A DNA stretch of 64,000 nt from Nocardioides caldifontis (lineage in GTDB: Bacteria > Actinomycetota > Actinomycetes > Propionibacteriales > Nocardioidaceae): assembly GCF_008087345.1 (NCBI RefSeq), contig NZ_VHIB01000001.1, forward strand, positions 1,178,001 to 1,242,000, written 5' to 3'. Below, piece by piece: positions 1 to 64,000 of the stretch. The notes beneath the pieces were generated by a model. That model worked only from the letters and a program-made list of their open reading frames with translations. It ran no database searches and had not been told where the DNA came from. The first letter of the stretch is position 1. Each line of letters opens with the position of its first letter. A program made the translations under genes and the position numbers.

Positions 1-1
1 G

Positions 2-1453
2 CAGAGCGACGTCGCGCCGGTCGACGTCGCCCGGTGGAAGCAGGACCACCCCGACCTCGCGACGGTCTACGAGAAGCTCGACCTCTTCTCGGTCTACGAC
101 TCCCCGTGGTTCAGCGCGATCTACCTGCTGCTGATGGTGTCGCTGGTCGGCTGCATCCTCCCGCGCACCGCGGTCTACCTCCGTGCCCTGAGGACCGCCC
201 CTCCGCCGGCCCCGAGGAACCTCGGCCGCCTCCCGGCGTACACCTCGGTGGAGAGCGGCGACGCACCCGACGTGGTCCTCGAGCGTGCGCGGACCGCGCT
301 GCGCGGGCGGCGCTACCGGGTGTCGACCGGCGACGGCTCGCTCTCCGGCGAGCGCGGCTACCTGCGCGAGGCCGGCAACCTGCTCTTCCACGTCTCGGTG
401 ATCGTGGTGCTCGTCGGGTTCGCCTACGGCCAGCTGTTCGGCTACAAGGGCGGGGCGATCGTCCTGGTGGGCAACGGGTTCTCCAACTCGCTCACGCAGT
501 ACGACGAGTTCGCCCCCGGGACCTTCTTCGACCCCGACGACCTGCCGCCGGTGTCGTTCACCGTCGACGACTTCGAGGCGGAGTTCCTCACCGAGGGGCC
601 GCAACAGGGCCAGCCCGTCGACTTCGGCGCCGACCTCACCTACGTCGAGACCCCGGGCGACGAGCCGCAGGACTACCACCTCGAGGTCAACCAGCCGCTG
701 CTGCTCGACGGGATGAGCGTCTTCCTCGTCGGCCACGGCTACGCGCCCGAGTTCACCGTCTGGGACGGCACCGGCGACGTCGCCTACCGCGGCGCGGTCC
801 CGTTCCTGCCGCAGGACTCCAGCTTCGCGTCGTTCGGCGTCGTGAAGGTCACCGGAGCCCAGCCCGAGCAGCTCGGCTTCGACGGGATGTTCTATCCGAC
901 GTACTCCTTCACGATGGAGCGCGGCCCGTTCTCGGTCTTCCCCGACGCGCTCAACCCCGCGGTCTCCCTGCTCGCCTACCACGGCGACCTCGGGATCGAC
1001 GCGGGCGAGCCGCAGTCGGTCTACGACCTCGACACCGACGCCATGGAGCGGTTCGAGAAGGACGACGGCGGCATGTTCCGCGCCGACATGGCCCCCGGCA
1101 AGAAGGTGACCCTCCCCGACGACCTCGGCGCGATCCGGCTCGACGGCTGGAAGCGGTGGGTCAAGCTCCAGGTCAGCCACACCCCGGGCAAGGGGATCGC
1201 GCTGACCGGCGTCGTGCTGGCGCTGGTCGGGCTGATGGGGTCGCTCTTCGTCCGTCGCCGCCGCGCCTGGGTGCGCGTGGTCGAGCGCGACGGCCGCACG
1301 TACGTCGAGGTGGCCGGCCTCGACCGCACCACCGCCGGCGAGGGGCTCGACGACGAGGTCCGCGAGCTGGCCGCCGCGATCTCCGGCCGGAGCGCCACGG
1401 CTACGCTGCCGGAGGACCCGGCACCCGAGGACGACAGGAAGGCCGACCGGTGA
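2..1453 (+). CDS. resB: Cytochrome c biogenesis protein ResB (Ccs1), 5'-truncated by the window edge
   Basis: ResB works with CcsB/ResC in system II cytochrome c maturation, delivering haem to apocytochrome c on the outer face of the membrane. The frame is open from base 2. The first bases already encode a membrane segment (about 100-165), so roughly the first 50-60 residues lie outside the window; 483 residues are present. A long extracytoplasmic domain follows, and a last membrane segment lies near residues 395-420 just before an Arg-rich cytoplasmic turn. The stop overlaps the ccsB start by 4 bp, so the two are probably translationally coupled. Assignment rests on architecture and on the ccsB neighbour. 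Confidence 0.9.
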   Translation, partial: QSDVAPVDVARWKQDHPDLATVYEKLDLFSVYDSPWFSAIYLLLMVSLVGCILPRTAVYLRALRTAPPPAPRNLGRLPAYTSVESGDAPDVVLERARTALRGRRYRVSTGDGSLSGERGYLREAGNLLFHVSVIVVLVGFAYGQLFGYKGGAIVLVGNGFSNSLTQYDEFAPGTFFDPDDLPPVSFTVDDFEAEFLTEGPQQGQPVDFGADLTYVETPGDEPQDYHLEVNQPLLLDGMSVFLVGHGYAPEFTVWDGTGDVAYRGAVPFLPQDSSFASFGVVKVTGAQPEQLGFDGMFYPTYSFTMERGPFSVFPDALNPAVSLLAYHGDLGIDAGEPQSVYDLDTDAMERFEKDDGGMFRADMAPGKKVTLPDDLGAIRLDGWKRWVKLQVSHTPGKGIALTGVVLALVGLMGSLFVRRRRAWVRVVERDGRTYVEVAGLDRTTAGEGLDDEVRELAAAISGRSATATLPEDPAPEDDRKADR

Positions 1454-2430
1454 CCACCGAGCAATTCGCCTCGTTCAGCGACAACGCCGTGATGTTCGCG
1501 GGCATCGTCTACGTGCTCGCGACGCTCGGCCACGTGGTCGAGTGGGCGGCCACGCTGGCCCGCCCGGCTGCGGTGCGGTCCGCGGTGGAGACCGCCGTGC
1601 CCGTTGGCGCGGGCGCGCCGGCCGCTGCGTCCTCGACGGCGTCCCCCGAGGACGACCAGCGCTCGGTGCGCATCGAGACCGCCGGGCGGATCGGCGTCGC
1701 GCTGACCGTCGTCGGCACGCTGCTGCTCGCCGCCGGGGTCGTCGCGCGGTCGTTCGCCAGCGACCCGTGGCGGGTGCCGTGGGGGAACATGTACGAGTTC
1801 ACCTTGACCGGCGCCCTCGGCGTCGCCGCGATCTACCTCGCGCTGCTGCCGAGGATGCGGCTGCGGTGGATGGGGCTCTTCGTCACCACGTTCCTCGTCG
1901 TGGTGCTGATGCTGGCGAACCTCACACTGGAGCAGGAGGCCGGGCCGCTGGTCCCCGCCCTGCACTCCTACTGGCTCGTCATCCACGTCGGTGCCGCCAT
2001 CCTCGCGACCGGCGCCTTCGCGGTCGGAGCCCTCACCGCCGGGGTGTTCCTGCTCAAGGCCGGCGTCGAGAGGCGAGGCAGCACGCGGCTGCACGGGCTG
2101 CTCGAGATGTTCCCGAGCTCCGACGCCCTCGACCGGCTCTCCTACCGGCTGCACGCCGTCGGGTTCCCGCTGTGGACCTTCGCGGCCCTCATCGCCGGCC
2201 CGATCTGGGCCGAGTACGCCTGGGGCTCCTACTGGAACTGGGACCCCAAGGAGGTCTGGGCGTTCATCACCTGGGTGATCTACGCGGCGTACCTCCACGC
2301 CCGGGCCACCGCCGGCTGGAAGGGCAAGGCGGCCGCGATCATCGCGCTGATCGGCTTCGCGACGCTGCTGTTCAACTTCGTCGGGATCAACTTCTTCTTC
2401 GGCGCCTCTTCCCAGCACAGCTACGCCTGA
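1450..2430 (+). CDS. ccsB: Cytochrome c biogenesis protein CcsB/ResC (haem handling, WWD domain)
   Basis: This polytopic membrane protein handles haem together with ResB. The GTG at 1450 overlaps the resB stop (GTGA) and gives 326 residues, a normal length. A Trp-rich WWD segment, WGSYWNWDPKEVWAFITW, lies near residue 260, followed by a conserved His-containing stretch and a final membrane segment. About eight hydrophobic segments can be seen. A variable Ala/Pro-rich loop occupies residues 45-65. The last two codons and the stop form the first copy of a 22 bp tandem repeat, so the repeat array begins inside the gene. Confidence 0.93.
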   Translation: MTTEQFASFSDNAVMFAGIVYVLATLGHVVEWAATLARPAAVRSAVETAVPVGAGAPAAASSTASPEDDQRSVRIETAGRIGVALTVVGTLLLAAGVVARSFASDPWRVPWGNMYEFTLTGALGVAAIYLALLPRMRLRWMGLFVTTFLVVVLMLANLTLEQEAGPLVPALHSYWLVIHVGAAILATGAFAVGALTAGVFLLKAGVERRGSTRLHGLLEMFPSSDALDRLSYRLHAVGFPLWTFAALIAGPIWAEYAWGSYWNWDPKEVWAFITWVIYAAYLHARATAGWKGKAAAIIALIGFATLLFNFVGINFFFGASSQHSYA

Positions 2431-2528
2431 GCGGACCCGCTCGTACGCCTGAGCGGACCCGCTCGTACGCCTGAGCGGACCCGCTCGTACGCCTGAGCGG
2501 ACCCGCTCGTACGCCTGAGCGGACCCGG
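2422..2528 (+). repeat. 22 bp tandem repeat, 4.9 copies, overlapping the ccsB stop codon
   Basis: Units start at 2422, 2444, 2466, 2488 and 2510 (the last is partial). Each is TACGCCTGAGCGG followed by ACCCGCTCG, and the full copies are identical. Each copy contains the imperfect palindrome GAGCGGACCCGCTC, which can fold as a short hairpin. The first copy supplies the last Tyr and Ala codons and the stop of ccsB. The array lies directly in the ccsB 3' end, before a family B repeat hairpin. Confidence 0.95.
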
Positions 2529-2530
2529 GT

Positions 2531-2614
2531 GTTGAGCCGCCCCTCGTGGCGCGCGGAACGCGGTTGAGCCGCCCTTCGTGGCGCGGTCGAGCGCGCCACG
2601 AAGGGCGGCTCAAC
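2531..2614. repeat. Family B repeat cluster: two direct units plus one inverted unit forming a 23 bp perfect hairpin
   Basis: Two direct units lie at 2531-2553 and 2563-2585 (period 32), and an inverted unit at 2592-2614. Each begins GTTGAGCCGCCC and ends TGGCGCG in the direction of transcription away from the nearest gene. Units two and three are perfect inverted copies over 23 bp with a 6-base loop. The cluster lies between convergent ccsB and the small gene ending at 2621, so it could act as a bidirectional terminator. Related units occur at 35608-35652 and 57046-57090. Confidence 0.93.
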
Positions 2615-2620
2615 GACGGA

Positions 2621-2848
2621 TCACTGGTCGGGGAGGTCCTTGCGGCGCTTCCGCTCGAGCCAGCGGAGGAAGTCCTCGTCGTCGTCGGGGGCCACCTGAC
2701 GGGGCGGAGGGCCGCTGCGGGGGCGCCTGAGCCGGGGACCCTGCGAGGGGTGACCGGACCGCTTGCGCTCCTGAGCGCCCATCACCCGGTTGGTGAGCGC
2801 GTAGATGATCACTGCGATGAGCAGGACCACGAGCAGGAACTTGAGCAC
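2621..2848 (-). CDS. Small single-pass membrane protein of unknown function (75 aa)
   Basis: I do not recognise a family with confidence. The protein starts with one hydrophobic segment (residues 2-20). A basic, Pro/Arg-rich linker follows, then an acidic DDDEDF patch and a strongly basic C-terminus rich in Arg and Lys. The GTG at 2848 is chosen because a TACAGT -10 box lies exactly 6 nt upstream, as expected for a leaderless mRNA. A GGAGG sequence is also there but only 1 nt from the start. It is read divergently from the DUF4229 gene. Confidence 0.65.
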   Translation of the reverse strand: MLKFLLVVLLIAVIIYALTNRVMGAQERKRSGHPSQGPRLRRPRSGPPPRQVAPDDDEDFLRWLERKRRKDLPDQ

Positions 2849-2854
2849 GCCTCC

Positions 2855-2860
2855 ACTGTA
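2855..2860 (-). promoter_or_regulatory. Probable -10 box for a leaderless transcript of the small membrane gene
   Basis: TACAGT on the minus strand fits the actinobacterial TAnnnT -10 pattern. It ends 6 nt before the GTG start at 2848, so transcription would begin at the start codon. Confidence 0.5.
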
Positions 2861-2905
2861 GGTCGCCCGGACCAGGGTGTCTGCGGTGCGGTCGGTCGGG
2901 CTGCC

Positions 2906-2911
2906 TATGGT
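2906..2911 (+). promoter_or_regulatory. Probable -10 box for a leaderless transcript of the DUF4229 gene
   Basis: TATGGT is followed by 6 nt and then the GTG at 2918. No Shine-Dalgarno sequence lies between, which supports leaderless initiation. Confidence 0.5.
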
Positions 2912-2917
2912 GGTGGG

Positions 2918-3166
2918 GTGAAGGAGTTCTGGACGTACACCGCGGCGCGGTTCGGGCTGTTCGCCACCTGCTACGTCGTGGTGCTCGGCGTGGCCTCGTT
3001 GGTGACCGACGGCGGGCTCCCCGTGCTCTGGCCGCTGCTGGTCGCGGCGGTGCTGTCGACGGTGCTGTCGACGTTCATGCTCCGGGGGCTGCGCGAGCGG
3101 TTCGCGGACAAGGTCGTCTCCCGCGCCGACCGGATGTCGACCGCGCAGCAGCAGCCTCCCGAGTGA
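2918..3166 (+). CDS. DUF4229 family membrane protein (82 aa)
   Basis: This is a small actinobacterial membrane protein with two hydrophobic segments (about residues 10-27 and 34-52). A charged tail RERFADKVVSRADR follows, which resembles DUF4229 proteins found next to men genes in related genomes. The GTG at 2918 places the KEFWTYTAARFGLF motif at the N-terminus and sits 6 nt after a TATGGT -10 box. Its function is unknown. It ends 7 bp before menA, which converges on it from the minus strand. Confidence 0.75.
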   Translation: MKEFWTYTAARFGLFATCYVVVLGVASLVTDGGLPVLWPLLVAAVLSTVLSTFMLRGLRERFADKVVSRADRMSTAQQQPPE

Positions 3167-3173
3167 TCCCGGG

Positions 3174-4049
3174 TCAGCGCCCGACCAGCAGCCCGACGAA
3201 CATCCCCACGCCGTAGAACAGCTCGGCGGTCCCGGTGAGCTGCAGGACCGGCACCAGCCCGCGCCCCTTCGTCCCCCGGGCGACGATCCGGGCGGCCCGG
3301 CTCCCGGGCAGCGCGGCGGCCAGCGCGAGCAGTGCCCACCAGGTCGTCTCGAGTGCGACACCGACGAGCGCCACGACGGCCGCCCCCAGCAGCACCACGA
3401 ACAGCGCGCGGGTCCGGCCGTCGCCCAGCAGCACCGCGAGGGTCCGCTTGCCGGCCACCTCGTCCGTGGGGATGTCGCGCAGGTTGTTCGCCACCAGGAG
3501 CGCGCACGCGATGGCGCCGATCCCGACAGCGGCGTAGACGGCCGCGGGCGGCCACGACTCGGTCTGGACGTACGTCGTGCCGACGACCGCGACCAGCCCG
3601 AAGAACACGAAGACCATCACCTCGCCGAGCCCGAGGTACCCGTAGGGCTTCGACCCGCCGGTGTAGAACCACGCCGCCACGACGCACACCGCCCCGACGG
3701 CCACCAGCCACCACGCCGTCGTCGCGGCGAGCACCAGCCCCGCGACGGCAGCGACGCCGAACGCCGCGAACGCCGCCCGCTTGACCGCGCCCGGGGCGGC
3801 GACCCCGGAGCCGACGAGACGGAGCGGGCCGACCCGGTCGGCGTCGGTGCCACGGATGCCGTCGGAGTAGTCGTTGGCGTAGTTCACGCCGACCTGCAGC
3901 GCCAGCGCGACGACGCCGGCGAGCACCGCCTTCCACCAGACCGCCTGGTCCAGGTGGGCCGCGACGCCCGTGCCGGCGAGCACCGGCGCGACCGCCGCCG
4001 GAAGGGTCCTCGGACGGGCGCCCTCGACCCACTGCGCTGCGGTTGCCAC
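3174..4049 (-). CDS. menA: 1,4-dihydroxy-2-naphthoate polyprenyltransferase MenA
   Basis: MenA joins a polyprenyl chain to 1,4-dihydroxy-2-naphthoate at the membrane to make demethylmenaquinone. The 291-residue protein has about eight membrane segments. It has both Asp-rich UbiA motifs: NDYSDGIRGTD near residue 56 and NNLRDIPTDEVAGKR near 180. The GTG at 4049 starts MenA at its usual VEGARPRTLPAAVAPV N-terminus. A CAGGAT box lies 8 nt upstream (4058-4063), a possible weak -10. It is divergent from menE across 156 bp. Confidence 0.96.
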   Translation of the reverse strand: MATAAQWVEGARPRTLPAAVAPVLAGTGVAAHLDQAVWWKAVLAGVVALALQVGVNYANDYSDGIRGTDADRVGPLRLVGSGVAAPGAVKRAAFAAFGVAAVAGLVLAATTAWWLVAVGAVCVVAAWFYTGGSKPYGYLGLGEVMVFVFFGLVAVVGTTYVQTESWPPAAVYAAVGIGAIACALLVANNLRDIPTDEVAGKRTLAVLLGDGRTRALFVVLLGAAVVALVGVALETTWWALLALAAALPGSRAARIVARGTKGRGLVPVLQLTGTAELFYGVGMFVGLLVGR

Positions 4050-4193
4050 GGGGCACGATCCTGCCACCCGGCGCCGGGCTCCAGACGGTGGGGCCACCCG
4101 GACGGGCAGCTCCCCGGCGAAGGGCCCCGGAGAGCCTGGACGGAGGTAGAGCTGCACGTCCGACCGGCCCGCTCGCCCGGAGCGCTCGCCGCA

Positions 4194-4199
4194 TACGGT
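4194..4199 (+). promoter_or_regulatory. Probable -10 box for the menE-menC-menD operon
   Basis: TACGGT lies exactly 6 nt upstream of the menE GTG at 4206, with no ribosome binding site between. This fits a leaderless operon mRNA. Confidence 0.5.
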
Positions 4200-4205
4200 G
4201 GACCG

Positions 4206-5231
4206 GTGAGCGAAGCCGGCCTGCGTCCCGTCCGGGGGACCGCGGAGGAGCTGCTCGACCTGCTCCGCGGCTGGCGCGACGCCGACGACCCGGCCCCGCT
4301 CGTCATCGAGACCTCCGGCTCCACGGGACGCCCCAAGCGGGTCGTGCTCTCCCGCGCCGCGATGCTGGCCTCGGTCGCGGCGACCCACGAACGGCTCGGT
4401 GGTCCGGGCCAGTGGGTCCTCGACCTGCCCGCGCACCACGTCGCCGGCGTCCAGGTGCTCTTCCGGTCGGTGGTCGCCGGGTTGGACCCGGTCGTCGCGG
4501 GCGGCCCCGTCGCCGCAGCCGAGGCCGTGACGGCGGAGCGGTGCTACCTCTCGATGGTCCCCACCCAGCTGGTGCGGGCGCTCCGCGACGAGCAGGTCAC
4601 CGATGCGCTCACCCGGTTCGACACCGTGCTCGTCGGCGGCGGGCCGCTCGACCCGCAGGTCCGGCGGGCGGCGGAGGAGCGCGGGGTCCGCGTCGTGCAG
4701 AGCTACGGGATGTCGGAGACCTGCGGCGGCTGCGTGTACGACGGCCGCCCGCTCGACGGCGTCCGGCTCCGGATCGACGACGACGGCCAGGTGCTGGTCG
4801 GCGGGGCCGTGCTCTTCGACGGGTACGACGGTGAGCCCGACCGCACCGCCGAGGTGCTCGTCGACGGCTGGCTCCGGACCGCCGACCTGGGCCGGATCAC
4901 CGACGACGGCCGGCTCGAGGTGCTCGGCCGGGTCGACGACGTGGTGATCAGCGGCGGCGTCAACGTGCCGACGCCGGCGGTCGCCCGCATGCTCCGCGCG
5001 CACCCGGCCGTCGAGGACGCGCACGTCGTCGGCGTGCCCGACCCGGAGTGGGGGAGCCGCGTGGTCGCGGTCGTGGTCGCCGACCCGGTGCCCTCGCTCG
5101 ACGAGCTGCGCGACCTCGTCACGCCGCGAGCCTGGGCCCCCCGCGGCCTGGTCCGCGTCGACGCCCTGCCGCTGCTGCCCAACGGGAAGGTGGACCGGCT
5201 GCGGGTGGAGGAGGTCGCGGCGCGTGGCTGA
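4206..5231 (+). CDS. menE: o-succinylbenzoate--CoA ligase MenE (short form)
   Basis: MenE activates o-succinylbenzoate with ATP and CoA. The adenylate-forming signature TSGSTGRPK is at residues 36-44. The A5-like motif QSYGMSETCGG is near 170, GRVDDVVISGGVN near 240, and the C-terminal catalytic Lys in LPNGKVDRL near 330. At 341 residues it is shorter than typical MenE (450-490) because the N-terminal part before the P-loop is minimal, as in other actinobacterial copies. The GTG at 4206 follows a TACGGT -10 box by 6 nt. It overlaps menC by 8 bp. Confidence 0.95.
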   Translation: MSEAGLRPVRGTAEELLDLLRGWRDADDPAPLVIETSGSTGRPKRVVLSRAAMLASVAATHERLGGPGQWVLDLPAHHVAGVQVLFRSVVAGLDPVVAGGPVAAAEAVTAERCYLSMVPTQLVRALRDEQVTDALTRFDTVLVGGGPLDPQVRRAAEERGVRVVQSYGMSETCGGCVYDGRPLDGVRLRIDDDGQVLVGGAVLFDGYDGEPDRTAEVLVDGWLRTADLGRITDDGRLEVLGRVDDVVISGGVNVPTPAVARMLRAHPAVEDAHVVGVPDPEWGSRVVAVVVADPVPSLDELRDLVTPRAWAPRGLVRVDALPLLPNGKVDRLRVEEVAARG

Positions 5232-6171
5232 GCACGTCTGGTCGATCCCGATGCGCACCCGGTTCCGCGGCATCACGGTCCGCGAGGGGATGCTGCTGCG
5301 CGGCAACGTCGGGTGGGGCGAGTTCAGCCCCTTCCTCGAGTACGACGCCCGCGTCGCCGCCCCCTGGCTCGCCGCCGCCCTCGAGGCCGCCGACGAGGGG
5401 TGGCCCGCGCCGCTGCGCGACCGGGTGCCGGTCAACGTGACCGTCCCCGCCGTCGGCCCGGAGGACGCCCACCGGATCGTCGCGGGCTCGGGCTGCGCCA
5501 CCGCGAAGGTGAAGGTCGCCGAGCCCGGCCAGTCCACGGCCGAGGACGAGGCCCGGCTGGAGGCGGTCCGCGACGCGCTGGGGCCGGCCGGCAAGGTGCG
5601 CGTCGACGCCAACGGTGCCTGGACGGTCGGGGAGGCGGTCACGGCCCTGCGGCTGCTGGACCGCGCCGCCGGCGGCCTGGAGTACGCCGAGCAGCCGTGC
5701 GCCACCGTCGAGGAGCTCGCGTCGGTCCGCCGCCGTGTCGACGTGCCGATCGCCGCGGACGAGTCGATCCGCCGGGCGGAGGATCCCTACCGGGTGCGCG
5801 ACCTCGAGGCGGCCGACGTCGCGGTGCTCAAGGTGCAGCCGCTCGGCGGGGTGCGTTCCTGCCTGCGGATCGCGGAGGACATCGGGCTCCCTGTGGTCGT
5901 CTCCAGCGCGCTGGAGACCAGCGTGGGGATCGCCGCGGGAGTGGCCCTCGCGGCGGCCCTCCCGTCGCTCGACCACGCGTGCGGGCTGGCCACGGTCCGG
6001 CTGCTGACCGCCGACGTGGTGGCCGAGCCGCTGCTGCCGGTCGACGGGCACCTGCCCGTCGTACGCCCTGACGTGGACGCCGGACGTCTCCGTGCGGTCG
6101 CCGCGGCACCGGAGCGGCAGGCGCACTGGGCGGCGCGGCTGGCCGCGATCAGGCAGGATCGGGGGCTGTGA
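5224..6171 (+). CDS. menC: o-succinylbenzoate synthase MenC (enolase superfamily)
   Basis: MenC dehydrates SHCHC to o-succinylbenzoate. The 315-residue protein has the enolase-superfamily pattern. A KVKV catalytic Lys pair lies near residue 98, the metal ligands are in RVDANGAW (about 127), YAEQPC (about 156) and ADESIR (about 180), and the second catalytic Lys is in VLKVQPLGG (about 203). The GTG at 5224 lies inside the end of menE and the stop overlaps the menD GTG, so menE-menC-menD should be cotranslated. Confidence 0.95.
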   Translation: MAEHVWSIPMRTRFRGITVREGMLLRGNVGWGEFSPFLEYDARVAAPWLAAALEAADEGWPAPLRDRVPVNVTVPAVGPEDAHRIVAGSGCATAKVKVAEPGQSTAEDEARLEAVRDALGPAGKVRVDANGAWTVGEAVTALRLLDRAAGGLEYAEQPCATVEELASVRRRVDVPIAADESIRRAEDPYRVRDLEAADVAVLKVQPLGGVRSCLRIAEDIGLPVVVSSALETSVGIAAGVALAAALPSLDHACGLATVRLLTADVVAEPLLPVDGHLPVVRPDVDAGRLRAVAAAPERQAHWAARLAAIRQDRGL

Positions 6172-7889
6172 CCGACCCCGGGAGCGCCGTGCCCGCCAAC
6201 GCCGCGACGGCGCTCGCCACCACCGTGGTCGACGAGCTGGTCCGTGGCGGGGTCGCGCACGTCGTGCTCAGCCCGGGGTCGCGGTCGGCCGCACTCGCCT
6301 TCGCGGTCCACGACGCCGCGGCCGCAGGTCGACTGACGTTGCACACCCGGATCGACGAGCGCACCGCCGGCTTCCTCGCGCTCGGCATCGCTCGGACCTC
6401 GCGGCGTCCGGTCGCGGTCGTCACGACGAGCGGTACGGCGGTCGCGAACCTGCACCCCGCGGTGCTCGAGGCCTCCCACGCCGGCGTGCCGATCGTGCTC
6501 GTCACCGCCGACAGGCCAGCGTCCCTGCGCGGCACCGGCGCCAACCAGACGACCGACCAGGTGAAGCTCTTCGGAGGGGCGGTCCGGGCGTTCGCGGACG
6601 TGCCGGCCGGGGCTCCCGGGGTCCGCGAGGAGCCCCAGCTCCGGGGGTGGCGAGGGCTGGTCGCCCGCGCGCTGGCCGCCGCGACCGCGGTGGGCTCGCG
6701 GGGACCGGTGCACCTGAACCTCCAGTTCGACGGCCCGCTCGTCCCGGACGTCACGGACGGCTGGTCGACGCCGGTCGCCGGACGGCCCGATGACCGCCCC
6801 TGGACGGCCACCCCGGAGGCGGCGGCCGCCGACGGGTGGGAGGGGCTGGTCGACGACAGCCGGACCGTGGTGGTGGCCGGGGACGACGCCGGCCCGCCGG
6901 CCCGGGTGCTCGCCGAGGTCGGCGGGTGGCCGTTGCTGGCGGAGCCCACCAGTGGGTCCCGGACCGGCACCCACGCGATCCGCACCTACCGGCTGCTGCT
7001 CGGCACCGACCTGGCCGACCGCGTCGACCGCGTCGTCGTCTGCGGCCACCCCACGTTGAGCCGTCCGGTCACCCGGCTGCTCTCGCGCGCCGACGTCGAG
7101 GTGGTGGCCGCGGTCGCGCCCGGAGCAGCGAGCCGCGGCTGGACGGACCCGGGTCACGCGGTGAGCCGGGTCGTGGAGCTGGCGCCGCCGTCGGAGCCGG
7201 CCGAACGACGGGTCACCCCCTGGTTCGAGGAGTGGCGGGAGCGCGACGCCGAGGTCGGCGGTCGGCTCGACGCGCTGCTCGACGGTTGGGCGCCGCTGAC
7301 GCCGCACCACGTGGCCGGTGCCGTGGCCCGGGCCCTGCCGGCCGGCGGGCTGCTGCACGTCGGCGCGTCGAACCCGGTGCGCGACCTCGACCTGATGGTG
7401 CCGCGCTACGACGTCGGCGACCGGCGGATGGTCGTCGCCAACCGGGGGCTCGCCGGGATCGACGGCACCGTCTCCTCCGCGGTCGGTGCCGCGCTCGGCC
7501 GGCCGTACTCCACCCGCTCCCTCGCGCTGCTCGGCGACGTCACGTTCGTCCACGACACGACCGGGCTCGTCCTCGGGCCCGAGGAGCAGCGGCCGCCGCT
7601 CACGCTCGTGGTGGTCAACGACGACGGCGGGAGCATCTTCGCGGTGCTCGAGCAGGGCGCCGACGCGCACGCGGCCTCCTTCGACCGGCTGTTCGGCACC
7701 CCGCACGGCGTGGACCTCGCCGCGCTCTGCGCCGCCACCGGCACCCCGCACACCCGCGTCACCGACCGCGACGCCCTCGACCAGGTGCTGGCGACGCCGC
7801 CGTCCGCGATCGAGGTGGTCGAGGCCGTCGTACGCCGTGACGACCGGCGGCGGCTCGACGAGGCGGTGCGGGAGTTGGCCCGACCCTGA
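6168..7889 (+). CDS. menD: 2-succinyl-5-enolpyruvyl-6-hydroxy-3-cyclohexene-1-carboxylate synthase MenD
   Basis: MenD is the thiamine-diphosphate enzyme that condenses isochorismate with 2-oxoglutarate. It has 573 residues, a usual length. The cofactor-activating Glu is in DERTAGFLALG near residue 63. The ThDP/Mg motif runs from GDVTFVHD to NDDGGSIF (about 455-485). The isochorismate-side motif SPGSRSAAL lies near residue 36. The GTG at 6168 overlaps the menC stop by 4 bp. A CAGGAT box 7 nt upstream could add an internal leaderless promoter. Confidence 0.96.
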   Translation: MTDPGSAVPANAATALATTVVDELVRGGVAHVVLSPGSRSAALAFAVHDAAAAGRLTLHTRIDERTAGFLALGIARTSRRPVAVVTTSGTAVANLHPAVLEASHAGVPIVLVTADRPASLRGTGANQTTDQVKLFGGAVRAFADVPAGAPGVREEPQLRGWRGLVARALAAATAVGSRGPVHLNLQFDGPLVPDVTDGWSTPVAGRPDDRPWTATPEAAAADGWEGLVDDSRTVVVAGDDAGPPARVLAEVGGWPLLAEPTSGSRTGTHAIRTYRLLLGTDLADRVDRVVVCGHPTLSRPVTRLLSRADVEVVAAVAPGAASRGWTDPGHAVSRVVELAPPSEPAERRVTPWFEEWRERDAEVGGRLDALLDGWAPLTPHHVAGAVARALPAGGLLHVGASNPVRDLDLMVPRYDVGDRRMVVANRGLAGIDGTVSSAVGAALGRPYSTRSLALLGDVTFVHDTTGLVLGPEEQRPPLTLVVVNDDGGSIFAVLEQGADAHAASFDRLFGTPHGVDLAALCAATGTPHTRVTDRDALDQVLATPPSAIEVVEAVVRRDDRRRLDEAVRELARP

Positions 7890-7899
7890 GGATGGTCCC

Positions 7900-9780
7900 G
7901 TGCACGTCGCGATCTGGATGGTCTGCCTGGTGGCCACCATCGTCACCGGGTCGGTGGTCGCGCGGCGGGTGAACCTCCCGGCGCCGGTCCTCCTGGTGGC
8001 GCTCGGGGTGCTGGCGTCGTACCTCCCCTTCGTGCCGGAGGTCCGGCTCACCGCCGACATCGTCCTCGTCGGGCTGCTGCCGCCGCTGCTCTACAACGCG
8101 GCGCTCCAGACGAGCCTCGTCGACTTCTCGGCGCACCGGGTGCGGATCCTGTCGCTGTCGGTCGGGCTGGTCGCGTTCACGACCGTCGGCGTCGCGCTGG
8201 TCGTGCACACCGTCGTGCCGTCGATCGACTGGTGGGCGGCGTTCGCGATCGGCGCCGTCGTCGCCCCGCCCGACGCCGTGGCCGCGACCGCGGTCGCCCG
8301 CCGCATCGGGATGCCGCGTCCGGTCGTGACCGTCCTCGAAGGCGAGTCGCTGCTCAACGACGCGACCGCGCTGGTGGCGCTGCGGACGGCGGTCGCCGCC
8401 GGGGCGAGCGCGGTGAGCCTGTGGGAGATCGGGCTGGACTTCCTGCGCACCGCTGCCCTCGGCGTGCTCTGCGGCCTGCTGGTGTACGTCGTGGTCGCGT
8501 GGGTGCGCCGCCACGTGACCGATCCCGTCGTCGACACGTCGGTGTCGGTCGTGACGCCGTTCGTCGCCTACGTGCTGGCCGAGGAGCTGCACGCCTCCGG
8601 GGTGCTCGCCGTGGTGATCGCCGGGCTGCTGCTCGGCCACCGCGCCCCCGTGCTCCAGACGGCGTCGTCGCGCATCGCCGAGGGGCTGAACTGGCGCACG
8701 GTCTCGTTCCTGCTGGAGAACGCCGTCTTCCTGCTGATCGGGCTGCAGACCCACTGGATCCTCGAGGGCGTCGCCCGCAGCACCCTGTCGGTCGCGACCG
8801 TCGTCGGCACCTGCCTCGCGGTGTTCGTCGCGGTCATCGTGCTCCGGATGGTCTGGCTGCTGCCGCAGCGGGTCGTGCTGTTCCGCTACCTGCCCGAGCG
8901 GGTCGACCGCGTCCCGCTCAGCGACACGCTCCTGATCGGGTGGGCCGGGATGCGCGGGGTGGTCACGCTGGCCGCGGCTTTCGCGATCCCGGCCGACGCC
9001 CCGCACCGCGAGGTGCTGCTGCTGGTCGCGCTCTTCGTGACCGCGGCGACGCTGTCGGTGAACGGGCTCTCCCTGCCCTGGCTGGTCCGCCGGCTCCACG
9101 TCCGTGGCCCCGACCCTCGGGAGGACGCGCTCGCCCGTGCGGACGTGCTCACCGCGGCGTCCCAGGCGGGCCGGGCCCGGCTCGAGGAGATCGAGGCCGA
9201 GGAGGACGAGCAGGACGTGCAGGTGCGCGAGCTGCTCCGCTCGAAGCTCGAGCAGCGCGACTTCGCCGCGTGGGAGCGGCTCGGGCCGCACGTGGCGGAG
9301 GGGGAGACGCCGAGCGAGAGGTACGCACGGCTCAGGCTCGACATGCTCGACGCCGAACGTGCAAGGGTGCTGGAGATCCGCAGCATGGGCCGGGTGCCTC
9401 ACGAGGTCGTCGAGGACGTCCTGGCCACGCTGGACGTGGAGGAGTCGATGCTCGCCTACCGGGTGGCGCGTCGGGCCTCCGTGGTCGACGCGACCGTGAC
9501 AGGAGAGGTGGTGAGCGCGGTGCCCGAACGGTGTGAGCACCTGGAGTCGACCGAGGACCGGCCCGAACCCGAGGACCGGCGGTGCGAGGACTGTGTGCGG
9601 GAGGGAAGCACCTGGGTGCACCTGCGCCAGTGCCTCGCCTGCGGCCACGTCGGCTGCTGCGACTCCTCGCCGCGGCGCCACGCGACCGCGCACTTCCACG
9701 AGAGCGGCCACCCGGTGGTGCGCTCCGCCGAGGTGGGCGAGAGCTGGCGGTGGTGCTTCGTGGACGACCGGTTGGGCTGA
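7900..9780 (+). CDS. CPA1-type Na+/H+ antiporter with C-terminal UBP zinc finger
   Basis: This is a monovalent cation/proton antiporter of the membrane with about 12 hydrophobic segments in residues 1-405. The transport-core motif APPDAVAATAVARR (about residue 125) and EGESLLNDATAL (about 147) are intact. A charged, Glu-rich cytoplasmic region follows (415-535). Residues 540-626 form a UBP-type zinc finger with conserved Cys/His pairs (CEHL, CEDC, CLACGHVGCC, HATAHFHESGHP). The GTG at 7900, 10 nt after menD, is chosen to begin at the first membrane segment. The zinc finger may sense a ligand or modify activity; that role is an inference. Confidence 0.9.
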   Translation: MHVAIWMVCLVATIVTGSVVARRVNLPAPVLLVALGVLASYLPFVPEVRLTADIVLVGLLPPLLYNAALQTSLVDFSAHRVRILSLSVGLVAFTTVGVALVVHTVVPSIDWWAAFAIGAVVAPPDAVAATAVARRIGMPRPVVTVLEGESLLNDATALVALRTAVAAGASAVSLWEIGLDFLRTAALGVLCGLLVYVVVAWVRRHVTDPVVDTSVSVVTPFVAYVLAEELHASGVLAVVIAGLLLGHRAPVLQTASSRIAEGLNWRTVSFLLENAVFLLIGLQTHWILEGVARSTLSVATVVGTCLAVFVAVIVLRMVWLLPQRVVLFRYLPERVDRVPLSDTLLIGWAGMRGVVTLAAAFAIPADAPHREVLLLVALFVTAATLSVNGLSLPWLVRRLHVRGPDPREDALARADVLTAASQAGRARLEEIEAEEDEQDVQVRELLRSKLEQRDFAAWERLGPHVAEGETPSERYARLRLDMLDAERARVLEIRSMGRVPHEVVEDVLATLDVEESMLAYRVARRASVVDATVTGEVVSAVPERCEHLESTEDRPEPEDRRCEDCVREGSTWVHLRQCLACGHVGCCDSSPRRHATAHFHESGHPVVRSAEVGESWRWCFVDDRLG

Positions 9781-9807
9781 CCCGGCGCCTCTGGTTGCAT
9801 GGGGCGG

Positions 9808-10443
9808 ATGAGGATCACGAAGTTCGGCCACTCCTGCGTCCGCCTCTCCGCGACCTCCGACGTCGTCATCGACCCGGGCGGCTGGTCGGAGCGCGAGGCC
9901 CTCGACGGCGTCGCCGCCGTGCTGGTCACCCACGAGCACCCCGACCACTGGACGGTCGACCAGCTCCGTGCGACGGACGCTCCGGTCTTCACGATCGCCG
10001 CCGTCGCCGACCGGATCCGGGACGCCGACCCGGTGGTGGCCGAGCGCCTGACCGTCGTACGGCCGGGGGAGGAGCTCGACGTCGCCGGCTTCTCGGTCCG
10101 CGTCATCGGTGAGAAGCACGCCGTCATCCACCCGGAGCTCACCCACTTCGACAACTCCGGCTACTTGGTGTCGGACGGTGACTCGACCTTGTTCCACCCG
10201 GGCGACTCGTTCACCCGCCCCGGCCAGCAGGTCGACGTCTTCTGCGCCCCGGCCTGTGCCCCCTGGGCCAAGATGTCCGAGCTCGTCGACCTGGCCCGCG
10301 ACGTGGCCGCGCCACGCTCGCTGGCCATCCACGACAAGGTCTACAGCGACCTCGGGCTCGGCGTCGTCGACCGCACGATGGGGCAGTTCCTCGAGCCCGT
10401 CGGCTCGACCTGGCACCGCCTGGAGCCCGGCTCCGACCTCTGA
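9808..10443 (+). CDS. MBL-fold metal-dependent hydrolase (UlaG-like)
   Basis: This small soluble metallo-beta-lactamase-fold protein has 211 residues. The metal motif THEHPDHW (H-x-H-x-D-H) is near residue 46, and further metal-binding positions appear in VIHPELTHFDN, LFHPGDSF and AIHDKVYSD. The ATG at 9808 starts the MRITKFGHSCVRL strand typical of the family; an ATG at 9799 in frame would add three residues. A weak TTGCAT box lies 7 nt upstream. The substrate cannot be told. The stop is followed after 2 nt by family A repeats. Confidence 0.85.
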   Translation: MRITKFGHSCVRLSATSDVVIDPGGWSEREALDGVAAVLVTHEHPDHWTVDQLRATDAPVFTIAAVADRIRDADPVVAERLTVVRPGEELDVAGFSVRVIGEKHAVIHPELTHFDNSGYLVSDGDSTLFHPGDSFTRPGQQVDVFCAPACAPWAKMSELVDLARDVAAPRSLAIHDKVYSDLGLGVVDRTMGQFLEPVGSTWHRLEPGSDL

Positions 10444-10445
10444 CC

Positions 10446-10678
10446 GCCGAGTCGTCGCATCTTCACGGTCGGGGAGCGCCGAGTCGTCGCATCTTCCTGG
10501 TCCGGCCGCGGGAGCGGTGGGAGTCGGCCCCCCCGTGGTGCACCAGATTCCCACCGATCCGGCACGCCCTTGCCCGAGACGTGCGCGCGACTGGTGAAGA
10601 TGCGACGACTCGACGCCGCTACCGGGTGAAGATGCGACGACTCGGCGTCGATCCGGCGTGAAGATGCGACGGGTCGGC
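10446..10678. repeat. Family A composite repeat: two plus three 21 bp units in inverted arrangement around a 95 bp core
   Basis: Left units are at 10446-10466 and 10478-10498. Right units, inverted, are at 10594-10614, 10626-10646 and 10658-10678. The shared core reads GAGTCGTCGCATCTTCAC going away from each flanking gene. Units repeat every 32 bp, with 11 bp variable spacers. The central 95 bp contains a GGTGGGA/TCCCACC stem (10516-10522 and 10549-10555). The element fills the gap between convergent genes and begins 2-3 nt after each stop codon. A second copy is at 32016-32261. Confidence 0.95.
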
Positions 10679-10681
10679 GGG

Positions 10682-11932
10682 CTAGGTGGTGAGGGCGTTG
10701 ACCACGGGGACGAACTTGGCCCGGGCCTCCGCGAGCTCGGCGGCGGGGTCGGAGTCGGCGACGATGCCGCACCCCGCGAAGAGCCGGACGGTCGAACCGG
10801 ACAGGTGGCCGGACCGGAGCGCGATGCCCCACTCGCCGTCGCCGGAGCCGTCCATCCAGCCGACCGGTCCCGCGTAGCGGCCCCGGTCCATCCCCTCGAT
10901 CTCCGCGATCAGCCGGGTGGCCGACGCGGTCGGGGTGCCGCCCACGGCTGCGGACGGGTGCAGGGCGGCGGCGAGCTCGAGGGAGGAGGCGCCGTCCTCG
11001 ATCACCCCGGCCACGTCGGTGGCGAGGTGCATGACGTTGGGCAGGTGGAGGACGAACGGCGCCTCGGGGACGTTCATCGACGTGCAGTGCGGGGCGAGGG
11101 CGTCGGCCACCGAGCGGACGGCGTACTCGTGCTCCTCGAGGTCCTTCGAGGACCTGGCCAGCGACGCGGCGAGCTGGAGGTCGCGGGCGTCGTCGCCGGT
11201 GCGGCGGATGGTGCCGGCGAGCACCCGCGAGGTGACGAGGCCGCGCTCGCGGCGCACCAGCATCTCCGGGGTCGCACCGAAGAGCGAGTCGACGTGGAAG
11301 GTCCAGCAGGAGGGGTACTCCTCCGACAGCCGCTGCAGCGGCCACCGCACGTCGACCGGCGCGGAGGCGTGGGCCAGCAGGTCCCGCGCGAGGACGACTT
11401 TCTCGAGCTCACCCGCGGCGATCCGGCGTACGGCGTCCGCGACCACGGCCTGCCACTGCGCCCCGTCGAGCGACCCGTCGGAGAACGTGACGTCCTCCGG
11501 CGCCGGGGGCGGGGACGCGACGTGCAGGTCGGTCGGGGCGGTGATCGACGCCGCGGCGATGTGGGTGACCCAGCAGTGGCCGTCGCGGCGCCCCACGACC
11601 ACCTCCGGTACGACGAGGGTGCTGTCGCCGGGCTCGTCGGCGAAGGCGAACGATCCGAAGGCGAGGAGCCCCGACCCTGGCGCGGAGACCTCGTCGCGGA
11701 CCACGGCCCGCCGGCGGAGCCCGTCCCACCAGTCGTGGGCGTCGGCGAACCGGGTGGCCCCGGAGGTGCGGACCTGGGCGGCGACGCCCCACCCGACGAC
11801 GCCGTCGCCCCGGCGGACCCAGGCGACCAGCTCGTCCTCGGGCAGCAGCGCCAGGAGGTCCCCGGGATCCTCGACGGGGACGGTGCGGACGACGAGCGAG
11901 ATGGCGTCGTGCTGCGCCGGGCTGGTCGTCAC
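10682..11932 (-). CDS. menF: Isochorismate synthase MenF
   Basis: MenF converts chorismate to isochorismate, the entry step of menaquinone synthesis. The 416-residue protein has the chorismate-binding domain in its C-terminal two thirds. GELEKVVLARD (about residue 178) includes the catalytic Lys, SRVLAGTIRRT lies near 240, HPSAAVGGTP near 325 and the C-terminal GCGIVADSDP near 390. A salicylate synthase or related enzyme is possible, but the men setting favours MenF. The GTG at 11932 has no Shine-Dalgarno sequence and follows a TAGGCT box by 8 nt. It is divergent from the aldo/keto reductase. Confidence 0.92.
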   Translation of the reverse strand: MTTSPAQHDAISLVVRTVPVEDPGDLLALLPEDELVAWVRRGDGVVGWGVAAQVRTSGATRFADAHDWWDGLRRRAVVRDEVSAPGSGLLAFGSFAFADEPGDSTLVVPEVVVGRRDGHCWVTHIAAASITAPTDLHVASPPPAPEDVTFSDGSLDGAQWQAVVADAVRRIAAGELEKVVLARDLLAHASAPVDVRWPLQRLSEEYPSCWTFHVDSLFGATPEMLVRRERGLVTSRVLAGTIRRTGDDARDLQLAASLARSSKDLEEHEYAVRSVADALAPHCTSMNVPEAPFVLHLPNVMHLATDVAGVIEDGASSLELAAALHPSAAVGGTPTASATRLIAEIEGMDRGRYAGPVGWMDGSGDGEWGIALRSGHLSGSTVRLFAGCGIVADSDPAAELAEARAKFVPVVNALTT

Positions 11933-11940
11933 GAGGGAAC

Positions 11941-11946
11941 AGCCTA
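11941..11946 (-). promoter_or_regulatory. Probable -10 box of menF
   Basis: TAGGCT on the minus strand fits TAnnnT and lies 8 nt upstream of the menF GTG, where no ribosome binding site is visible. Confidence 0.4.
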
Positions 11947-12031
11947 CGGTCCCGCGACCAACGTCCCGTGCAGGGTTGAGCACGGGGGGATGCTGACCTG
12001 TGCGCACGATCACACGAGCCGGAGGGTGAGC

Positions 12032-13018
12032 ATGAGGACGACCAGCTGGGGGAGCCAGGGGCTGACCGCGAGCGTCGAGGGGCTGGGCGCGATGGGGATG
12101 AGCGCGTTCTACGGCGGCCGCGACGACGAGGAGTCCGCGGCCACGCTCAACCGGGCGCTCGACCTCGGCGTCACGCTCATCGACACCGCCGAGCTCTACG
12201 GACCGTTCACCAACGAGCAGCTCATCGGCCGTGCCGTCGGCCACCGCCGCGACGAGTTCGCGATCGCCACGAAGTTCGCCAAGCGCGTCGAGGACGACGG
12301 CACGATCGGTCCGCCGGACGGCAGCCCCGCCTACGCGCGCCGGGCCCTCGAGCGGAGCCTGCGCAACCTCGGCACCGACGTGATCGACCTCTACTACCTG
12401 CACCGGGTCGACCCGGCCACCCCGATCGAGGAGACGATCGGCGCGATGGGGGAGTTCGTCACCGAGGGCAAGGTCCGCTACCTCGGGATCTCCGAGGCCG
12501 CGCCGGAGACGATCCGCCGGGCGCACGCGACCCACCCGCTCACCGCGGTGCAGACGGAGTACTCCCTCTTCCAGCGCGAGCCCGAGACCGACGGCGTCCT
12601 CGAGACGACCCGCGAGCTCGGCATCGCGTTCGTCGCGTACTCGCCGCTGGGCCGTGGCGCCCTCACCGGTCGGATCACGCGGCCGGAGGACCTCCCCGAG
12701 GACGACTTCCGCCGCCGGAACCCGCGGTTCCAGGAGGAGGCGCTCGCCCACAACCTCCACATCGTCGAGAAGGTCCGGCAGGTCGCCGACGGCGTCGGGG
12801 CCACTTCCGGCCAGGTCGCGCTCGCCTGGGTGCTCGCCCAGGACGGGGTGGTCGCGATCCCGGGCACCAAGCGCCGCACGTACCTCGAGGAGAACGTCGC
12901 GGCCGCGGACCTGGAGCTGACCGCCGAGCAGCTGCGGGCGCTCGACGAGGCGGCCCCGGTCGGATCCGTCCAGGGGCAGCGGTACGACGACGCCAGCATG
13001 GCCCAGGTCCACCTCTGA
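12032..13018 (+). CDS. Aldo/keto reductase (YafB/AKR13-like)
   Basis: This NADPH-dependent (alpha/beta)8-barrel oxidoreductase has 328 residues. The catalytic tetrad can be placed: Asp and Tyr in IDTAELYG (near residues 51-56), Lys in ATKFAKR (about 82) and His in YYLHRVDP (about 123). The C-terminal cofactor motif IPGTKRRTYLEEN (about 285) suits NADP(H). The ATG at 12032 has a GGAGG sequence 7 nt upstream. The substrate is unknown. It separates menF from menG, but nothing in it points to quinone chemistry. Confidence 0.9.
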   Translation: MRTTSWGSQGLTASVEGLGAMGMSAFYGGRDDEESAATLNRALDLGVTLIDTAELYGPFTNEQLIGRAVGHRRDEFAIATKFAKRVEDDGTIGPPDGSPAYARRALERSLRNLGTDVIDLYYLHRVDPATPIEETIGAMGEFVTEGKVRYLGISEAAPETIRRAHATHPLTAVQTEYSLFQREPETDGVLETTRELGIAFVAYSPLGRGALTGRITRPEDLPEDDFRRRNPRFQEEALAHNLHIVEKVRQVADGVGATSGQVALAWVLAQDGVVAIPGTKRRTYLEENVAAADLELTAEQLRALDEAAPVGSVQGQRYDDASMAQVHL

Positions 13019-13031
13019 CCTCGCGGCTCCA

Positions 13032-13037
13032 TAGAGT
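13032..13037 (+). promoter_or_regulatory. Probable -10 box for a leaderless menG transcript
   Basis: TAGAGT lies exactly 6 nt before the menG GTG at 13044, with no Shine-Dalgarno sequence between. Confidence 0.5.
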
Positions 13038-13043
13038 GGCCGG

Positions 13044-13733
13044 GTGACGCGAGCCGACCTGGACAAGAAGCCCGCCGACGTCGCGGCGATGTTCGACGGC
13101 GTCGCGAAGCGCTACGACGTGACCAACGACGTGCTGTCGCTGGGCCAGGACCGCCGGTGGCGTGGAGCCGTGGTCCGGGCGGTGGCGCCGCAGCCGGGGG
13201 AGAAGGTGCTCGACCTCGCCGCCGGCACCGGCACCTCGAGCGAGCCGTTCGAGGAGGCCGGGGCGCTGGTCGTCCCGTGCGACTTCAGCCAGGGGATGCT
13301 GCAGGTCGGCAAGGGCGCCCGTCCGTGGCTCCCCTTCGTCGCCGGGGACGCGACGCGGCTGCCGTTCGCCGACGCGTCGTTCGACGCGGTGACGATCTCG
13401 TTCGGGCTGCGCAACATCGTCGACCCCGACGCCGGGTTGCGGGAGATGCTCCGGGTGACCCGGCCCGGCGGGCGGCTGGTGGTCTGCGAGTTCAGCTCCC
13501 CGACCTGGTCGCCGTTCCGCACCGTCTACCTCGAGTACCTCATGAAGGCGCTCCCCGCGATCGCCCGCGCGGTCTCCTCCAACCCCGAGGCCTACGTCTA
13601 CCTGGCCGAGTCGATCCGGGCCTGGCCGGACCAGCCCGGGCTCGCCCGGCGGATCGAGGCGGCGGGGTGGCAGGGTGCGGAGTGGACCAACCTCTCGGGC
13701 GGCATCGTGGCGCTCCACCGGGCCCGCCGGTGA
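13044..13733 (+). CDS. menG: Demethylmenaquinone methyltransferase MenG (UbiE)
   Basis: MenG carries out the last methylation, using S-adenosylmethionine on demethylmenaquinone. The 229-residue protein begins with [14 protein letters not shown] near residue 15 and has the SAM motif [14 protein letters not shown] near residue 56. [17 protein letters not shown] (about 115) and [12 protein letters not shown] (about 140) are typical UbiE signatures. The GTG at 13044 sits 6 nt after a TAGAGT -10 box. The gene ends 158 bp before the menJ-like gene, with a promoter region between. Confidence 0.96.
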
Positions 13734-13807
13734 GGCGTCTTTACGCAAGGGTGTCGTGACGAAAAAGCCCAGGTGAGCCCGCGTTCGCGGATCCCGTTTC
13801 GGGCCCT

Positions 13808-13813
13808 TAGACT
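13808..13813 (+). promoter_or_regulatory. Candidate -10 box for the menJ-nuoA-N transcription unit
   Basis: TAGACT fits TAnnnT and lies 15 nt upstream of a Rex-like operator. Only a weak TTCGCG candidate for -35 is present at 13784-13789 (18 bp spacer). The start codon of menJ is 78 nt further on, so this transcript would have a leader with a normal ribosome binding site (GGAAAGG near 13877). Confidence 0.4.
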
Positions 13814-13827
13814 GTGCCCCGAGGCTC

Positions 13828-13845
13828 TCGTGAAAGTCTTCACAA
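13828..13845. promoter_or_regulatory. Rex-like operator (NADH/NAD+ redox control)
   Basis: TCGTGAAAGTCTTCACAA matches the Rex operator TTGTGAA-N4-TTCACAA at 13 of 14 fixed positions. It lies just downstream of the candidate -10 box, where a bound repressor would block transcription. Rex is the actinobacterial NADH/NAD+-sensing repressor, and nuo operons are known targets in Streptomyces. The match is seen in the sequence; binding is inferred. Confidence 0.65.
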
Positions 13846-13891
13846 GGTCACGATCCGCCCACCTCCACCCCCGTTTGGAAAGGCGTCCACG

Positions 13892-15190
13892 ATGCCCCGG
13901 ACCACCGCTGACGAGCGGCAGGCCGATGTCATCGTCGTCGGGGCCGGACCGGCGGGCTCGGCCACGGCCTACCACCTCGCCCAGGCCGGAGCGGACGTCC
14001 TGCTCCTGGAGAAGGCAGCCTTCCCCCGCGACAAGATCTGCGGCGACGGGCTGACGCCGCGCGCGGTCAAGCAGTTGGTCTCCATGGGGTTCGACCTCGA
14101 CGAGCCCGGCTGGCAGAAGAACCGCGGGCTGCGGATCGTCGGCGCCGGCCACCGGCTGGAGCTCCCGTGGCCCGAGCTCACCAGCTTCCCGCCGTACGGC
14201 GCGGTGCGGACCCGGATGGACCTCGACGAGCTGCTCGCCCGCCACGCGGAGAAGGCCGGCGCCCGGCTCACCGAGCGCACCGCGGTCACCGGCCCCGTCA
14301 TCGACGAGCGCACCGGCCGCGTGGTCGGCGTGACCGCCAAGCCGGTCGACGACCGCGGCCGCCGCACCGGTGACGACGTGACCTACCGGGCTCCGGTCGT
14401 GGTCGCCTGCGACGGCGTCTCGTCCCGGCTCGCCACCAGCCTCGGGCTCGAGCGCCGCGAGAACCGTCCGATGGCGGTCGCGGTCCGCGCCTACTACACG
14501 ACCCCGCGCCACGACGACCCGTGGATGGAGTCCTGGCTGGAGCTGTGGGACGGCACGCCGGGGCAGAGCAACCTGCTGCCCGGCTACGGCTGGATCTTCG
14601 GCGTCGGGGACGGCACCGCCAACGTCGGGCTCGGCATCCTCAACACCTCGCCGGCGTTCCAGACCGTCGACTACAAGGACCTCCTGGTGCGCTGGCTCGC
14701 CAACACCCCGGAGGAGTGGGGGTTCCGCGAGCAGAACCTCGTCGGCCAGGTGCGCTCCGCCGCGTTGCCGATGGGGTTCAACCGCAAGCCGCACTACACC
14801 CGCGGGATGCTGCTGGTCGGCGACTCCGGCGGCATGGTGAACCCGTTCAACGGCGAGGGCATCGACTACGCCCTCGAGTCCGGCCACCTGGCGGCGGAGA
14901 CGGTCCTCCAGGCGCTCGCCCGCGAGGAGGGCCCCGCCCGAGAGCGCGTCCTGCAGGGGTACGCCGCGGCGCTCGACTCGGCCTACGGCGGTTACTTCAC
15001 CTTGGGGCGGGTGTTCGCGAAGATGATCGGCAACCCCACGTTCATGAAGCAGGCGACCCGCTACGGGCTGCCGCGCCACGCCCTGATGCGCTTCATGCTC
15101 AAGCTGATGGCGAACCTGACCGACCCGCGCGACGGTGACGTGAGCGACCGCGTCATCAACGGGCTCAGCCGGCTGGCGCCGACGGCCTGA
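13892..15190 (+). CDS. menJ: Geranylgeranyl reductase family FAD enzyme, probably menaquinone side-chain reductase (MenJ-like)
   Basis: This FAD-dependent reductase saturates isoprenoid double bonds; the mycobacterial homologue MenJ acts on menaquinone. The 432-residue protein has the dinucleotide motif VVGAGPAGSATAYHL near residue 12 and CGDGLTPRAV near 50. GDSGGMVNPFNGEGIDYALE (about 310) is the second FAD motif. The ATG at 13892 has a GGAAAGG ribosome binding site 8 nt upstream. Nocardioides typically contain MK-8(H4), so two saturated isoprene units would need such an enzyme. It lies 73 nt before nuoA with no terminator, so cotranscription is likely. Confidence 0.85.
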   Translation: MPRTTADERQADVIVVGAGPAGSATAYHLAQAGADVLLLEKAAFPRDKICGDGLTPRAVKQLVSMGFDLDEPGWQKNRGLRIVGAGHRLELPWPELTSFPPYGAVRTRMDLDELLARHAEKAGARLTERTAVTGPVIDERTGRVVGVTAKPVDDRGRRTGDDVTYRAPVVVACDGVSSRLATSLGLERRENRPMAVAVRAYYTTPRHDDPWMESWLELWDGTPGQSNLLPGYGWIFGVGDGTANVGLGILNTSPAFQTVDYKDLLVRWLANTPEEWGFREQNLVGQVRSAALPMGFNRKPHYTRGMLLVGDSGGMVNPFNGEGIDYALESGHLAAETVLQALAREEGPARERVLQGYAAALDSAYGGYFTLGRVFAKMIGNPTFMKQATRYGLPRHALMRFMLKLMANLTDPRDGDVSDRVINGLSRLAPTA

Positions 15191-15263
15191 CCTGCACCGC
15201 CAGGCACCACCAGATCGACCACCACACAGCACCGAGAGAGAACAGGAAGGGAGGTCCGGGCTC

Positions 15264-15623
15264 GTGGAGCTCTACACCCCCGTCATCGCGCTGGCAGCGA
15301 TCGCTGCCGGCTTCGCGGTGTTCTCCATTGTCATGAGCGTGGCCACCGGGCCGCGGCGCTACAACCGCGCCAAGCTCGACTCCTACGAGTGCGGCATCGA
15401 GCCCACCCCGCAGCCGATCGGCGGCGGTCGCGTGCCGGTGAAGTACTTCATCACCGCGATGCTGTTCATCGTCTTCGACATCGAGATCATCTTCCTGTAC
15501 CCGTGGGCCGTCGCGTTCGACGCGATGGGCATCTTCGGGCTCGTCGAGATGGTGCTCTTCATCGCCACGGTCGCGATCGCCTACGTCTACGTGTGGCGGC
15601 GCGGCGGGCTCGAGTGGGACTGA
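15264..15623 (+). CDS. nuoA: NADH-quinone oxidoreductase subunit A
   Basis: NuoA is a small membrane subunit of complex I near the quinone channel. It has 119 residues and three membrane segments (about 5-27, 62-82 and 88-110). The conserved loop [22 protein letters not shown] lies between the first two, and [12 protein letters not shown] is in the second. The GTG at 15264 has a GGGAGG ribosome binding site about 9 nt upstream. It is the first gene of the 14-subunit operon, 13 bp before nuoB. Confidence 0.96.
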
Positions 15624-15636
15624 GGAAGGACGACTC

Positions 15637-16191
15637 ATGGGCATCGAGGAGAAGCTCCCCAGCGGGGTGCTGCTGACCACCGTCGAGGGGGTCGCCGGCT
15701 ACTTCCGCAAGGCGTCGTTCTGGCCCGCGACGTTCGGGCTCGCCTGCTGCGCGATCGAGATGATGACCAGCGGCGGCCCGCGCTACGACCTCGCGCGCTA
15801 CGGCATGGAGGTCTTCCGGGCATCGCCGCGCCAGGCCGACCTGATGATCGTCGCCGGTCGGGTGAGCCAGAAGATGGCACCGGTCCTGCGGCAGATCTAC
15901 GACCAGATGGCCGAGCCCAAGTGGGTGCTGGCGATGGGCGTCTGCGCGTCGTCGGGCGGGATGTTCAACAACTACGCGATCGTGCAGGGCGTCGACCACG
16001 TCGTCCCGGTCGACATGTACCTCCCCGGCTGCCCGCCCCGGCCGGAGATGCTCATCGACGCGATCCTCAAGCTCCACGACCAGGTGCAGCACACCAAGCT
16101 CGGCGTGAACCGCCAGCGCGAGGTCCTCGAGCAGGAGACCCAGCAGCTCAACGCGCTGCCGACCTCGGAGATGAAGGGGTTGCTCCGATGA
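15637..16191 (+). CDS. nuoB: NADH-quinone oxidoreductase subunit B (N2 cluster)
   Basis: NuoB holds the terminal [4Fe-4S] cluster N2, which passes electrons to menaquinone. All four ligands are visible: Cys37-Cys38 in LACCAIEM, Cys103 in GVCASSGG and Cys132 in PGCPPRPE. The 184-residue length is normal, with a Gln/Glu-rich C-terminal extension after residue 155. The ATG at 15637 follows a GGAAGGA site. The stop overlaps nuoC by 4 bp. A shorter paralogue lies at 46200-46613. Confidence 0.97.
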
Positions 16192-16976
16192 CGAACGACC
16201 CCGGCAGGGACGGCCGCACGCACGACGCGACCACCAGCGGCAGCAACGAGGGCAGCACCACCGGGATGCCGAGCGAGGGCACGCCTCCGGGCGGGCTGCC
16301 GGTCACCCCGGGCGACCACCTCCACGAGGTCGTCGGCACCCGCCGCGGGATGTTCGGCGTCCAGGGCAGCGGCGACACCTCCGGCTACGGCGGGCTGGTC
16401 AGCCCGGTCGCCATGCCGGGCGGCTCCGAGCCGCCGTACGGCGGTTGGTTCGACGACGTGGCCCGGGCGCTGGCTGACGGGCTGGCCGAGCGCGGGCTCC
16501 CCGACGCGGTGGAGAAGGTGGTCGTCCACAGGGGGGAGATCACGTTCTTCGTCCGCCGCGAGCGGCTGCTGGAGACGGCCCGGCTGCTCCGCGACGCCGA
16601 GACGCTGCGCTTCGAGATGTGCCTCGGCGTCAGCGGCGTGCACTACCCCAACGACCAGGGGCGCGAGCTCCACGCGGTCTACCACCTGCTGTCGATGACG
16701 CACAACCGGCGGATCCGGCTCGAAGTCGTCTGCCCCGACGCCGACCCGCACATCCCGTCGGTCGTCTCGGTCTACCCGACCAACGACTGGCACGAGCGGG
16801 AGACCTACGACTTCTTCGGCATCGTCTTCGACGGCCACCCCGCGCTGACCCGCATCGAGATGCCGGACGACTGGCCGGGCCACCCGCAACGCAAGGACTA
16901 CCCGCTGGGCGGCATCCCGGTGGAGTACAAGGGCGCGACGATCCCGCCGCCGGACACCCGGAGGGCCTACAACTGA
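16188..16976 (+). CDS. nuoC: NADH-quinone oxidoreductase subunit C
   Basis: NuoC is a peripheral-arm subunit packed against NuoD. The core domain spans residues 85-262 and includes [16 protein letters not shown] (about 195) and [12 protein letters not shown] (about 225). The first 60 residues are a Gly/Ser/Thr-rich low-complexity extension, followed by a conserved [17 protein letters not shown] segment seen in actinobacterial NuoC. The ATG at 16188 overlaps the nuoB stop (ATGA). NuoC and NuoD are separate genes here, not fused. Confidence 0.95.
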
Positions 16977-18334
16977 TGGTTTCGACAAGCACCAACGACA
17001 TGAACGACCCGTACGGCGCCGCGGAGTCCGAGACCACGCAGGGCCGTGTCTTCACCGTCACCGGCCAGGACTGGGACTCCGTCGTCCAGGGCGTGGCCGA
17101 GGAGGCCGACGACCGCGTCGTGGTCAACATGGGTCCGCAGCACCCGTCGACCCACGGCGTGCTCCGGCTGATCCTCGAGCTCGACGGCGAGACGGTGACC
17201 GAGGCCCGCGCCGGCATCGGCTACCTGCACACCGGCATCGAGAAGAACATGGAGTTCCGCTCCTGGGTGCAGGGCGTCACCTTCTGCACCCGGATGGACT
17301 ACCTGGCGCCGTTCCACAACGAGCTGACCTACTGCCTCGGCGTCGAGCGGCTCCTCGGGATCGAGGACGACATCCCGGAGGCCGCGCAGGTCATGCGGGT
17401 CCTGCTCTCCGAGCTCAACCGCATCTCCTCCCACCTCGTCGCGATCGCGACCGGTGGCATGGAGATCGGCGCGCTGACCGTGATGACCATCGGGTTCCGC
17501 GAGCGCGAGCTGGTCCTCGACCTGTTCGAGCTGATCACCGGGCTCCGCATGAACCACGCGTTCATCCGCCCCGGCGGGGTCGCCCAGCAGATGCCGCCCG
17601 GCGCGCTGGACCAGATCCGCGAGTTCATCGCGCTGATGAAGAAGCGGCTGCCCGAGTACGCCGCGCTCTGCAACGCCAACCCGATCTTCAAGGGGCGGCT
17701 CGAAGGGGTCGGCTACCTCGACCTCGCCGGCTGCATGGCGCTCGGCATCACCGGGCCGGTGCTCCGGTCGACCGGCTATCCGTGGGACCTCCGCAAGACC
17801 CAGCCCTACAGCGGCTACGAGGACTACGAGTTCGACGTGGTCACCTGGGACACCTGCGACTCCTACGGCCGGTTCCGGATCCGCCTCGAGGAGATGTGGC
17901 AGTCGCTGCGCATCGTCGAGCAGTGCGCCGACCGGCTCGAGGGGCTCGTCGGGGCGCCGGTGATGGTCGGCGACAAGAAGATCGCCTGGCCCTCGCAGCT
18001 CGCGGTGGGCGCCGACGGCATGGGCAACAGCCTCGACCACATCAAGCACATCATGGGCGAGTCGATGGAGGCCCTGATCCATCACTTCAAGCTGGTGACC
18101 GAGGGGTTCCGCGTCCCGGCCGGCCAGGCCTACGTGCCGGTCGAGTCGCCACGTGGCGAGCTCGGTGCGCACGTCGTCTCCGACGGTGGCACTCGCCCCT
18201 ACCGGGCGCACTTCCGGGACCCGTCGTTCACCAACCTGCAGGCGACCTCGGTGATGTCGGAGGGCGGCATGGTCGCCGACGTCATCGTCGCGATCGCCTC
18301 GATCGACCCGGTCATGGGAGGCGTCGACCGATGA
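16976..18334 (+). CDS. nuoD: NADH-quinone oxidoreductase subunit D
   Basis: NuoD (the 49 kDa subunit) forms the quinone-binding pocket with NuoB. The 452-residue protein contains [15 protein letters not shown] (about residue 55), [12 protein letters not shown] (about 82) and a C-terminal [15 protein letters not shown] (about 390). The quinone-site His is in PSTHG. The ATG at 16976 shares one base with the nuoC stop. About 35 residues precede the conserved core. The stop is followed by a 48 bp repeat that leads into nuoE. Confidence 0.97.
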
Positions 18335-18338
18335 TCCT

Positions 18339-18386
18339 CACCCCACGAAACTGCTCGCTTCGCTCACACTTCCGCGGGGACCCCGA
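18339..18386 (+). repeat. Family C intercistronic element, copy 1 (nuoD-nuoE)
   Basis: This 48 bp element fills the nuoD-nuoE gap and ends immediately before the nuoE ATG. It begins CACCCCACGAAA and ends GGGGACCCCGA. About 39 of 48 positions match the copy at 24684-24731. The GGGGA near its end serves as the nuoE ribosome binding site. All other nuo gaps in this operon are short or overlapping. Confidence 0.9.
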
Positions 18387-19034
18387 ATGATCACCGACGA
18401 GACCAAGGCGGAGCTGCGCGAGATCGCGGCCCGCTACCCCCAGCCCCGCTCGGGGCTGCTCCCGATGCTCCACCTGGTGCAGAGCGCCGAGGGGCGCGTG
18501 ACCGCCGAGGGCATCGAGGCGTGCGCCGAGATCCTCGGGATCACCGCGGCGGAGGTGTCCGGCGTCGCGACCTTCTACACGATGTACAAGCGGCGCCCGA
18601 TGGGCGACTACCACGTCGGCGTCTGCACCAACACGCTCTGCGCGGTGATGGGCGGCGACGTGATCTTCGAGCGGCTCAAGGAGCACCTCGGCGTCGGCAA
18701 CGACGAGACCACCGAGGACGGCAAGATCACCCTCGAGCACGTCGAGTGCAACGCCGCCTGCGACTATGCCCCGGTCGTCATGGTCAACTGGGAGTTCATG
18801 GACAACCAGACGCCCGAGTCGGCGACGAGGCTGGTCGACGACCTGCGGGCGGGGTCCGAGGTCCGCTCCACCCGGGGTCCGCGGATCTGCACCTGGCGCG
18901 AGGCCGAGCGGGTGCTCGCCGGCTTCGACGACGGCCTCGCCGACGAGGGCCCCGCCGCCGGTCCGGCGACCCTGGTGGGGTTGGAGATCGCGCGCGAGAA
19001 CGGCTGGAAGGCCCCCGAGGGAGGACAGCAGTGA
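18387..19034 (+). CDS. nuoE: NADH-quinone oxidoreductase subunit E (24 kDa, [2Fe-2S] N1a)
   Basis: NuoE is a thioredoxin-like [2Fe-2S] subunit of the NADH-oxidising module. Its ligands are in VCTNTLCAVMGG (about residue 77) and ECNAACDYAPVV (about 115). GVATFYTMY near residue 60 is typical. The 215-residue protein carries a C-terminal extension after residue 155, containing TRGPRICTWREAERVLAGFDD, which is usual for actinobacterial NuoE. The ATG at 18387 uses the GGGGA of the preceding family C element. The stop overlaps the nuoF GTG. Confidence 0.96.
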   Translation: MITDETKAELREIAARYPQPRSGLLPMLHLVQSAEGRVTAEGIEACAEILGITAAEVSGVATFYTMYKRRPMGDYHVGVCTNTLCAVMGGDVIFERLKEHLGVGNDETTEDGKITLEHVECNAACDYAPVVMVNWEFMDNQTPESATRLVDDLRAGSEVRSTRGPRICTWREAERVLAGFDDGLADEGPAAGPATLVGLEIARENGWKAPEGGQQ

Positions 19035-20341
19035 CCAACGTGCTCACCCCCGTCCTGTCGGACAACTGGGACGCCGACCGCCCCTGGACCCGTGAGTCCT
19101 ACGAGCGTTCCGGCGGCTACCAGGCGCTCGACACGGCGCTGCGGATGCAGCCCGACGAGATCGTCGCGCTGGTCAAGGAGTCCGGGCTCCGCGGCCGCGG
19201 CGGTGCGGGCTTCGCGACCGGCATGAAGTGGGGGTTCATCCCCAAGGACAACCCGAACCCGAAGTACCTCGTCGTCAACGCCGACGAGTCGGAGCCGGGC
19301 ACCTGCAAGGACATCCCGCTGATGATGGCCAGCCCGCACACCCTGGTGGAGGGAGTGGTGATCTCGTCGTACGCGATCGGGGCCCACACCGCCTTCATCT
19401 ACGTGCGCGGCGAGGTCCTCCACGTGATCCGCCGGCTCCGCGCGGCGGTGCAGGAGGCCTACGCCGCCGGTCACCTCGGCAAGAACATCCACGGCACCGG
19501 CTACGACCTCGACGTGATCGTGCACGCCGGCGCGGGCGCCTACATCTGCGGTGAGGAGACGGCGCTGCTCGACTCGCTCGAGGGGCGCAGGGGCCAGCCG
19601 CGGCTGCGCCCGCCGTTCCCCGCGGTGGCCGGGCTCTACGCGTCGCCGACCGTGATCAACAACGTCGAGTCGATCGCGACCGTCCCGAGCATCGTCCGCA
19701 ACGGCGCCGAGTGGTTCGGCTCGATGGGCACCGAGAAGAGCAAGGGGATGACCCTCTACTCGCTGTCCGGCCACGTCACCCGCCCGGGGCAGTACGAAGC
19801 CCCACTCGGCATCACCCTCCGCGAGCTGCTCGACCTCGCCGGCGGTGTCCGCAACGGCCACAAGCTGAAGTTCTGGACCCCCGGCGGCTCGTCCACGCCA
19901 CTGCTGACCGACGAGCACCTCGACGTCCCCCTCGACTACGAAGGGGTCGGCGCGGCCGGCTCGATGCTCGGCACCAAGGCGCTGCAGATCTTCGACGAGA
20001 CCACCTGCGTGGTCCGCGCCGTGCTGCGGTGGACCGAGTTCTACAAGCACGAGTCCTGCGGCAAGTGCACCCCCTGCCGTGAAGGCACCTGGTGGCTCGT
20101 GCAGGTCCTCGCCCGCCTCGAGAAGGGGCAGGGCAGCGAGGAGGACCTCGACCAGCTGCTCGACCAGTGCGACAACATCCTCGGCCGCTCGTTCTGCGCG
20201 CTGGCCGACGGTGCGGTCAGCCCGATCGACTCCTCGTTGAAGTTCTTCCGCGACGAGTACGTCGAGCACCTCCGTCAGGGTGGCTGCCCCTTCGACCCGA
20301 TGGCCTCCACCCTCTTCAGCCCCGTGGGAGCAACGGCATGA
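19031..20341 (+). CDS. nuoF: NADH-quinone oxidoreductase subunit F (51 kDa, NADH and FMN site)
   Basis: NuoF binds NADH and FMN and holds [4Fe-4S] cluster N3. The NADH motif [16 protein letters not shown] is near residue 55, and the FMN-side motif [12 protein letters not shown] near 82. The cluster ligands are in [13 protein letters not shown] (about 340), with a last Cys in [10 protein letters not shown] (about 385). The 436-residue length is normal. The GTG at 19031 overlaps the nuoE stop by 4 bp, and the stop overlaps nuoG by 4 bp. Confidence 0.97.
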
Positions 20342-22812
20342 CGGTCACCCCCAGCAAGGCGGGATCGAACGCACCTGCACCGCAGGACCTGGTCACGCTG
20401 ACGATCGACGGCATCGAGACCAGCGTGCCCAAGGGCACGCTGGTGATCCGGGCCGCCGAGCAGATCGGCGTGCAGATCCCGCGATTCTGCGACCACCCGC
20501 TCCTCGCCCCCGTCGGCGCCTGCCGGCAGTGCCTGGTCGAGGTGGCGATGCCCGGCCCCGACGGCGAGCTGCGCACGATGATGGGCCCGCCCGGGCGCGT
20601 CAAGCCGCAGGCCTCCTGCACGCTGCCGGTCGCCGAGGGGATGCAGGTCAAGACCCAGCTGACCTCGCCCATCGCCGACAAGGCGCAGCAGGGCGTCATG
20701 GAGCAGCTGCTGATCAACCACCCGCTCGACTGCCCGGTCTGCGACAAGGGCGGCGAGTGCCCGCTGCAGAACCAGGCGATGACCAACGGTCGCGGGGAGA
20801 GCCGGTTCCAGGAGGTGAAGCGGACCTTCCCCAAGCCGATCAACATCTCCGCGCAGGTGCTGCTCGACCGTGAGCGGTGCGTCCTCTGCGCCCGGTGCAC
20901 CCGGTTCTCCGAGCAGGTCGCCGGCGACCCGTTCATCGCGCTCGTCGAGCGCGGGGCCCTGCAGCAGGTCGGGATCTACGAGAAGGAGCCTTACCGCTCC
21001 AACTTCTCCGGCAACGTCATCCAGATCTGCCCGGTCGGCGCCCTCACCTCCGCCGACTACCGGTTCCGGGCCCGCCCCTTCGACCTGGTCTCCACCCCTT
21101 CGGTGGCCGAGCACGACTCGGGTGGCGCGGCGATCCGCGTCGACCACCGGCGCGGCAAGGTCGTGCGCCGGCTGGCGTGGAACGACCCCGAGGTCAACGA
21201 GGAGTGGATCACCGACAAGGACCGGTTCGCCTTCCACTACGCGAACCGCCCCGACCGGCTGACCCACCCGCAGGTCCGTGACGGGGAGACCGGCGAGCTC
21301 CGCCCGGCCTCCTGGCCGGAGGCCTTCGCGGTCGCCGCCCGCGGGCTGCGGGCCGCCGGGCGCGTCGGCGTGCTGACCGGTGGGCGGCTCACCCGCGAGG
21401 ACGCCTACGGCTACGCCAAGTTCGCGCGGGTCGCGCTGGGCACCAACGACATCGACTTCCGCAGCCGTCCGGCGTCGGCGGAGGAGGAGCAGTTCCTGGC
21501 CTCGCGCGTCGCCGGCCGCGGCCTCGGGGTGACCTACACCGACCTCGAGCGGGCCAACGCCGTCGTGCTCCTCGGCCTCGAGCCCGAGGAGGAGGCCGGC
21601 ACCCTGTTCCTCCGGCTTCGCAAGGCCTACCGGGCCGGCGGGACGCGGATCTTCGCGGTGGCGCCGTTCACCAGCAACGGGCTGCGCAAGCTCGGTGCGA
21701 CGGTCGTCAAGGCGGCCCCTGGTGAGGAGGTGCCGGCGATCGAGCAGCTCGCGCACGACGGCGAGCTGGCCCTCGACGGCGGCGGCGTGATCCTCGTCGG
21801 CGAGCGGCTCGCGACCGTCCCCGGTGCGCTCAGCGCCGTGGCGGTGCTGGCCTCGCAGACCGGCGCCCGGCTCGCCTGGGTGCCGCGCCGCGCCGGTGAC
21901 CGCGGCGCCCTCGACGCAGGTTGCCTCGGCTCGGTGCTTCCCGGTGGCCGTCCGCTGGCCGACGCCGGTGCGCGCGTCGACGTCGGCGCCGTCTGGGGTT
22001 CCACGGTGCCGACCGTGCCCGGCCGCGACACCGACGGGATCCTGGCGGCCGCCGCTGCCGGTGAGCTGGGCGGCCTCGTGGTCGCCGGCGTGGACCTCGA
22101 CGACCTCGCCGACCCCACGGCGGCCCGCGCCGCGGTGGCTTCGGCAGGGTTCGTGGTGAGCCTCGAGCTCCGCGCCAGCGCGGTCACCGAGCACGCCGAC
22201 GTGGTCTTCCCGGTGGCCCCGGTCGCCGAGAAGCCCGGCAGCTTCGTCAGCTGGGAGGGGCGGGTCCGTCCCTTCGAGAAGGTCCTGGAGGGGAGCAACG
22301 CCGTACCCGACGTGCGGGTGCTCGCCGGCATCGCCGACGAGCTCGGCACGCCGCTGGGGTTCCAGACCATCGAGGCGGCCGCGGCCGAGCTCGACGAGTT
22401 CGCGAGCTGGGACGGCGAGCGGGCCGCGGACCCGACGGTCGCGGCGAGCCCGGCTGCTCCCGCGCCGGCCGGCAGCCACCGGCTGGCGACCTGGAAGACG
22501 ATGATCGGCGACGGCCCGATGCAGGACGGCGACCCGGCCTACCACGCCAGCGGCCCCACGCCGACGGTGCTGGTGAGCGCCGCGACGCTGGAGTCCCTCG
22601 GCGCGGCCGTCGGTGACCAGGTCGAGCTGTCGACCGACACCGGCACCGCGGTCCTGGCGGTCGGCGTGGCCGACCTCGCCGACGACGTGGTGTGGGCACC
22701 GACGAGCAGCGGCGGGGTGAACCTCGGCCGTGACCTGGGTGCCGGGGCGGGCTCCGCCGTCCGGCTCTCCCTGGTGCCGGCTGCGGCACCGGCCGTGCAG
22801 GAGGCGATGTGA
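20338..22812 (+). CDS. nuoG: NADH-quinone oxidoreductase subunit G
   Basis: NuoG is the large iron-sulfur subunit of the NADH module. A [2Fe-2S] ferredoxin domain lies at residues 18-105 with Cys in [18 protein letters not shown]. The His/Cys motif [17 protein letters not shown] is near 130 and the [4Fe-4S] motifs CVLCARC and ICPVGAL are near 180-230. A molybdopterin-oxidoreductase-like domain occupies the remainder, degenerate as usual in NuoG. The 824-residue length is typical. The ATG at 20338 overlaps the nuoF stop. Confidence 0.96.
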
Positions 22813-24134
22813 CCATGTCGGCGACCACGATGGTCCGCGCCGCGGACGACCTCAGCGCCTTCGGTGGCGACTCCGTGTGGGTGGTGCTCCTCAAGGCGCT
22901 GCTGATCTTCGTCGTCCTCGTGCTGCTGACGCTGTTCAACATCTGGTGGGAGCGCCGGGTCGTGGCCCGGATGCAGCACCGGATCGGGCCCAACATGCAC
23001 GGCCCGTTCGGGTTGCTGCAGAGCCTGGCCGACGGCGTGAAGCTCGCGCTCAAGGAGGACATCACCCCGAAGGCCGCCGACAAAGTGGTGTTCGTGCTCG
23101 CGCCGGTGATCGCGGTGATCCCCGCGTTCGTCGCGTGGGCGGTGATCCCGCTCGGCCCCGAGGTGCGGATCCCGTTCACCGACACGGTGACGCCGCTGCA
23201 GCTGACCGACATGCCGGTGGCGGTGCTGTTCGTGCTCGCCGTCGCGTCGGTCGGGATCTACGGGATCGTGCTCGGCGGCTGGTCCTCCGGGTCGACGTAC
23301 TCCCTGCTCGGCGGGTTGCGCAGCAGCGCGCAGATGATCTCCTACGAGGTCGCGATGGGGCTCGCGCTCGTCGCGGTGTTCCTCTACGCCGGCTCGATGT
23401 CGACCTCGGAGATCGTCGAGGCGCAGAAGGACGTCTGGTACGGCTTCATCCTCGTGCCCTCGTTCGTGATCTACGTGATCGCGATGGTGGGGGAGACCAA
23501 CCGCGCGCCGTTCGACCTCCCCGAGGCCGAGGGCGAGCTGGTCGGTGGCTTCCACACCGAGTACTCCTCGCTGAAGTTCGCGCTGTTCTTCCTCGCCGAG
23601 TACGTCAACATGGGCACCGTCGCGGCGCTCGCCACCACGCTGTTCCTGGGCGGCTGGCACGCTCCGTGGCCGATCAGCATCTGGGACGGCGCCAACGAGG
23701 GTTACTGGCCGGTGCTCTGGTTCTTCGGCAAGGTCCTCTGCTTCATCTTCTTCTTCATCTGGCTGCGCGGCACCCTGCCGCGGCTCCGCTACGACCAGTT
23801 CATGGCGTTCGGCTGGAAGGTGCTCATCCCGTCGTCGCTGGCCTGGATCGTGGCGGTGGCCACCGTCCGCGCCGCGACCCTCGACGGCGGCATCGACCGG
23901 CGCTACATGCTCTACGCGATCGCCGCCGTGGCCGTGCTGATGATCGGGCTGTTCCTCATCGGGGGCGGCGAGAAGGAGGAGGAGCCGGCCGAGGCCGAGC
24001 CGGAGCCCTTCGACGCGTTCGCCGGCGGTTACCCGGTGCCCCCGATGCCCGGCCAGGCCCCCGCGAGCCACCCGACCTCGACGATGTCGACCACCTCACC
24101 GGGTTCGTCCCCGGAGAGCCGACAGGAGAGCTGA
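22809..24134 (+). CDS. nuoH: NADH-quinone oxidoreductase subunit H
   Basis: NuoH joins the peripheral arm to the membrane arm and lines the quinone tunnel. The 441-residue protein has eight membrane segments. Conserved motifs include [15 protein letters not shown] (about residue 48), [18 protein letters not shown] (about 160) and [17 protein letters not shown] (about 225). The C-terminal 45 residues are a Glu/Pro/Ser-rich extension. The GTG at 22809 overlaps nuoG by 4 bp; an ATG two codons later (22815) is an alternative. Confidence 0.96.
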
Positions 24135-24682
24135 TGCCCACGCTCAAGGAGCAGTTCTGGGACCCGGTCGCCGGGTTCGGCGTGACCTTCCGGACGATGT
24201 TCCGCAAGGTCGTCACCGAGCAGTACCCGAAGGAGAAGAAGCCGACCGCCCCGCGGTTCCACGGCCGTCACCAGCTCAACCGCTGGCCCGACGGGCTGGA
24301 GAAGTGCATCGGCTGCGAGCTGTGCGCCTGGGCGTGCCCGGCCGACGCGATCTACGTCGAGGGTGCCTCGAACACCGAGGACGCCCGCTTCTCGCCGGGT
24401 GAGCGCTACGGCCGCGTCTACCAGATCAACTACCTGCGCTGCATCCTGTGCGGGCTCTGCATCGAGGCGTGCCCGACCCGGGCGCTCACGATGACCAACG
24501 AGTACGAGCTCGCCGACGCCACCCGCGAGGACCTGATCTACGAGAAGCAGGACCTGCTCGCCCCGCTGCTCCCCGGCATGGAGCAGCCGCCGCACCCGAT
24601 GCGGCTCGGCAACGACGACGGCGACTACTACCGCGGCACGTTCCGCCGGCAGGACGACGAGACGGGGGAGGCCACCCAGTGA
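24134..24682 (+). CDS. nuoI: NADH-quinone oxidoreductase subunit I
   Basis: NuoI carries the two [4Fe-4S] clusters N6a and N6b that connect the NADH module to NuoB. Ligands are Cys58, 61, 64 and 68 in [12 protein letters not shown], and Cys103, 106, 109 and 113 in [12 protein letters not shown]. The 182-residue length is normal. The ATG at 24134 shares one base with the nuoH stop. A shorter paralogue with the same two motifs is at 47077-47514. A family C element follows before nuoJ. Confidence 0.97.
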
Positions 24683-24683
24683 G

Positions 24684-24731
24684 CACCCCACGAAAGACCT
24701 CGCTCCGCTCGCTCCTCCGAGGGGACCCCGC
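24684..24731 (+). repeat. Family C intercistronic element, copy 2 (nuoI-nuoJ)
   Basis: This is the second copy of the 48 bp element. It begins CACCCCACGAAA one base after the nuoI stop and ends GGGGACCCCGC directly before the nuoJ ATG. It supplies the ribosome binding site AGGGGA. The middle part (CTCGCTCCGCTCGCTC) differs by a few bases from the 18339-18386 copy. The reading frames on both sides are intact, so it is a clean intercistronic insertion. Confidence 0.9.
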
Positions 24732-25556
24732 ATGACCGCCTTCTGGATCCTCGCGCCGATCATGGTGCTCGCCGCGCTCGGCATCCTCGTCGTGCGCAAG
24801 GCGGTGCACGCCGCCCTGCTGCTCGCCGTGGTGATGGTGAGCCTGGCGATCCTCTACCTCGTGCAGGACGCCCCGTTCCTCTTCGCGGTGCAGATCATCG
24901 TCTACACCGGCGCGATCCTGATGCTGTTCCTCTTCGTGGTGATGCTCGTCGGCGTCGACGCCTCCGACTCCCTCGTCGAGACGATCCGCGGTCAGCGTGC
25001 CCTCGCGCTCGTCATCGGGCTCCTCTTCGGCGTCACCGTGGTCATCGGCATCGCGCAGGTCTCGGTCGGCGCGATCGCCGGCATGGACACCGCGAACGCC
25101 GACGGCAACGTGCAGGGGCTCGCCGAGCTGCTCTTCACCAGCTACGTCTTCGCCTTCGAGGCGACCAGCGCGCTGTTGATCACCGCGGCGGTCGGCGCGA
25201 TGGTGCTCGCCCACCGCGAGCGGCTCGTCCCGAAGCCGTCGCAGACCGACCTCGCGAAGAAGCGCATGCGCGACTACGCCGAGCACGGCCGGCACCCCGG
25301 CCCGCTGCCCAACCCCGGTGTGTACGCACGGCACAACGCCGTCGACACCCCGGCGCTGCTCCCCGACGGCACCCCGGCCGAGAGCTCGGTCTCCCGCGTG
25401 CTCTCCGCCCGCGGGACGGTGAAGACCGCCCCCGAGGTCGCCGACGACGTGGTGGCGCTCGTGGAGCGGGACAACCACTCGACCGCCGGAGCGCGCCCGA
25501 CCCGGGCCGCGAGCCCGGCCTCGAGCGACGACACCGACGGTGAGGAGGTGCGCTGA
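24732..25556 (+). CDS. nuoJ: NADH-quinone oxidoreductase subunit J
   Basis: NuoJ is a membrane-arm subunit next to the quinone channel. Five membrane segments lie within residues 1-165, with the conserved [19 protein letters not shown] stretch near 57. The 274-residue protein is longer than the typical 165-200, because of a hydrophilic, disordered-looking C-terminal tail (170-274) rich in Ala, Pro and Asp. Such tails are common in actinobacterial NuoJ. The ATG at 24732 follows the family C element. The stop shares one base with nuoK. Confidence 0.95.
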
Positions 25557-25855
25557 TGGAGGCCGAGCCGTTCATCGTGCTGTCCGCGATCCTGTTCACC
25601 ATCGGCGGCGTGGGCGTGCTGACCCGGCGCAACGCGATCGTGGTCTTCATGTGCGTCGAGCTGATGCTCAACGCCTGCAACCTCGCGTTGGTGACGTTCG
25701 CGCGCGTCCACGGCAACCTCGACGGTCAGGTCGCGGCCTTCTTCGTGATGGTCGTCGCCGCCGCCGAGGTGGTGGTCGGGCTCGCGATCATCATGACCAT
25801 CTTCCGCACCCGTCGTTCGGCCTCGGTCGACGACGCGAGCCTGCTGAAGTACTGA
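25556..25855 (+). CDS. nuoK: NADH-quinone oxidoreductase subunit K
   Basis: NuoK is a three-helix membrane subunit of the proton channel at the base of the membrane arm. It has 99 residues, the usual length. The conserved Glu positions are in [16 protein letters not shown] (about residue 37) and [13 protein letters not shown] (about 72). The ATG at 25556 overlaps the last base of the nuoJ stop, and GGAGG lies 9 nt upstream. nuoL starts 10 bp after the stop. Confidence 0.97.
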
Positions 25856-25865
25856 GAGGCGGACG

Positions 25866-27797
25866 ATGAACATCTCCTTGTCCGAGGCTGCCCCGGTGGT
25901 CTCGCCCACCTCCGGCGACGGGGTCCTCTCGCTGCTGTGGCTGATCCCGGCGCTGCCGGCGCTCGGCGCGCTGGTGATCCTGGTGCTCGGCAACCGGCGG
26001 ACCTCGCCGTGGGCGCACTGGCTGGGCACCGCGACGGTCGCGCTGTCGTTCCTGATCGGGCTGGTCGCGTTCTTCCAGCTGCTCGGCCGTGACGAGTCCG
26101 ACCGGTCGGTCGGCCAGCACCTGTGGACCTGGTTCGAGGCCGGCTCGTTCACCGTCGACCTCGGGATCCTCTACGACCCGCTGTCGTCGCTGTTCGTGCT
26201 GCTGATCACCGGTGTCGGCTCGCTGATCCACCTGTACTCCGTGGGTTACATGGCCCACGACGCCGCCCGCGCCCGGTTCTTCGGCTACCTGAACCTCTTC
26301 GTCGCGGCGATGCTCGTGCTCGTCCTCTCCGACGGCTACCTCGGCGTGTTCCTCGGTTGGGAGGGCGTCGGCCTGGCGTCGTACCTGCTGATCGGGTTCT
26401 GGCACCACAAGCCGACCGCCGCCACCGCCGCCAAGAAGGCGTTCGTGGTGAACCGCGTCGGTGACATGGGGATGGTGCTCGCCACCACGCTGATGTTCGC
26501 GACGTTCGGCACGGTCTCCTTCGAGGGCGTCTCGGAGCTCGCGTCCGGCGCCTCGCAGACCACCCTCAACATCCTGGCGCTGCTCCTGCTGCTGGCCGCC
26601 TGCGGCAAGTCGGCCCAGGTGCCGCTGCAGTCCTGGCTCCTCGACGCCATGGAGGGTCCGACCCCGGTGTCGGCGCTGATCCACGCGGCGACGATGGTGA
26701 CCGCCGGCGTCTACCTGGTGGTCCGGTCGAACTTCATCTACGAGCTGACCGAGGTCGGCCGCACCGCGGTCGTCATCGTCGGTGCCGTCACGCTGCTCGC
26801 CGGTGCGATCATCGGTTGCGCCAAGGACGACATCAAGAAGGCGCTGGCCGGTTCGACGATGAGCCAGATCGGCTACATGATGCTCGCCGCCGGGCTCGGC
26901 GTCGCCGGCTACGCGTTCGCGATCTTCCACCTGCTGACCCACGGCTTCTTCAAGGCCAACATGTTCCTCGGTGCCGGGTCGGTCATGCACGCGATGGACG
27001 ACGACGTGAACATGCGCCACTACGGCGCGCTGCAGAAGGCCGTGCCGGTCACCTTCCTGACCTTCGCGATGGGCTACCTCGCGATCATCGGGTTCCCCGG
27101 CTTCTCCGGCTTCTGGTCGAAGGACAAGATCATCGAGACCGCCTTCGGCGAGAGCCTCTGGATCGGGCTCGCGGCGCTCGCGGGCGCCGGCATCACCGCG
27201 TTCTACATGACCCGGCTGATGATCATGACCTTCCTCGGCCGGAAGCGGTGGGAGCCCGGCGTGCACCCGCACGAGTCCCCGAAGGTGATGACGATCCCGC
27301 TGATCGTCCTCGCCGCGCTCTCCGTCCTCGGCGGCGTGCTGCTGCTCGGCGACTGGATCGTCGACTGGCTCACGCCGGTGGTCGGCCACGCCGAGCACCA
27401 CGAGCTGCCGCTGCCGGTGATCGCCTACACGCTGATCGTCGTCGCGGTCGTGGCGGTCGGCGTCGCGGTGGCCTGGCTCCTCGTGGCCAAGCGCGACATC
27501 CCGCGCGAGGCGCCGCAGAAGGTCAGCTTCGTCACCCGGGCGGCCCGCGCCGACCTGTACGGCGACGCCGCGAACGAGGCCCTCCTCATGCGACCGGGCA
27601 ACAACCTGGTCGAGGGGCTGGTCACCTTCGACGACGACTACGTCGACGGCGTCGTGGACGGCACCGGCAGCGCCGCGATAGGCATGTCCGGCACCTTCCG
27701 CCGGATCCAGACCGGTTACGTCCGCAGCTACGCCCTGTCCGTCTTCGCCGGCGCCCTGCTGGTGGTCCTCGCACTCCTGGCGGTGAACCTCGGATGA
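25866..27797 (+). CDS. nuoL: NADH-quinone oxidoreductase subunit L (antiporter-like)
   Basis: NuoL is the distal proton-pumping subunit, related to Mrp antiporters. The 643-residue protein has about 16 membrane segments. Signature motifs are [16 protein letters not shown] (about residue 163), [20 protein letters not shown] (about 250) and the Lys/His-containing core [12 protein letters not shown] (about 330). The long lateral helix and the last anchor helix are present near the C-terminus (about 550-640). The ATG at 25866 has a GAGAGGCGG site upstream. The stop overlaps nuoM. Confidence 0.96.
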
Positions 27798-29383
27798 ACG
27801 ACTTCCCCTGGCTGACCACCCTGGTGGTCCTGCCGCTCCTCGGTGCGGTGGCGGTCATGGCCTTGCCGCGCACCAAGGGTGAGCGGGCGGCCACGCAGAG
27901 CGACCTGCCGCAGCAGGTGGCGCTCGGCGTCTCGCTGCTGACCTTCGGGGTCGCGGTGGTCACGGCGTTCCAGTTCGACACCGACGCCAGCGGCTTCCAG
28001 CTCGAGGAGACCCACAACTGGATCGAGGCGTTCGGCGCGCACTACGCGCTCGGCGTCGACGGGCTCGGCCTCGTGCTGGTGCTGCTGACGGTGATCCTGA
28101 CCCCGGTCGTGATCCTCGCGTCCTGGCGCGACGGCGACCGCGGCCGCTGGTCGGTGAACTCGTTCTTCGCCTGGATGCTGGCTCTCGAGGGGCTCGCGAT
28201 CGGCACGTTCGCCGCGACCGACGTCTTCCTCTTCTACGTGCTGTTCGAGGCGACGCTGATCCCGATCTACTTCCTGATCGGCGGGTTCGGCGGGGCGAGA
28301 CGCTCCTACGCCGCGATCAAGTTCCTGATCTTCTCGCTGCTCGGCGGGTTGGTCATGCTCGCCTCGGTGGTCGGGCTCTACGCCGAGTCGGCAGGGAGCG
28401 ACGGCGGACCGACGTACCTCCTCGAGGAGCTGGCGCCGATCATGGCCGCCGCCGACACGGACGTCGCCCGCTGGCTCTTCGTCGGCTTCTTCATCGCCTT
28501 CGCGATGAAGGCCCCGATGTTCCCGGTGCACACCTGGCTCCCGGACGCCGCCGACGAGGCGACGCCCGGCACCTCGGTGCTGCTGGTCAGCGTGCTCGAC
28601 AAGATCGGCACCTTCGGCATGATCCGCTTCTGCCTCGGGCTCTTCCCGGAGGCCTCGGAGTGGGCGACGCCGGTGGTGCTGGTCCTCGCCGTGATCAGCA
28701 TCCTGTACGGCGGCCTCGTGGCGATCGGCCAGCGGAGCATCCCGCGGCTCATCGCCTACACCTCGGTGTCCCACTTCGGCTTCATCGTGCTCGGCATCTT
28801 CGTGATGAACAGCCAGGGCCACGTGGGCGCGACGCTCTACATGTTCAACCACGGGCTCTCGACGGGCGTGCTGTTCCTCGTGACCGGCTTCCTCATCGCA
28901 CGGCGCGGCTCGCGGATGATCCCGGACTTCGGTGGCGTGCAGACGGTCGCGCCGGTGCTCGCCGGGATCTTCCTGGTGGGCGGCCTGTCGTCGCTGTCGC
29001 TGCCGGGGCTCTCGCCGTTCGTCTCGGAGTTCCTGGTGATGACCGGGGCGTTCGTGCACAACTGGTGGTACGCCGTGTTCGCGGTCTTCGGGATCGTGCT
29101 GGCGGCCCTCTACATCCTGCTGATGTACCAGCGGACGATGACCGGCCCGGTCCGTCCGGGCGTCGAGGGCGTGCGTGACCTCGGGGTCCGCGAGGTCGCC
29201 GCGATGGCGCCGCTGCTGGTGCTGATCATCGGTCTCGGGTTCTTCCCGAAGCCGCTGCTCGACGTGATCGAGCCGTCGGTCGAGACCACCCTGACCACCG
29301 TCGGCGCGGAGGATCCCGCACCTGATGTGACCGAGGCCGACGTGCACGCCGGCGGCTCGGACGAGGAGGCGCACGCAGAATGA
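27794..29383 (+). CDS. nuoM: NADH-quinone oxidoreductase subunit M (antiporter-like)
   Basis: NuoM is the second antiporter-like proton-pumping subunit. The 529-residue protein has about 14 membrane segments. It contains the conserved Glu in [17 protein letters not shown] (about residue 155), [19 protein letters not shown] (about 240) and [12 protein letters not shown] (about 350). A hydrophilic Asp/Glu-rich tail follows after residue 490. The ATG at 27794 overlaps the nuoL stop by 4 bp (ATGA), and the stop overlaps nuoN in the same way. Confidence 0.96.
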
Positions 29384-30957
29384 GCTTCGAAGCACCGCAC
29401 ATCGAGTACGCCACCCTCTCGCCGCTGCTGATCGTCTTCGGGGTGGCGCTGGTCGGGGTGCTCGTCGAGGCGTTCGTGCCCCGGCGGCTCCGCTACCTGG
29501 TCCAGTCGGTGCTGGCCCTCGTCGGTCTGGTGGCCGCGCTGGCCGCGACGATCTGGGTGGCCACCGACCTCACCGTCCGCGGCGACGGCGCCGCGCGCGG
29601 CTCGATCGTCGCCGAGGGCGCGATCGCGGTCGACGGCCCGTCGGTGTTCGTCTGGGGCACCCTGCTGCTGCTCTCGCTGATCAGCGTGCTGCTCTTCGCC
29701 GAGCGCCACCTCGACGGCGGGCTCTCCGCCTTCGCCGGCCAGGCGGCGGCGCTGCCCGGCACCGAGGCGGAGCGGCAGGCGTCGACCCGGGGCCTCGAGC
29801 ACACCGAGGTCTACCCGCTGATGATGTTCGCGGTCGCCGGCATGATGCTCTTCCCGGCGTCCAACGACCTGCTCACGATGTTCGTGGCGCTGGAGATCCT
29901 CTCGCTGCCGCTGTACCTGCTCTGCGGGCTGGCCCGTCGTCGCCGGCTGCTGAGCCAGGAGGCCGCGCTGAAGTACTTCATGCTGGGCGCCTTCAGCTCC
30001 GGCTTCTTCCTGTACGGCGTCGCGCTCGTCTACGGCTTCTCCGGCTCGACGCACCTCGCCGCGATCGCGGAGGCGGTCAACGGGCGGATCGGCGGCCAGG
30101 GGCTGCTCCTCGGCGGCATCGCGCTGATCGCGGTCGGCATGCTGTTCAAGGTCGGCGCCGCGCCGTTCCACTCCTGGACCCCGGACGTCTACCAGGGCGC
30201 GCCGACCGCGGTGACCGCCTTCATGGCGGCCTGCACCAAGATCGCCGCCTTCGGTGCGCTGCTCCGGCTCTTCTACGTCGCGTTCGGCTCCGCGGAGCGC
30301 GACTGGACCCCGATGATCTGGATCGTCGCGATCCTGACCATGGCCGTCGGCTCGGTCTTCGCGCTCAGCCAGACCGACATCAAGCGGATGCTGGCCTACT
30401 CCTCGGTGGCCCACGCCGGCTTCCTGCTGGTCGGCTTCGTCGGGCTCCACGAGGGCGGCGAGGGGATCTCCTCGCTCCAGTCGGTGCTCTTCTACCTGGT
30501 CACCTACGGCTTCATGACGGTCGGGGCGTTCGCCGTCGTGACGCTGGTGCGCGACGCCGGCGGCGAGGCGAACCACCTCGCCCGTTGGGCGGGGCTCGGC
30601 AAGGAGTCCCCGCTGGTCGCCGGCATCTTCGCCTTCTTCCTGCTGGCGATGGCGGGCATCCCGCTCACCAGCGGGTTCACCGGCAAGTGGGCCGTGTTCA
30701 GCTCCGCCGCCCAGGGCGGTGCCTGGCCGCTGGTGGTGATCGCGGTGCTGCTCAGCGTCGTGGCCGCGTTCTTCTACCTGCGCGTGATCGTGCTGATGTA
30801 CTTCTCCGACCCGGTGGGCGACGCTCCGGCCGTGGCGGTGCCGAGTATCCTCACCACCGTCACGATCGCGATCGGCCTGGCCGCGACCGTGGTCCTCGGC
30901 ATCCTCCCCGGGCCGGTGCTCGACCTGGCGGCGGACGCCGGGGCGTTCATCCGCTGA
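29380..30957 (+). CDS. nuoN: NADH-quinone oxidoreductase subunit N (antiporter-like)
   Basis: NuoN is the third antiporter-like proton-pumping subunit and closes the operon. The 525-residue protein has about 14 membrane segments. The core motif FVALEILSLPLYLLCGLARR is near residue 168, and FKVGAAPFHSWTPDVYQGAP near 255 has the conserved Lys. LSQTDIKRMLAYSSVAHAGF is near 330. The ATG at 29380 overlaps the nuoM stop (ATGA). A GC-rich hairpin at 30963-30981 follows, then the prenyl synthase gene. Confidence 0.96.
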   Translation: MSFEAPHIEYATLSPLLIVFGVALVGVLVEAFVPRRLRYLVQSVLALVGLVAALAATIWVATDLTVRGDGAARGSIVAEGAIAVDGPSVFVWGTLLLLSLISVLLFAERHLDGGLSAFAGQAAALPGTEAERQASTRGLEHTEVYPLMMFAVAGMMLFPASNDLLTMFVALEILSLPLYLLCGLARRRRLLSQEAALKYFMLGAFSSGFFLYGVALVYGFSGSTHLAAIAEAVNGRIGGQGLLLGGIALIAVGMLFKVGAAPFHSWTPDVYQGAPTAVTAFMAACTKIAAFGALLRLFYVAFGSAERDWTPMIWIVAILTMAVGSVFALSQTDIKRMLAYSSVAHAGFLLVGFVGLHEGGEGISSLQSVLFYLVTYGFMTVGAFAVVTLVRDAGGEANHLARWAGLGKESPLVAGIFAFFLLAMAGIPLTSGFTGKWAVFSSAAQGGAWPLVVIAVLLSVVAAFFYLRVIVLMYFSDPVGDAPAVAVPSILTTVTIAIGLAATVVLGILPGPVLDLAADAGAFIR

Positions 30958-30962
30958 CCCGC

Positions 30963-30981
30963 GGGGGCGCCCGCCGCCCCC
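30963..30981 (+). terminator. Possible hairpin terminator after nuoN
   Basis: GGGGGCG and CGCCCCC form a 7 bp stem with a 5-base loop, 6 nt after the nuoN stop. No T-run follows, so termination may be weak or absent and the prenyl synthase gene could still be in the operon. Confidence 0.35.
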
Positions 30982-31009
30982 GTCGTCCCCCACCGAAGGA
31001 GCCCTCCCG

Positions 31010-32008
31010 GTGACCGAGTCCGCCTCCTTGGCGCTGCCCGTGCTCGACGCCGGGCTGGAGGCACGGCTCCGGGAGCGGCTCACCGAGGTCGAGTCCCGGC
31101 TCGAGGTGGAGATCCGCTCCGAGGCGCCGTTCATCACCGAGGCGTGCCGCCACCTGCTGCACGCCGGGGGCAAGCGGTTCCGCCCGCTGCTGGTGCTGCT
31201 CGCCGCCGAGGCCGGTCCCGACGCCGCCTCGGAGGACGTGCTCACCTCGGCGTGCGTCGTCGAGCTGACCCACCTCGCGTCGCTCTACCACGACGACGTG
31301 ATGGACGAGGCGGTCCTCCGGCGCGGAGCCGACTCCGCGAACGCCCGGTGGGACAACCACGTCGCGATCCTCGCCGGCGACTGGCTCTTCTCGAAGTCCT
31401 CCGAGCTCACCGCCCGGCTCGGCGCCGACGCGGTGCGGATCCAGGCCGAGACGTTCACCCGGCTGGTCGAGGGGCAGATCCTCGAGACCGTCCCGGCCAC
31501 CCAGGACGAGCTGCTCGGCCACTACCTCAAGGTCGTCGAGGGCAAGACGGGGTCGCTGATCGCCACGTCGGCCCGCTACGGCGCGATGTTCTCCGGTGCG
31601 TCCGCGGAGGTCGTCGACGCCCTCACGTCGTACGGCGAGAAGGTGGGGATCGCCTTCCAGCTCTCCGACGACATCCTCGACGTCGGCAGCGACTCCGACG
31701 CCTCCGGCAAGACGCCCGGCACCGACCTCCGTGAGGGCGTCCCGACGCTGCCGGTGCTGTTCGCGCTGCGCTCCACCGACCCCGGTGACGGCCGGCTCCA
31801 GGAGCTGCTCGGCGCCCCGCTCGAGGACGACGCGCTGCACGCCGAGGCCCTCGAGCTGCTCCGGAAGCACCCGGCGATGGACGAGGCCCGGTCCTACGTG
31901 CTGACGCTGGCCCGGGAGGCGACCGAGGTGCTGACGGTGCTCGGCGACGGACCGGTGAAGGACGCGCTCGTCGCCTTCGCCGACCTGATCGCCACCCGCT
32001 CCTCCTGA
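31010..32008 (+). CDS. Trans-polyprenyl diphosphate synthase (menaquinone side chain)
   Basis: This soluble Mg-dependent enzyme elongates allylic diphosphates with IPP. The first Asp-rich motif is in YHDDVMDEA (about residue 95) and the second in QLSDDILDVGSD (about 222). GGKRFRPLL near residue 52 is the usual substrate-side motif. The 332-residue length fits long-chain synthases. The position after nuo and men genes suggests that it makes the menaquinone side chain; a C40 product for MK-8 is an inference. The GTG at 31010 has GAAGGAG 9 nt upstream. Family A repeats begin 7 nt after the stop. Confidence 0.92.
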   Translation: MTESASLALPVLDAGLEARLRERLTEVESRLEVEIRSEAPFITEACRHLLHAGGKRFRPLLVLLAAEAGPDAASEDVLTSACVVELTHLASLYHDDVMDEAVLRRGADSANARWDNHVAILAGDWLFSKSSELTARLGADAVRIQAETFTRLVEGQILETVPATQDELLGHYLKVVEGKTGSLIATSARYGAMFSGASAEVVDALTSYGEKVGIAFQLSDDILDVGSDSDASGKTPGTDLREGVPTLPVLFALRSTDPGDGRLQELLGAPLEDDALHAEALELLRKHPAMDEARSYVLTLAREATEVLTVLGDGPVKDALVAFADLIATRSS

Positions 32009-32015
32009 CCCTCCC

Positions 32016-32261
32016 GCCGACCCGTCGCATCTTCACGCGGAATTGGCGCCGAGCCGTCGCATCTTCACGCGGAACTGGCGCCGAGCCGTCGCATCTTCAC
32101 CGCTTTCGGTGCCGAGCCGGCGGGTCCTGCCGACCTCCACTGGCGCTGCGGGAGCCGCCCGCATGGTGGCGGCGGCCCGTCGGCAAGCCGGCTCGACCCT
32201 CTGGGCCTGTGAAGATGCGACGACTCGGCGGTGTTCTGGCGTGAAGATGCGACGACTCGGC
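32016..32261. repeat. Family A composite repeat, copy 2: three plus two units in inverted arrangement
   Basis: Left units are at 32016-32036, 32048-32068 and 32080-32100, with a degenerate fourth at about 32111. Inverted right units are at 32209-32229 and 32241-32261. The period is again exactly 32 bp. Left spacers are GCGGAATTGGC and GCGGAACTGGC, one base apart. The central 108 bp is not clearly related to the core of the 10446-10678 copy. The element lies between the convergent prenyl synthase and PhoX genes and accounts for almost all of the gap from 32009 to 32292. Confidence 0.95.
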
Positions 32262-32292
32262 AGGACCAGCACGCGCCGGCTCGGCGCCGGCG

Positions 32293-34338
32293 TCAGCCGC
32301 GGTAGGCGGCGACCACAGACGGGCGGGGGAAGGGGTCCGTGTGCGGCCACGTGCTGGCCTGGGACTCGAAGGTCGCGCCGTCGGCCTCGCCCGGGTGCTG
32401 CACGGCGACGAACACCGTCCGGTCGTCCCGGGTGATGAACGGCCCGCAGGTCTCGGCCGCGACCGGAACCGTCAGGAACTGCTCGACCTTGCCGCGCGAG
32501 CGGCCGGCCACCGGCACCCGGAACAGTCCGTCGTGCGACCCCAGCACGTTGCCGTCGGTGGAGACCCAGAGGTTGCCCTGGCTGTCGAAGGCGACGTTGT
32601 CGGGGCAGCTGATCGGCGAGACCTTCTCCTTGGGGAAGCCGCCGAAGTACGTCTCCGGTGCTTCGGGGTCGCCGCAGACCAGGAGCAGGTTCCACCGGAA
32701 CCGGAGCGCCCGCGGGTCGTCACCCTGCTCGGCGAGCTCGAGCACGTAGCCGTTGCGGTTGCCCGACGCCGGGGTGAGCGGCGCGTCGAGGGAACCGCGG
32801 ACCATGCTGCTGGTCACCGGGTTCGCCTCGTCTGCCGGGTGCGTGGTGCCCCGGTTGGAGTTGTTGGTCAGGGCGCAGTAGACGCGGCCGTTGACCGGGT
32901 TGGGCTCGATGTCCTCGGGCCGGTCCATCCGCGTCGGCCCGACCTGGTCCGCGGCGAGCCGGGTGTCGATGAGCACGTCGGCGACCGAGAACCCGTCGAC
33001 GTACGACCGCTTGTCGCTCGTGAGCGGGATCCACGAGCCCGTGCCGTCGAACGTGTCGTCGTCGAGCCCGTCACCGGTGAAGCGGGCGACGTACAGCGTC
33101 CCCTCGGTCAGCAGCGTGAGGTTGTGGCGGCGCGCGGCTCGCGAGCGTCCCTTGGCCATCCGCTTCGCGGAGACGAACTTGTAGATGTAGTCGCCGCGTT
33201 CGTCGTCGCCCATGTACGCCACGACGTGGCCGGACCGCGCGACGGTCACGTTCGCGCCCTCGTGCTTGAACCGGCCCAGCATCGTGTGCTTGCGCGGCGT
33301 CGACCGCGGGTCGTACGGGTCGACCTCGACCACCCAGCCGAAGCGGAAGGGCTCGTGCGGCTCCCGCGCGAGGTCGAACCGCGGGTCGACGGTGGCCCAG
33401 CCGCGGGTGCTCCCGCCGTTGATGCCGTAGCGCGCGTAGGAGGTGGCGTACGCCGGGTCGGGCTCGCCCTCGAAGTACTGGTTGAAGTTCTCCTCGCCAC
33501 TGAGCACCGTGCCCCAGGGGGTGAGCCCGCCGGCGCAGTTGTTGAGGGTGCCGCGGACGGTGCGGCCCTTCGGGTCGGCGCTCGTACGGAGCCTGGGGTC
33601 ACCGGCAGCGGGGCCGGTGAGGGCGAACCGCGTGTCGAGGTGGATGCGGCGGTTGAGCCGCGCCTTGCGGACCGGGACCGGCGTCCACGAGCCGGGGCGT
33701 CCGCCGCGACGGAGCTGCACCACGGACATCCCGTGCGCGGCCATCGCGACCTCCTTGACCAGCTCGGGGTCGGTGCCGGTCGGGAACATCAGGTTCTCGT
33801 TGGTGTACTCGTGGTTCACCACCAGCAGCTGCTCGCCGCGGCCGAGGGGCAGGAGCCCGACGTAGTCGTTGTTGTAGCCGAACTGCTTCCGTTGTGCGGC
33901 TGCGGTCTGCGCGTGCACGTCGAACGCGGGCGCGCCGGGCTCCACCGGGTCGCCCCAACGGATGACGACGTCGCTGCGGAACCCGCGCGGGACGGTCACG
34001 CGGTCGTCGGTGTTGGGAGGTACGGCGGTGAAGGCCGCCCGGCTCACCCGGTGGTCGACGGGGCGTCCTCCCGCCGGGCGTCGCGGGGACGCAGCAGCGG
34101 GCTCGGCGACGAGGCCCGAGACGGCCAGCGCCGCAGCCCCCGCGGCACCCGCTCCGAGGAGGGCGCGGCGCCCGAGGGCCTGCTCGGCGACCGTGTGGAA
34201 CTCCGGGTTGGCGGAGGTGTTCGGCACCGGTTGCGAGCAGGCGTCGCCGCACCGGTAGTGGCAGGTCATCGCGCTGCGGGAGCCGTGGGGGCCGGAGCTC
34301 GCCGGCAGGAGCGGGAGAAGGTTCGGTCGTCGCGTCAT
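32293..34338 (-). CDS. PhoX family phosphatase-like protein (DUF839), Tat-exported
   Basis: PhoX-type proteins are calcium/iron-dependent phosphatases outside the cytoplasm. The 681-residue protein has a hydrophilic N-terminus containing MTCHYRCGDACSQPVPNTS. A Tat signal, GRRALLGAGAAGAAALAVSG, lies near residues 56-75, with a likely AxA site shortly after. Core motifs are FGYNNDYVGLLPL (about 150), NNCAGGLTPWGTVLSGEENF (about 265) and EDIEPNPVNGRVYCALTNNS (about 470). A TAGGTT box 6 nt upstream of the ATG at 34338 suggests leaderless transcription and supports this long N-terminus. Phosphatase activity is inferred from the family. Confidence 0.88.
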   Translation of the reverse strand: MTRRPNLLPLLPASSGPHGSRSAMTCHYRCGDACSQPVPNTSANPEFHTVAEQALGRRALLGAGAAGAAALAVSGLVAEPAAASPRRPAGGRPVDHRVSRAAFTAVPPNTDDRVTVPRGFRSDVVIRWGDPVEPGAPAFDVHAQTAAAQRKQFGYNNDYVGLLPLGRGEQLLVVNHEYTNENLMFPTGTDPELVKEVAMAAHGMSVVQLRRGGRPGSWTPVPVRKARLNRRIHLDTRFALTGPAAGDPRLRTSADPKGRTVRGTLNNCAGGLTPWGTVLSGEENFNQYFEGEPDPAYATSYARYGINGGSTRGWATVDPRFDLAREPHEPFRFGWVVEVDPYDPRSTPRKHTMLGRFKHEGANVTVARSGHVVAYMGDDERGDYIYKFVSAKRMAKGRSRAARRHNLTLLTEGTLYVARFTGDGLDDDTFDGTGSWIPLTSDKRSYVDGFSVADVLIDTRLAADQVGPTRMDRPEDIEPNPVNGRVYCALTNNSNRGTTHPADEANPVTSSMVRGSLDAPLTPASGNRNGYVLELAEQGDDPRALRFRWNLLLVCGDPEAPETYFGGFPKEKVSPISCPDNVAFDSQGNLWVSTDGNVLGSHDGLFRVPVAGRSRGKVEQFLTVPVAAETCGPFITRDDRTVFVAVQHPGEADGATFESQASTWPHTDPFPRPSVVAAYRG

Positions 34339-34344
34339 GGCCGC

Positions 34345-34350
34345 AACCTA
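34345..34350 (-). promoter_or_regulatory. Probable -10 box for a leaderless PhoX-type transcript
   Basis: TAGGTT on the minus strand lies exactly 6 nt before the ATG at 34338. No pho box was recognised nearby. Confidence 0.5.
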
Positions 34351-34431
34351 GGGACGCGTTCCCCGGGCCGGTCGTCCGTCGGGTGACGCCGGGGTGAACG
34401 TCAGGCGGCGGTTCAGGGCGGTGGACGCGGC

Positions 34432-34743
34432 TCAGGCCTCGGCGAGCTGCGGGGTGACCACCGGCATGGGGAGCAGCAGCCAGTCGATCGTGCCGACCCC
34501 GGCGAGGTGAGCGGGGTCGTTGGCGCGCAGCTGCTCCAGCTCCTCCTCGGAGTCGGCGCTGACGACCGCGAGCCCCCAGCTGTGCTCCGGGTCGGCCACC
34601 GGCGAGTAGATGAGGACGCGGCCCTCGTTCGAGGGGCCGCGCCAGTACTCGACGTGGGCCGTCATGGCCGCCATCTCGTCGTCGGTCATCGTCTGGGCGA
34701 AGTCGGGCCGGTGGGCGTGCAGGCGGTAGAGGTACCAGGACAT
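34432..34743 (-). CDS. YciI-like / DGPF-type small protein (103 aa)
   Basis: This is a small alpha/beta protein of the YciI-like dimeric ferredoxin-like fold. It begins MSWYLYRLHAHRPDFAQTM and contains MTAHVEYWRGPSNEGRVLIY near residue 28. SWGLAVVSADSEEELEQL near 60 is the usual second half of the fold. The ATG at 34743 has GGAAGG 7 nt upstream. It is the last gene of the minus-strand ArsR-AHSA1-YciI group, 14 bp after the AHSA1 gene. Such trios are common, but the substrate is unknown. Confidence 0.8.
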   Translation of the reverse strand: MSWYLYRLHAHRPDFAQTMTDDEMAAMTAHVEYWRGPSNEGRVLIYSPVADPEHSWGLAVVSADSEEELEQLRANDPAHLAGVGTIDWLLLPMPVVTPQLAEA

Positions 34744-34757
34744 GATGTGCCTTCCTG

Positions 34758-35213
34758 TCAGCCCCGAGACGGGGTCAGAGCGGTGCCGGTCTCGAGGAGG
34801 GTCTTGAGACCGCTGATGACGAGCGCCCAGCCGCCGCTGACGCCCTCGGCCGTCGCCGGCGAGTGCTCGAGCTGGTCGTGGACGACGGTGAGCTTGGTGA
34901 GGCCGCCGTCCTGCTCCTCCACGCGCCAGGTGACGCGGCTCGGCGGCTCCTCGGCGGCAGCGGGTTCCCACAGGCTGCGCCAGCTGTGCACGAGGAGGTG
35001 CGGAGGCTCGCACTCGAGGACGACGTCGTCGCCCCAGAGCTGGCCTTCCGGACCGTGGGACCGCAGGGGAGTGCCGGTCTCGAAGGTGGTCTCGATCGTC
35101 GACCCGAAGAAGTACTGCCGGCGGAACTCGGTCTCGGTGATCGCCTCCCAGACCTGCTCGGCCGTGGCCCGGATGTAGATCTGGAAGACGAGACGGTCGT
35201 TGGGCGTGCTCAT
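34758..35213 (-). CDS. AHSA1/SRPBCC domain protein
   Basis: This START-like (SRPBCC) protein of the AHSA1 group has 151 residues and forms a hydrophobic pocket for an unknown ligand. The N-terminus FQIYIRATAEQVWEAITE is typical, as are the FGSTIETTFETGTPL strand pair and the C-terminal helix GWALVISGLKTLLETG. The ATG at 35213 overlaps the ArsR gene stop by 4 bp (ATGA). Its partnership with an ArsR regulator is a recurring bacterial arrangement. Confidence 0.87.
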   Translation of the reverse strand: MSTPNDRLVFQIYIRATAEQVWEAITETEFRRQYFFGSTIETTFETGTPLRSHGPEGQLWGDDVVLECEPPHLLVHSWRSLWEPAAAEEPPSRVTWRVEEQDGGLTKLTVVHDQLEHSPATAEGVSGGWALVISGLKTLLETGTALTPSRG

Positions 35214-35542
35214 GGCGACTCCAATCGCTGCTTCAGGCCGCTGAGGGCGGCGACCTTCGGCTCGGTGTACCTCGAGATCCAGCGGTCGTGGATCAGCCGG
35301 ATCGGGACGGGGTTGAGGTGGTGCAGCGTCTGGCGCCCGCTCCGGTGGGTCGTCACCAGCCCCGCGGCCACCAGGACCTTGACGTGCTTCATCACCCCGA
35401 AGCGCGTCATGTCGGTCCCCTCGGTGACGACCGCCTCGATCTCGGAGAGCGACCTGCCGTCGTGGTCGCGCAGCGCGTCGAGGATCCGCCTCCGGGTGGG
35501 GTCGGCGAGGGCCTTGAACACCGGGTCGTCCTCGGTCGCCAT
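35210..35542 (-). CDS. ArsR family transcriptional regulator
   Basis: This winged-helix repressor has 110 residues. FKALADPTRRRILDAL near residue 9 is the classic ArsR start, and the recognition helix region includes TRFGVMKHVKVLVAAGLV (about 48). RSGRQTLHHLNPVPI forms the wing. No metal-binding CxC motif is present, so it is probably not a metal sensor; the SRPBCC-associated subgroup fits better. The start is 6 nt after the -10 box of an operator-promoter (35549-35578), which points to autorepression. Confidence 0.9.
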   Translation of the reverse strand: MATEDDPVFKALADPTRRRILDALRDHDGRSLSEIEAVVTEGTDMTRFGVMKHVKVLVAAGLVTTHRSGRQTLHHLNPVPIRLIHDRWISRYTEPKVAALSGLKQRLESP

Positions 35543-35548
35543 CCGTCG

Positions 35549-35578
35549 ACGTTAGGTGACCATTTGGTCACCTGTCAA
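35549..35578 (-). promoter_or_regulatory. Promoter with palindromic ArsR operator
   Basis: On the minus strand TTGACA (35573-35578) and TAACGT (35549-35554) are separated by 18 bp, an excellent sigma-70-type promoter. The spacer is almost filled by the palindrome AGGTGACCAAATGGTCACCT (35554-35573), with two 9 bp arms. The -10 box ends 6 nt before the ArsR ATG, so the mRNA should be leaderless. A repressor bound here would cover both promoter elements. Confidence 0.75.
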
Positions 35579-35607
35579 GGTCGCGGACGCGGCGTACGAC
35601 GGAGCGG

Positions 35608-35652
35608 CGCGCCACGAGGGGCGGCTCAACGCGCCACGAGGGGCGGCTCGAC
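35608..35652. repeat. Family B repeat, two tandem units downstream of rarD
   Basis: Two 23 bp units at 35608-35630 and 35630-35652 share one base (period 22). Read in the rarD direction they run from GTTGAGCCGCCC (GTCGAGCCGCCC in the proximal unit) to TGGCGCG. They begin 7 nt after the rarD stop and lie upstream of the ArsR promoter. Orientation relative to the gene end is the same as at 2531-2614 and 57046-57090. Confidence 0.93.
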
Positions 35653-35659
35653 GACGGGG

Positions 35660-36574
35660 TCAGGGGGTGGGGGAGCCGAGGGCGAGGCGCTGGAGACGGA
35701 GCCGCTGCCGCTCGCGCATCGAGTCGACGGTGAAGAGCATCAGCGACGCCCAGATGATGGTGAACCCGACCAGCCGGGCGGTGGGCATGGGTTCCCCGAG
35801 GAGGGCCACGCCGAGCACGAACTGCAGGGTCGGGGCGAGGTACTGCATCAGCCCCAGCGCGGTGAGCGAGACGCGGGTGGCCGCAGCGCCGAAGCAGATC
35901 AGCGGGAGGGCGGTCACGGCGCCGCTGGTCGCCAGCAGCAGGAAGTGCCACGGCGGGTCCTCGAAGGCGTGGCTCTGCCCGGCGAGCTGGAGCCAGACCA
36001 GGTAGCCGACGGCGACCGGGGTGACGACCGCCGTCTCGACCGCGAGCCCTTCGACCGCGCCGACGTCCGCCTTCTTGCGGACCAGCCCGTAGGCCGCGAA
36101 CGAGAACGCCAGCGTGAGCGCCACCCACGGAGGTCGGCCGTAGTCCCAGGTGAGCCCGGCGACGGCGAGCGCCGCGAGCCCCATCGCGGTCCATTGCAAC
36201 GGCCGCAGCCGCTCGCCGAGGACCACGACGCCGGCGAGGACGGTGACGAGCGGGTTGATGAAGTACCCCAGGCTCGTCTCGACGACGTGCTCGTTGTTGA
36301 CGCCCCAGATGAACGTGCCCCAGTTGACCGAGATCACAGCGGAGGCGAGCACGAGCAGCCACCGCGTGCGCGGCTCGCGGAGCAGCGCCACGAAGGCGCT
36401 ACGGAGCCGGAACGCGACCACCAGGACGACCATGACGACCGCGGTCCACGCGATCCGGTGGGCGAGCAGCTCCACCGCGCCGGCGGGCTCGAGCAGCGGC
36501 CAGTAGAGCGGGAACGCGCCCCACATGCCGTACGCCGCGATGCCGGCGAGGAACCCCTGACGACCCCGGGCCAT
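35660..36574 (-). CDS. rarD: RarD-type EamA/DMT family transporter
   Basis: This drug/metabolite transporter superfamily protein has 304 residues and about ten membrane segments. The RarD N-terminus GFLAGIAAYGMWGAFPLYW and the motif SVNWGTFIWGVNNEHVVETS (about residue 85) are diagnostic. LGYFINPLVTVLAGVVVLGERL follows. Substrate and direction are unknown for the family. It lies 23 bp after korB on the same strand, so it may share the korAB transcript. Family B repeats follow its stop. Confidence 0.92.
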   Translation of the reverse strand: MARGRQGFLAGIAAYGMWGAFPLYWPLLEPAGAVELLAHRIAWTAVVMVVLVVAFRLRSAFVALLREPRTRWLLVLASAVISVNWGTFIWGVNNEHVVETSLGYFINPLVTVLAGVVVLGERLRPLQWTAMGLAALAVAGLTWDYGRPPWVALTLAFSFAAYGLVRKKADVGAVEGLAVETAVVTPVAVGYLVWLQLAGQSHAFEDPPWHFLLLATSGAVTALPLICFGAAATRVSLTALGLMQYLAPTLQFVLGVALLGEPMPTARLVGFTIIWASLMLFTVDSMRERQRLRLQRLALGSPTP

Positions 36575-36597
36575 CGGGGGCCGTGAACGCTGTCCGC

Positions 36598-37700
36598 TCA
36601 GACGACGGTCCAGGTGTCGCCGCCGCCGAGGAGGTTGGCCAGCGCCGCGTTGCGGTCGTCGGTGCCCTGGGAGGCGGTGGCGACCTGGTCGCGCGCGAGG
36701 TCGTCGTACGTCGGCCGCTGCACCTGCCGGAAGATGCCGACCGGCGCCCGGTGGAGGTAGCCGGCGTCGGTGAGCCGCGAGATCGCGAACGCCGTGGTCG
36801 GGTCGTCGGCGTGGGCGTCGTGGACGAGCAGCTCGGCCTGGTTGTCCGCGGTGACCTCGACGATCCGCACGCCACCGGTCTCGGTGTCGCGCACGACCCC
36901 CTTGGTGCCCTGACCGTCCTCGCCGGGCACGCCGAACCGGATCGGCTCGCCGTGGCGGAGGGGGATCAGCGCGTCGGCGGCGCCGCCGTCGGCGTTGCCG
37001 GCCCGAGGGGTGCCCTTGATCGCGTCGAACGCGCCGTCGTTGAAGATCGGGCAGTTCTGGTAGATCTCCACCAGCGCGGTCCCACGGTGGGCGGCGGCCG
37101 CGGACAGCACCTCGGTGAGGTGCTTGCGGTCGGAGTCCACGGTGCGGGCCACGAAGGTCGCCTCGGCGCCGAGGGCGAGCGAGACCGGGTTGAACGGCTG
37201 GTCGAGCGAGCCCATCGGGGTGGACTTGGTGACCTTGCCGATCTCGGAGGTGGGGGAGTACTGCCCCTTGGTGAGCCCGTAGATCCGGTTGTTGAACAGC
37301 AGGATCTTGAGGTTCACGTTGCGGCGCAGCGCGTGGATCAGGTGGTTGCCCCCGATCGAGAGCGCGTCGCCGTCGCCGGTGACGACCCAGACCGAGAGGT
37401 CCTCGCGGGCGGTCGCGAGCCCGGTCGCGATCGCCGGGGCGCGACCGTGGATCGAGTGCATCCCGTAGGTGTCGAGGTAGTACGGGAACCGCGAGGAGCA
37501 GCCGATGCCGGAGACGAACACGATGTTCTCCCGGCGCAGCCCGAGCTCGGGGAGGAACCCCTGGACGGCGGCGAGCACGGCGTAGTCACCGCAGCCGGGG
37601 CACCAGCGGACCTCCTGGTCGGAGGTGTACTCCTTGCGGTTCTGCGGGGCGTCGGTGGTCGGGACCCCGGCCAGTCCGGGGAAGGGGAGCTCGGTGGTGG

Positions 37701-37704
<4 letters not shown>
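36598..37704 (-). CDS. korB: 2-oxoglutarate:ferredoxin oxidoreductase, beta subunit KorB
   Basis: KorB is the thiamine-diphosphate-binding subunit that oxidatively decarboxylates 2-oxoglutarate to succinyl-CoA and reduces ferredoxin. RWCPGCGDYAVL (Cys35 and Cys38), GIGCSSR (near 69) and IYQNCPIFNDG (near 215) supply cluster and cofactor contacts. GDGDALSIGGNHLIHALRRN near 112 is the ThDP motif, with NNRIYGLTKGQ following. The 368-residue length matches mycobacterial KorB. The GTG at 37704 overlaps the korA stop by 4 bp. Confidence 0.93.
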
Positions 37705-39626
<1,922 letters not shown>

Positions 39627-39837
39627 CGCGACCGCCCTTCTCTCTCGTGGAGCCCCCGGCCGGACGCGGACCGACCGGGCCGGAACACGTTTCTCTCGTC
39701 CTCGCTCCCAGCCGTCGAGTCTACGTGCCGCCCCTCGCCGAGCGGGCGTGGTCCGGATCACGGGCAGGTCCTTCCACCGGGGCGAAAGTCCCGGTGGACA
39801 CGCCGACCGAGCCGTTTGTCGCCAGCATCAGTAAAGT

Positions 39838-39852
39838 CAAGTAACTTACTTG
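39838..39852. promoter_or_regulatory. 15 bp perfect palindrome upstream of the sulfate transport operon
   Basis: CAAGTAACTTACTTG has 7 bp arms around one base and lies 55 bp before the sulfate-binding protein start. A TAAAGT box lies just before it (39832-39837). The 280 bp gap between korA and this operon (39627-39906) otherwise shows only the korA ribosome binding site. The palindrome is probably the operator of the sulfur-responsive repressor of this operon; the regulator was not identified. Confidence 0.55.
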
Positions 39853-39906
39853 TCTAAGCGGGCCGAGATCGTCGGCCGCAGGGATCCTGAGGGGACACCA
39901 GAGACG

Positions 39907-40944
39907 ATGCAGAAGCGAAAGATCACGGCCGGCCTCGCGGGCGTGGTGGCCGGGCTCCTCGCCCTCTCCGCGTGCGGCGGGAGCAGCAGCGGGAGCGAGG
40001 GTGACGGCGGCTCCGAGACGATCTCGATCGTCGGCTTCGCCGTGCCGGAGGCGGCCAACAAGGCGATCGCCGACGAGTTCGTGAAGACCGACGCGGGCAA
40101 GGGGGTGAAGTTCTCGACCTCCTACGGCGCGTCCGGCGACCAGAGCCGGGCGGTCGAGAGCGGTCTCGAGGCCGACTACGTGCACTTCTCGGTCGCCAGC
40201 GACGTCACCCGGCTCGTCGACGCCGGCCTCGTCGCCGAGGACTGGGACGCCGGCGAGAACAAGGGCGTCGTGTCCAACTCGATCGTGGTCTTCGGCGTCC
40301 GCGAGGGCAACCCGAAGAACATCCGGACCTGGGACGACCTGGTGGAGCCCGGCGTCGAGATCGTCACCCCGAACCCGGCCTCCTCGGGCGCCGCCCGGTG
40401 GAACGCGCTCGCCGCGTGGGGCCAGGTCATCCAGTCCGGCGGCAGCGAGGAGGACGCCGCGGAGTACATCGACAAGTTCTTCGCGAACGTCGTCTCCCTC
40501 CCCGGCAGCGGCCGGGACGCCACCACGAGCTTCCTCGGTGGCACCGGCGACGTGCTGATGGCCTACGAGAACGAGGCGATCCTCGCCGCCCAGAACGGTG
40601 AGGGCTTCGAGTACGTCATCCCCGAGACCACGCTGCTGATCGAGAACCCGGGCGCGATCCTGGAGGACGCCACCCCGGTGGCCGAGGACTGGCTCGAGTT
40701 CGTGCTCAGCGACGAGGGCCAGAAGCAGTTCGCCCTCAAGGGGTTCCGCCCGATCCGCGACGACATCGACTTCGGCGGCACCGTCGAGGGCGCTGCGGAC
40801 CCGTCCAACCCGTTCCCCGAGGTCCCGAACCTGCTCACGGTCGAGAAGGACTTCGGCTCCTGGAGCGAGGTCTCGGACAAGTTCTTCGACGAGGAGAACG
40901 GCCTGGTCACCGAGGCGATCGAAGCGTCGGGCAAGGCGCAGTGA
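39907..40944 (+). CDS. Sulfate ABC transporter substrate-binding lipoprotein
   Basis: This is the extracellular sulfate/thiosulfate-binding component. The signal peptide spans residues 1-20 with the lipobox LSAC, followed by a Gly/Ser-rich tether. The binding core contains FSTSYGASGDQSRAVESGLE (about residue 58) and VEIVTPNPASSGAARWN (about 155). GGTGDVLMAYENEAI near 210 is typical of Sbp/CysP. The 345-residue length is usual. The ATG at 39907 is chosen to put the Lys/Arg n-region directly before the hydrophobic stretch. It overlaps cysT by 4 bp. Confidence 0.93.
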   Translation: MQKRKITAGLAGVVAGLLALSACGGSSSGSEGDGGSETISIVGFAVPEAANKAIADEFVKTDAGKGVKFSTSYGASGDQSRAVESGLEADYVHFSVASDVTRLVDAGLVAEDWDAGENKGVVSNSIVVFGVREGNPKNIRTWDDLVEPGVEIVTPNPASSGAARWNALAAWGQVIQSGGSEEDAAEYIDKFFANVVSLPGSGRDATTSFLGGTGDVLMAYENEAILAAQNGEGFEYVIPETTLLIENPGAILEDATPVAEDWLEFVLSDEGQKQFALKGFRPIRDDIDFGGTVEGAADPSNPFPEVPNLLTVEKDFGSWSEVSDKFFDEENGLVTEAIEASGKAQ

Positions 40945-41786
40945 CGACTGCTGCTGTCGCGTCCACCCGGTCGGCGGGAAACCGCCGGCCGGGTGGACGC
41001 ACGAACCTGACCCGAGGCTCGGCCCTCGGCCTCGGCGTGGCGATGCTGTGGTTCAGCCTGCTGGTGCTGATCCCGCTCTGCGCCGTGGTGGTCACGGCCG
41101 CCGAGGGCGGGTGGGACACGTTCTGGACGACGATCACCAACGGGCAGACCGCGGCAGCGATCCGGCTGACGGTGACGGCCGCGGCGGTCGTCACGGTCGT
41201 CAACGTCGTGGTCGGGCCGATGATCGCCTGGGTGCTCGTGCGCGACCGGTTCTGGGGCAAGGGCGCCCTCGAGCTCCTCATCGACATCCCGTTCGCGCTG
41301 CCGACGATCGTCGCGGGGCTCGTGCTGCTCTCGCTCTACGGCCACGACTCCCCGCTGGGCATCGACGTCGCGAACATGCCGTCCTCGGTCTACCTGGCGT
41401 ACCTGTTCGTCACGTTGCCGTTCGTGGTCCGGATGGTCCAGCCCGTGCTCGAGCAGCTCGAGCTCGACGTCGAGGAGGCCGCCGCGTCGCTCGGGGCCAG
41501 CCGGTTCACGACGTTCCGCCGGATCATCCTGCCGAGCCTCACCCCGGCGATCGCCGCGGGCGCGGCGCTCTCCTTCGCGCGGGGCGTGAGCGAGTACGGC
41601 TCCCTCGTCCTGCTCTCCGGCAACCTGCCGTTCAAGACCGAGGTCACCTCCGTGCGGATCCTCAGCTCCGTCGAGAACAACAACCTCGCCGGCGCGGCCG
41701 CGGTGGCCACCGTGCTGCTCGTGATCTCGCTGCTCGTGATCGTCCTCCTCGACGTGCTCCAGAGAAGGGTGGCCGTCCGTGACTGA
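40941..41786 (+). CDS. cysT: Sulfate ABC transporter permease CysT
   Basis: CysT (CysU) is one of two permeases of the sulfate importer. The 281-residue protein has six membrane segments. The EAA loop that contacts CysA reads LDVEEAAASLGASRFTTFRR near residue 175. FARGVSEYGSLVLLSGNLPF (about 214) is diagnostic of sulfate permeases. An unusually hydrophilic first 25 residues precede the first helix. The GTG at 40941 overlaps the preceding stop by 4 bp, and the gene overlaps cysW by 8 bp. Confidence 0.94.
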   Translation: MTTAAVASTRSAGNRRPGGRTNLTRGSALGLGVAMLWFSLLVLIPLCAVVVTAAEGGWDTFWTTITNGQTAAAIRLTVTAAAVVTVVNVVVGPMIAWVLVRDRFWGKGALELLIDIPFALPTIVAGLVLLSLYGHDSPLGIDVANMPSSVYLAYLFVTLPFVVRMVQPVLEQLELDVEEAAASLGASRFTTFRRIILPSLTPAIAAGAALSFARGVSEYGSLVLLSGNLPFKTEVTSVRILSSVENNNLAGAAAVATVLLVISLLVIVLLDVLQRRVAVRD

Positions 41787-42648
41787 CCTCCTGACGCGGG
41801 AGCAGCCGCCGAAGGCCGCTCCCGTGCGTCGACGCAGCCGCCCCCGGAAGGGGCCGGTGGCCTACCTGCTCCGGCTGTTCGTGACGGCGTACCTCGTCCT
41901 GCTCGTGGCATGGCCGGTCTCGCTCGTCGCGATCCGGACCTTCGAGGACGGGTTCTCCGGCATCCAGGGGATCCTCGAGGACCCCGACACCGTGACGGCG
42001 CTGAAGCTCACCGTGACGGTGGCCATCTCCGCGGTCGTGGTCAACACCCTCTTCGGGGTCGGCATCTCGCTGCTGCTCGTGCGCAGCGAGTTCCCGGGCA
42101 AGCGGGCGCTCAGTGCGCTCGTCGACCTGCCGCTGTCGGTCTCACCGATCGTGGTCGGTCTCGCCCTCGTCCTGGTGTACGGCGGTCGCAACGGCTGGTT
42201 CGGCCCCACTCTGGAAGGCGCAGGGCTGCAGGTCGTCTTCGCTACCCCCGGGATCGTCATGGCCACCGCGTTCGTCGCGCTGCCGCTGGTGATCCGGGAG
42301 GTCGTGCCGGTGCTCGAGGAGATCGGCACCGACCAGGAGGTGGCCGCGCAGACGCTCGGCGCCAACGGGTGGCAGACCTTCTGGCGCGTCACACTCCCGG
42401 CGATCAAGTGGGCGATCGTCTACGGCGTCGTGCTCAGCCTGGCCCGCTCGCTCGGCGAGTTCGGCGCGGTGAAGGTCGTCTCCGGCAACGTGCTGGGGCA
42501 GACCCGCACCGCCACGCTCGTCGTCGAGGAGAAGTACCTCAACTTCGACCAGCAGGGCGCCTACGCGACCGCGTTCCTCCTCGCGATGGTCTCCGTCGCC
42601 TGCATCGTCATCGTCTCCGTCATCCGTCCGAAGAACGAAAGGTCCTGA
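41779..42648 (+). CDS. cysW: Sulfate ABC transporter permease CysW
   Basis: CysW pairs with CysT in the membrane. The 289-residue protein has six membrane segments and a basic N-terminus (residues 10-30). Its EAA loop is [20 protein letters not shown] near residue 190. [19 protein letters not shown] near 230 and [20 protein letters not shown] near 252 are CysW signatures. The GTG at 41779 lies inside the end of cysT, with GAAGGG upstream. cysA starts 4 bp after the stop. Confidence 0.94.
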
Positions 42649-42652
42649 TCCC

Positions 42653-43639
42653 ATGAGCATCGAAGTGAAGGGAGTCAACAAGAACTTCGGCGACTTCGTG
42701 GCGCTCGAGGACATCGACCTCCACATCCCCACGGGCCGGCTGACGGCGCTCCTGGGGCCCAGCGGTGGTGGGAAGTCGACGCTGCTCCGGATCATCGCCG
42801 GGCTGGAGACCGCCGACACCGGGACGGTGACCATCGAGGGTGTCGAGGCGACCCACCTCCCGGCCCGCAAGCGCAACGTCGGGTTCGTGTTCCAGCACTA
42901 CGCCGCGTTCAAGCACATGACGGTGGCGAAGAACGTCGCGTTCGGGCTGGAGATCCGCAAGCGGCCCAAGGCCGAGGTCAGGAAGCGCGTGGAGGAGCTC
43001 CTCGAGCTGGTCCACCTCTCGCAGTTCGCCCACCGGCTGCCCTCGCAGCTCTCCGGCGGCCAGCGGCAGCGGATGGCGCTGGCCCGGGCGCTCGCGGTGG
43101 AGCCCAACGTGCTGCTGCTCGACGAGCCGTTCGGCGCGCTCGACGCCAAGGTGCGCAAGGAGCTGCGCGACTGGCTGCGCCGGCTCCACGACGAGGTGCA
43201 CGTGACGACGGTCCTCGTCACCCACGACCAGGAGGAGGCCCTCGAGGTCGCCGACCAGATCGTGGTGATCAACGACGGACGGGTCGAGCAGATCGGCACC
43301 CCCGACGAGCTCTACGACAGGCCGGCCAACGACTTCGTGATGTCGTTCCTCGGCCCGGTGACGACGCTCGGCGGGCAGCTGGTGCGGCCGCACGACATCG
43401 ACCTGAGCGACGACGACAAGGTCGCGGGTTCGGTGCCCGGCGTCATCACGCGGATGGTGCGGATCGGCTTCGAGGTGCGGCTGCACGTGCGGACCGACAC
43501 CGATCCCGACGTGCACGTGACCATGACGCGCACCCACGCGCGAGGGCTCGAGACCGGTGCGAAGGTGTGGCTGGTGCCGACCAAGGGCGCCCTGACGGTT
43601 CCCGCCCTCGACAGCCCGGAGCCGGCCGCCGCCGGCTGA
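42653..43639 (+). CDS. cysA: Sulfate ABC transporter ATP-binding protein CysA
   Basis: CysA powers the sulfate importer. Walker [10 protein letters not shown] is near residue 36, the Q-loop in [11 protein letters not shown] near 82, the signature [15 protein letters not shown] near 134, Walker [13 protein letters not shown] near 155 and the switch His in VTHDQEEAL near 190. A C-terminal TOBE-like regulatory domain spans about 240-322. The 328-residue length is normal. The ATG at 42653 follows AGGTCC at the end of cysW. It is the last gene of the operon. Confidence 0.96.
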
Positions 43640-43699
43640 CCGGGGCCCGTGCCGGCCGTCGACCGGCCCTCCCGCCCACGTCTCCCTCCACCCCGTCGG

Positions 43700-43705
43700 C
43701 ATGAT
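43700..43705 (+). promoter_or_regulatory. Possible -10 box for a leaderless alpha/beta hydrolase transcript
   Basis: CATGAT lies 6 nt before the ATG at 43712. It departs from TAnnnT at the first base, but the spacing matches the other leaderless starts in the window. Confidence 0.35.
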
Positions 43706-43711
43706 GGGGCG

Positions 43712-44608
43712 ATGGAATTCACGTGGGCCCGGGCGACGGTCGGCTCCGGGGGCGTCGAGCTCGCGGTCTTCGAGGGCGGGGTGCCCGACGGACCGGTCGT
43801 GGTGCTGGTGCACGGCTGGCCCGACACCCACCACCTCTGGACCGACGTGGCCGCGCTGCTCGCGCGCCGCTTCCGAGTCGTCGCCTACGACACCCGCGGC
43901 ATGGGCGAGTCCGGCCACCCAGGCTCCGACGAGGGGTTCGCCCTCCCGCACCTCGCCGCCGACCTCCGCGCCGTCGCCGACGCCGTCAGCCCCGACCGGC
44001 CCGTGCACGTCGTGGGCCACGACTGGGGCTCGGTGCAGGTCTGGGAGGCGGTCTGCGAGCCGTGGGCGGCCGACCGGATCGCCTCGTTCACCTCGATGAG
44101 CGGTCCGAACGTCGACCACCTGGGCCACTGGGTGCGTCGCTCGGTCGCGCCGCCGACCCCGGGCGGCCTGCTGCGGGTGCTGCGGCAGGGGGTCGCGTCG
44201 GCGTACGTCCCGCTGTTCGCCTCGCCCCTGGGCCCGCCGGCGCTGCGCCGGGTGGTCAGCAGCCGGGAGCGTTGGGCGGGGCTGCTCGAGCGGATCGAGC
44301 GGGTCCGGCCGGAGGAGCGCCACCACGCGCCGACGCTGCCCGACGACGCGGTCAACGGCCTGGCGTACTACCGCGCGAACATCCACCTGCGCTCGCGCCC
44401 CCGCGAACGCCGTACGACGGTCCCGGTGCTGCTCCTCGTCCAGACCCGCGACCCGGCGATCCGCCCGGACAACCTCGAGGAGAGCGGCCGGTGGGTCGAG
44501 CATCTCGAGCGGCGCGAGCTGCCCTACGGCCACTGGGTCGCGCTGTCCCGGCCCGACCTGGTGGCGCGCGAGGTCACCGCCTTCGTCGACCGCGTGACCG
44601 CAGGCTGA
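43712..44608 (+). CDS. Alpha/beta hydrolase
   Basis: This 298-residue alpha/beta hydrolase resembles epoxide-hydrolase and haloalkane-dehalogenase relatives. The oxyanion-hole motif HGWPDTHHLW is near residue 36. The nucleophile elbow reads VGHDWGS near 105, with Asp as the nucleophile. A cap domain follows, and the late catalytic His is in ELPYGHWVALSRPD near 277. The Asp nucleophile points to an epoxide or halide ester-intermediate mechanism. The ATG at 43712 is 6 nt after a CATGAT box. It converges on the permease gene with only 6 bp between stops. Confidence 0.85.
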   Translation: MEFTWARATVGSGGVELAVFEGGVPDGPVVVLVHGWPDTHHLWTDVAALLARRFRVVAYDTRGMGESGHPGSDEGFALPHLAADLRAVADAVSPDRPVHVVGHDWGSVQVWEAVCEPWAADRIASFTSMSGPNVDHLGHWVRRSVAPPTPGGLLRVLRQGVASAYVPLFASPLGPPALRRVVSSRERWAGLLERIERVRPEERHHAPTLPDDAVNGLAYYRANIHLRSRPRERRTTVPVLLLVQTRDPAIRPDNLEESGRWVEHLERRELPYGHWVALSRPDLVAREVTAFVDRVTAG

Positions 44609-44614
44609 GCCGGG

Positions 44615-46102
<1,488 letters not shown>

Positions 46103-46186
46103 GGGGGTCCTCCTCGACCGTCGCCGTCTCCGGTGCGGGCATACCCCCGTCGACGCCCGTCTAGTCGGACGGCTCGTCCTCACTCC

Positions 46187-46192
46187 TACAGT
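46187..46192 (+). promoter_or_regulatory. Probable -10 box for the orphan nuoB/C/I-like operon
   Basis: TACAGT lies 7 nt before the GTG at 46200, with no Shine-Dalgarno sequence between. It gives the three-gene operon its own leaderless promoter, separate from the main nuo operon. Confidence 0.5.
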
Positions 46193-46199
46193 GGGGCAC

Positions 46200-46613
46200 G
46201 TGGAGGGGCGACAGTTCGAGGCCGGGCGCTACCGGCTGTGGGTGCTCGACGTCGGGCTCGCGTGCTGCGCGGTCGAGTTCGTCGCGGCGACGCTCGACCC
46301 GGTCCTCGACGATCGCGGGGTGCAGCCGTACGCCGGAGCGCCCGAGCGTGCGGACGTGCTGGTCGTCTCCGGCACCGTGACCGACAAGCTCGCCCCCGCC
46401 GTGGTCAGCCTCTACGAGCGGATGCCCGAGCCGCGCCGCGTCATCTCGTTCGGGTCCTGCGCCAACTCCGGGGGGCCCTACTGGGACTCCTACTGCGTGG
46501 TGAAGGGGGTCGACTCGCTCGTGCCGGTCGACCTCTACGTCCCCGGCTGCCCGCCGCGTCCCGAGGCGCTGCTCGCGGCGCTGGAGCAGCTCGACACGGT
46601 GGCGGCGTCGTGA
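46200..46613 (+). CDS. Orphan NuoB-like iron-sulfur protein (137 aa)
   Basis: This is a shortened paralogue of the complex I N2-cluster subunit. All four cluster ligands are kept: Cys22-Cys23 in LACCAVEF, Cys87 in FGSCANSGG and Cys117 in VPGCPPRPE. Compared with NuoB at 15637 (184 aa) it lacks N-terminal residues and the whole C-terminal extension. It is the first gene of a tight trio with NuoC- and NuoI-like genes, overlapping the next by 4 bp. No nuoD-like gene accompanies them. A hydrogenase small-subunit relative is the alternative, but the next gene favours a complex I type. Confidence 0.85.
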
Positions 46614-47080
46614 CCCTGCTCGAGGAGCTCCTGCCGCGGGTGGAGGGTGCGACGGTCGACGACGGTTTCGCGCCGGCGACCCTCGACGTCCCTCTCGACG
46701 GCTGGGCCGGTGCGGTCGCCGCGGCGAAGGGGCTCGGGGCGACGTACTTCGACTTCCTCAGCGCCGTCGACGAGCCGGACGGCATCCGTGTGGTCTGCCA
46801 CCTGGTTCGACCCGTCCCGTTCGAGCACCTCGTGCTGCGGACGGTGCTCGACACCGCGGCCACGGTCGCCTCCGTCGCGTCGGTGTTCGAGGGTGCCGCG
46901 TGGCACGAGCGGGAGACCGCGGAGATGTTCGGTGTGACGTTCCTGGACGGCTCGGGCGAGCCGCTCCGCCTCGCCCCGTTGCTGCTCCCGCCCGGCTTCC
47001 CGCACCACCCGCTGCGCAAGGACTACGCCCTGCAGGCCAGGGTCGAGACGCCGTGGCCGGGGGAGAAGGAGCCGTCGTGA
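46610..47080 (+). CDS. Orphan NuoC-like protein (156 aa)
   Basis: This is a short NuoC paralogue. It keeps the signature [18 protein letters not shown] near residue 98 and [15 protein letters not shown] near 131. It lacks the long N-terminal extension of the main NuoC (262 aa) and begins with a 20-residue leader before the conserved [20 protein letters not shown] strand region. The GTG at 46610 overlaps the NuoB-like stop, and its own stop overlaps the NuoI-like GTG. NuoC normally packs on NuoD, which is missing from this operon. Confidence 0.85.
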
Positions 47081-47514
47081 GGTCGCCCGAGGAGCTCCCG
47101 GCCCGGTCGCGCGGGGTCATCGCGTTGATCGAGAGCAACTGCACGGTGTGCATGCTGTGTGCCCGCGAGTGCCCGGTGTGGTGCATCCACATCGACTCCC
47201 ACAAGGAGGTCACGCCTGCCTCCGGCGCCGGCGGCCGCGACCGGTCGCGCAACGTGCTGGACCGGTTCGCGCTCGACTACTCCGTCTGCATGTACTGCTC
47301 GATCTGCGTCGACGTCTGCCCCTTCGACGCGCTCTTCTGGTCGCCGGAGTACGCCTACGCCGAAGGGGACCTCGTCGACCTCGTCCAGGAGCAGGACCGG
47401 CTGCAGGAGTGGGTCGCGTCGGTGCCCGCTCCGCCGGCGGCCGGCGAGGGGGCCGAGCCGCCCAAGGAGGTCGCTGCCGCCGAGCGAGCCGCCCGCCGGG
47501 TACGTCGTCGCTGA
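47077..47514 (+). CDS. Orphan NuoI-like 2x[4Fe-4S] protein (145 aa)
   Basis: This is an eight-iron ferredoxin-type subunit. The two cluster motifs are Cys22, 25, 28 and 32 in [12 protein letters not shown] and Cys71, 74, 77 and 81 in [12 protein letters not shown]. An extra Cys36 follows the first motif. A Gly/Arg-rich spacer of about 38 residues separates the motifs, as in NuoI. The C-terminus is Ala/Pro/Glu-rich, then basic. The GTG at 47077 overlaps the NuoC-like stop by 4 bp. A hairpin follows at 47525-47569. Confidence 0.85.
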
Positions 47515-47524
47515 ACCCGCTGTC

Positions 47525-47569
47525 TGTGTGGTGGCGGTGTCGTGCCATCGGCGTCAGAGCCACCACACA
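47525..47569 (+). terminator. Stem-loop after the orphan nuo-like operon
   Basis: TGTGTGGTGGC and GCCACCACACA form a perfect 11 bp stem with a 23-base loop, 10 nt after the NuoI-like stop. No T-run follows. It may end the operon upstream of the tRNA gene. Confidence 0.5.
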
Positions 47570-47608
47570 AGGCCCCCCGGTCGCCCGTCTACCATGCGAC
47601 GGACACAT

Positions 47609-47681
47609 GCCGGTGTAGCTCAGTTGGTAGAGCGCCTCACTTGTAATGAGGATGTCGCGGGTTCGACTCCTGTCACCGGCT
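47609..47681 (+). tRNA. tRNA-Thr (anticodon UGU)
   Basis: The cloverleaf is complete: acceptor stem GCCGGTG with CACCGGC, D stem GCTC with GAGC, anticodon stem CCTCA with TGAGG around CTTGTAA, and a T arm with TTCGACT. The anticodon TGT reads ACA and other Thr codons. The discriminator is T at 47681, followed by CCG, so the CCA end is not fully encoded. Confidence 0.96.
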
Positions 47682-47692
47682 CCGAGCCCTGC

Positions 47693-47738
47693 GCTGCTTC
47701 GGCTGATGGGTGACAGCTGCTCCGGCTGAGAGGTGACA
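47693..47738 (+). repeat. 23 bp direct repeat just downstream of tRNA-Thr
   Basis: Two adjacent 23 bp copies (47693-47715 and 47716-47738) match at 20 positions. They share GCTGCT and CGGCTGA and end in GGTGACA. They lie 11 nt after the tRNA. No integrase or mobile-element gene is nearby, so their role is unknown. Confidence 0.8.
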
Positions 47739-47761
47739 CGGGCCCTCCGCCGGACTAGGCC

Positions 47762-47857
47762 GCAGCCACCCCTGTGATGCAGGCCACCGCCACGTGGGTA
47801 GGTGGCTGCCGACGGTTTGGGAGAGCCGACGCACCCGAGTGGGAGCAGGGGCGTCGG
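47762..47857 (+). promoter_or_regulatory. Structured leader region upstream of the lytic transglycosylase gene
   Basis: Two stems can form. GCAGCCACC (47762-47770) pairs with GGTGGCTGC (47801-47809). CCGACGC (47826-47832) pairs with GCGTCGG (47851-47857), with extra inner pairs. Peptidoglycan lytic enzymes in actinobacteria are often under c-di-AMP (ydaO) riboswitch control, but I could not match this leader to the ydaO consensus. It may be an attenuator or an unrelated structure. Confidence 0.35.
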
Positions 47858-47885
47858 GCCGTTTCACGTGGGAGTGAGCGCGGGC

Positions 47886-49631
47886 GTGAAGACACGACGC
47901 TTGACGATGCAGCAGAAGGCGACGGCGCTCGTGCCGGTCGCCGTCCTGTCCGGGGCCTGGACCGCCAGCCTGGCGGTGACCAGCGCGACGGCGGCGGACC
48001 CGGAGCCGGGCGTCCTGCCCGACGGCACCGCCATGCCGAGCGAGGCCGTGGAGGAGCCGGCCAACCTCCTGCCTGCGGGCGAGATCGCCCCCGGAGTGCC
48101 GGAGGGCGACGCCGAGGAGGTGATCCGGAACGCCTCGACGAACGGCATCCCGTCCGCGGCGCTGGCGGCCTACCAGCGCGCCGCGCAGGTCATCGACTCC
48201 GCCGACCCCTCCTGCAACATCGAGTGGCCCCTGATCGCGGCCATCGGCCGCGTCGAGTCCGACCACGGCCGCTACGGCGGCAACACCCTGACCGCCGAAG
48301 GCCTCACCGAGCCCGGCATCTACGGCATCGCCCTGGACGGCACCAACGGCACCGCGAAGATCACCGACACCGACGCCGGCCGCTACGACAACGACCAGAG
48401 CTACGACCGCGCCGTCGGCCCCATGCAGTTCATCCCCTCCACCTGGGCCGTGGTCGGCGTCGACGGCGACGGCGACGGCCAACGCAACCCCCAGGACATC
48501 GACGACGCCGCCCTGGCCACCGCGGTCTACCTCTGCTCCGGCGACGAGGACCTCGCCACCCGCCCCGGCCAGGAAGCCGCGGTCTACCGCTACAACCACA
48601 GCGACGACTACGTCCGGCTCGTCCTCTCCATCATGGCCGCCTACGCCGACGGCGACTACAACGCCGTCCCCAACGGCACGTCGAGCTCGGCCGGGTCCAG
48701 CTCGTCGTTCGGAGGCTTCGTCGCGGGCAGCACCGGCGGCACCGGCGGCTCACGTGCCGGCGGCTCGGGCGGGCGGCGTGACGGCGGGCCGCGCGGTGGC
48801 CGGGACGGCGGCGGCATGGGCGGTGGTTTCGGCGGCCTCGTCGGGGACCGCGGTGGCTCGAGCCCGGTGGGCGGCGCCGACGGCGAGACCGGCACGGGTG
48901 GCCAGTCCGGCAGCGGCAGCACCGGCGGCAGCACCGGCGGCTCCGGCAGCGCTGACGGCGGCAGCACGGGCGGCAGCACTGGTGGTGGCACTGGTGGTGG
49001 CACGGGTGGTGGCGGTTCCGGTGGCGGGCTGCTCGGTGGTGGCGGCGGCCTCCTCGGGGGCGGCGGCTCGGGCGGTTCTGGTGGCACGGGTGGTTCCGGT
49101 GGTTCCGATGGCGGGACGGGCGGCGACGGCGGCGGTTCGGGTGGCGACGGCGGCGGTTCGGGTGGCGGGCTGCTCGGTGGTGGCGGGCTCCTCGGAGGCG
49201 GCGGCTCAGGCGGCGGCTCAGGCGGCGGCACTGGTGGCGGTTCCGGTGGGGGCACCGGTGGGTCCGGTGGTTCGGGCGGCTCTGGAGACGGTGGCGGTGG
49301 CGGCCTGCTCGGAGGCGGTGGTCTCCTCGGCGGCGGTGGTTCGGGCGACTCCGGCGGTGGCTCCGGCGGCGGTGGGCTCCTCGGAGGTGGTTCCGGCGGT
49401 GGCGGCCTCCTCGGTGGTGAGGGCGGTGGCGGGCTTCTCGGCGGGAGCCGGACCGGTGGCAGCAGCTCCGGCGGCGACACCGGTGGGAGCAACGGTGGCA
49501 GCACCGGTGGCTCGGTCGGCGGCGTCGTGGAGACGGTGCTCACGGAGGCCCAGGCTCGGACCCAGTGCCTCGCGCAGGGCGTCTCGCTCCTCCAGCTGCC
49601 CACCTGCATCGCCCGCCTCATCGGCGGCTGA
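47886..49631 (+). CDS. Secreted lytic murein transglycosylase with long Gly-Leu-rich C-terminal region
   Basis: This exported peptidoglycan-cleaving enzyme has 581 residues. A signal peptide covers residues 1-34 with a likely cut near SATAADPE. The lytic domain (about 90-260) has IGRVESDHGRYGG with the catalytic Glu, YDRAVGPMQFIPSTW and VDGDGDGQRNPQDIDDAALA, typical of the MltB-like family. Residues 265-555 are Gly/Ser-rich with repeated GGGLLGGG blocks. A short C-terminal domain, VLTEAQARTQCLAQGVSLLQ, has two Cys. The GTG at 47886 is chosen from several in-frame GTGs (47868, 47874) because GGAG lies 11 nt upstream; the start is uncertain. Confidence 0.85.
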   Translation: MKTRRLTMQQKATALVPVAVLSGAWTASLAVTSATAADPEPGVLPDGTAMPSEAVEEPANLLPAGEIAPGVPEGDAEEVIRNASTNGIPSAALAAYQRAAQVIDSADPSCNIEWPLIAAIGRVESDHGRYGGNTLTAEGLTEPGIYGIALDGTNGTAKITDTDAGRYDNDQSYDRAVGPMQFIPSTWAVVGVDGDGDGQRNPQDIDDAALATAVYLCSGDEDLATRPGQEAAVYRYNHSDDYVRLVLSIMAAYADGDYNAVPNGTSSSAGSSSSFGGFVAGSTGGTGGSRAGGSGGRRDGGPRGGRDGGGMGGGFGGLVGDRGGSSPVGGADGETGTGGQSGSGSTGGSTGGSGSADGGSTGGSTGGGTGGGTGGGGSGGGLLGGGGGLLGGGGSGGSGGTGGSGGSDGGTGGDGGGSGGDGGGSGGGLLGGGGLLGGGGSGGGSGGGTGGGSGGGTGGSGGSGGSGDGGGGGLLGGGGLLGGGGSGDSGGGSGGGGLLGGGSGGGGLLGGEGGGGLLGGSRTGGSSSGGDTGGSNGGSTGGSVGGVVETVLTEAQARTQCLAQGVSLLQLPTCIARLIGG

Positions 49632-49662
49632 GCCGGCCGCAGGAACGACCCAGGACGCACGA

Positions 49663-49689
49663 CGGCCGGCCACCCCAGGTGGCCGGCCG
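49663..49689. terminator. Bidirectional hairpin between convergent genes
   Basis: CGGCCGGCCACC and its exact inverse form a 12 bp stem with a 3-base loop, 31 nt after the transglycosylase stop and 15 nt from the DUF5709 stop. There is no T-run on either side. Confidence 0.6.
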
Positions 49690-49704
49690 GCGGGGGTCGG
49701 AGAG

Positions 49705-50148
49705 CTACACCCCGGCCACCACCACGACCACCTGCAGCGCGGCCTCCTCGGCCGTCGCACCGGCACCGTCGATCCCCACGTCCATGGCGACCGCGTCGGA
49801 CTCGGCGTCCTCGTGGGCCCCCTCGTCGGGGGCGACCAGGCGGCCGGCACGCTCGCCGCCGACCTCGGAGTCCTCGAGGTTCTCCTCGTCACCCGCGTCG
49901 TCGAAGACGTCCGGCTCCTCCTGGGCGATCCGCATGTCGAGGGTCTCGCCCTCGCGTTGCTCGGCCGCGGTGTTGCCGAACCCCTGCCCGGGGGACCACT
50001 TCTGGTTCGGGACGATGCCCTCGTCGAGCACGTCCTCGACGCCCCGGTCGTCCAAGGTGTCGTAGGGCTGCATCTGGCTGCCCTGCTCCTCAGGATCGAT
50101 GCTCGTCTCGTCGATCTCGTTCATGCCCTCGGGGCTGCCGGTGGTCAT
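49705..50148 (-). CDS. DUF5709 family protein (147 aa)
   Basis: This acidic soluble protein of unknown function belongs to the actinobacterial DUF5709 family. Conserved blocks are DTLDDRGVEDVLDEGI (about residue 30), EQREGETLDMRIAQEEPDV (about 62), EVGGERAGRLVAPDEGA (about 95) and the C-terminal VGIDGAGATAEEAAL. The ATG at 50148 has GAGAGG 6 nt upstream. It is divergent from the SsgA-like gene across 203 bp, in which no clear promoter or operator was found. Confidence 0.85.
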   Translation of the reverse strand: MTTGSPEGMNEIDETSIDPEEQGSQMQPYDTLDDRGVEDVLDEGIVPNQKWSPGQGFGNTAAEQREGETLDMRIAQEEPDVFDDAGDEENLEDSEVGGERAGRLVAPDEGAHEDAESDAVAMDVGIDGAGATAEEAALQVVVVVAGV

Positions 50149-50351
50149 CGCTCACCTCTCTCGTCGCGTTCCCCTGTTATGTGCCACCCGGCGGCGATCC
50201 GAAACGCCGCCTCGCGAGCGGCCTCCACCATCCTCAAACCTCGAGGCTCCACGGGTCCAAACCTCCGGCCTGGTTGGGTTCCGTCACACCTCGGACGGGT
50301 AACTGTCGTGATGTCTGGTCGTTGACCTGGCAACCCGAGGAGGTCGCCGCC

Positions 50352-50750
50352 ATGCAACGAGTCGTCGTCGAGACCGCCGGCTGGATCCGCACCCACGTAG
50401 GAGCCGACGCGGTCGAGGTCTCGCTGACCTACGAACCGACCGACCCGTACGCCGTCACCGTCCGTGTGCACGCCGACACCGGCACCACCACCTGGACGTT
50501 CGCGCGCGACCTCCTCGCGGACGGACTCCGGTCGATGGTGCCCCTGGGCGAGGGCCAGGTCCGCGTGCAGGCCACGTCGGTGCTGACCGAGATCTCGCGC
50601 ACCGACGACGCCGGGACCACGACCGTGCTCCGGTTGCCGTGGTGGAACACCCGGGAGTTCGTCCGGCTCAGCCAGGCCGTCGTCGCGCGGGGCGAGGAGG
50701 AGGTCGACGTCGACTCCTGGCTCGCCGCGATGACCGGCAGCGAGGGGTGA
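50352..50750 (+). CDS. SsgA-like protein (sporulation/cell division regulator family)
   Basis: SsgA-like proteins of actinobacteria help position FtsZ and control septation and wall remodelling. The 132-residue protein has the family pattern SLTYEPTDPYAVTVRVH (about residue 24), TWTFARDLLADGL (about 45), VRVQATSVLTEISR near 65 and the C-terminal WWNTREFVRLSQAVVARGEE. The single-copy, short form resembles SsgB rather than SsgA, although Nocardioides do not sporulate as Streptomyces do. The ATG at 50352 has GAGGAGG 8 nt upstream. A strong terminator follows. Confidence 0.88.
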   Translation: MQRVVVETAGWIRTHVGADAVEVSLTYEPTDPYAVTVRVHADTGTTTWTFARDLLADGLRSMVPLGEGQVRVQATSVLTEISRTDDAGTTTVLRLPWWNTREFVRLSQAVVARGEEEVDVDSWLAAMTGSEG

Positions 50751-50767
50751 GCCCCGCGATGCATCCG

Positions 50768-50806
50768 ACGACGGACGGCGCCCGCCGTCCGTCGTCGTGT
50801 TTTTCA
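50768..50806 (+). terminator. Rho-independent terminator of the SsgA-like gene
   Basis: A perfect 14 bp stem (50768-50781 with 50786-50799), with a 4-base GCCC loop, is followed by TGTTTTT. It lies 17 nt after the stop and is the only textbook intrinsic terminator with a T-run noticed in the window. Confidence 0.92.
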
Positions 50807-50898
50807 CACGTTTCCGTCATGCCGGGCTGACTTCCGGCCGATAGTGAACAACGAGGTCACTGGGAGAGGGCCTCGACGACATTGGGAGGTACACGACG

Positions 50899-51081
50899 AT
50901 GTGTGCACACACGCCGAGCTGTCCGAGCGCGGACGACCAGTGGGCCTGGACCGCGCACGTGGTCGCCGATCACCAGGAGCAGGGCTGGAGCCGGCTCTGC
51001 AACGGCGTGATCCTCTTCGACGACGGCTTCTTCCTGGCTCCTGACGGCCACAGCGAGCCGGTGCTGATGCGGTCGGCCTGA
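50899..51081 (+). CDS. DUF5999 family small protein (60 aa)
   Basis: This small cytoplasmic protein of unknown function belongs to the actinobacterial DUF5999 family. It starts MCAHTPSCPSADD with two Cys, and contains ADHQEQGWSRLCNGVILFDD with a third Cys near residue 33, then LAPDGHSEPV. The Cys/His content suggests possible metal binding, which is unproven. The ATG at 50899 has GGGAGG 9 nt upstream. The secreted peptidase gene follows 21 bp later and may be cotranscribed. Confidence 0.8.
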   Translation: MCAHTPSCPSADDQWAWTAHVVADHQEQGWSRLCNGVILFDDGFFLAPDGHSEPVLMRSA

Positions 51082-51102
51082 GCCGACCCGACGGGGGACT
51101 TC

Positions 51103-51672
51103 TTGACCAGACTTCGCGCGCTCGTCCTTGCCCTGCTCGTCGTGGGGCTGACGCCGCTGGTGGCCTCTGCGGCGCCGTACGACGCACCGCCCGAGGAGTA
51201 CGCCTCCTACGAGCCACAGGAGAAGTGCCGCCGAGCGGTGCAGCCCGGGACGCGGGCGCTGGCCACCTGGATCGACAAGCGGTACGGCGGCGGCAAGCCG
51301 GTGATCGGGGTCCGCTCCTGCCGCTCCGGCGGTACGTCCGAGCACAAGGACGGCCGCGCGATCGACTGGATGATGGACGCACGCAAGAAGGCGCACCGCA
51401 AGGAGGTCGCCCGCTTCCTGGGCAAGGTGTTCGCCTCCGACAAGCAGGGCAACGAGCACGCCCAGGCCCGCCGCATGGGGATCATGTACGTCATCTGGAA
51501 CGACCGGATGTGGGCGTCGTACGACCGCTTCGAGGGTGAGCGCTACCGCAGCTCCTCGTGCAAGAAGCTTGCGAAGTGCTCGGCCACCCTGCGTCACCGG
51601 AACCACGTGCACATCTCGCTGAGCAAGGCCGGCGGGCGCGCGGCGACCAGCTGGTACGCCGCCCGCGGCTGA
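51103..51672 (+). CDS. Secreted M15-like (ARB_07466-type) peptidase domain protein
   Basis: This exported 189-residue protein has a signal peptide at residues 1-23, with a likely cut after LVASAA. The mature domain contains SEHKDGRAIDWMMD (about residue 82), which gives the His and Asp metal ligands. NHVHISLS near 168 supplies the later His. This pattern resembles M15/D-Ala-D-Ala peptidases and the ARB_07466 C-terminal domain. Peptidoglycan or other wall hydrolysis is inferred. The start is a rare TTG at 51103 preceded by GGGGGA; the signal-peptide n-region MTRLRA supports it, and no ATG or GTG fits better. Confidence 0.78.
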   Translation: MTRLRALVLALLVVGLTPLVASAAPYDAPPEEYASYEPQEKCRRAVQPGTRALATWIDKRYGGGKPVIGVRSCRSGGTSEHKDGRAIDWMMDARKKAHRKEVARFLGKVFASDKQGNEHAQARRMGIMYVIWNDRMWASYDRFEGERYRSSSCKKLAKCSATLRHRNHVHISLSKAGGRAATSWYAARG

Positions 51673-51741
51673 ACGGCGGGTTTCACGACGACGACCCCGG
51701 GTAGGTCGGCCACGACCGGTTGACCCACCTCAGGAGCCGCC

Positions 51742-52374
51742 ATGTCGTACGGCGACGCGCCGCCCCAGTCCCCGATCGTCACCCTCACCCGGCGGCTGGA
51801 GGAGACCACCGCGCTCGACGGGCTGGCCGGGGTCCTCCGGCCGCTCTCCGAGCAGCTGCTGTCGGACCGCACCCGCGCCGACGCCCTGCACGGCACCTGG
51901 CTGGGCCACGCGCTGCACCCGCTGCTGAGCATCGTCCCGCTCGGGGCCTGGACCTCGGCGACCGTGCTCGACGTGGCCGGTGGTGAGGAGTCGCGGGCGG
52001 CGGCCCAGAGGCTGGTCGGCACCGGGATCATCGCCGCGGCGCCGACTGCGCTGACCGGGCTCGCGGAGTTCGGGAACCTGGGGCAGCGTGACCGCCGCAC
52101 CGCCTCGCTGCACGCGGTGTCGAACCAGGTGGCGCTCGGCCTCTTCGTCGCCTCCTGGGTCAGCCGTCGCCGCGGGAACCACCGACGCGGCGCGGCGCTG
52201 GCCGCGACCGCGCACCTGGCGGCGGGCTTCGGCGGGTTCCTGGGCGGCCACCTGACCGAGGCGCGCAAGGTGAGCAGCGCCCATCCCGCCTTCGAGGAGA
52301 GCGACGCCGCGGTCGCGGACCCGGACGACTTCACGCCACCGGCCGACGAGCTCACCACCCCTGAGCCGGCCTGA
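51742..52374 (+). CDS. DUF2231 family membrane protein
   Basis: This 210-residue membrane protein has four hydrophobic segments (about 60-80, 92-112, 125-145 and 150-170). GTWLGHALHPLLSIVPLGAWTS near residue 50 is the DUF2231 signature, with conserved His residues that suggest haem or metal contact. The hydrophilic N-terminus and the acidic Pro-rich C-terminal tail extend into the cytoplasm or outside. The ATG at 51742 has CAGGAG 6 nt upstream. Function is unknown. Confidence 0.82.
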   Translation: MSYGDAPPQSPIVTLTRRLEETTALDGLAGVLRPLSEQLLSDRTRADALHGTWLGHALHPLLSIVPLGAWTSATVLDVAGGEESRAAAQRLVGTGIIAAAPTALTGLAEFGNLGQRDRRTASLHAVSNQVALGLFVASWVSRRRGNHRRGAALAATAHLAAGFGGFLGGHLTEARKVSSAHPAFEESDAAVADPDDFTPPADELTTPEPA

Positions 52375-52511
52375 GCCGCTTCCGGTTCCCCGCCCCGGAG
52401 CCGGCAAACCCCTCATTCCCGCGGACGGATGGACTTTCCGCATTCCGCGGTTATGGTGGAGAGGTCGGGTTGAGAGCCACAGGTCGACGTTCGCACCAGC
52501 AGGACGGACCC

Positions 52512-52862
52512 GTGATGCAGTCGCCGACGATGGATCCCGCGCCCCCCGAGCAGCCCTTCGTGGTCTTCGAGGTCACCGGCGAGCTCGACCTGCACAACCA
52601 GGACGGTTTCGAGGCGGAGGTCACCCGCCGCCTGGCGGAGGGCTCGGTGGTGATCGACCTGTCGCACCTGGAGTTCCTGTCGATCTCCTCCCTGCGCTCG
52701 CTCCTGGTCTGCGAGCGCTCGGCCACCGCGAGCAACCGGCAGGTCGTCTACGCGGGGCCGCCCCGCCAGGCGCGCCGGCTGATCGAGGTCGCAGGGCTGA
52801 CCGAGGTGCTCCGGATGAGCGCCACGCTCCGCGACGCCACGGACCAGGTGGGCCGGGACTGA
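52512..52862 (+). CDS. STAS domain protein (anti-anti-sigma factor-like)
   Basis: This single STAS domain of about 116 residues resembles anti-sigma factor antagonists. VVFEVTGELDLHNQDGFEAE is near residue 17, and VVIDLSHLEFLSISSLRSLL near 47 keeps a Ser at the usual phosphorylation position (SISSL). No kinase or sigma factor gene is adjacent. The GTG at 52512 has AGGA 7 nt upstream; ATG 52515 is the next codon. A TATGGT box at 52452-52457 is a candidate -10. It converges on recQ with a 4 bp gap. Confidence 0.78.
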   Translation: MMQSPTMDPAPPEQPFVVFEVTGELDLHNQDGFEAEVTRRLAEGSVVIDLSHLEFLSISSLRSLLVCERSATASNRQVVYAGPPRQARRLIEVAGLTEVLRMSATLRDATDQVGRD

Positions 52863-52866
52863 CCGG

Positions 52867-54513
52867 TCAGCCCGCAGCCGGCTGCGCCGGCGCCAGCAGC
52901 CGCTGCTCCTCGACGAGCCGGAGCGAGAGCGTGCGGTACCCGACGTCCTCGAAGAGCACCGTGAGCCGGTCCTCCTCGAGGTCGGTGACGATCCCGGGGC
53001 CGAACTCCTCGTGGTGCACGTGGCTCTGGAGCGGGAAGACCGCGTGGTCGGTGACCGGCGCGTCCGCGTGGCCGGCCCGGCAGTTGTCGCAGACACCGCA
53101 GAGCGCCGTCGCCTCCTCGCCGAAGTAGCCGACGAGGAAGTCGGCGCGGCACCGGTCCGTCTCCGCGTAGGTGCGCATCATCTCGACGCGGGAGTGCTGG
53201 AGCTTGCGGTAGGCCTCCGCGCGCTCGACGACGGCGTCGACGACCTTCTTGCCGGTGCCGACCGGCCCGCCGGTGTCGGCGACCTCGTCGAGCAGGTTGA
53301 GGATCCGGCCCACCTTGCGCGGCCCCAACCCGGTGCGGTCCCGGACGTGGGCGACCCGGTCGCGGTCGCGCTCGCAGCCGGCGGCCGCCTTGGCCACCGC
53401 GGCCACGACGTCGATGTCGGGGATCCCGCCGGAGAAGAACTTGCCGAGGGAGAGGTCCTCGGAGCGGTAGACGAGCGTGGCCGTGGCCGGCTCGCCGTCC
53501 CGGCCGGCGCGCCCCACCTCCTGGTAGTAGGTGTCGGGGGACTCCGGCACCTGGGCGTGGACCACCCATCGGATGTCGGGCTTGTCGATGCCCATCCCGA
53601 AGGCCGACGTGGCGACGATGACGTCGAGGTCGCCGTCGAGGAACGCCTCGTGCGCCTTGCGGCGTGCCTTCTGGGACAGCCCGGCGTGGTAGACCGCCGC
53701 GCGCCGGCCGAGCCCGGTCACCGCCTCGGCGTACTCCTCGGCGGACCGCCGGGTGCGGCAGTAGACGATCCCGGCCCCCTCGGTGTCGCGGACCAGGTCG
53801 AGTACGGCGTCCTCCTGCTGGTTCTCGTCGGCGACCCGGTCGACGACGAGCGAGATGTTCGGCCGCTCGAAGCCGGTGACGACCAGCTCGTGGTTGCGCA
53901 GCCTCAGCCGTTCGACGATGTCCTCGCGCACGGGCAGCGCGGCGGTGGCCGTCATGGCGATGACGCGTGGGCTCCCGATCCGCTCGAGCAGCTCGCCGAG
54001 GCGGAGGTAGTCGGGACGGAAGTCGTGGCCCCAGGCGGACACGCAGTGGGCCTCGTCGACCGCCACCAGGGTGGGTGCGATCTCGGCCAGCCGGTCGCTG
54101 ACCTCCTCGTTCGCCAGTTGTTCTGGTGACATGAACAAGAACTCGAGCTTGCCTTCCGCGGCGCGGGTCAGCACCTCGTCGCGGTGCGCCTCGCTCTCGG
54201 CGGAGCTGATCCGGTCGGCCCGCAGCTCGCGGTGCTCGGTGCCCAGGCCGAGGATCTGGTCGCGCTGCAACGCGAGGAGCGGGGAGACGACGACCGTGCA
54301 CCCTTCCATCAGCACGCCGGCGACCTGGTAGCTCAGCGACTTGCCCGAGCCGGTCGGGGACACGAGCAGCACGTCCTGGCCGGCGAGCAGGGCGGACATC
54401 GCCTCCTCCTGGCCGGGGAGGAGCGAGGAGTGGCCGAAGAGCTCCTCGGCGGTGCGCCGGACGTGGTCGCCGTACTGGTCGTGGGCGGCGCTCGGGGGTG
54501 GGGGTGGGGTCAC
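52867..54513 (-). CDS. recQ: RecQ-type ATP-dependent DNA helicase
   Basis: This 3'-5' DNA helicase of 548 residues unwinds branched DNA. Walker A SPTGSGKSLSYQ is near residue 52, the DEAH box VDEAHCVSAWGHDFRPDY near 155, and motif VI QEVGRAGRDG near 320. The zinc-binding region has C-x16-C-x2-C-x2-C (from RCRADFL to CGVCDNC, about 440-460). There is no HRDC domain. The last 60 residues, with HHEEFGPGIVTDLEEDRL and VLFEDVGYRTLSL, form a small DUF3553-like beta domain. The GTG at 54513 overlaps the MBL gene stop by 4 bp; a TTG at 54546 is possible. Confidence 0.93.
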   Translation of the reverse strand: MTPPPPPSAAHDQYGDHVRRTAEELFGHSSLLPGQEEAMSALLAGQDVLLVSPTGSGKSLSYQVAGVLMEGCTVVVSPLLALQRDQILGLGTEHRELRADRISSAESEAHRDEVLTRAAEGKLEFLFMSPEQLANEEVSDRLAEIAPTLVAVDEAHCVSAWGHDFRPDYLRLGELLERIGSPRVIAMTATAALPVREDIVERLRLRNHELVVTGFERPNISLVVDRVADENQQEDAVLDLVRDTEGAGIVYCRTRRSAEEYAEAVTGLGRRAAVYHAGLSQKARRKAHEAFLDGDLDVIVATSAFGMGIDKPDIRWVVHAQVPESPDTYYQEVGRAGRDGEPATATLVYRSEDLSLGKFFSGGIPDIDVVAAVAKAAAGCERDRDRVAHVRDRTGLGPRKVGRILNLLDEVADTGGPVGTGKKVVDAVVERAEAYRKLQHSRVEMMRTYAETDRCRADFLVGYFGEEATALCGVCDNCRAGHADAPVTDHAVFPLQSHVHHEEFGPGIVTDLEEDRLTVLFEDVGYRTLSLRLVEEQRLLAPAQPAAG

Positions 54514-55349
54514 GGACCGGAAGGTGCCCCGGAACCGCTCCGCCAACCCTCCCCGTGGTCCGGGTCACCGGGGTCGAGGGACACCGACGCGCCACGGGCC
54601 ACGGTGCGGAGCCCCTCGGCGACGCCCTCCCGCGCGGCCAGCGCCTCGAAGTCGGAGAGCGGCGAGCGGAAGACGCGGTAGTCGTCGTGGTGGACCGGGA
54701 CCGTCACGCGGGGGCGGATCCGCCGGAGGAAGTCGACGCCCTGGACCGCGTCCATGGTGACGGTGTGCAGCAGCACCCGGGTGCCACCGAGGTGGACCAC
54801 GGCGGCGTCGAGCTCCGGGTACCGCTCCGCGATCGCGTCGAGGTGGTCGCCGGTGAGGGTGTCGCCGCTGAGGTAGACGCGGCGGGTGCGGCCGTCGGCA
54901 GCCCGGTGCTCGAGCAGCGTGCCCATCACAGGCGGCAGCAGCCCTCGCATGACGCCGCGGCCGTGGATCCCCGGGAGCGACTCGACGCGCAGCGTCTCCT
55001 CGTCGCGGGTCAGCGTCTCGCTGGCCCAGGTGTCGAGCCCGTGGGCGTCGAACCCCCAGGAGCCGAGCCGGCGGGCGGCGGCGGGGGTCGTGAGGACCGG
55101 CTGCTCCCGCGCGAGCCGGCGGCGGGCGACGCGGTCGAAGTGGTCGCCGTGCAGGTGCGAGAGGACGACCGCGTCGAGCCGGGGGAGCTCCTCGGGGGTG
55201 AGCGCGGGGTCCGTGAGCCGCCGCGACCACAGCCCCTTGCCGAGGTAGGCACGCTGGCCGCGGCGGATGAAGTTGGGGTCGGTCAGGACGGTGAACGCGC
55301 CGAGCTCGAGCAGGGTGGTCGCGGTGCCCACGAACGTCAGCCGGTGCAT
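54510..55349 (-). CDS. MBL-fold metallohydrolase coupled to recQ
   Basis: This 279-residue MBL-fold hydrolase has the metal motif LSHLHGDHFD near residue 65. Later ligands are in GIHGRG, YLSGDTLTGDH and VPVHHDDYRVF (about 222). The N-terminus MHRLTFVGTATTLLELGAF and the TDPNFI segment place it with UlaG/NAPE-PLD-like hydrolases. The stop codon overlaps the recQ GTG (GTGA), so the two are probably translated together. Upstream is a 12 bp palindrome CGGGGTACCCCG (55354-55365), in the gap shared with the divergent ANTAR gene. The substrate is unknown. Confidence 0.85.
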   Translation of the reverse strand: MHRLTFVGTATTLLELGAFTVLTDPNFIRRGQRAYLGKGLWSRRLTDPALTPEELPRLDAVVLSHLHGDHFDRVARRRLAREQPVLTTPAAARRLGSWGFDAHGLDTWASETLTRDEETLRVESLPGIHGRGVMRGLLPPVMGTLLEHRAADGRTRRVYLSGDTLTGDHLDAIAERYPELDAAVVHLGGTRVLLHTVTMDAVQGVDFLRRIRPRVTVPVHHDDYRVFRSPLSDFEALAAREGVAEGLRTVARGASVSLDPGDPDHGEGWRSGSGAPSGP

Positions 55350-55478
55350 GGCGCGGGGTACCCCGGGGCCGTCGCGGCATGCGGACCAGAGGGGCGGCCG
55401 GGACGAATTCGGCGTACTGTGACGTCCGACACGCCGCTCCAGACTCGGGCGCGCGGTGCTTGTCCCGGAAGGGTGAAG

Positions 55479-56051
55479 ATGACCGACACCAACGAGCGGG
55501 CGCTCCCGGACGTCCCGCCGATCCCCGTCCAGACCGCCAGGTCCATCGCCCACGAGACGCGGCCGATGTCGTCGACCGCACTCGTGGAGCAGGCCAAGGG
55601 TGCGCTCGTGTTCCGCTACGGCACCGACGCCGACACCGCCCTCGCGGTGCTCGAGCTGTGGGCCGACCAGCGCGAGACCGAGCTGACCCGGGTCGCCTAC
55701 GTGCTGATCCACGACATCTGCCGCGGCGTCGACGCCCCCACCGACCGCGAGCTGGCCCGGTGGCTGGAGGAGCAGCTGCGCAAGGAGTGCCCGGAGATCC
55801 ACCTCGAGGTCACCCCGGGCGCGCCGGTGACGGCATTCGTGGACCACTCGCTCAGCTCGCTCGACACCGTCCTCGACGCTGCCCGCCGCGCGGCCCGGCT
55901 CGGGGTGCCGTTGGAGCTGCGGTTCGCCGAGGAGGTCGCCGGCCCGGCGCGCGCGCACCTCTACCAGCGGCTCGACCTCGCGGTCGAGCTCGCCAGGGCG
56001 GTCGAGCCGGGGGTGCCGGTGCAGCTGCCGACGGTGGGCGCGCCCGACTGA
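55479..56051 (+). CDS. ANTAR domain protein with an uncharacterised C-terminal domain
   Basis: ANTAR domains bind RNA hairpins and act as antiterminators. Residues 28-85, with SSTALVEQAKGALVFRYGTD and ADQRETELTRVAYVLIHDI, fit the ANTAR three-helix pattern. Residues 108-190 form a second alpha/beta domain (VTAFVDHSLSSLDTVLDAAR, VPLELRFAEEVAGPARAHLY) that I do not recognise. No GAF or receiver domain precedes the ANTAR part. The ATG at 55479 has GGAAGGG 6 nt upstream. A candidate -10 box TACTGT lies at 55415-55420. Confidence 0.72.
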   Translation: MTDTNERALPDVPPIPVQTARSIAHETRPMSSTALVEQAKGALVFRYGTDADTALAVLELWADQRETELTRVAYVLIHDICRGVDAPTDRELARWLEEQLRKECPEIHLEVTPGAPVTAFVDHSLSSLDTVLDAARRAARLGVPLELRFAEEVAGPARAHLYQRLDLAVELARAVEPGVPVQLPTVGAPD

Positions 56052-56080
56052 GCGGGGTGCCACCGCCTGTACGCAGCAAC

Positions 56081-56094
56081 TAGAACGCGTTACA
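56081..56094. promoter_or_regulatory. KstR-like operator upstream of the aldehyde dehydrogenase remnant
   Basis: TAGAACGCGTTACA fits the TnnAACnnGTTnnA consensus of KstR, the TetR-family repressor of steroid degradation in actinobacteria. It lies 31 bp before the remnant's ATG. The match is short, so chance cannot be excluded. Confidence 0.45.
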
Positions 56095-56125
56095 TTTTGG
56101 GCGCCCCCTACGAGGAGCCGCCCGC

Positions 56126-56784
56126 ATGAGCCTGCCCGCCACCCTGCAACGGTTCTGCGTGGCGGCGGAGAAGCTGCGCCTCGGCGCGACGTACGACTGG
56201 TGGCCGCAGATGGGCGGGCTCGTCTCTCCGCAGCAGCTCGAGCGGGCGGTCGACCACGTCGAGGACGCGCGTGCGAAGGGCGCCGAGGTGCTCGCCGGCG
56301 GTCGGGCGCGGCCGGACCTGGGGCCGACCTTCTACGAGCCGACGGTGCTCCGCGGTGTCACCAAGGAGATGAAGCACGGCGTCGAGGAAACCTTCGGACC
56401 GGTGACCACGATCCACACCTAGCCGACGTCGACGAGGCGGTCGCGCTGGCGAACGACACCGACTACGGGCTCAACGCCAGCGTCTGGGGGCGCGACCTGG
56501 CGGCGGCCGAGCGGGTCGGCCGCCGGATCGAGGCGGCGAACGTCAACGTCAACGACGGGCTCGCCTGCTCCTACGCCTCGAAGGCGACGCCGTCCGGCGG
56601 GCTGAAGAGCTCCGGGGTGGGTGCCCGGCACGGCGACGCCGGGATGCTCGGGTACACCGACCCCGTGCACGTCGCCGTGCTGAAGAAGCAGGTGCTGACC
56701 ACCCCGGGCGTCGAGCCGTTCGAGAAGCAGGTCAAGCAGACCGTCGCCTCGCTCAGGGCGATGCGCCGGCTCCGGCTCCGGTGA
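56126..56784 (+). pseudogene. Aldehyde dehydrogenase remnant (N-terminally deleted and frameshifted)
   Basis: Only the last 40-45% of an aldehyde dehydrogenase is left. Frame one runs from ATG 56126, with LRLGATYDWWPQMGGLVSPQ and GPTFYEPTVLRGVTKEM, to a stop at 56420-56422 just after ETFGPVTTIHT. The match continues in another frame with ADVDEAVALANDTDYGLNAS, GLKSSGVGARHGDAGML and a final basic tail ending at 56784. A one-base loss near 56415-56420 explains the shift. The nucleotide-binding half and the catalytic Glu and Cys are absent, so it cannot be active. The upstream KstR-like box hints at a former lipid or steroid catabolic gene. Confidence 0.88.
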
Positions 56785-56793
56785 GTCGTCGGC

Positions 56794-56997
56794 CTACGCG
56801 AGCAGCAGGACGCTGAGGACGGCCAGGCTCACCAGTCCGAGCAGCCCCAGGGCCAGGGCGACCTGCGCTGCGGTCCGCATCGTCGGCGTGTGGTCGGTCT
56901 CGCCCGAGCGGTAGGCGAGCATGCGCACGATGCCCACCGGCAGTGCCCACAGGGTCACGATCAGGGAAGCCCCCCAGGCGACGAGCAACGGGCTCAT
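56794..56997 (-). CDS. Small two-helix membrane protein of unknown function (67 aa)
   Basis: I do not recognise a family. The protein has two hydrophobic segments (residues 3-27 and 44-66) joined by a charged loop RSGETDHTPTMR. The ATG at 56997 follows a TACCGT -10 box by 7 nt with no Shine-Dalgarno sequence, which supports a leaderless real gene rather than a chance frame. It converges on the aldehyde dehydrogenase remnant with a 9 bp gap. Confidence 0.6.
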   Translation of the reverse strand: MSPLLVAWGASLIVTLWALPVGIVRMLAYRSGETDHTPTMRTAAQVALALGLLGLVSLAVLSVLLLA

Positions 56998-57004
56998 GAG
57001 GTCG

Positions 57005-57010
57005 ACGGTA
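57005..57010 (-). promoter_or_regulatory. Probable -10 box for the small membrane gene
   Basis: TACCGT on the minus strand lies 7 nt before the ATG at 56997 and fits TAnnnT with leaderless spacing. Confidence 0.45.
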
Positions 57011-57045
57011 ACGCGGTGCCGCGCAGCACCGAACCGGGCGGCTCA

Positions 57046-57090
57046 CGCGCCACGAGGGGCGGCTCAACGCGCCACGAGGGGCGGCTCGAC
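57046..57090. repeat. Family B repeat, two tandem units downstream of the dioxygenase gene
   Basis: Two 23 bp units (57046-57068 and 57068-57090, period 22) are almost identical to those at 35608-35652. A partial third unit, GGGCGGCTCAC, precedes them at about 57035. Read in the direction of the dioxygenase gene, the units begin GTTGAGCC or GTCGAGCC and start 14 nt after its stop codon. Confidence 0.93.
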
Positions 57091-57104
57091 ACGCTGGTGG
57101 TTCG

Positions 57105-57902
57105 TCAGGCGACCTGGAGGCTCCGCTTGGAGAGCCCCATCCAGTAGCCCTCGATCCGCTGCTCGCCGGGCACCGTCGGGTCGGTCGCGGCGCCGAGCGT
57201 CACGAACAGCGGCGTGTAGTGCTCGACGGTCGGGTGCGCGTAGGGCATCCCCGGAGCGAGGTCGCGGTACGACGCGAGCGTGTCGACGTCACCGCGGGCC
57301 AGGGCCTCGCCCGCCCACGCGTCGAAGTCCTTCGACCAGCCCGGCGCCGTGGCCTCGATGCGGAACTCCTTCAGGAACGGCAGCCCGTGGGTGAGGAACC
57401 CCGACCCGATCACCAGCACGCCCTCGTCGCGGAGCGGCCGCAGCCGGCGACCGATCTCGAGGAGCCGGCCCGGGTCGTGGGTGGGCATCGACATCTGCAG
57501 CACCGGGATGTCGCCCTCCGGGTACATGATCTTCAGCGGCACCCATGCGCCGTGGTCGAGCCCGCGGGTCGCGTGCTGGTGGACCGGCTCGGTGTCCGGC
57601 ATCATCGCCGCGACCCGGGCGGCGAGGGCGGAGGCGTCGGGCGTCTCGTAGCGCTCGTCGTAGTAGCGCGGTGCGAAGCCACCGAAGTCGTAGATCAGCG
57701 GCGTGCCCGGCGCGGTGGCGCTCAGCATCAGCGGGGCCGACTCCCAGTGGGCCGAGACGATGAGGATCGCCTTCGGGCGGGGGAGGTCGGCGGCCCACGC
57801 CTTGAGCTGGCCGCTCCACACCGGGTCGTCGAGAAGCGGCGGAGCGCCGTGCCCGATGTAGAGAGCGGGCATTCTGTCCGTGGTGGAGGGGCGTTCGGTC
57901 AT
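57105..57902 (-). CDS. DODA/LigB-type extradiol ring-cleavage dioxygenase (YgiD-like)
   Basis: This cytoplasmic metal-dependent dioxygenase of the class III extradiol group has 265 residues. Metal-binding positions are visible in YIGHGAPPLL (about residue 18), VSAHWES (about 50) and the acid/base region HQHATRGLDHGAWVPLKIMY (about 110-128). GSGFLTHGLPFL lies near 168. YgiD-like enzymes cleave DOPA or other catechols; the true substrate is unknown. The ATG at 57902 has GGGAGAG upstream. It is divergent from a MarR gene with a shared operator region. Confidence 0.9.
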   Translation of the reverse strand: MTERPSTTDRMPALYIGHGAPPLLDDPVWSGQLKAWAADLPRPKAILIVSAHWESAPLMLSATAPGTPLIYDFGGFAPRYYDERYETPDASALAARVAAMMPDTEPVHQHATRGLDHGAWVPLKIMYPEGDIPVLQMSMPTHDPGRLLEIGRRLRPLRDEGVLVIGSGFLTHGLPFLKEFRIEATAPGWSKDFDAWAGEALARGDVDTLASYRDLAPGMPYAHPTVEHYTPLFVTLGAATDPTVPGEQRIEGYWMGLSKRSLQVA

Positions 57903-57928
57903 GGTTCTCTCCCTGTGTGGTCCCTCTC

Positions 57929-57973
57929 AGGCTAAGCCGGAAAAGTTGAAGTATCAAGTGACTGAGGTAGGGT
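57929..57973. promoter_or_regulatory. Divergent promoters with a shared MarR-type operator
   Basis: Rightward: TTGAAG (57946-57951), 16 bp, TAGGGT (57968-57973), then the marR ATG after 6 nt. Leftward on the minus strand: TTGATA (57952-57957), 17 bp, TAGCCT (57929-57934). The inverted repeat TTGAAGTATCAA (57946-57957) contains both -35 boxes, so one bound MarR dimer could repress both genes. Confidence 0.7.
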
Positions 57974-57979
57974 GAAGGC

Positions 57980-58450
57980 ATGACGCGATGGCTCACCGAG
58001 GACGAGCTGGCCTCCTGGTTCCCCCTTGCCGGCGTCATGCTCAAGCTGAACCCTGCGCTCGACAGCCAGCTGCAGCGGGACTCTGACATGACGCACTTCG
58101 ACTACCTCTGCCTGGCGATGCTCTCGGAGGAGGACGACTGGACCACGACGATGAGCGCGCTCGCCGGACGCACGAACGCCTCCTTGTCGCGACTGTCCCA
58201 CGTGATCACCAAGCTGGAGAAGCGCGGCTGGGTCTGCCGGTCCCGCTCCGAGGTCAGCCGACGGGTGACGATGGTCCGGATGACCGACGAGGGGTACAAG
58301 ACGCTCGTCGCCGCGGCGCCCGGCCACGTCGAGACCGTCCGCTCGCTGGTCTACGAGGGGCTGAGCGACGAGGACGTCGCCGACCTCCACCGGCTGATGG
58401 CGCACATCCTCGACCGCATCGAGAGCTCCGGCCTCAAGGCCCAGTGCTGA
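57980..58450 (+). CDS. MarR family transcriptional regulator
   Basis: This winged-helix regulator has 156 residues. The HTH region LAGRTNASLSRLSHVITKLE is near residue 62 and the wing SRSEVSRRVTMVRMTDEGYK near 90. The N-terminal DSQLQRDSDMTHFDYLCLAML helps form the dimer. It is read divergently from the dioxygenase gene and starts 6 nt after a TAGGGT -10 box, so its mRNA is probably leaderless. Autoregulation and control of the dioxygenase are inferred from the shared TTGAAGTATCAA site. Confidence 0.9.
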   Translation: MTRWLTEDELASWFPLAGVMLKLNPALDSQLQRDSDMTHFDYLCLAMLSEEDDWTTTMSALAGRTNASLSRLSHVITKLEKRGWVCRSRSEVSRRVTMVRMTDEGYKTLVAAAPGHVETVRSLVYEGLSDEDVADLHRLMAHILDRIESSGLKAQC

Positions 58451-58460
58451 ACGGGTCCCC

Positions 58461-59165
58461 TCAAGGGAGCCGCCAGTCCACCGGCTGACCGCCCTGGCGG
58501 ACCAGCAGGTCGTCGACGCGGCTGAAGGGCCGCGAGCCGAAGAAGCCGCGCGAGGCCGACAACGGGCTCGGGTGCGGCGACTCGACCCAGGGGATCCCGC
58601 CGAGCAGCGGCTTGAGCTGCTGGGCGTCGCGCCCCCACAGGATCGCCGCCTTCGGGCCGGGCCGCGCGGCGAGCACCTCGATCGCCCGGTCCGTGACCGC
58701 CTCCCAGCCGCGTCCGCGGTGCGCGGCGGACTGGCCGGGGCGCACCGTGAGGCAGCGGTTGAGCAGCAGCACCCCGGCGTCCGCCCACGGGGTCAGGTCG
58801 CCGCTGGTCGGCGGCGGCACACCGAGGTCGTCGACCAGCTCCTTGAAGATGTTGACCAGGCTCTTCGGCAGGGGCCGCACGTCCGGCGCGACCGAGAAGC
58901 TCAGCCCCACGGGGTGCCCCGGCGTGGGGTAGGGGTCCTGTCCCACGACCAGCACGCGGACGTCGGCCAGCGGCCGCTGGAACGCCCGCAGCACGTGCTC
59001 GCCGCGCGGGAGGTAGCCGTGCCCGGCCTCGAGCTCGGCGCGCAGGAACCGCCCCATCGCCTCGATCGTCGCCTCCACGGGCGCCAGCCCCTCGGCCCAG
59101 TCGGCGGCCATCAACCCGCGCTCGACCAGCGAGGCCAGCGTGGACCCGGTGCGTGCGGTCGTCAT
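58461..59165 (-). CDS. ung: Uracil-DNA glycosylase
   Basis: Ung removes uracil from DNA in base excision repair. The catalytic Asp motif [18 protein letters not shown] is near residue 78. [19 protein letters not shown] is near 130. The C-terminal [18 protein letters not shown] near 197 holds the catalytic His and the DNA-intercalating loop. The 234-residue length is typical of family 1. The ATG at 59165 overlaps the lipoprotein stop by 4 bp (ATGA), so it is cotranscribed with that gene. It converges on marR with a 10 bp gap. Confidence 0.96.
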
Positions 59166-60091
59166 CCCAGCTCCTCCAGCTTCTCGACCAGCGCCTCCGC
59201 CACGGCCGCCTGCCCCTCGGCGAAGGGGTGGAAGGCCAGTGCCCGGGTCTGGTCGGTCTCGATGCCGTTGACCCACGGGTCGTCGGAGCAGATCTCGTGA
59301 CCCTCGGAGCGCTCGCGCATGTCGAGGAACTCCGCCCCGGCGACCTCGGCCGCCTCCCGCAGCGCGTCGTCGAGCTCGACCTCCAGCTCGGCGACCATGG
59401 CGCGGTCGGAGTCGGTCAGCGGCAGGAGGTCGCACCCCTCCTCGGTCGAGGTCAGCCGCGGGTAGCCGACGACCACCACGGTCGCCCCGGGCGCCTTGTC
59501 CCGGATCCGGCGGACGACGTCGGCCACCCGCCGCCCGGTCTCCTCGAGGACGGCACGCGGGTCGCCGTACCGCTCCTCGAGGGCCTCGCGGCAGGAGAGC
59601 TCGCCGCCGGAGGTGCGGGCGCAGCCGCCGACGAGCGAGGCGAACACGTCCTGGTCGTTGCCGCCGATCCCCACCGTGACCAGGTCGGTGGACGGCCGGA
59701 CGGCGCGCAGCTGCGGCGGCACCTCGCCCCGCCCACCCGCGACGACCTGCGGGCCGGTGACGTCGCCGGTGTCCGCGCCGCTGCAGCTCACGTCGCGGAG
59801 CTCGAGGCCGAGCTCGGCGGCGACCAGCGCCGGATAGTTCGCCGAGGAGCGGAAGCACCCCTCGGCCAGGTCGGTGTCCGGCACCAGCGGTGCGGCGGTG
59901 AAGGAGTCGCCCAGCGCGACGTACGACGCGAAGGGGGGCGGGCTCTCCGACGGGCTCCCCGACGGGGCCGTCGTGGAGCCAGGGTCGTCGGAGGAGCCGG
60001 AGCCCGACGCCACGTCGCACCCCGTGACGACGAGCAGCGCGGCGAGCGCGACGGCGGCACGCCCGAGCCCCCGCGGGCGGTCAGCCGGCAC
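59162..60091 (-). CDS. SGNH/GDSL-type esterase lipoprotein
   Basis: This secreted lipid-anchored hydrolase has 309 residues. The signal peptide ends in the lipobox VVTGC (Cys near residue 25), followed by a Ser/Pro-rich tether. SGNH block I is [11 protein letters not shown] near 60, the Gly block is in [11 protein letters not shown] near 100, block III is [10 protein letters not shown] near 143, and the catalytic His is in [10 protein letters not shown] near 288. Several Cys pairs suggest disulfides. The GTG at 60091 overlaps the upstream hydrolase by 11 bp. The substrate is probably a lipid or acyl ester. Confidence 0.9.
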
Positions 60092-61247
60092 TGCGCCCCC
60101 GGCCCTTGCCCGCGGTCGAGAGGCTCCGCGAGCCGGCGGAGGAGAAGCGACGCCGCGGGTTGGACCCGATCATCGGCTCGGCGTGCGCGGTCAGCCACTC
60201 GTCGAGCAGCCGCCAGGTCGTGCCGCGCGCCCGCCGGCCGGTGAGCATCCCGAGGTGGCCGCCGGGGACGACCTCGAACCGCACCTCGGGGGAGCCGGTG
60301 AGCAGCCCGACCACGGGCTCCACGCAGCTGACCGGCGCGATCACGTCGTCCGCGCCGCCGAACGCGAGCACGGGCACCGTGACGTCGGCGAACCTCAGCT
60401 CCCGCCCGTCGAGCTCGACGGTGCCGGTGGCGACCTCGTTGTGGCGGATCATCCGGTGGTAGAGCTGCCCGAAGCTGCGGCCGGGGTAGGCGATCATGTT
60501 CGCGGTGAACCGGTCGACGGCCTCGAGCTGCGCCAGGAAATCGGTGTCGTCGAGCTTCGCCAGGGTGACGAACGGCTTGGTGACCAGCTTGTTGAACGAC
60601 GTCAGCTGGAAGGCGCTGCGCACCAACGGCTCGGGCATCCCGCCCATGAGCCGGTAGGCCAGCGAGATCGGGGACGCCTTGCTGCCGCCGGCGACGCCGA
60701 GCAGGGGACGGACGGGCGCGATCAGCGGCACCTGCGTGACGTCGACCGGCGAGCCGACCACCGTCACCGTCGCGATCGGCAGCTCCGGCCAGGCGGCCGC
60801 GGTCAGCAGCGAGATGATCCCGCCGATGCTCCAGCCGACGACGTGCACCGGCCGGCCGCCGGCGTGCTCGCTGGTCCGCCGGACGGCCTCGGGGAGCACC
60901 TCGCTGACCCAGTGCTCCAACCCGAGGGCGCGGTCCTTGAAGGCGACCTGGCCGTACTCCACGAGGTACGTCGGACGCCCCTGCGTCACGAGGTGCTCGA
61001 CGAGTGAGCAGCCGCGCCGGAGGTCGTAGCAGAGCGCCGGTGCGGCGAGCGGCGTCACCAGCAGGACCGGGTCACCGGTCTCCCGGACCCGTCCCGCCGG
61101 CCGGTAGTGGTAGAGCTCGCGCATCGGTCCGTCCTCGACGAGGGTCCGGGGCATCGGGCGGAGGTCGGCGACGCCGCCGTACAGCACCTTCTGGGCGACG
61201 TTGGCGGAGGCGGCGACTATCTGGTCCGGCTTGGGGATCAGATCCAT
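60081..61247 (-). CDS. PhaC-like alpha/beta hydrolase with Ser nucleophile
   Basis: This 388-residue alpha/beta hydrolase resembles class III polyhydroxyalkanoate synthases in overall sequence (YHYRPAGRV, LVTPLAAPALCYDLRRG, YLVEYGQ, GGADDVIAPV, GGHLGMLTGRRA). The nucleophile elbow VVGWSIGG near residue 145 has Ser where PHA synthases have Cys, so polymerase activity is unlikely and esterase or lipase activity more likely. The catalytic His is in GGHLGML near 330. The C-terminus is basic. The ATG at 61247 is 6 nt after a TACGCT -10 box. Confidence 0.85.
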   Translation of the reverse strand: MDLIPKPDQIVAASANVAQKVLYGGVADLRPMPRTLVEDGPMRELYHYRPAGRVRETGDPVLLVTPLAAPALCYDLRRGCSLVEHLVTQGRPTYLVEYGQVAFKDRALGLEHWVSEVLPEAVRRTSEHAGGRPVHVVGWSIGGIISLLTAAAWPELPIATVTVVGSPVDVTQVPLIAPVRPLLGVAGGSKASPISLAYRLMGGMPEPLVRSAFQLTSFNKLVTKPFVTLAKLDDTDFLAQLEAVDRFTANMIAYPGRSFGQLYHRMIRHNEVATGTVELDGRELRFADVTVPVLAFGGADDVIAPVSCVEPVVGLLTGSPEVRFEVVPGGHLGMLTGRRARGTTWRLLDEWLTAHAEPMIGSNPRRRFSSAGSRSLSTAGKGRGRSAG

Positions 61248-61253
61248 GCGCGC

Positions 61254-61259
61254 AGCGTA
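61254..61259 (-). promoter_or_regulatory. Probable -10 box for the PhaC-like/SGNH/ung operon
   Basis: TACGCT on the minus strand lies 6 nt before the ATG at 61247, with no Shine-Dalgarno sequence, giving a leaderless start for the three-gene operon. Confidence 0.5.
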
Positions 61260-61287
61260 CTTCTCGGGGCCGCCCGGGGGCGGCCGC

Positions 61288-62742
61288 TCAGCCGTCGCCC
61301 TCGGAGGGCCGCAGCCGCTTGCGGTGCTCGGGGCGGACCTCGGCGAGCCGGCCCATGAACTGCTGCGCCCACGCGGTCACGTCGTGGGACTGCACGGTCT
61401 TGCGCATCGCCTTCATCCGGCGGGCCAGCTCGCGAGGCTTGGCGGAGCGGGCCTCCATGATCGCGGCCTTCATGCCGTTGATGTCGTAGGGGTTGATCAG
61501 GAACGCCTGCTTGAGCTCGTCGGCCGCGCCGGCGAACTCCGAGAGCACCAGGGCGCCGCTCTCGTCCTCGCGGCAGGCGACGTACTCCTTGGCGACCAGG
61601 TTCATGCCGTCGCGCAGCGGGGTGACCACCATGATGTCGGCGGCCTTGAACATCGCCGCCATCTCCTCGCGGGGGTACGACGAGTGGAGGTAGCTGATCG
61701 CCGGGCGGCCGATCCGGCCGTAGTCGCCGTTGATGCGGCCCACCAGTCGGTCGATCTCGTCGCGGAGCCGGCGGTACTCGTCGACCCGCTCGCGGGACGG
61801 GGTGGCCACCTGGAGGAACACCGCGTCCTCGACGCTCAGCGTCTCGTCGGCGAGGAGCTCGCCGAAGGCGCGCAGCCGGTCGTAGATCCCCTTGGTGTAG
61901 TCGAGCCGGTCGACGCCGAGCAGCACGTGGCGGGGGTTGCCGAGCTGGTCGCGGATCTCCCGGGCCCGCTCGGCGACGGCAGGGGTGCGCGAGAGCTCGG
62001 CGAGCCCCGCGAAGTCGATCGAGATCGGGAACGCCGCGGCCTCCACGGTGCGGCCGTCGGGGAGGTAGACGAGGTCGCGGTGCGTCTTGTGACCGACCCG
62101 CTGCCGGACCAGCCGCACGAAGTTCTGCGCGCCGCCCGGGCGCTGGAAGCCGACCAGGTCCGCTCCGAGCAGCCCCTCGAGGATCTGGCGCCGCCACGGC
62201 AGCTGGACGAAGAGCTCGAGCGGCGGGAACGGGATGTGCAGGAAGAAGCCGATGCGCAGGTCGGGACGGAGGTCGCGGAGCATCGCCGGCACCAGCTGCA
62301 GCTGGTAGTCGTGGACCCAGACCAGCCCGTCCTCCGCGGCGAGCGCGGCCGCCTTCTCGGCGAACCGCCGGTTGACCCGGACGTAGCTCTCCCACCACTC
62401 GCGGTGGAAGCTCGGCTTGGCCACCACGTCGTGGTAGAGCGGCCACAGCGTGCCGTTGGAGAACCCCTCGTAGAACTCCTCGATCTCGGGGGCGCTCAGC
62501 GAGACCGGGACCAGCCGCATGCCGTTCTCGTCGAAGGGCTCCTCGGGGCCGTCCGGCCCGCCGTCCCACCCGACCCAGGCGCCGTCGTAGCTCTGCATGA
62601 CCGGCTCCACGGCGGTGACCAGACCACCGGGGGAGCGGCGCCACGTGCAGCTGCCGTCCTCGTTGACCACCCGGTCCACGGGCAGGCGGTTGGCCACGAC
62701 CACCAGGTCGAACGTCGCGTCGCTGCCCGAGTCTCCGCCCAC
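61288..62742 (-). CDS. otsA: Trehalose-6-phosphate synthase OtsA
   Basis: OtsA joins UDP- or GDP-glucose to glucose-6-phosphate (GT20 family, cytoplasmic). The N-terminal [11 protein letters not shown] is near residue 14 and [13 protein letters not shown] near 37. [16 protein letters not shown] near 140 and [15 protein letters not shown] near 275 are substrate-binding motifs, and [15 protein letters not shown] near 375 is the sugar-nucleotide site. The 484-residue length is normal. The GTG at 62742 is 6 nt after a TAAGGT box. The partner otsB is at 63773, on the other strand, so the two are not in one operon. Confidence 0.95.
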
Positions 62743-62748
62743 GGCTTT

Positions 62749-62754
62749 ACCTTA
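62749..62754 (-). promoter_or_regulatory. Probable -10 box for a leaderless otsA transcript
   Basis: TAAGGT on the minus strand lies exactly 6 nt before the otsA GTG at 62742. Confidence 0.5.
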
Positions 62755-62848
62755 CGGACCTGCCCGAGGGCCTCCGGCCGGCGGGTGAGTGGTCCCGACC
62801 GGACCCCGATCGCGGCGTGGGCTGAATGACACCGGTGTGGTTCACCCG

Positions 62849-62854
62849 TAGGAT
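62849..62854 (+). promoter_or_regulatory. Probable -10 box for a leaderless DUF3263 transcript
   Basis: TAGGAT lies 7 nt before the ATG at 62862. A 10 bp palindrome ACACCGGTGT (62829-62838) lies upstream near the -35 region and could be an operator. Confidence 0.5.
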
Positions 62855-62861
62855 CGGGCGC

Positions 62862-63158
62862 ATGGATGCCGCGAACGCCTCCCCGCACAACGCCCCGGCC
62901 GTCGTCGGCGAGCTCTCCGCGCGCGACAAGGACGTCCTCGACTTCGAGCGCCAGTGGTGGAAGTACGCCGGCGCCAAGGAGCAGGCGGTCCGCGAGAAGT
63001 TCGACATGTCCTCGACGCGCTACTACCAGGTGCTCAACGCCCTGATCGACCGGCCGGAGGCGCTGGCCCACGACCCGCTGCTGGTCCGCCGGCTCCGCCG
63101 GCTGCGTGCTGCCCGCCAGCGTGCCCGCTCGGCGCGCCGCCTGGGCTTCGACGTCTGA
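62862..63158 (+). CDS. DUF3263 family protein (98 aa)
   Basis: This small, basic, all-helical protein of the actinobacterial DUF3263 family has an HTH-like pattern. Conserved blocks are LDFERQWWKYAGAKEQAVRE (about residue 26) and FDMSSTRYYQVLNALIDRPE (about 46), then an Arg-rich tail. The family often stands next to LytR_C-domain genes, as here, and DNA binding is suspected but unproven. The ATG at 62862 follows the TAGGAT box by 7 nt. The next gene starts 13 bp after the stop. Confidence 0.88.
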   Translation: MDAANASPHNAPAVVGELSARDKDVLDFERQWWKYAGAKEQAVREKFDMSSTRYYQVLNALIDRPEALAHDPLLVRRLRRLRAARQRARSARRLGFDV

Positions 63159-63171
63159 CGGAGGGTTCCCC

Positions 63172-63729
63172 ATGGCTCCCGCGCCCCGCCCGCGCCGCCG
63201 CTCCACCCAGGTGGCCGCCGCGCGCGCCGCCTACCGCGCCCGCGTGGAGGCCGCGCGCCCGCCGCGCCCCGACCAGGGGTTCGCGATGTCCTCGCCGGTG
63301 GCGCTGATGGCCGCCGCGGCAGTGGCGCTGGCCGGGGTCGGGTTCCTGCTCACCGACACCGACGAGGGGCCGGACACCGCGGTGCTCGCCTCCGCCCCGG
63401 CGCCGGTCGAGCCGACGGTCACGATCGAGGCGACCAAGCGCAAGCCGGCGGTGAAGCGCAGCACGGTCTACATCGACGTCTACAACAACTCCAACGTCAC
63501 CGGGCTGGCCGGCAGCACCGCCGCCCGCATCCAGAGCGCGGGGTGGCAGGTCGTCGGTTCCGACAACTGGTACGGCACGATCCCCGCGACCACGATCTAC
63601 TACCCCGAGCGGCTCAAGGCCGCCGCGCAGCTGCTCTCGCGCGACCTCGGGATCGAGCGGGTCCTCCCTGCCGTCGACCCGATGAACAGGGACCGGCTGA
63701 CGCTGATCCTCACCGCCGACTTCGCCTGA
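63172..63729 (+). CDS. LytR C-terminal domain (LytR_C) membrane protein
   Basis: This 185-residue protein has a basic cytoplasmic N-terminus (residues 1-38), one membrane segment (about 40-62) and an outer LytR_C domain (about 95-183). STVYIDVYNNSNVTGLAGST, GWQVVGSDNWYG and TTIYYPERLKAAAQLLSRDL are family signatures. LytR_C domains occur alone or attached to LytR-CpsA-Psr wall-teichoic acid/arabinogalactan ligases, so a cell-envelope role is likely. The ATG at 63172 has GGAGGG 6 nt upstream. It is probably cotranscribed with the DUF3263 gene. Confidence 0.88.
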   Translation: MAPAPRPRRRSTQVAAARAAYRARVEAARPPRPDQGFAMSSPVALMAAAAVALAGVGFLLTDTDEGPDTAVLASAPAPVEPTVTIEATKRKPAVKRSTVYIDVYNNSNVTGLAGSTAARIQSAGWQVVGSDNWYGTIPATTIYYPERLKAAAQLLSRDLGIERVLPAVDPMNRDRLTLILTADFA

Positions 63730-63772
63730 GCGGTCGACCCGCCCACCGCCGCGGTCTGGTTGGCTGGGGGCC

Positions 63773-64000
63773 ATGGAGTTCCTGACGCGCGCCGGTCGGC
63801 AGCGGTACGACGAGCTCGTGGCCGACGCCGCCCAGGGCGTGGTGTGCCTCGACTTCGACGGGGTGCTCGCGCCGATCGTCGACGACCCCAGCCAGGCCCA
63901 CATCCACCCCGACGCGGCTGACGTCCTCGTCGACCTCGCCGCGCGGTTCCGCGGCGTGGCAGTGGTGACCGGGCGGCCGTGCCGTCAGGCGGTCACCCTC
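63773..64000 (+). CDS. otsB: Trehalose-6-phosphate phosphatase OtsB, 3'-truncated by the window edge
   Basis: OtsB removes phosphate from trehalose-6-phosphate. Only the first 76 residues are in the window. The HAD nucleophile motif CLDFDGVLAPIVDDP near residue 25 is diagnostic; Val replaces the usual Thr of DxDGT. VAVVTGRP near residue 63 is the expected second HAD element. The ATG at 63773 has no clear ribosome binding site, and a TTGGCT box lies 7 nt upstream. It lies near otsA but on the opposite strand. Confidence 0.85.
   Translation, partial: MEFLTRAGRQRYDELVADAAQGVVCLDFDGVLAPIVDDPSQAHIHPDAADVLVDLAARFRGVAVVTGRPCRQAVTL

Follow-up and report, generated by a model that had tools for sequence, protein, structure and literature searches.

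The stretch of DNA analysed here, referred to as the window, comprises 64,000 nucleotides of the genome of Nocardioides caldifontis. A gene encoding a protein with a metallo-beta-lactamase fold (9799..10443, plus strand) and a chorismate-binding, menF-like gene (10682..11932, minus strand), both assigned by gene call and Pfam, converge on a region holding five 21 bp units of a repeat designated family A, so that each gene carries an array at its 3' end. Two units are on the plus strand, at 10446..10466, 2 nt after the TGA stop codon at 10441-10443, and at 10478..10498, with a period of 32. The other three are inverted, at 10594..10614 (distal), 10626..10646 (middle) and 10658..10678, the last carrying the first-unit head GACCCG and lying 3 nt from the stop of the menF-like gene at 10682. 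Thus, the initial annotation, which had described five 21 bp units in two inverted sets between convergent genes, each set starting 2-3 nt past a stop codon, was borne out in both respects. The 18-bp core of family A, with up to three mismatches, has 10 occurrences in the window, where 0.14 would be expected.

Other arrays of family A and of a second family, B, lie elsewhere in the window. After the stop of the polyprenyl synthase gene (32008) there are three family A units (32016..32100, plus strand), followed 31 nt past the last A core by a distal unit of an older type (32114..32131, plus strand), and two A units on the minus strand mark the 3' end of the PhoX gene (32209..32261). Family B is represented by two units downstream of ccsB (2532..2584, plus strand), one unit at the 3' end of the small gene 2621-2848 (2593..2613, minus strand), and two minus-strand pairs with 22-bp spacing at the 3' ends of an EamA gene (35609..35651) and of a LigB-type gene (57047..57089). 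The period of exactly 32 bp previously given for the units therefore applies to the site at 10446-10678 and not to the B pairs at 35609 and 57047. It had also been proposed that the two families abut eight gene ends in the window, always in the same orientation. The orientation is indeed the same at 8/8 gene ends, with wrong-way exceptions elsewhere in the genome, and the abutment fails at ccsB, where the first B unit is 101 nt past the stop, behind 22-bp tandem copies (2420..2530, plus strand) that repeat the stop codon and whose sequence is unlike A and B. This 22-bp sequence, which includes the ccsB stop, occurs about five times head to tail, possibly as a young array with the same period. 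Pfam assigned the array-bearing genes of the window to cytochrome c assembly, metallo-beta-lactamase fold, chorismate binding, polyprenyl synthase, PhoX, EamA and LigB, with no match for the 75-aa gene at 2621. No known structured RNA family was found in the 10 sources compared with Rfam, where the gathering score was reached solely by a tRNA at 47609-47681.

In the whole genome the inner 12-mer of family A has 115 exact copies (62 forward, 53 reverse), while its reversed control has none. The family B core (TTGAGCCGCCCYTCGTGGC) has 92 exact copies, and a longer B pattern with at most two mismatches has 236. Sixty stretches of the genome were fetched around A and B places and the units in them were scored, with genes called by a home-made codon-usage caller trained on sequence of the same genome. 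Together with the window, these stretches (L044-L103) cover all 100 listed A places, two further single A places lying beyond these, and miss 21 of the 92 exact B places, at the end of contig C5 and on C7, C8, C10 and C15. As the stretches were picked around units, counts by intergenic type are not genome-unbiased. The resulting set has 91 arrays of at least two units, 45 of family A and 46 of family B, and the two families behave alike.

The arrays are placed and oriented with respect to stop codons. For 31/45 A and 32/46 B arrays a same-sense stop is found no more than 60 nt away on the 5' side, at a median stop-to-core distance of 10 nt and 8.5 nt, respectively, and no same-sense called stop is present within 60 nt in 14/45 and 14/46. 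A right-way stop alone was found for 48 of the 91 arrays (25 A and 23 B) and a wrong-way stop alone for four (3 A and 1 B). The tabulation of distance and orientation proposed in the initial annotation agreed with its expectation, and the fetched parts of the genome do not display the random positions and orientations relative to stops that it had named as contrary evidence. Gene starts lie on the 5' side of four A arrays and of no B array, and five arrays (1 A, 4 B) are inside called genes. Eight B arrays overlap the stop of their own gene, seven of them by TTGA, the unit thus supplying the TGA. Among units, 60 of family A and 89 of family B lie between convergent genes, 37 and 33 behind a same-sense gene, 20 and 13 antisense between tandem genes, 15 and 7 in divergent gaps, and 10 and 21 inside called genes, with four B units at the edge of a stretch. 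Between tandem genes, it is the inverted half of a two-sided element that points against the neighbouring gene.

The same orientation is kept by arrays that stand on one side. When no opposite array is present within 1.6 kb, a sense stop only was found in 16 cases, a wrong-way stop only in three, both in 12 and neither in six; the wrong-way three are all single units, and two more arrays without a partner by this criterion are inside called genes. This count disregards weak opposite units. A stricter count that takes them as partners gave 11 right-way only, two wrong-way only, 10 both and six neither (p 0.02). Limited to arrays with two or more units, it gave nine, zero, eight and five, respectively (p 0.004). 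According to these data the rule that units point away from the stop is strong in this genome, though not absolute. Nearby tRNA genes were considered for the exceptional arrays and rejected, with tRNAs at 2/17 loci, in each case over 1.5 kb away from the array.

Forward arrays or units followed by inverted ones within 1.5 kb, which we call facing pairs, number 36, and both members belong to one family in 35 (20 A-A and 15 B-B, with 1 A-B). With at least two units per side, 26/27 pairs are family-matched, and none of 100,000 permutations reached either observed value. Seven matched pairs are 370-1098 bp apart, with called genes between the halves at five loci. The matching recurs in eight genomes that hold both a 22-bp and a 32-bp class of array (described below), in which 25/25 pairs are matched (15 of the 22-bp and 10 of the 32-bp class) and none is mixed. 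This count derives from 32 loci chosen by matches of either model, with L182 and L260, which are the same locus, counted once, and leaves out the one-strand loci L188, L192, L194, L195 and L335 and overlapping matches on both strands at L247. That facing arrays of two convergent genes are of the same family would mean that one factor serves both; the matching could also reflect common descent of a two-sided element. As to the genes between or beside facing halves, their role as mobile cassettes was rejected, since Pfam returned SnoaL-like, UDG, dienelactone hydrolase, cupin and AbiEi_4 domains, one gene without a match, and no transposase family among the seven genes; MarR, and an REase domain beside AbiEi_4, fell below the cut-off. 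The gene at L072 5436-6443, between facing A arrays, is the one with the AbiEi_4 domain, in addition to REase_MTES_1575 below the cut-off, and is perhaps an inserted defence-type gene.

The internal structure of the arrays is also regular. Same-strand neighbours of family A within 70 nt (n=83) are spaced by 32 in 74 cases, by 31 in three, by 33 in five and by 64 in one, and those of family B (n=79) by 22 (5), 31 (3), 32 (30), 33 (37), 34 (3) and 36 (1). The variable spacers of 11 bp noted earlier held up, as 65 of 70 distinct A spacers have this length. The mean difference is 27% between consecutive A spacers of equal length, 59% between random A spacers and 7% between cores (kept at 93%), so that the core and the length of the spacer are held while spacer sequences diverge. 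Some neighbouring spacers are identical, which indicates that units grow by tandem duplication. Moreover, the arrays are polar. The head GACCCG is present in the first unit of 16/45 A arrays and in 7/83 later units (p 0.0002), and the older unit type GASYCGGCGCRTCYTGCC lies in register at +31/+32 past the last A unit in 18/45 arrays, while all remaining offsets between 19 and 57 gave a single match. Toward the stop codon, 3/45 arrays have it at 31 or 32, and it also occurs at two other offsets below 58 (18/45 versus 3/45, Fisher p 0.0003). This unit was scored with up to four mismatches from a consensus derived from arrays carrying such units, and it resembles the normal unit of four other genomes (G015, G182, G248 and G288).

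A tandem scan that is blind to the motif, applied to noncoding DNA of ten sampled genomes, returned 34 regions lying no further than 60 nt from a stop, in which periods of 22 (7 regions; G002, G012, G198, G283) and 32 (7; G012, G242, G283) are the modes and no other period exceeds three. Away from stops it returned 29 regions, with periods of 32 (5), 30 (4), 19 (3) and 22 (2), and thus the excess of period 32 is not limited to gene ends; shuffled noncoding DNA gave four regions in all. Periods of 22 and 32 would correspond to two and three helical turns of DNA (about 21 and 31.5 bp), but RNA read in steps of about 11 nt would suit them too.

The core itself seems restricted to this species. 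The A core has no copy in four further genomes of the genus, and its pair pattern was found in 1/294 genomes of the family, which is N. caldifontis alone. We rejected the idea that the exact A core has spread beyond this species, as the genome collection contains nine single 18-mer matches and about 7-8 are expected by chance. The layout, on the other hand, recurs with other cores. In G002, of the same genus, there are 22-bp arrays (CGCGAARCGTCACTCGTGCACG), several of them directly behind stop codons. A model of the 22-bp dimer matched at least 45/294 genomes of the family in 8/26 genera, at least 32 of which matched twice or more, and a model of the 32-bp dimer, trained on arrays of N. caldifontis and four other genomes, matched at least 72/294 in 5/26 genera, at least 62 with two or more; the counts are lower bounds, since 17-22 candidates were scored per genome. 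Across the class the 22-bp model matched at least 10/374 genomes, namely one member of the family with eight matches and nine genomes with one weak match each, eight of which fall outside the family; single matches near the cut-off mean little. As the class-level matches are almost all single and weak, this sequence family looks confined to the family. One genome of the same genus, G001, had no array by eye in 200 kb and no match to either model. In a genome of another family (G295), inspection by eye revealed a 31-bp tandem array of other sequence that fills the gap between convergent genes (L333 381-463).

At 32/44 best-match loci of the relatives (16/21 for the 32-bp and 16/23 for the 22-bp model) a same-sense stop is found on the 5' side at a distance of 150 nt or less. 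There is a right-way stop only at 11, a wrong-way stop only at six, both at 21 and neither at six. For these 44 loci genes were called with the codon model of N. caldifontis, one short 32-bp locus was dropped, and one locus belongs to N. caldifontis itself. Without the six loci used in training (L182, L184, L185, L186, L189 and L351), the same-sense stop is found in 27/38, with eight right-way only, six wrong-way only, 19 both and five neither. In the relatives, therefore, the presence of a same-sense stop is strong and the excess of right-way over wrong-way stops is small.

Array positions are sometimes common to relatives with the sequence replaced, and often they are not. Reciprocal best pairs between G002 and our stretches include two genes, one of them ccsB, that carry arrays in both genomes, while pairs of G259 with our stretches and of G002 with G259 gave no shared array position (the table counts each pair up to twice). 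By eye, and counting N. caldifontis itself, arrays are present at 3/30 ccsB 3' ends (N. caldifontis, G002 with 22 bp and G015 with 32 bp) and at 3/30 menF ends. The latter are those of N. caldifontis, of G003, which has a 32 bp array with another core in the same intergenic region, and of G019 (L320), in which units of 22-23 bp and other sequence lie directly behind the stop codon. Some of the ccsB and menF ends without an array have a plain stem-loop. The low occurrence at these two genes and the mostly unshared positions indicate that a given gene can do without the element.

Short repeats at gene ends bring to mind the REP elements, which in the species shown in PMC3733652 lie within 20 bp of gene 3' ends, and which are described in PMC3733652 and PMC3116915 as having an imperfect palindromic core, forming inverted doublets with head-to-tail dimers rare, and depending on a dedicated RAYT transposase. 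Our arrays are like REP, BIME and REPIN elements in being short, high-copy, intergenic and near gene 3' ends, in occupying mainly convergent or same-direction gaps, in their species-specific sequence and in their inverted facing pairs (PMC3733652, PMC3116915). The extragenic location near gene 3' ends indeed applies, save for the 10 A and 21 B units in called genes. However, our units are not palindromic: the longest self-stem is 3-4 bp, as in shuffles (P 0.47-0.92 for eight units), whereas a published REP core gave P 0.008. They follow one another head to tail with a period of roughly 22 or 32 bp (at distances up to 70 nt there are 83 A and 79 B neighbours of this kind, as opposed to 36 facing pairs), they keep their orientation to the stop codon even when one-sided, and their first and last units are polar. 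No transposase was found among the few genes examined beside arrays, and none is included in the 25 most frequent of the 119 Pfam families assigned to 62 genes that carry arrays. Membership in the REP/REPIN group was thus rejected on the palindrome and head-to-tail tests, and a phage or plasmid origin was also rejected, as the 10446-10678 site has no match in phage or plasmid records and the exact 32-bp and 22-bp class consensus patterns have none in viral contigs. A broader explanation is that of a repeat without host function, spread by a REPIN-like two-sided element or by gene conversion, whose copies at 3' ends are those that purifying selection spares. The high copy number in 1/294 genomes, the single family of facing pairs, with genes between matched halves at five loci, and the mostly unshared positions agree with it, as does the REP precedent of PMC3733652; cores changed in concert between species, together with facing pairs, leave room for such behaviour. 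Concerted spread of this kind is a serious rival, and the main one, explaining the matching, the species specificity and the unshared positions; what it does not explain is why one-sided arrays hold their orientation. Tolerance alone leaves the orientation unaccounted for. The dominance of non-palindromic, head-to-tail units, the lack of a transposase family in the seven genes between or beside halves, the lack of phage, plasmid and viral matches given above, and the recurrence of some positions at orthologous gene ends also weigh against it, and we consider it unlikely. The suggestion of the initial annotation that the units look like a protein- or RNA-level signal tied to transcript ends rather than a random mobile repeat is upheld as regards the position and orientation tied to stops; a role as a signal, on RNA or on DNA, is tentative, and the units may be mobile.

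Bidirectional intrinsic terminators of convergent genes lie between such genes and are able to form stems, and our two-sided sites share both properties. A further rival reading is that forward and inverted units pair, in either transcript, as an ordinary terminator hairpin, the extra units being by-products. On average, neither single units (mean z 0.19 for A and -0.52 for B) nor arrays folded without a partner (0.79 and -0.69; below -2 in 1/45 A and 6/46 B) fold better than shuffles, while with 300 nt of downstream sequence z falls below -2 in 27/45 A and 25/46 B, as expected when the inverted partner follows. Some sites are, by eye, near-perfect palindromes or have a central hairpin. However, some arrays have no partner at all, other partners are 370-1098 bp away with genes between them at five loci, and no T run behind a stem was found at the sole site scanned (10300-10800, around 10446-10678). 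Moreover, facing units at 12 family A sites are no more similar within a site than between sites (0.8435 versus 0.8388, p 0.30), nor are they at nine sites of G259 (p 0.97 for the mean, 0.82 for the best pair); six sites of G002 gave p 0.10 for the mean and 0.05 for the best pair, a weak hint toward pairing. With limited power and this one contrary hint, there is no clear covariation and no good sign of selection for pairing of the facing arms, and this, with the lack of a partnerless fold, weighs against an RNA stem. Hairpin terminators were rejected as the selected feature, and ordinary terminators seem improbable to us. The units could act instead as single-stranded sites in the 3' untranslated RNA, where Rho or another RNA-binding protein would end or protect the transcript. 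They are mostly in the sense strand of the preceding gene, partnerless A arrays fold slightly worse than shuffles (mean z +0.79), and A units have an excess of C over G (skew 0.175, control 0.035). B units, however, lack this excess (-0.044), on which ground Rho rut sites were rejected; Rho alone would not require a core of 18-21 bp kept at 93%, and an RNA signal leaves it unexplained that arrays facing each other on two separate mRNAs share a family. Taken together we regard an RNA-level signal as rather unlikely, though still worth keeping in mind. The home-made codon-usage caller behind the gene calls might raise the suspicion of an artefact of assembly, gene calling or chance, which is hardly credible given 115 A cores against none for the reversed control and the same layout in other genomes.

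The non-palindromic units and facing arrays without clear covariation fit REP elements and plain hairpins poorly. What we observe in N. caldifontis and its relatives, that is, position, orientation, polarity, constancy of spacing, family matching of facing arrays and other cores in relatives, leads us to infer a factor, its binding to DNA and its effect on transcription. A factor that reads units at gene ends would fit the orientation, the conserved core with a spacer constrained in length alone, the polarity, the matching and the lack of clear covariation, and since the arrays of two separate genes match, a DNA-acting factor is easier to understand. Our tentative preference, held at somewhat less than even confidence, is thus that the gene-end arrays are read unit by unit by a putative sequence-specific factor, on DNA rather than RNA, which stops or marks transcription. 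Each unit of about 21 bp would be a site for this factor, and the units would be stacked at intervals of about 21-22 or 32-33 bp, equal to two or three helical turns, all one way, outward from the stop codon. The factor, likelier on DNA than on RNA, would stop or mark transcription at the end of the unit. Both sides of a convergent pair would carry arrays of the same family, with one factor for both, and between species the preferred core would change and the arrays would be rewritten with the layout kept.

A comparable arrangement is known from mammalian rDNA, behind which clustered sites for a terminator protein (TTF-I, Sal box) stop RNA polymerase (PMC3772059, PMC11358750). Both cases have short, clustered, oriented sites, which in ours lie behind coding regions. 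TTF-I is eukaryotic and serves one gene type, whereas the arrays described here are bacterial and lie behind dozens of ordinary genes, so that this is an analogy only. A more far-reaching proposal, which we regard as doubtful, is a gene-end code used by a bacterial family and read by protein, in which one-way arrays of sites two or three turns apart behind stop codons would let a factor block RNA polymerase from that side, facing arrays of neighbouring genes would have to rely on the same factor (a convergent rule), and factor and sites would change together too fast for congeners to share the code.

Like our arrays, mycobacterial interspersed repetitive units and further tandem repeats of intergenic DNA are direct, lie between genes and are oriented with the gene. 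They have longer units and are not known to form facing matched arrays or to have periods of two or three turns. DNA uptake sequences that double as terminators are mostly single or paired short sites without phasing; by description, they share with our repeats a short oriented form, often inverted at gene ends, and differ from them in that ours form phased arrays. A partial literature search found no prior description of these arrays, which is weak evidence of novelty. How transcripts end without classical U-tract terminators is poorly understood in high-GC actinobacteria, and one-way repeats of near-fixed period that are specific to gene ends and rewritten between sister species offer a handle on this question. 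Even as a mere spreading repeat they would depart from the palindromes by which known gene-end repeats are marked, and would allow a test of how orientation relates to transcription.

Several other repeats were seen along the way. At L187, L188, L194 and L200, near 1540-1570, a central stem-loop between 21-bp arrays consists of the last unit (with GGC for GTC) and its inverse. A repeat with a period of 62 bp and inverted arms is present at 7009 in G001 and at 103639, 110280 and 178569 in G002 (sample coordinates). The sample of G002 also has, at 64825-74800, clustered, long palindromic repeats that are REP-like (GGTCTCGACGACGCTCGC...), with periods of about 45-66. Finally, a 14-bp tandem holding TGA is repeated about 10 times between convergent genes of G242 (sample 96146-96284, L245).
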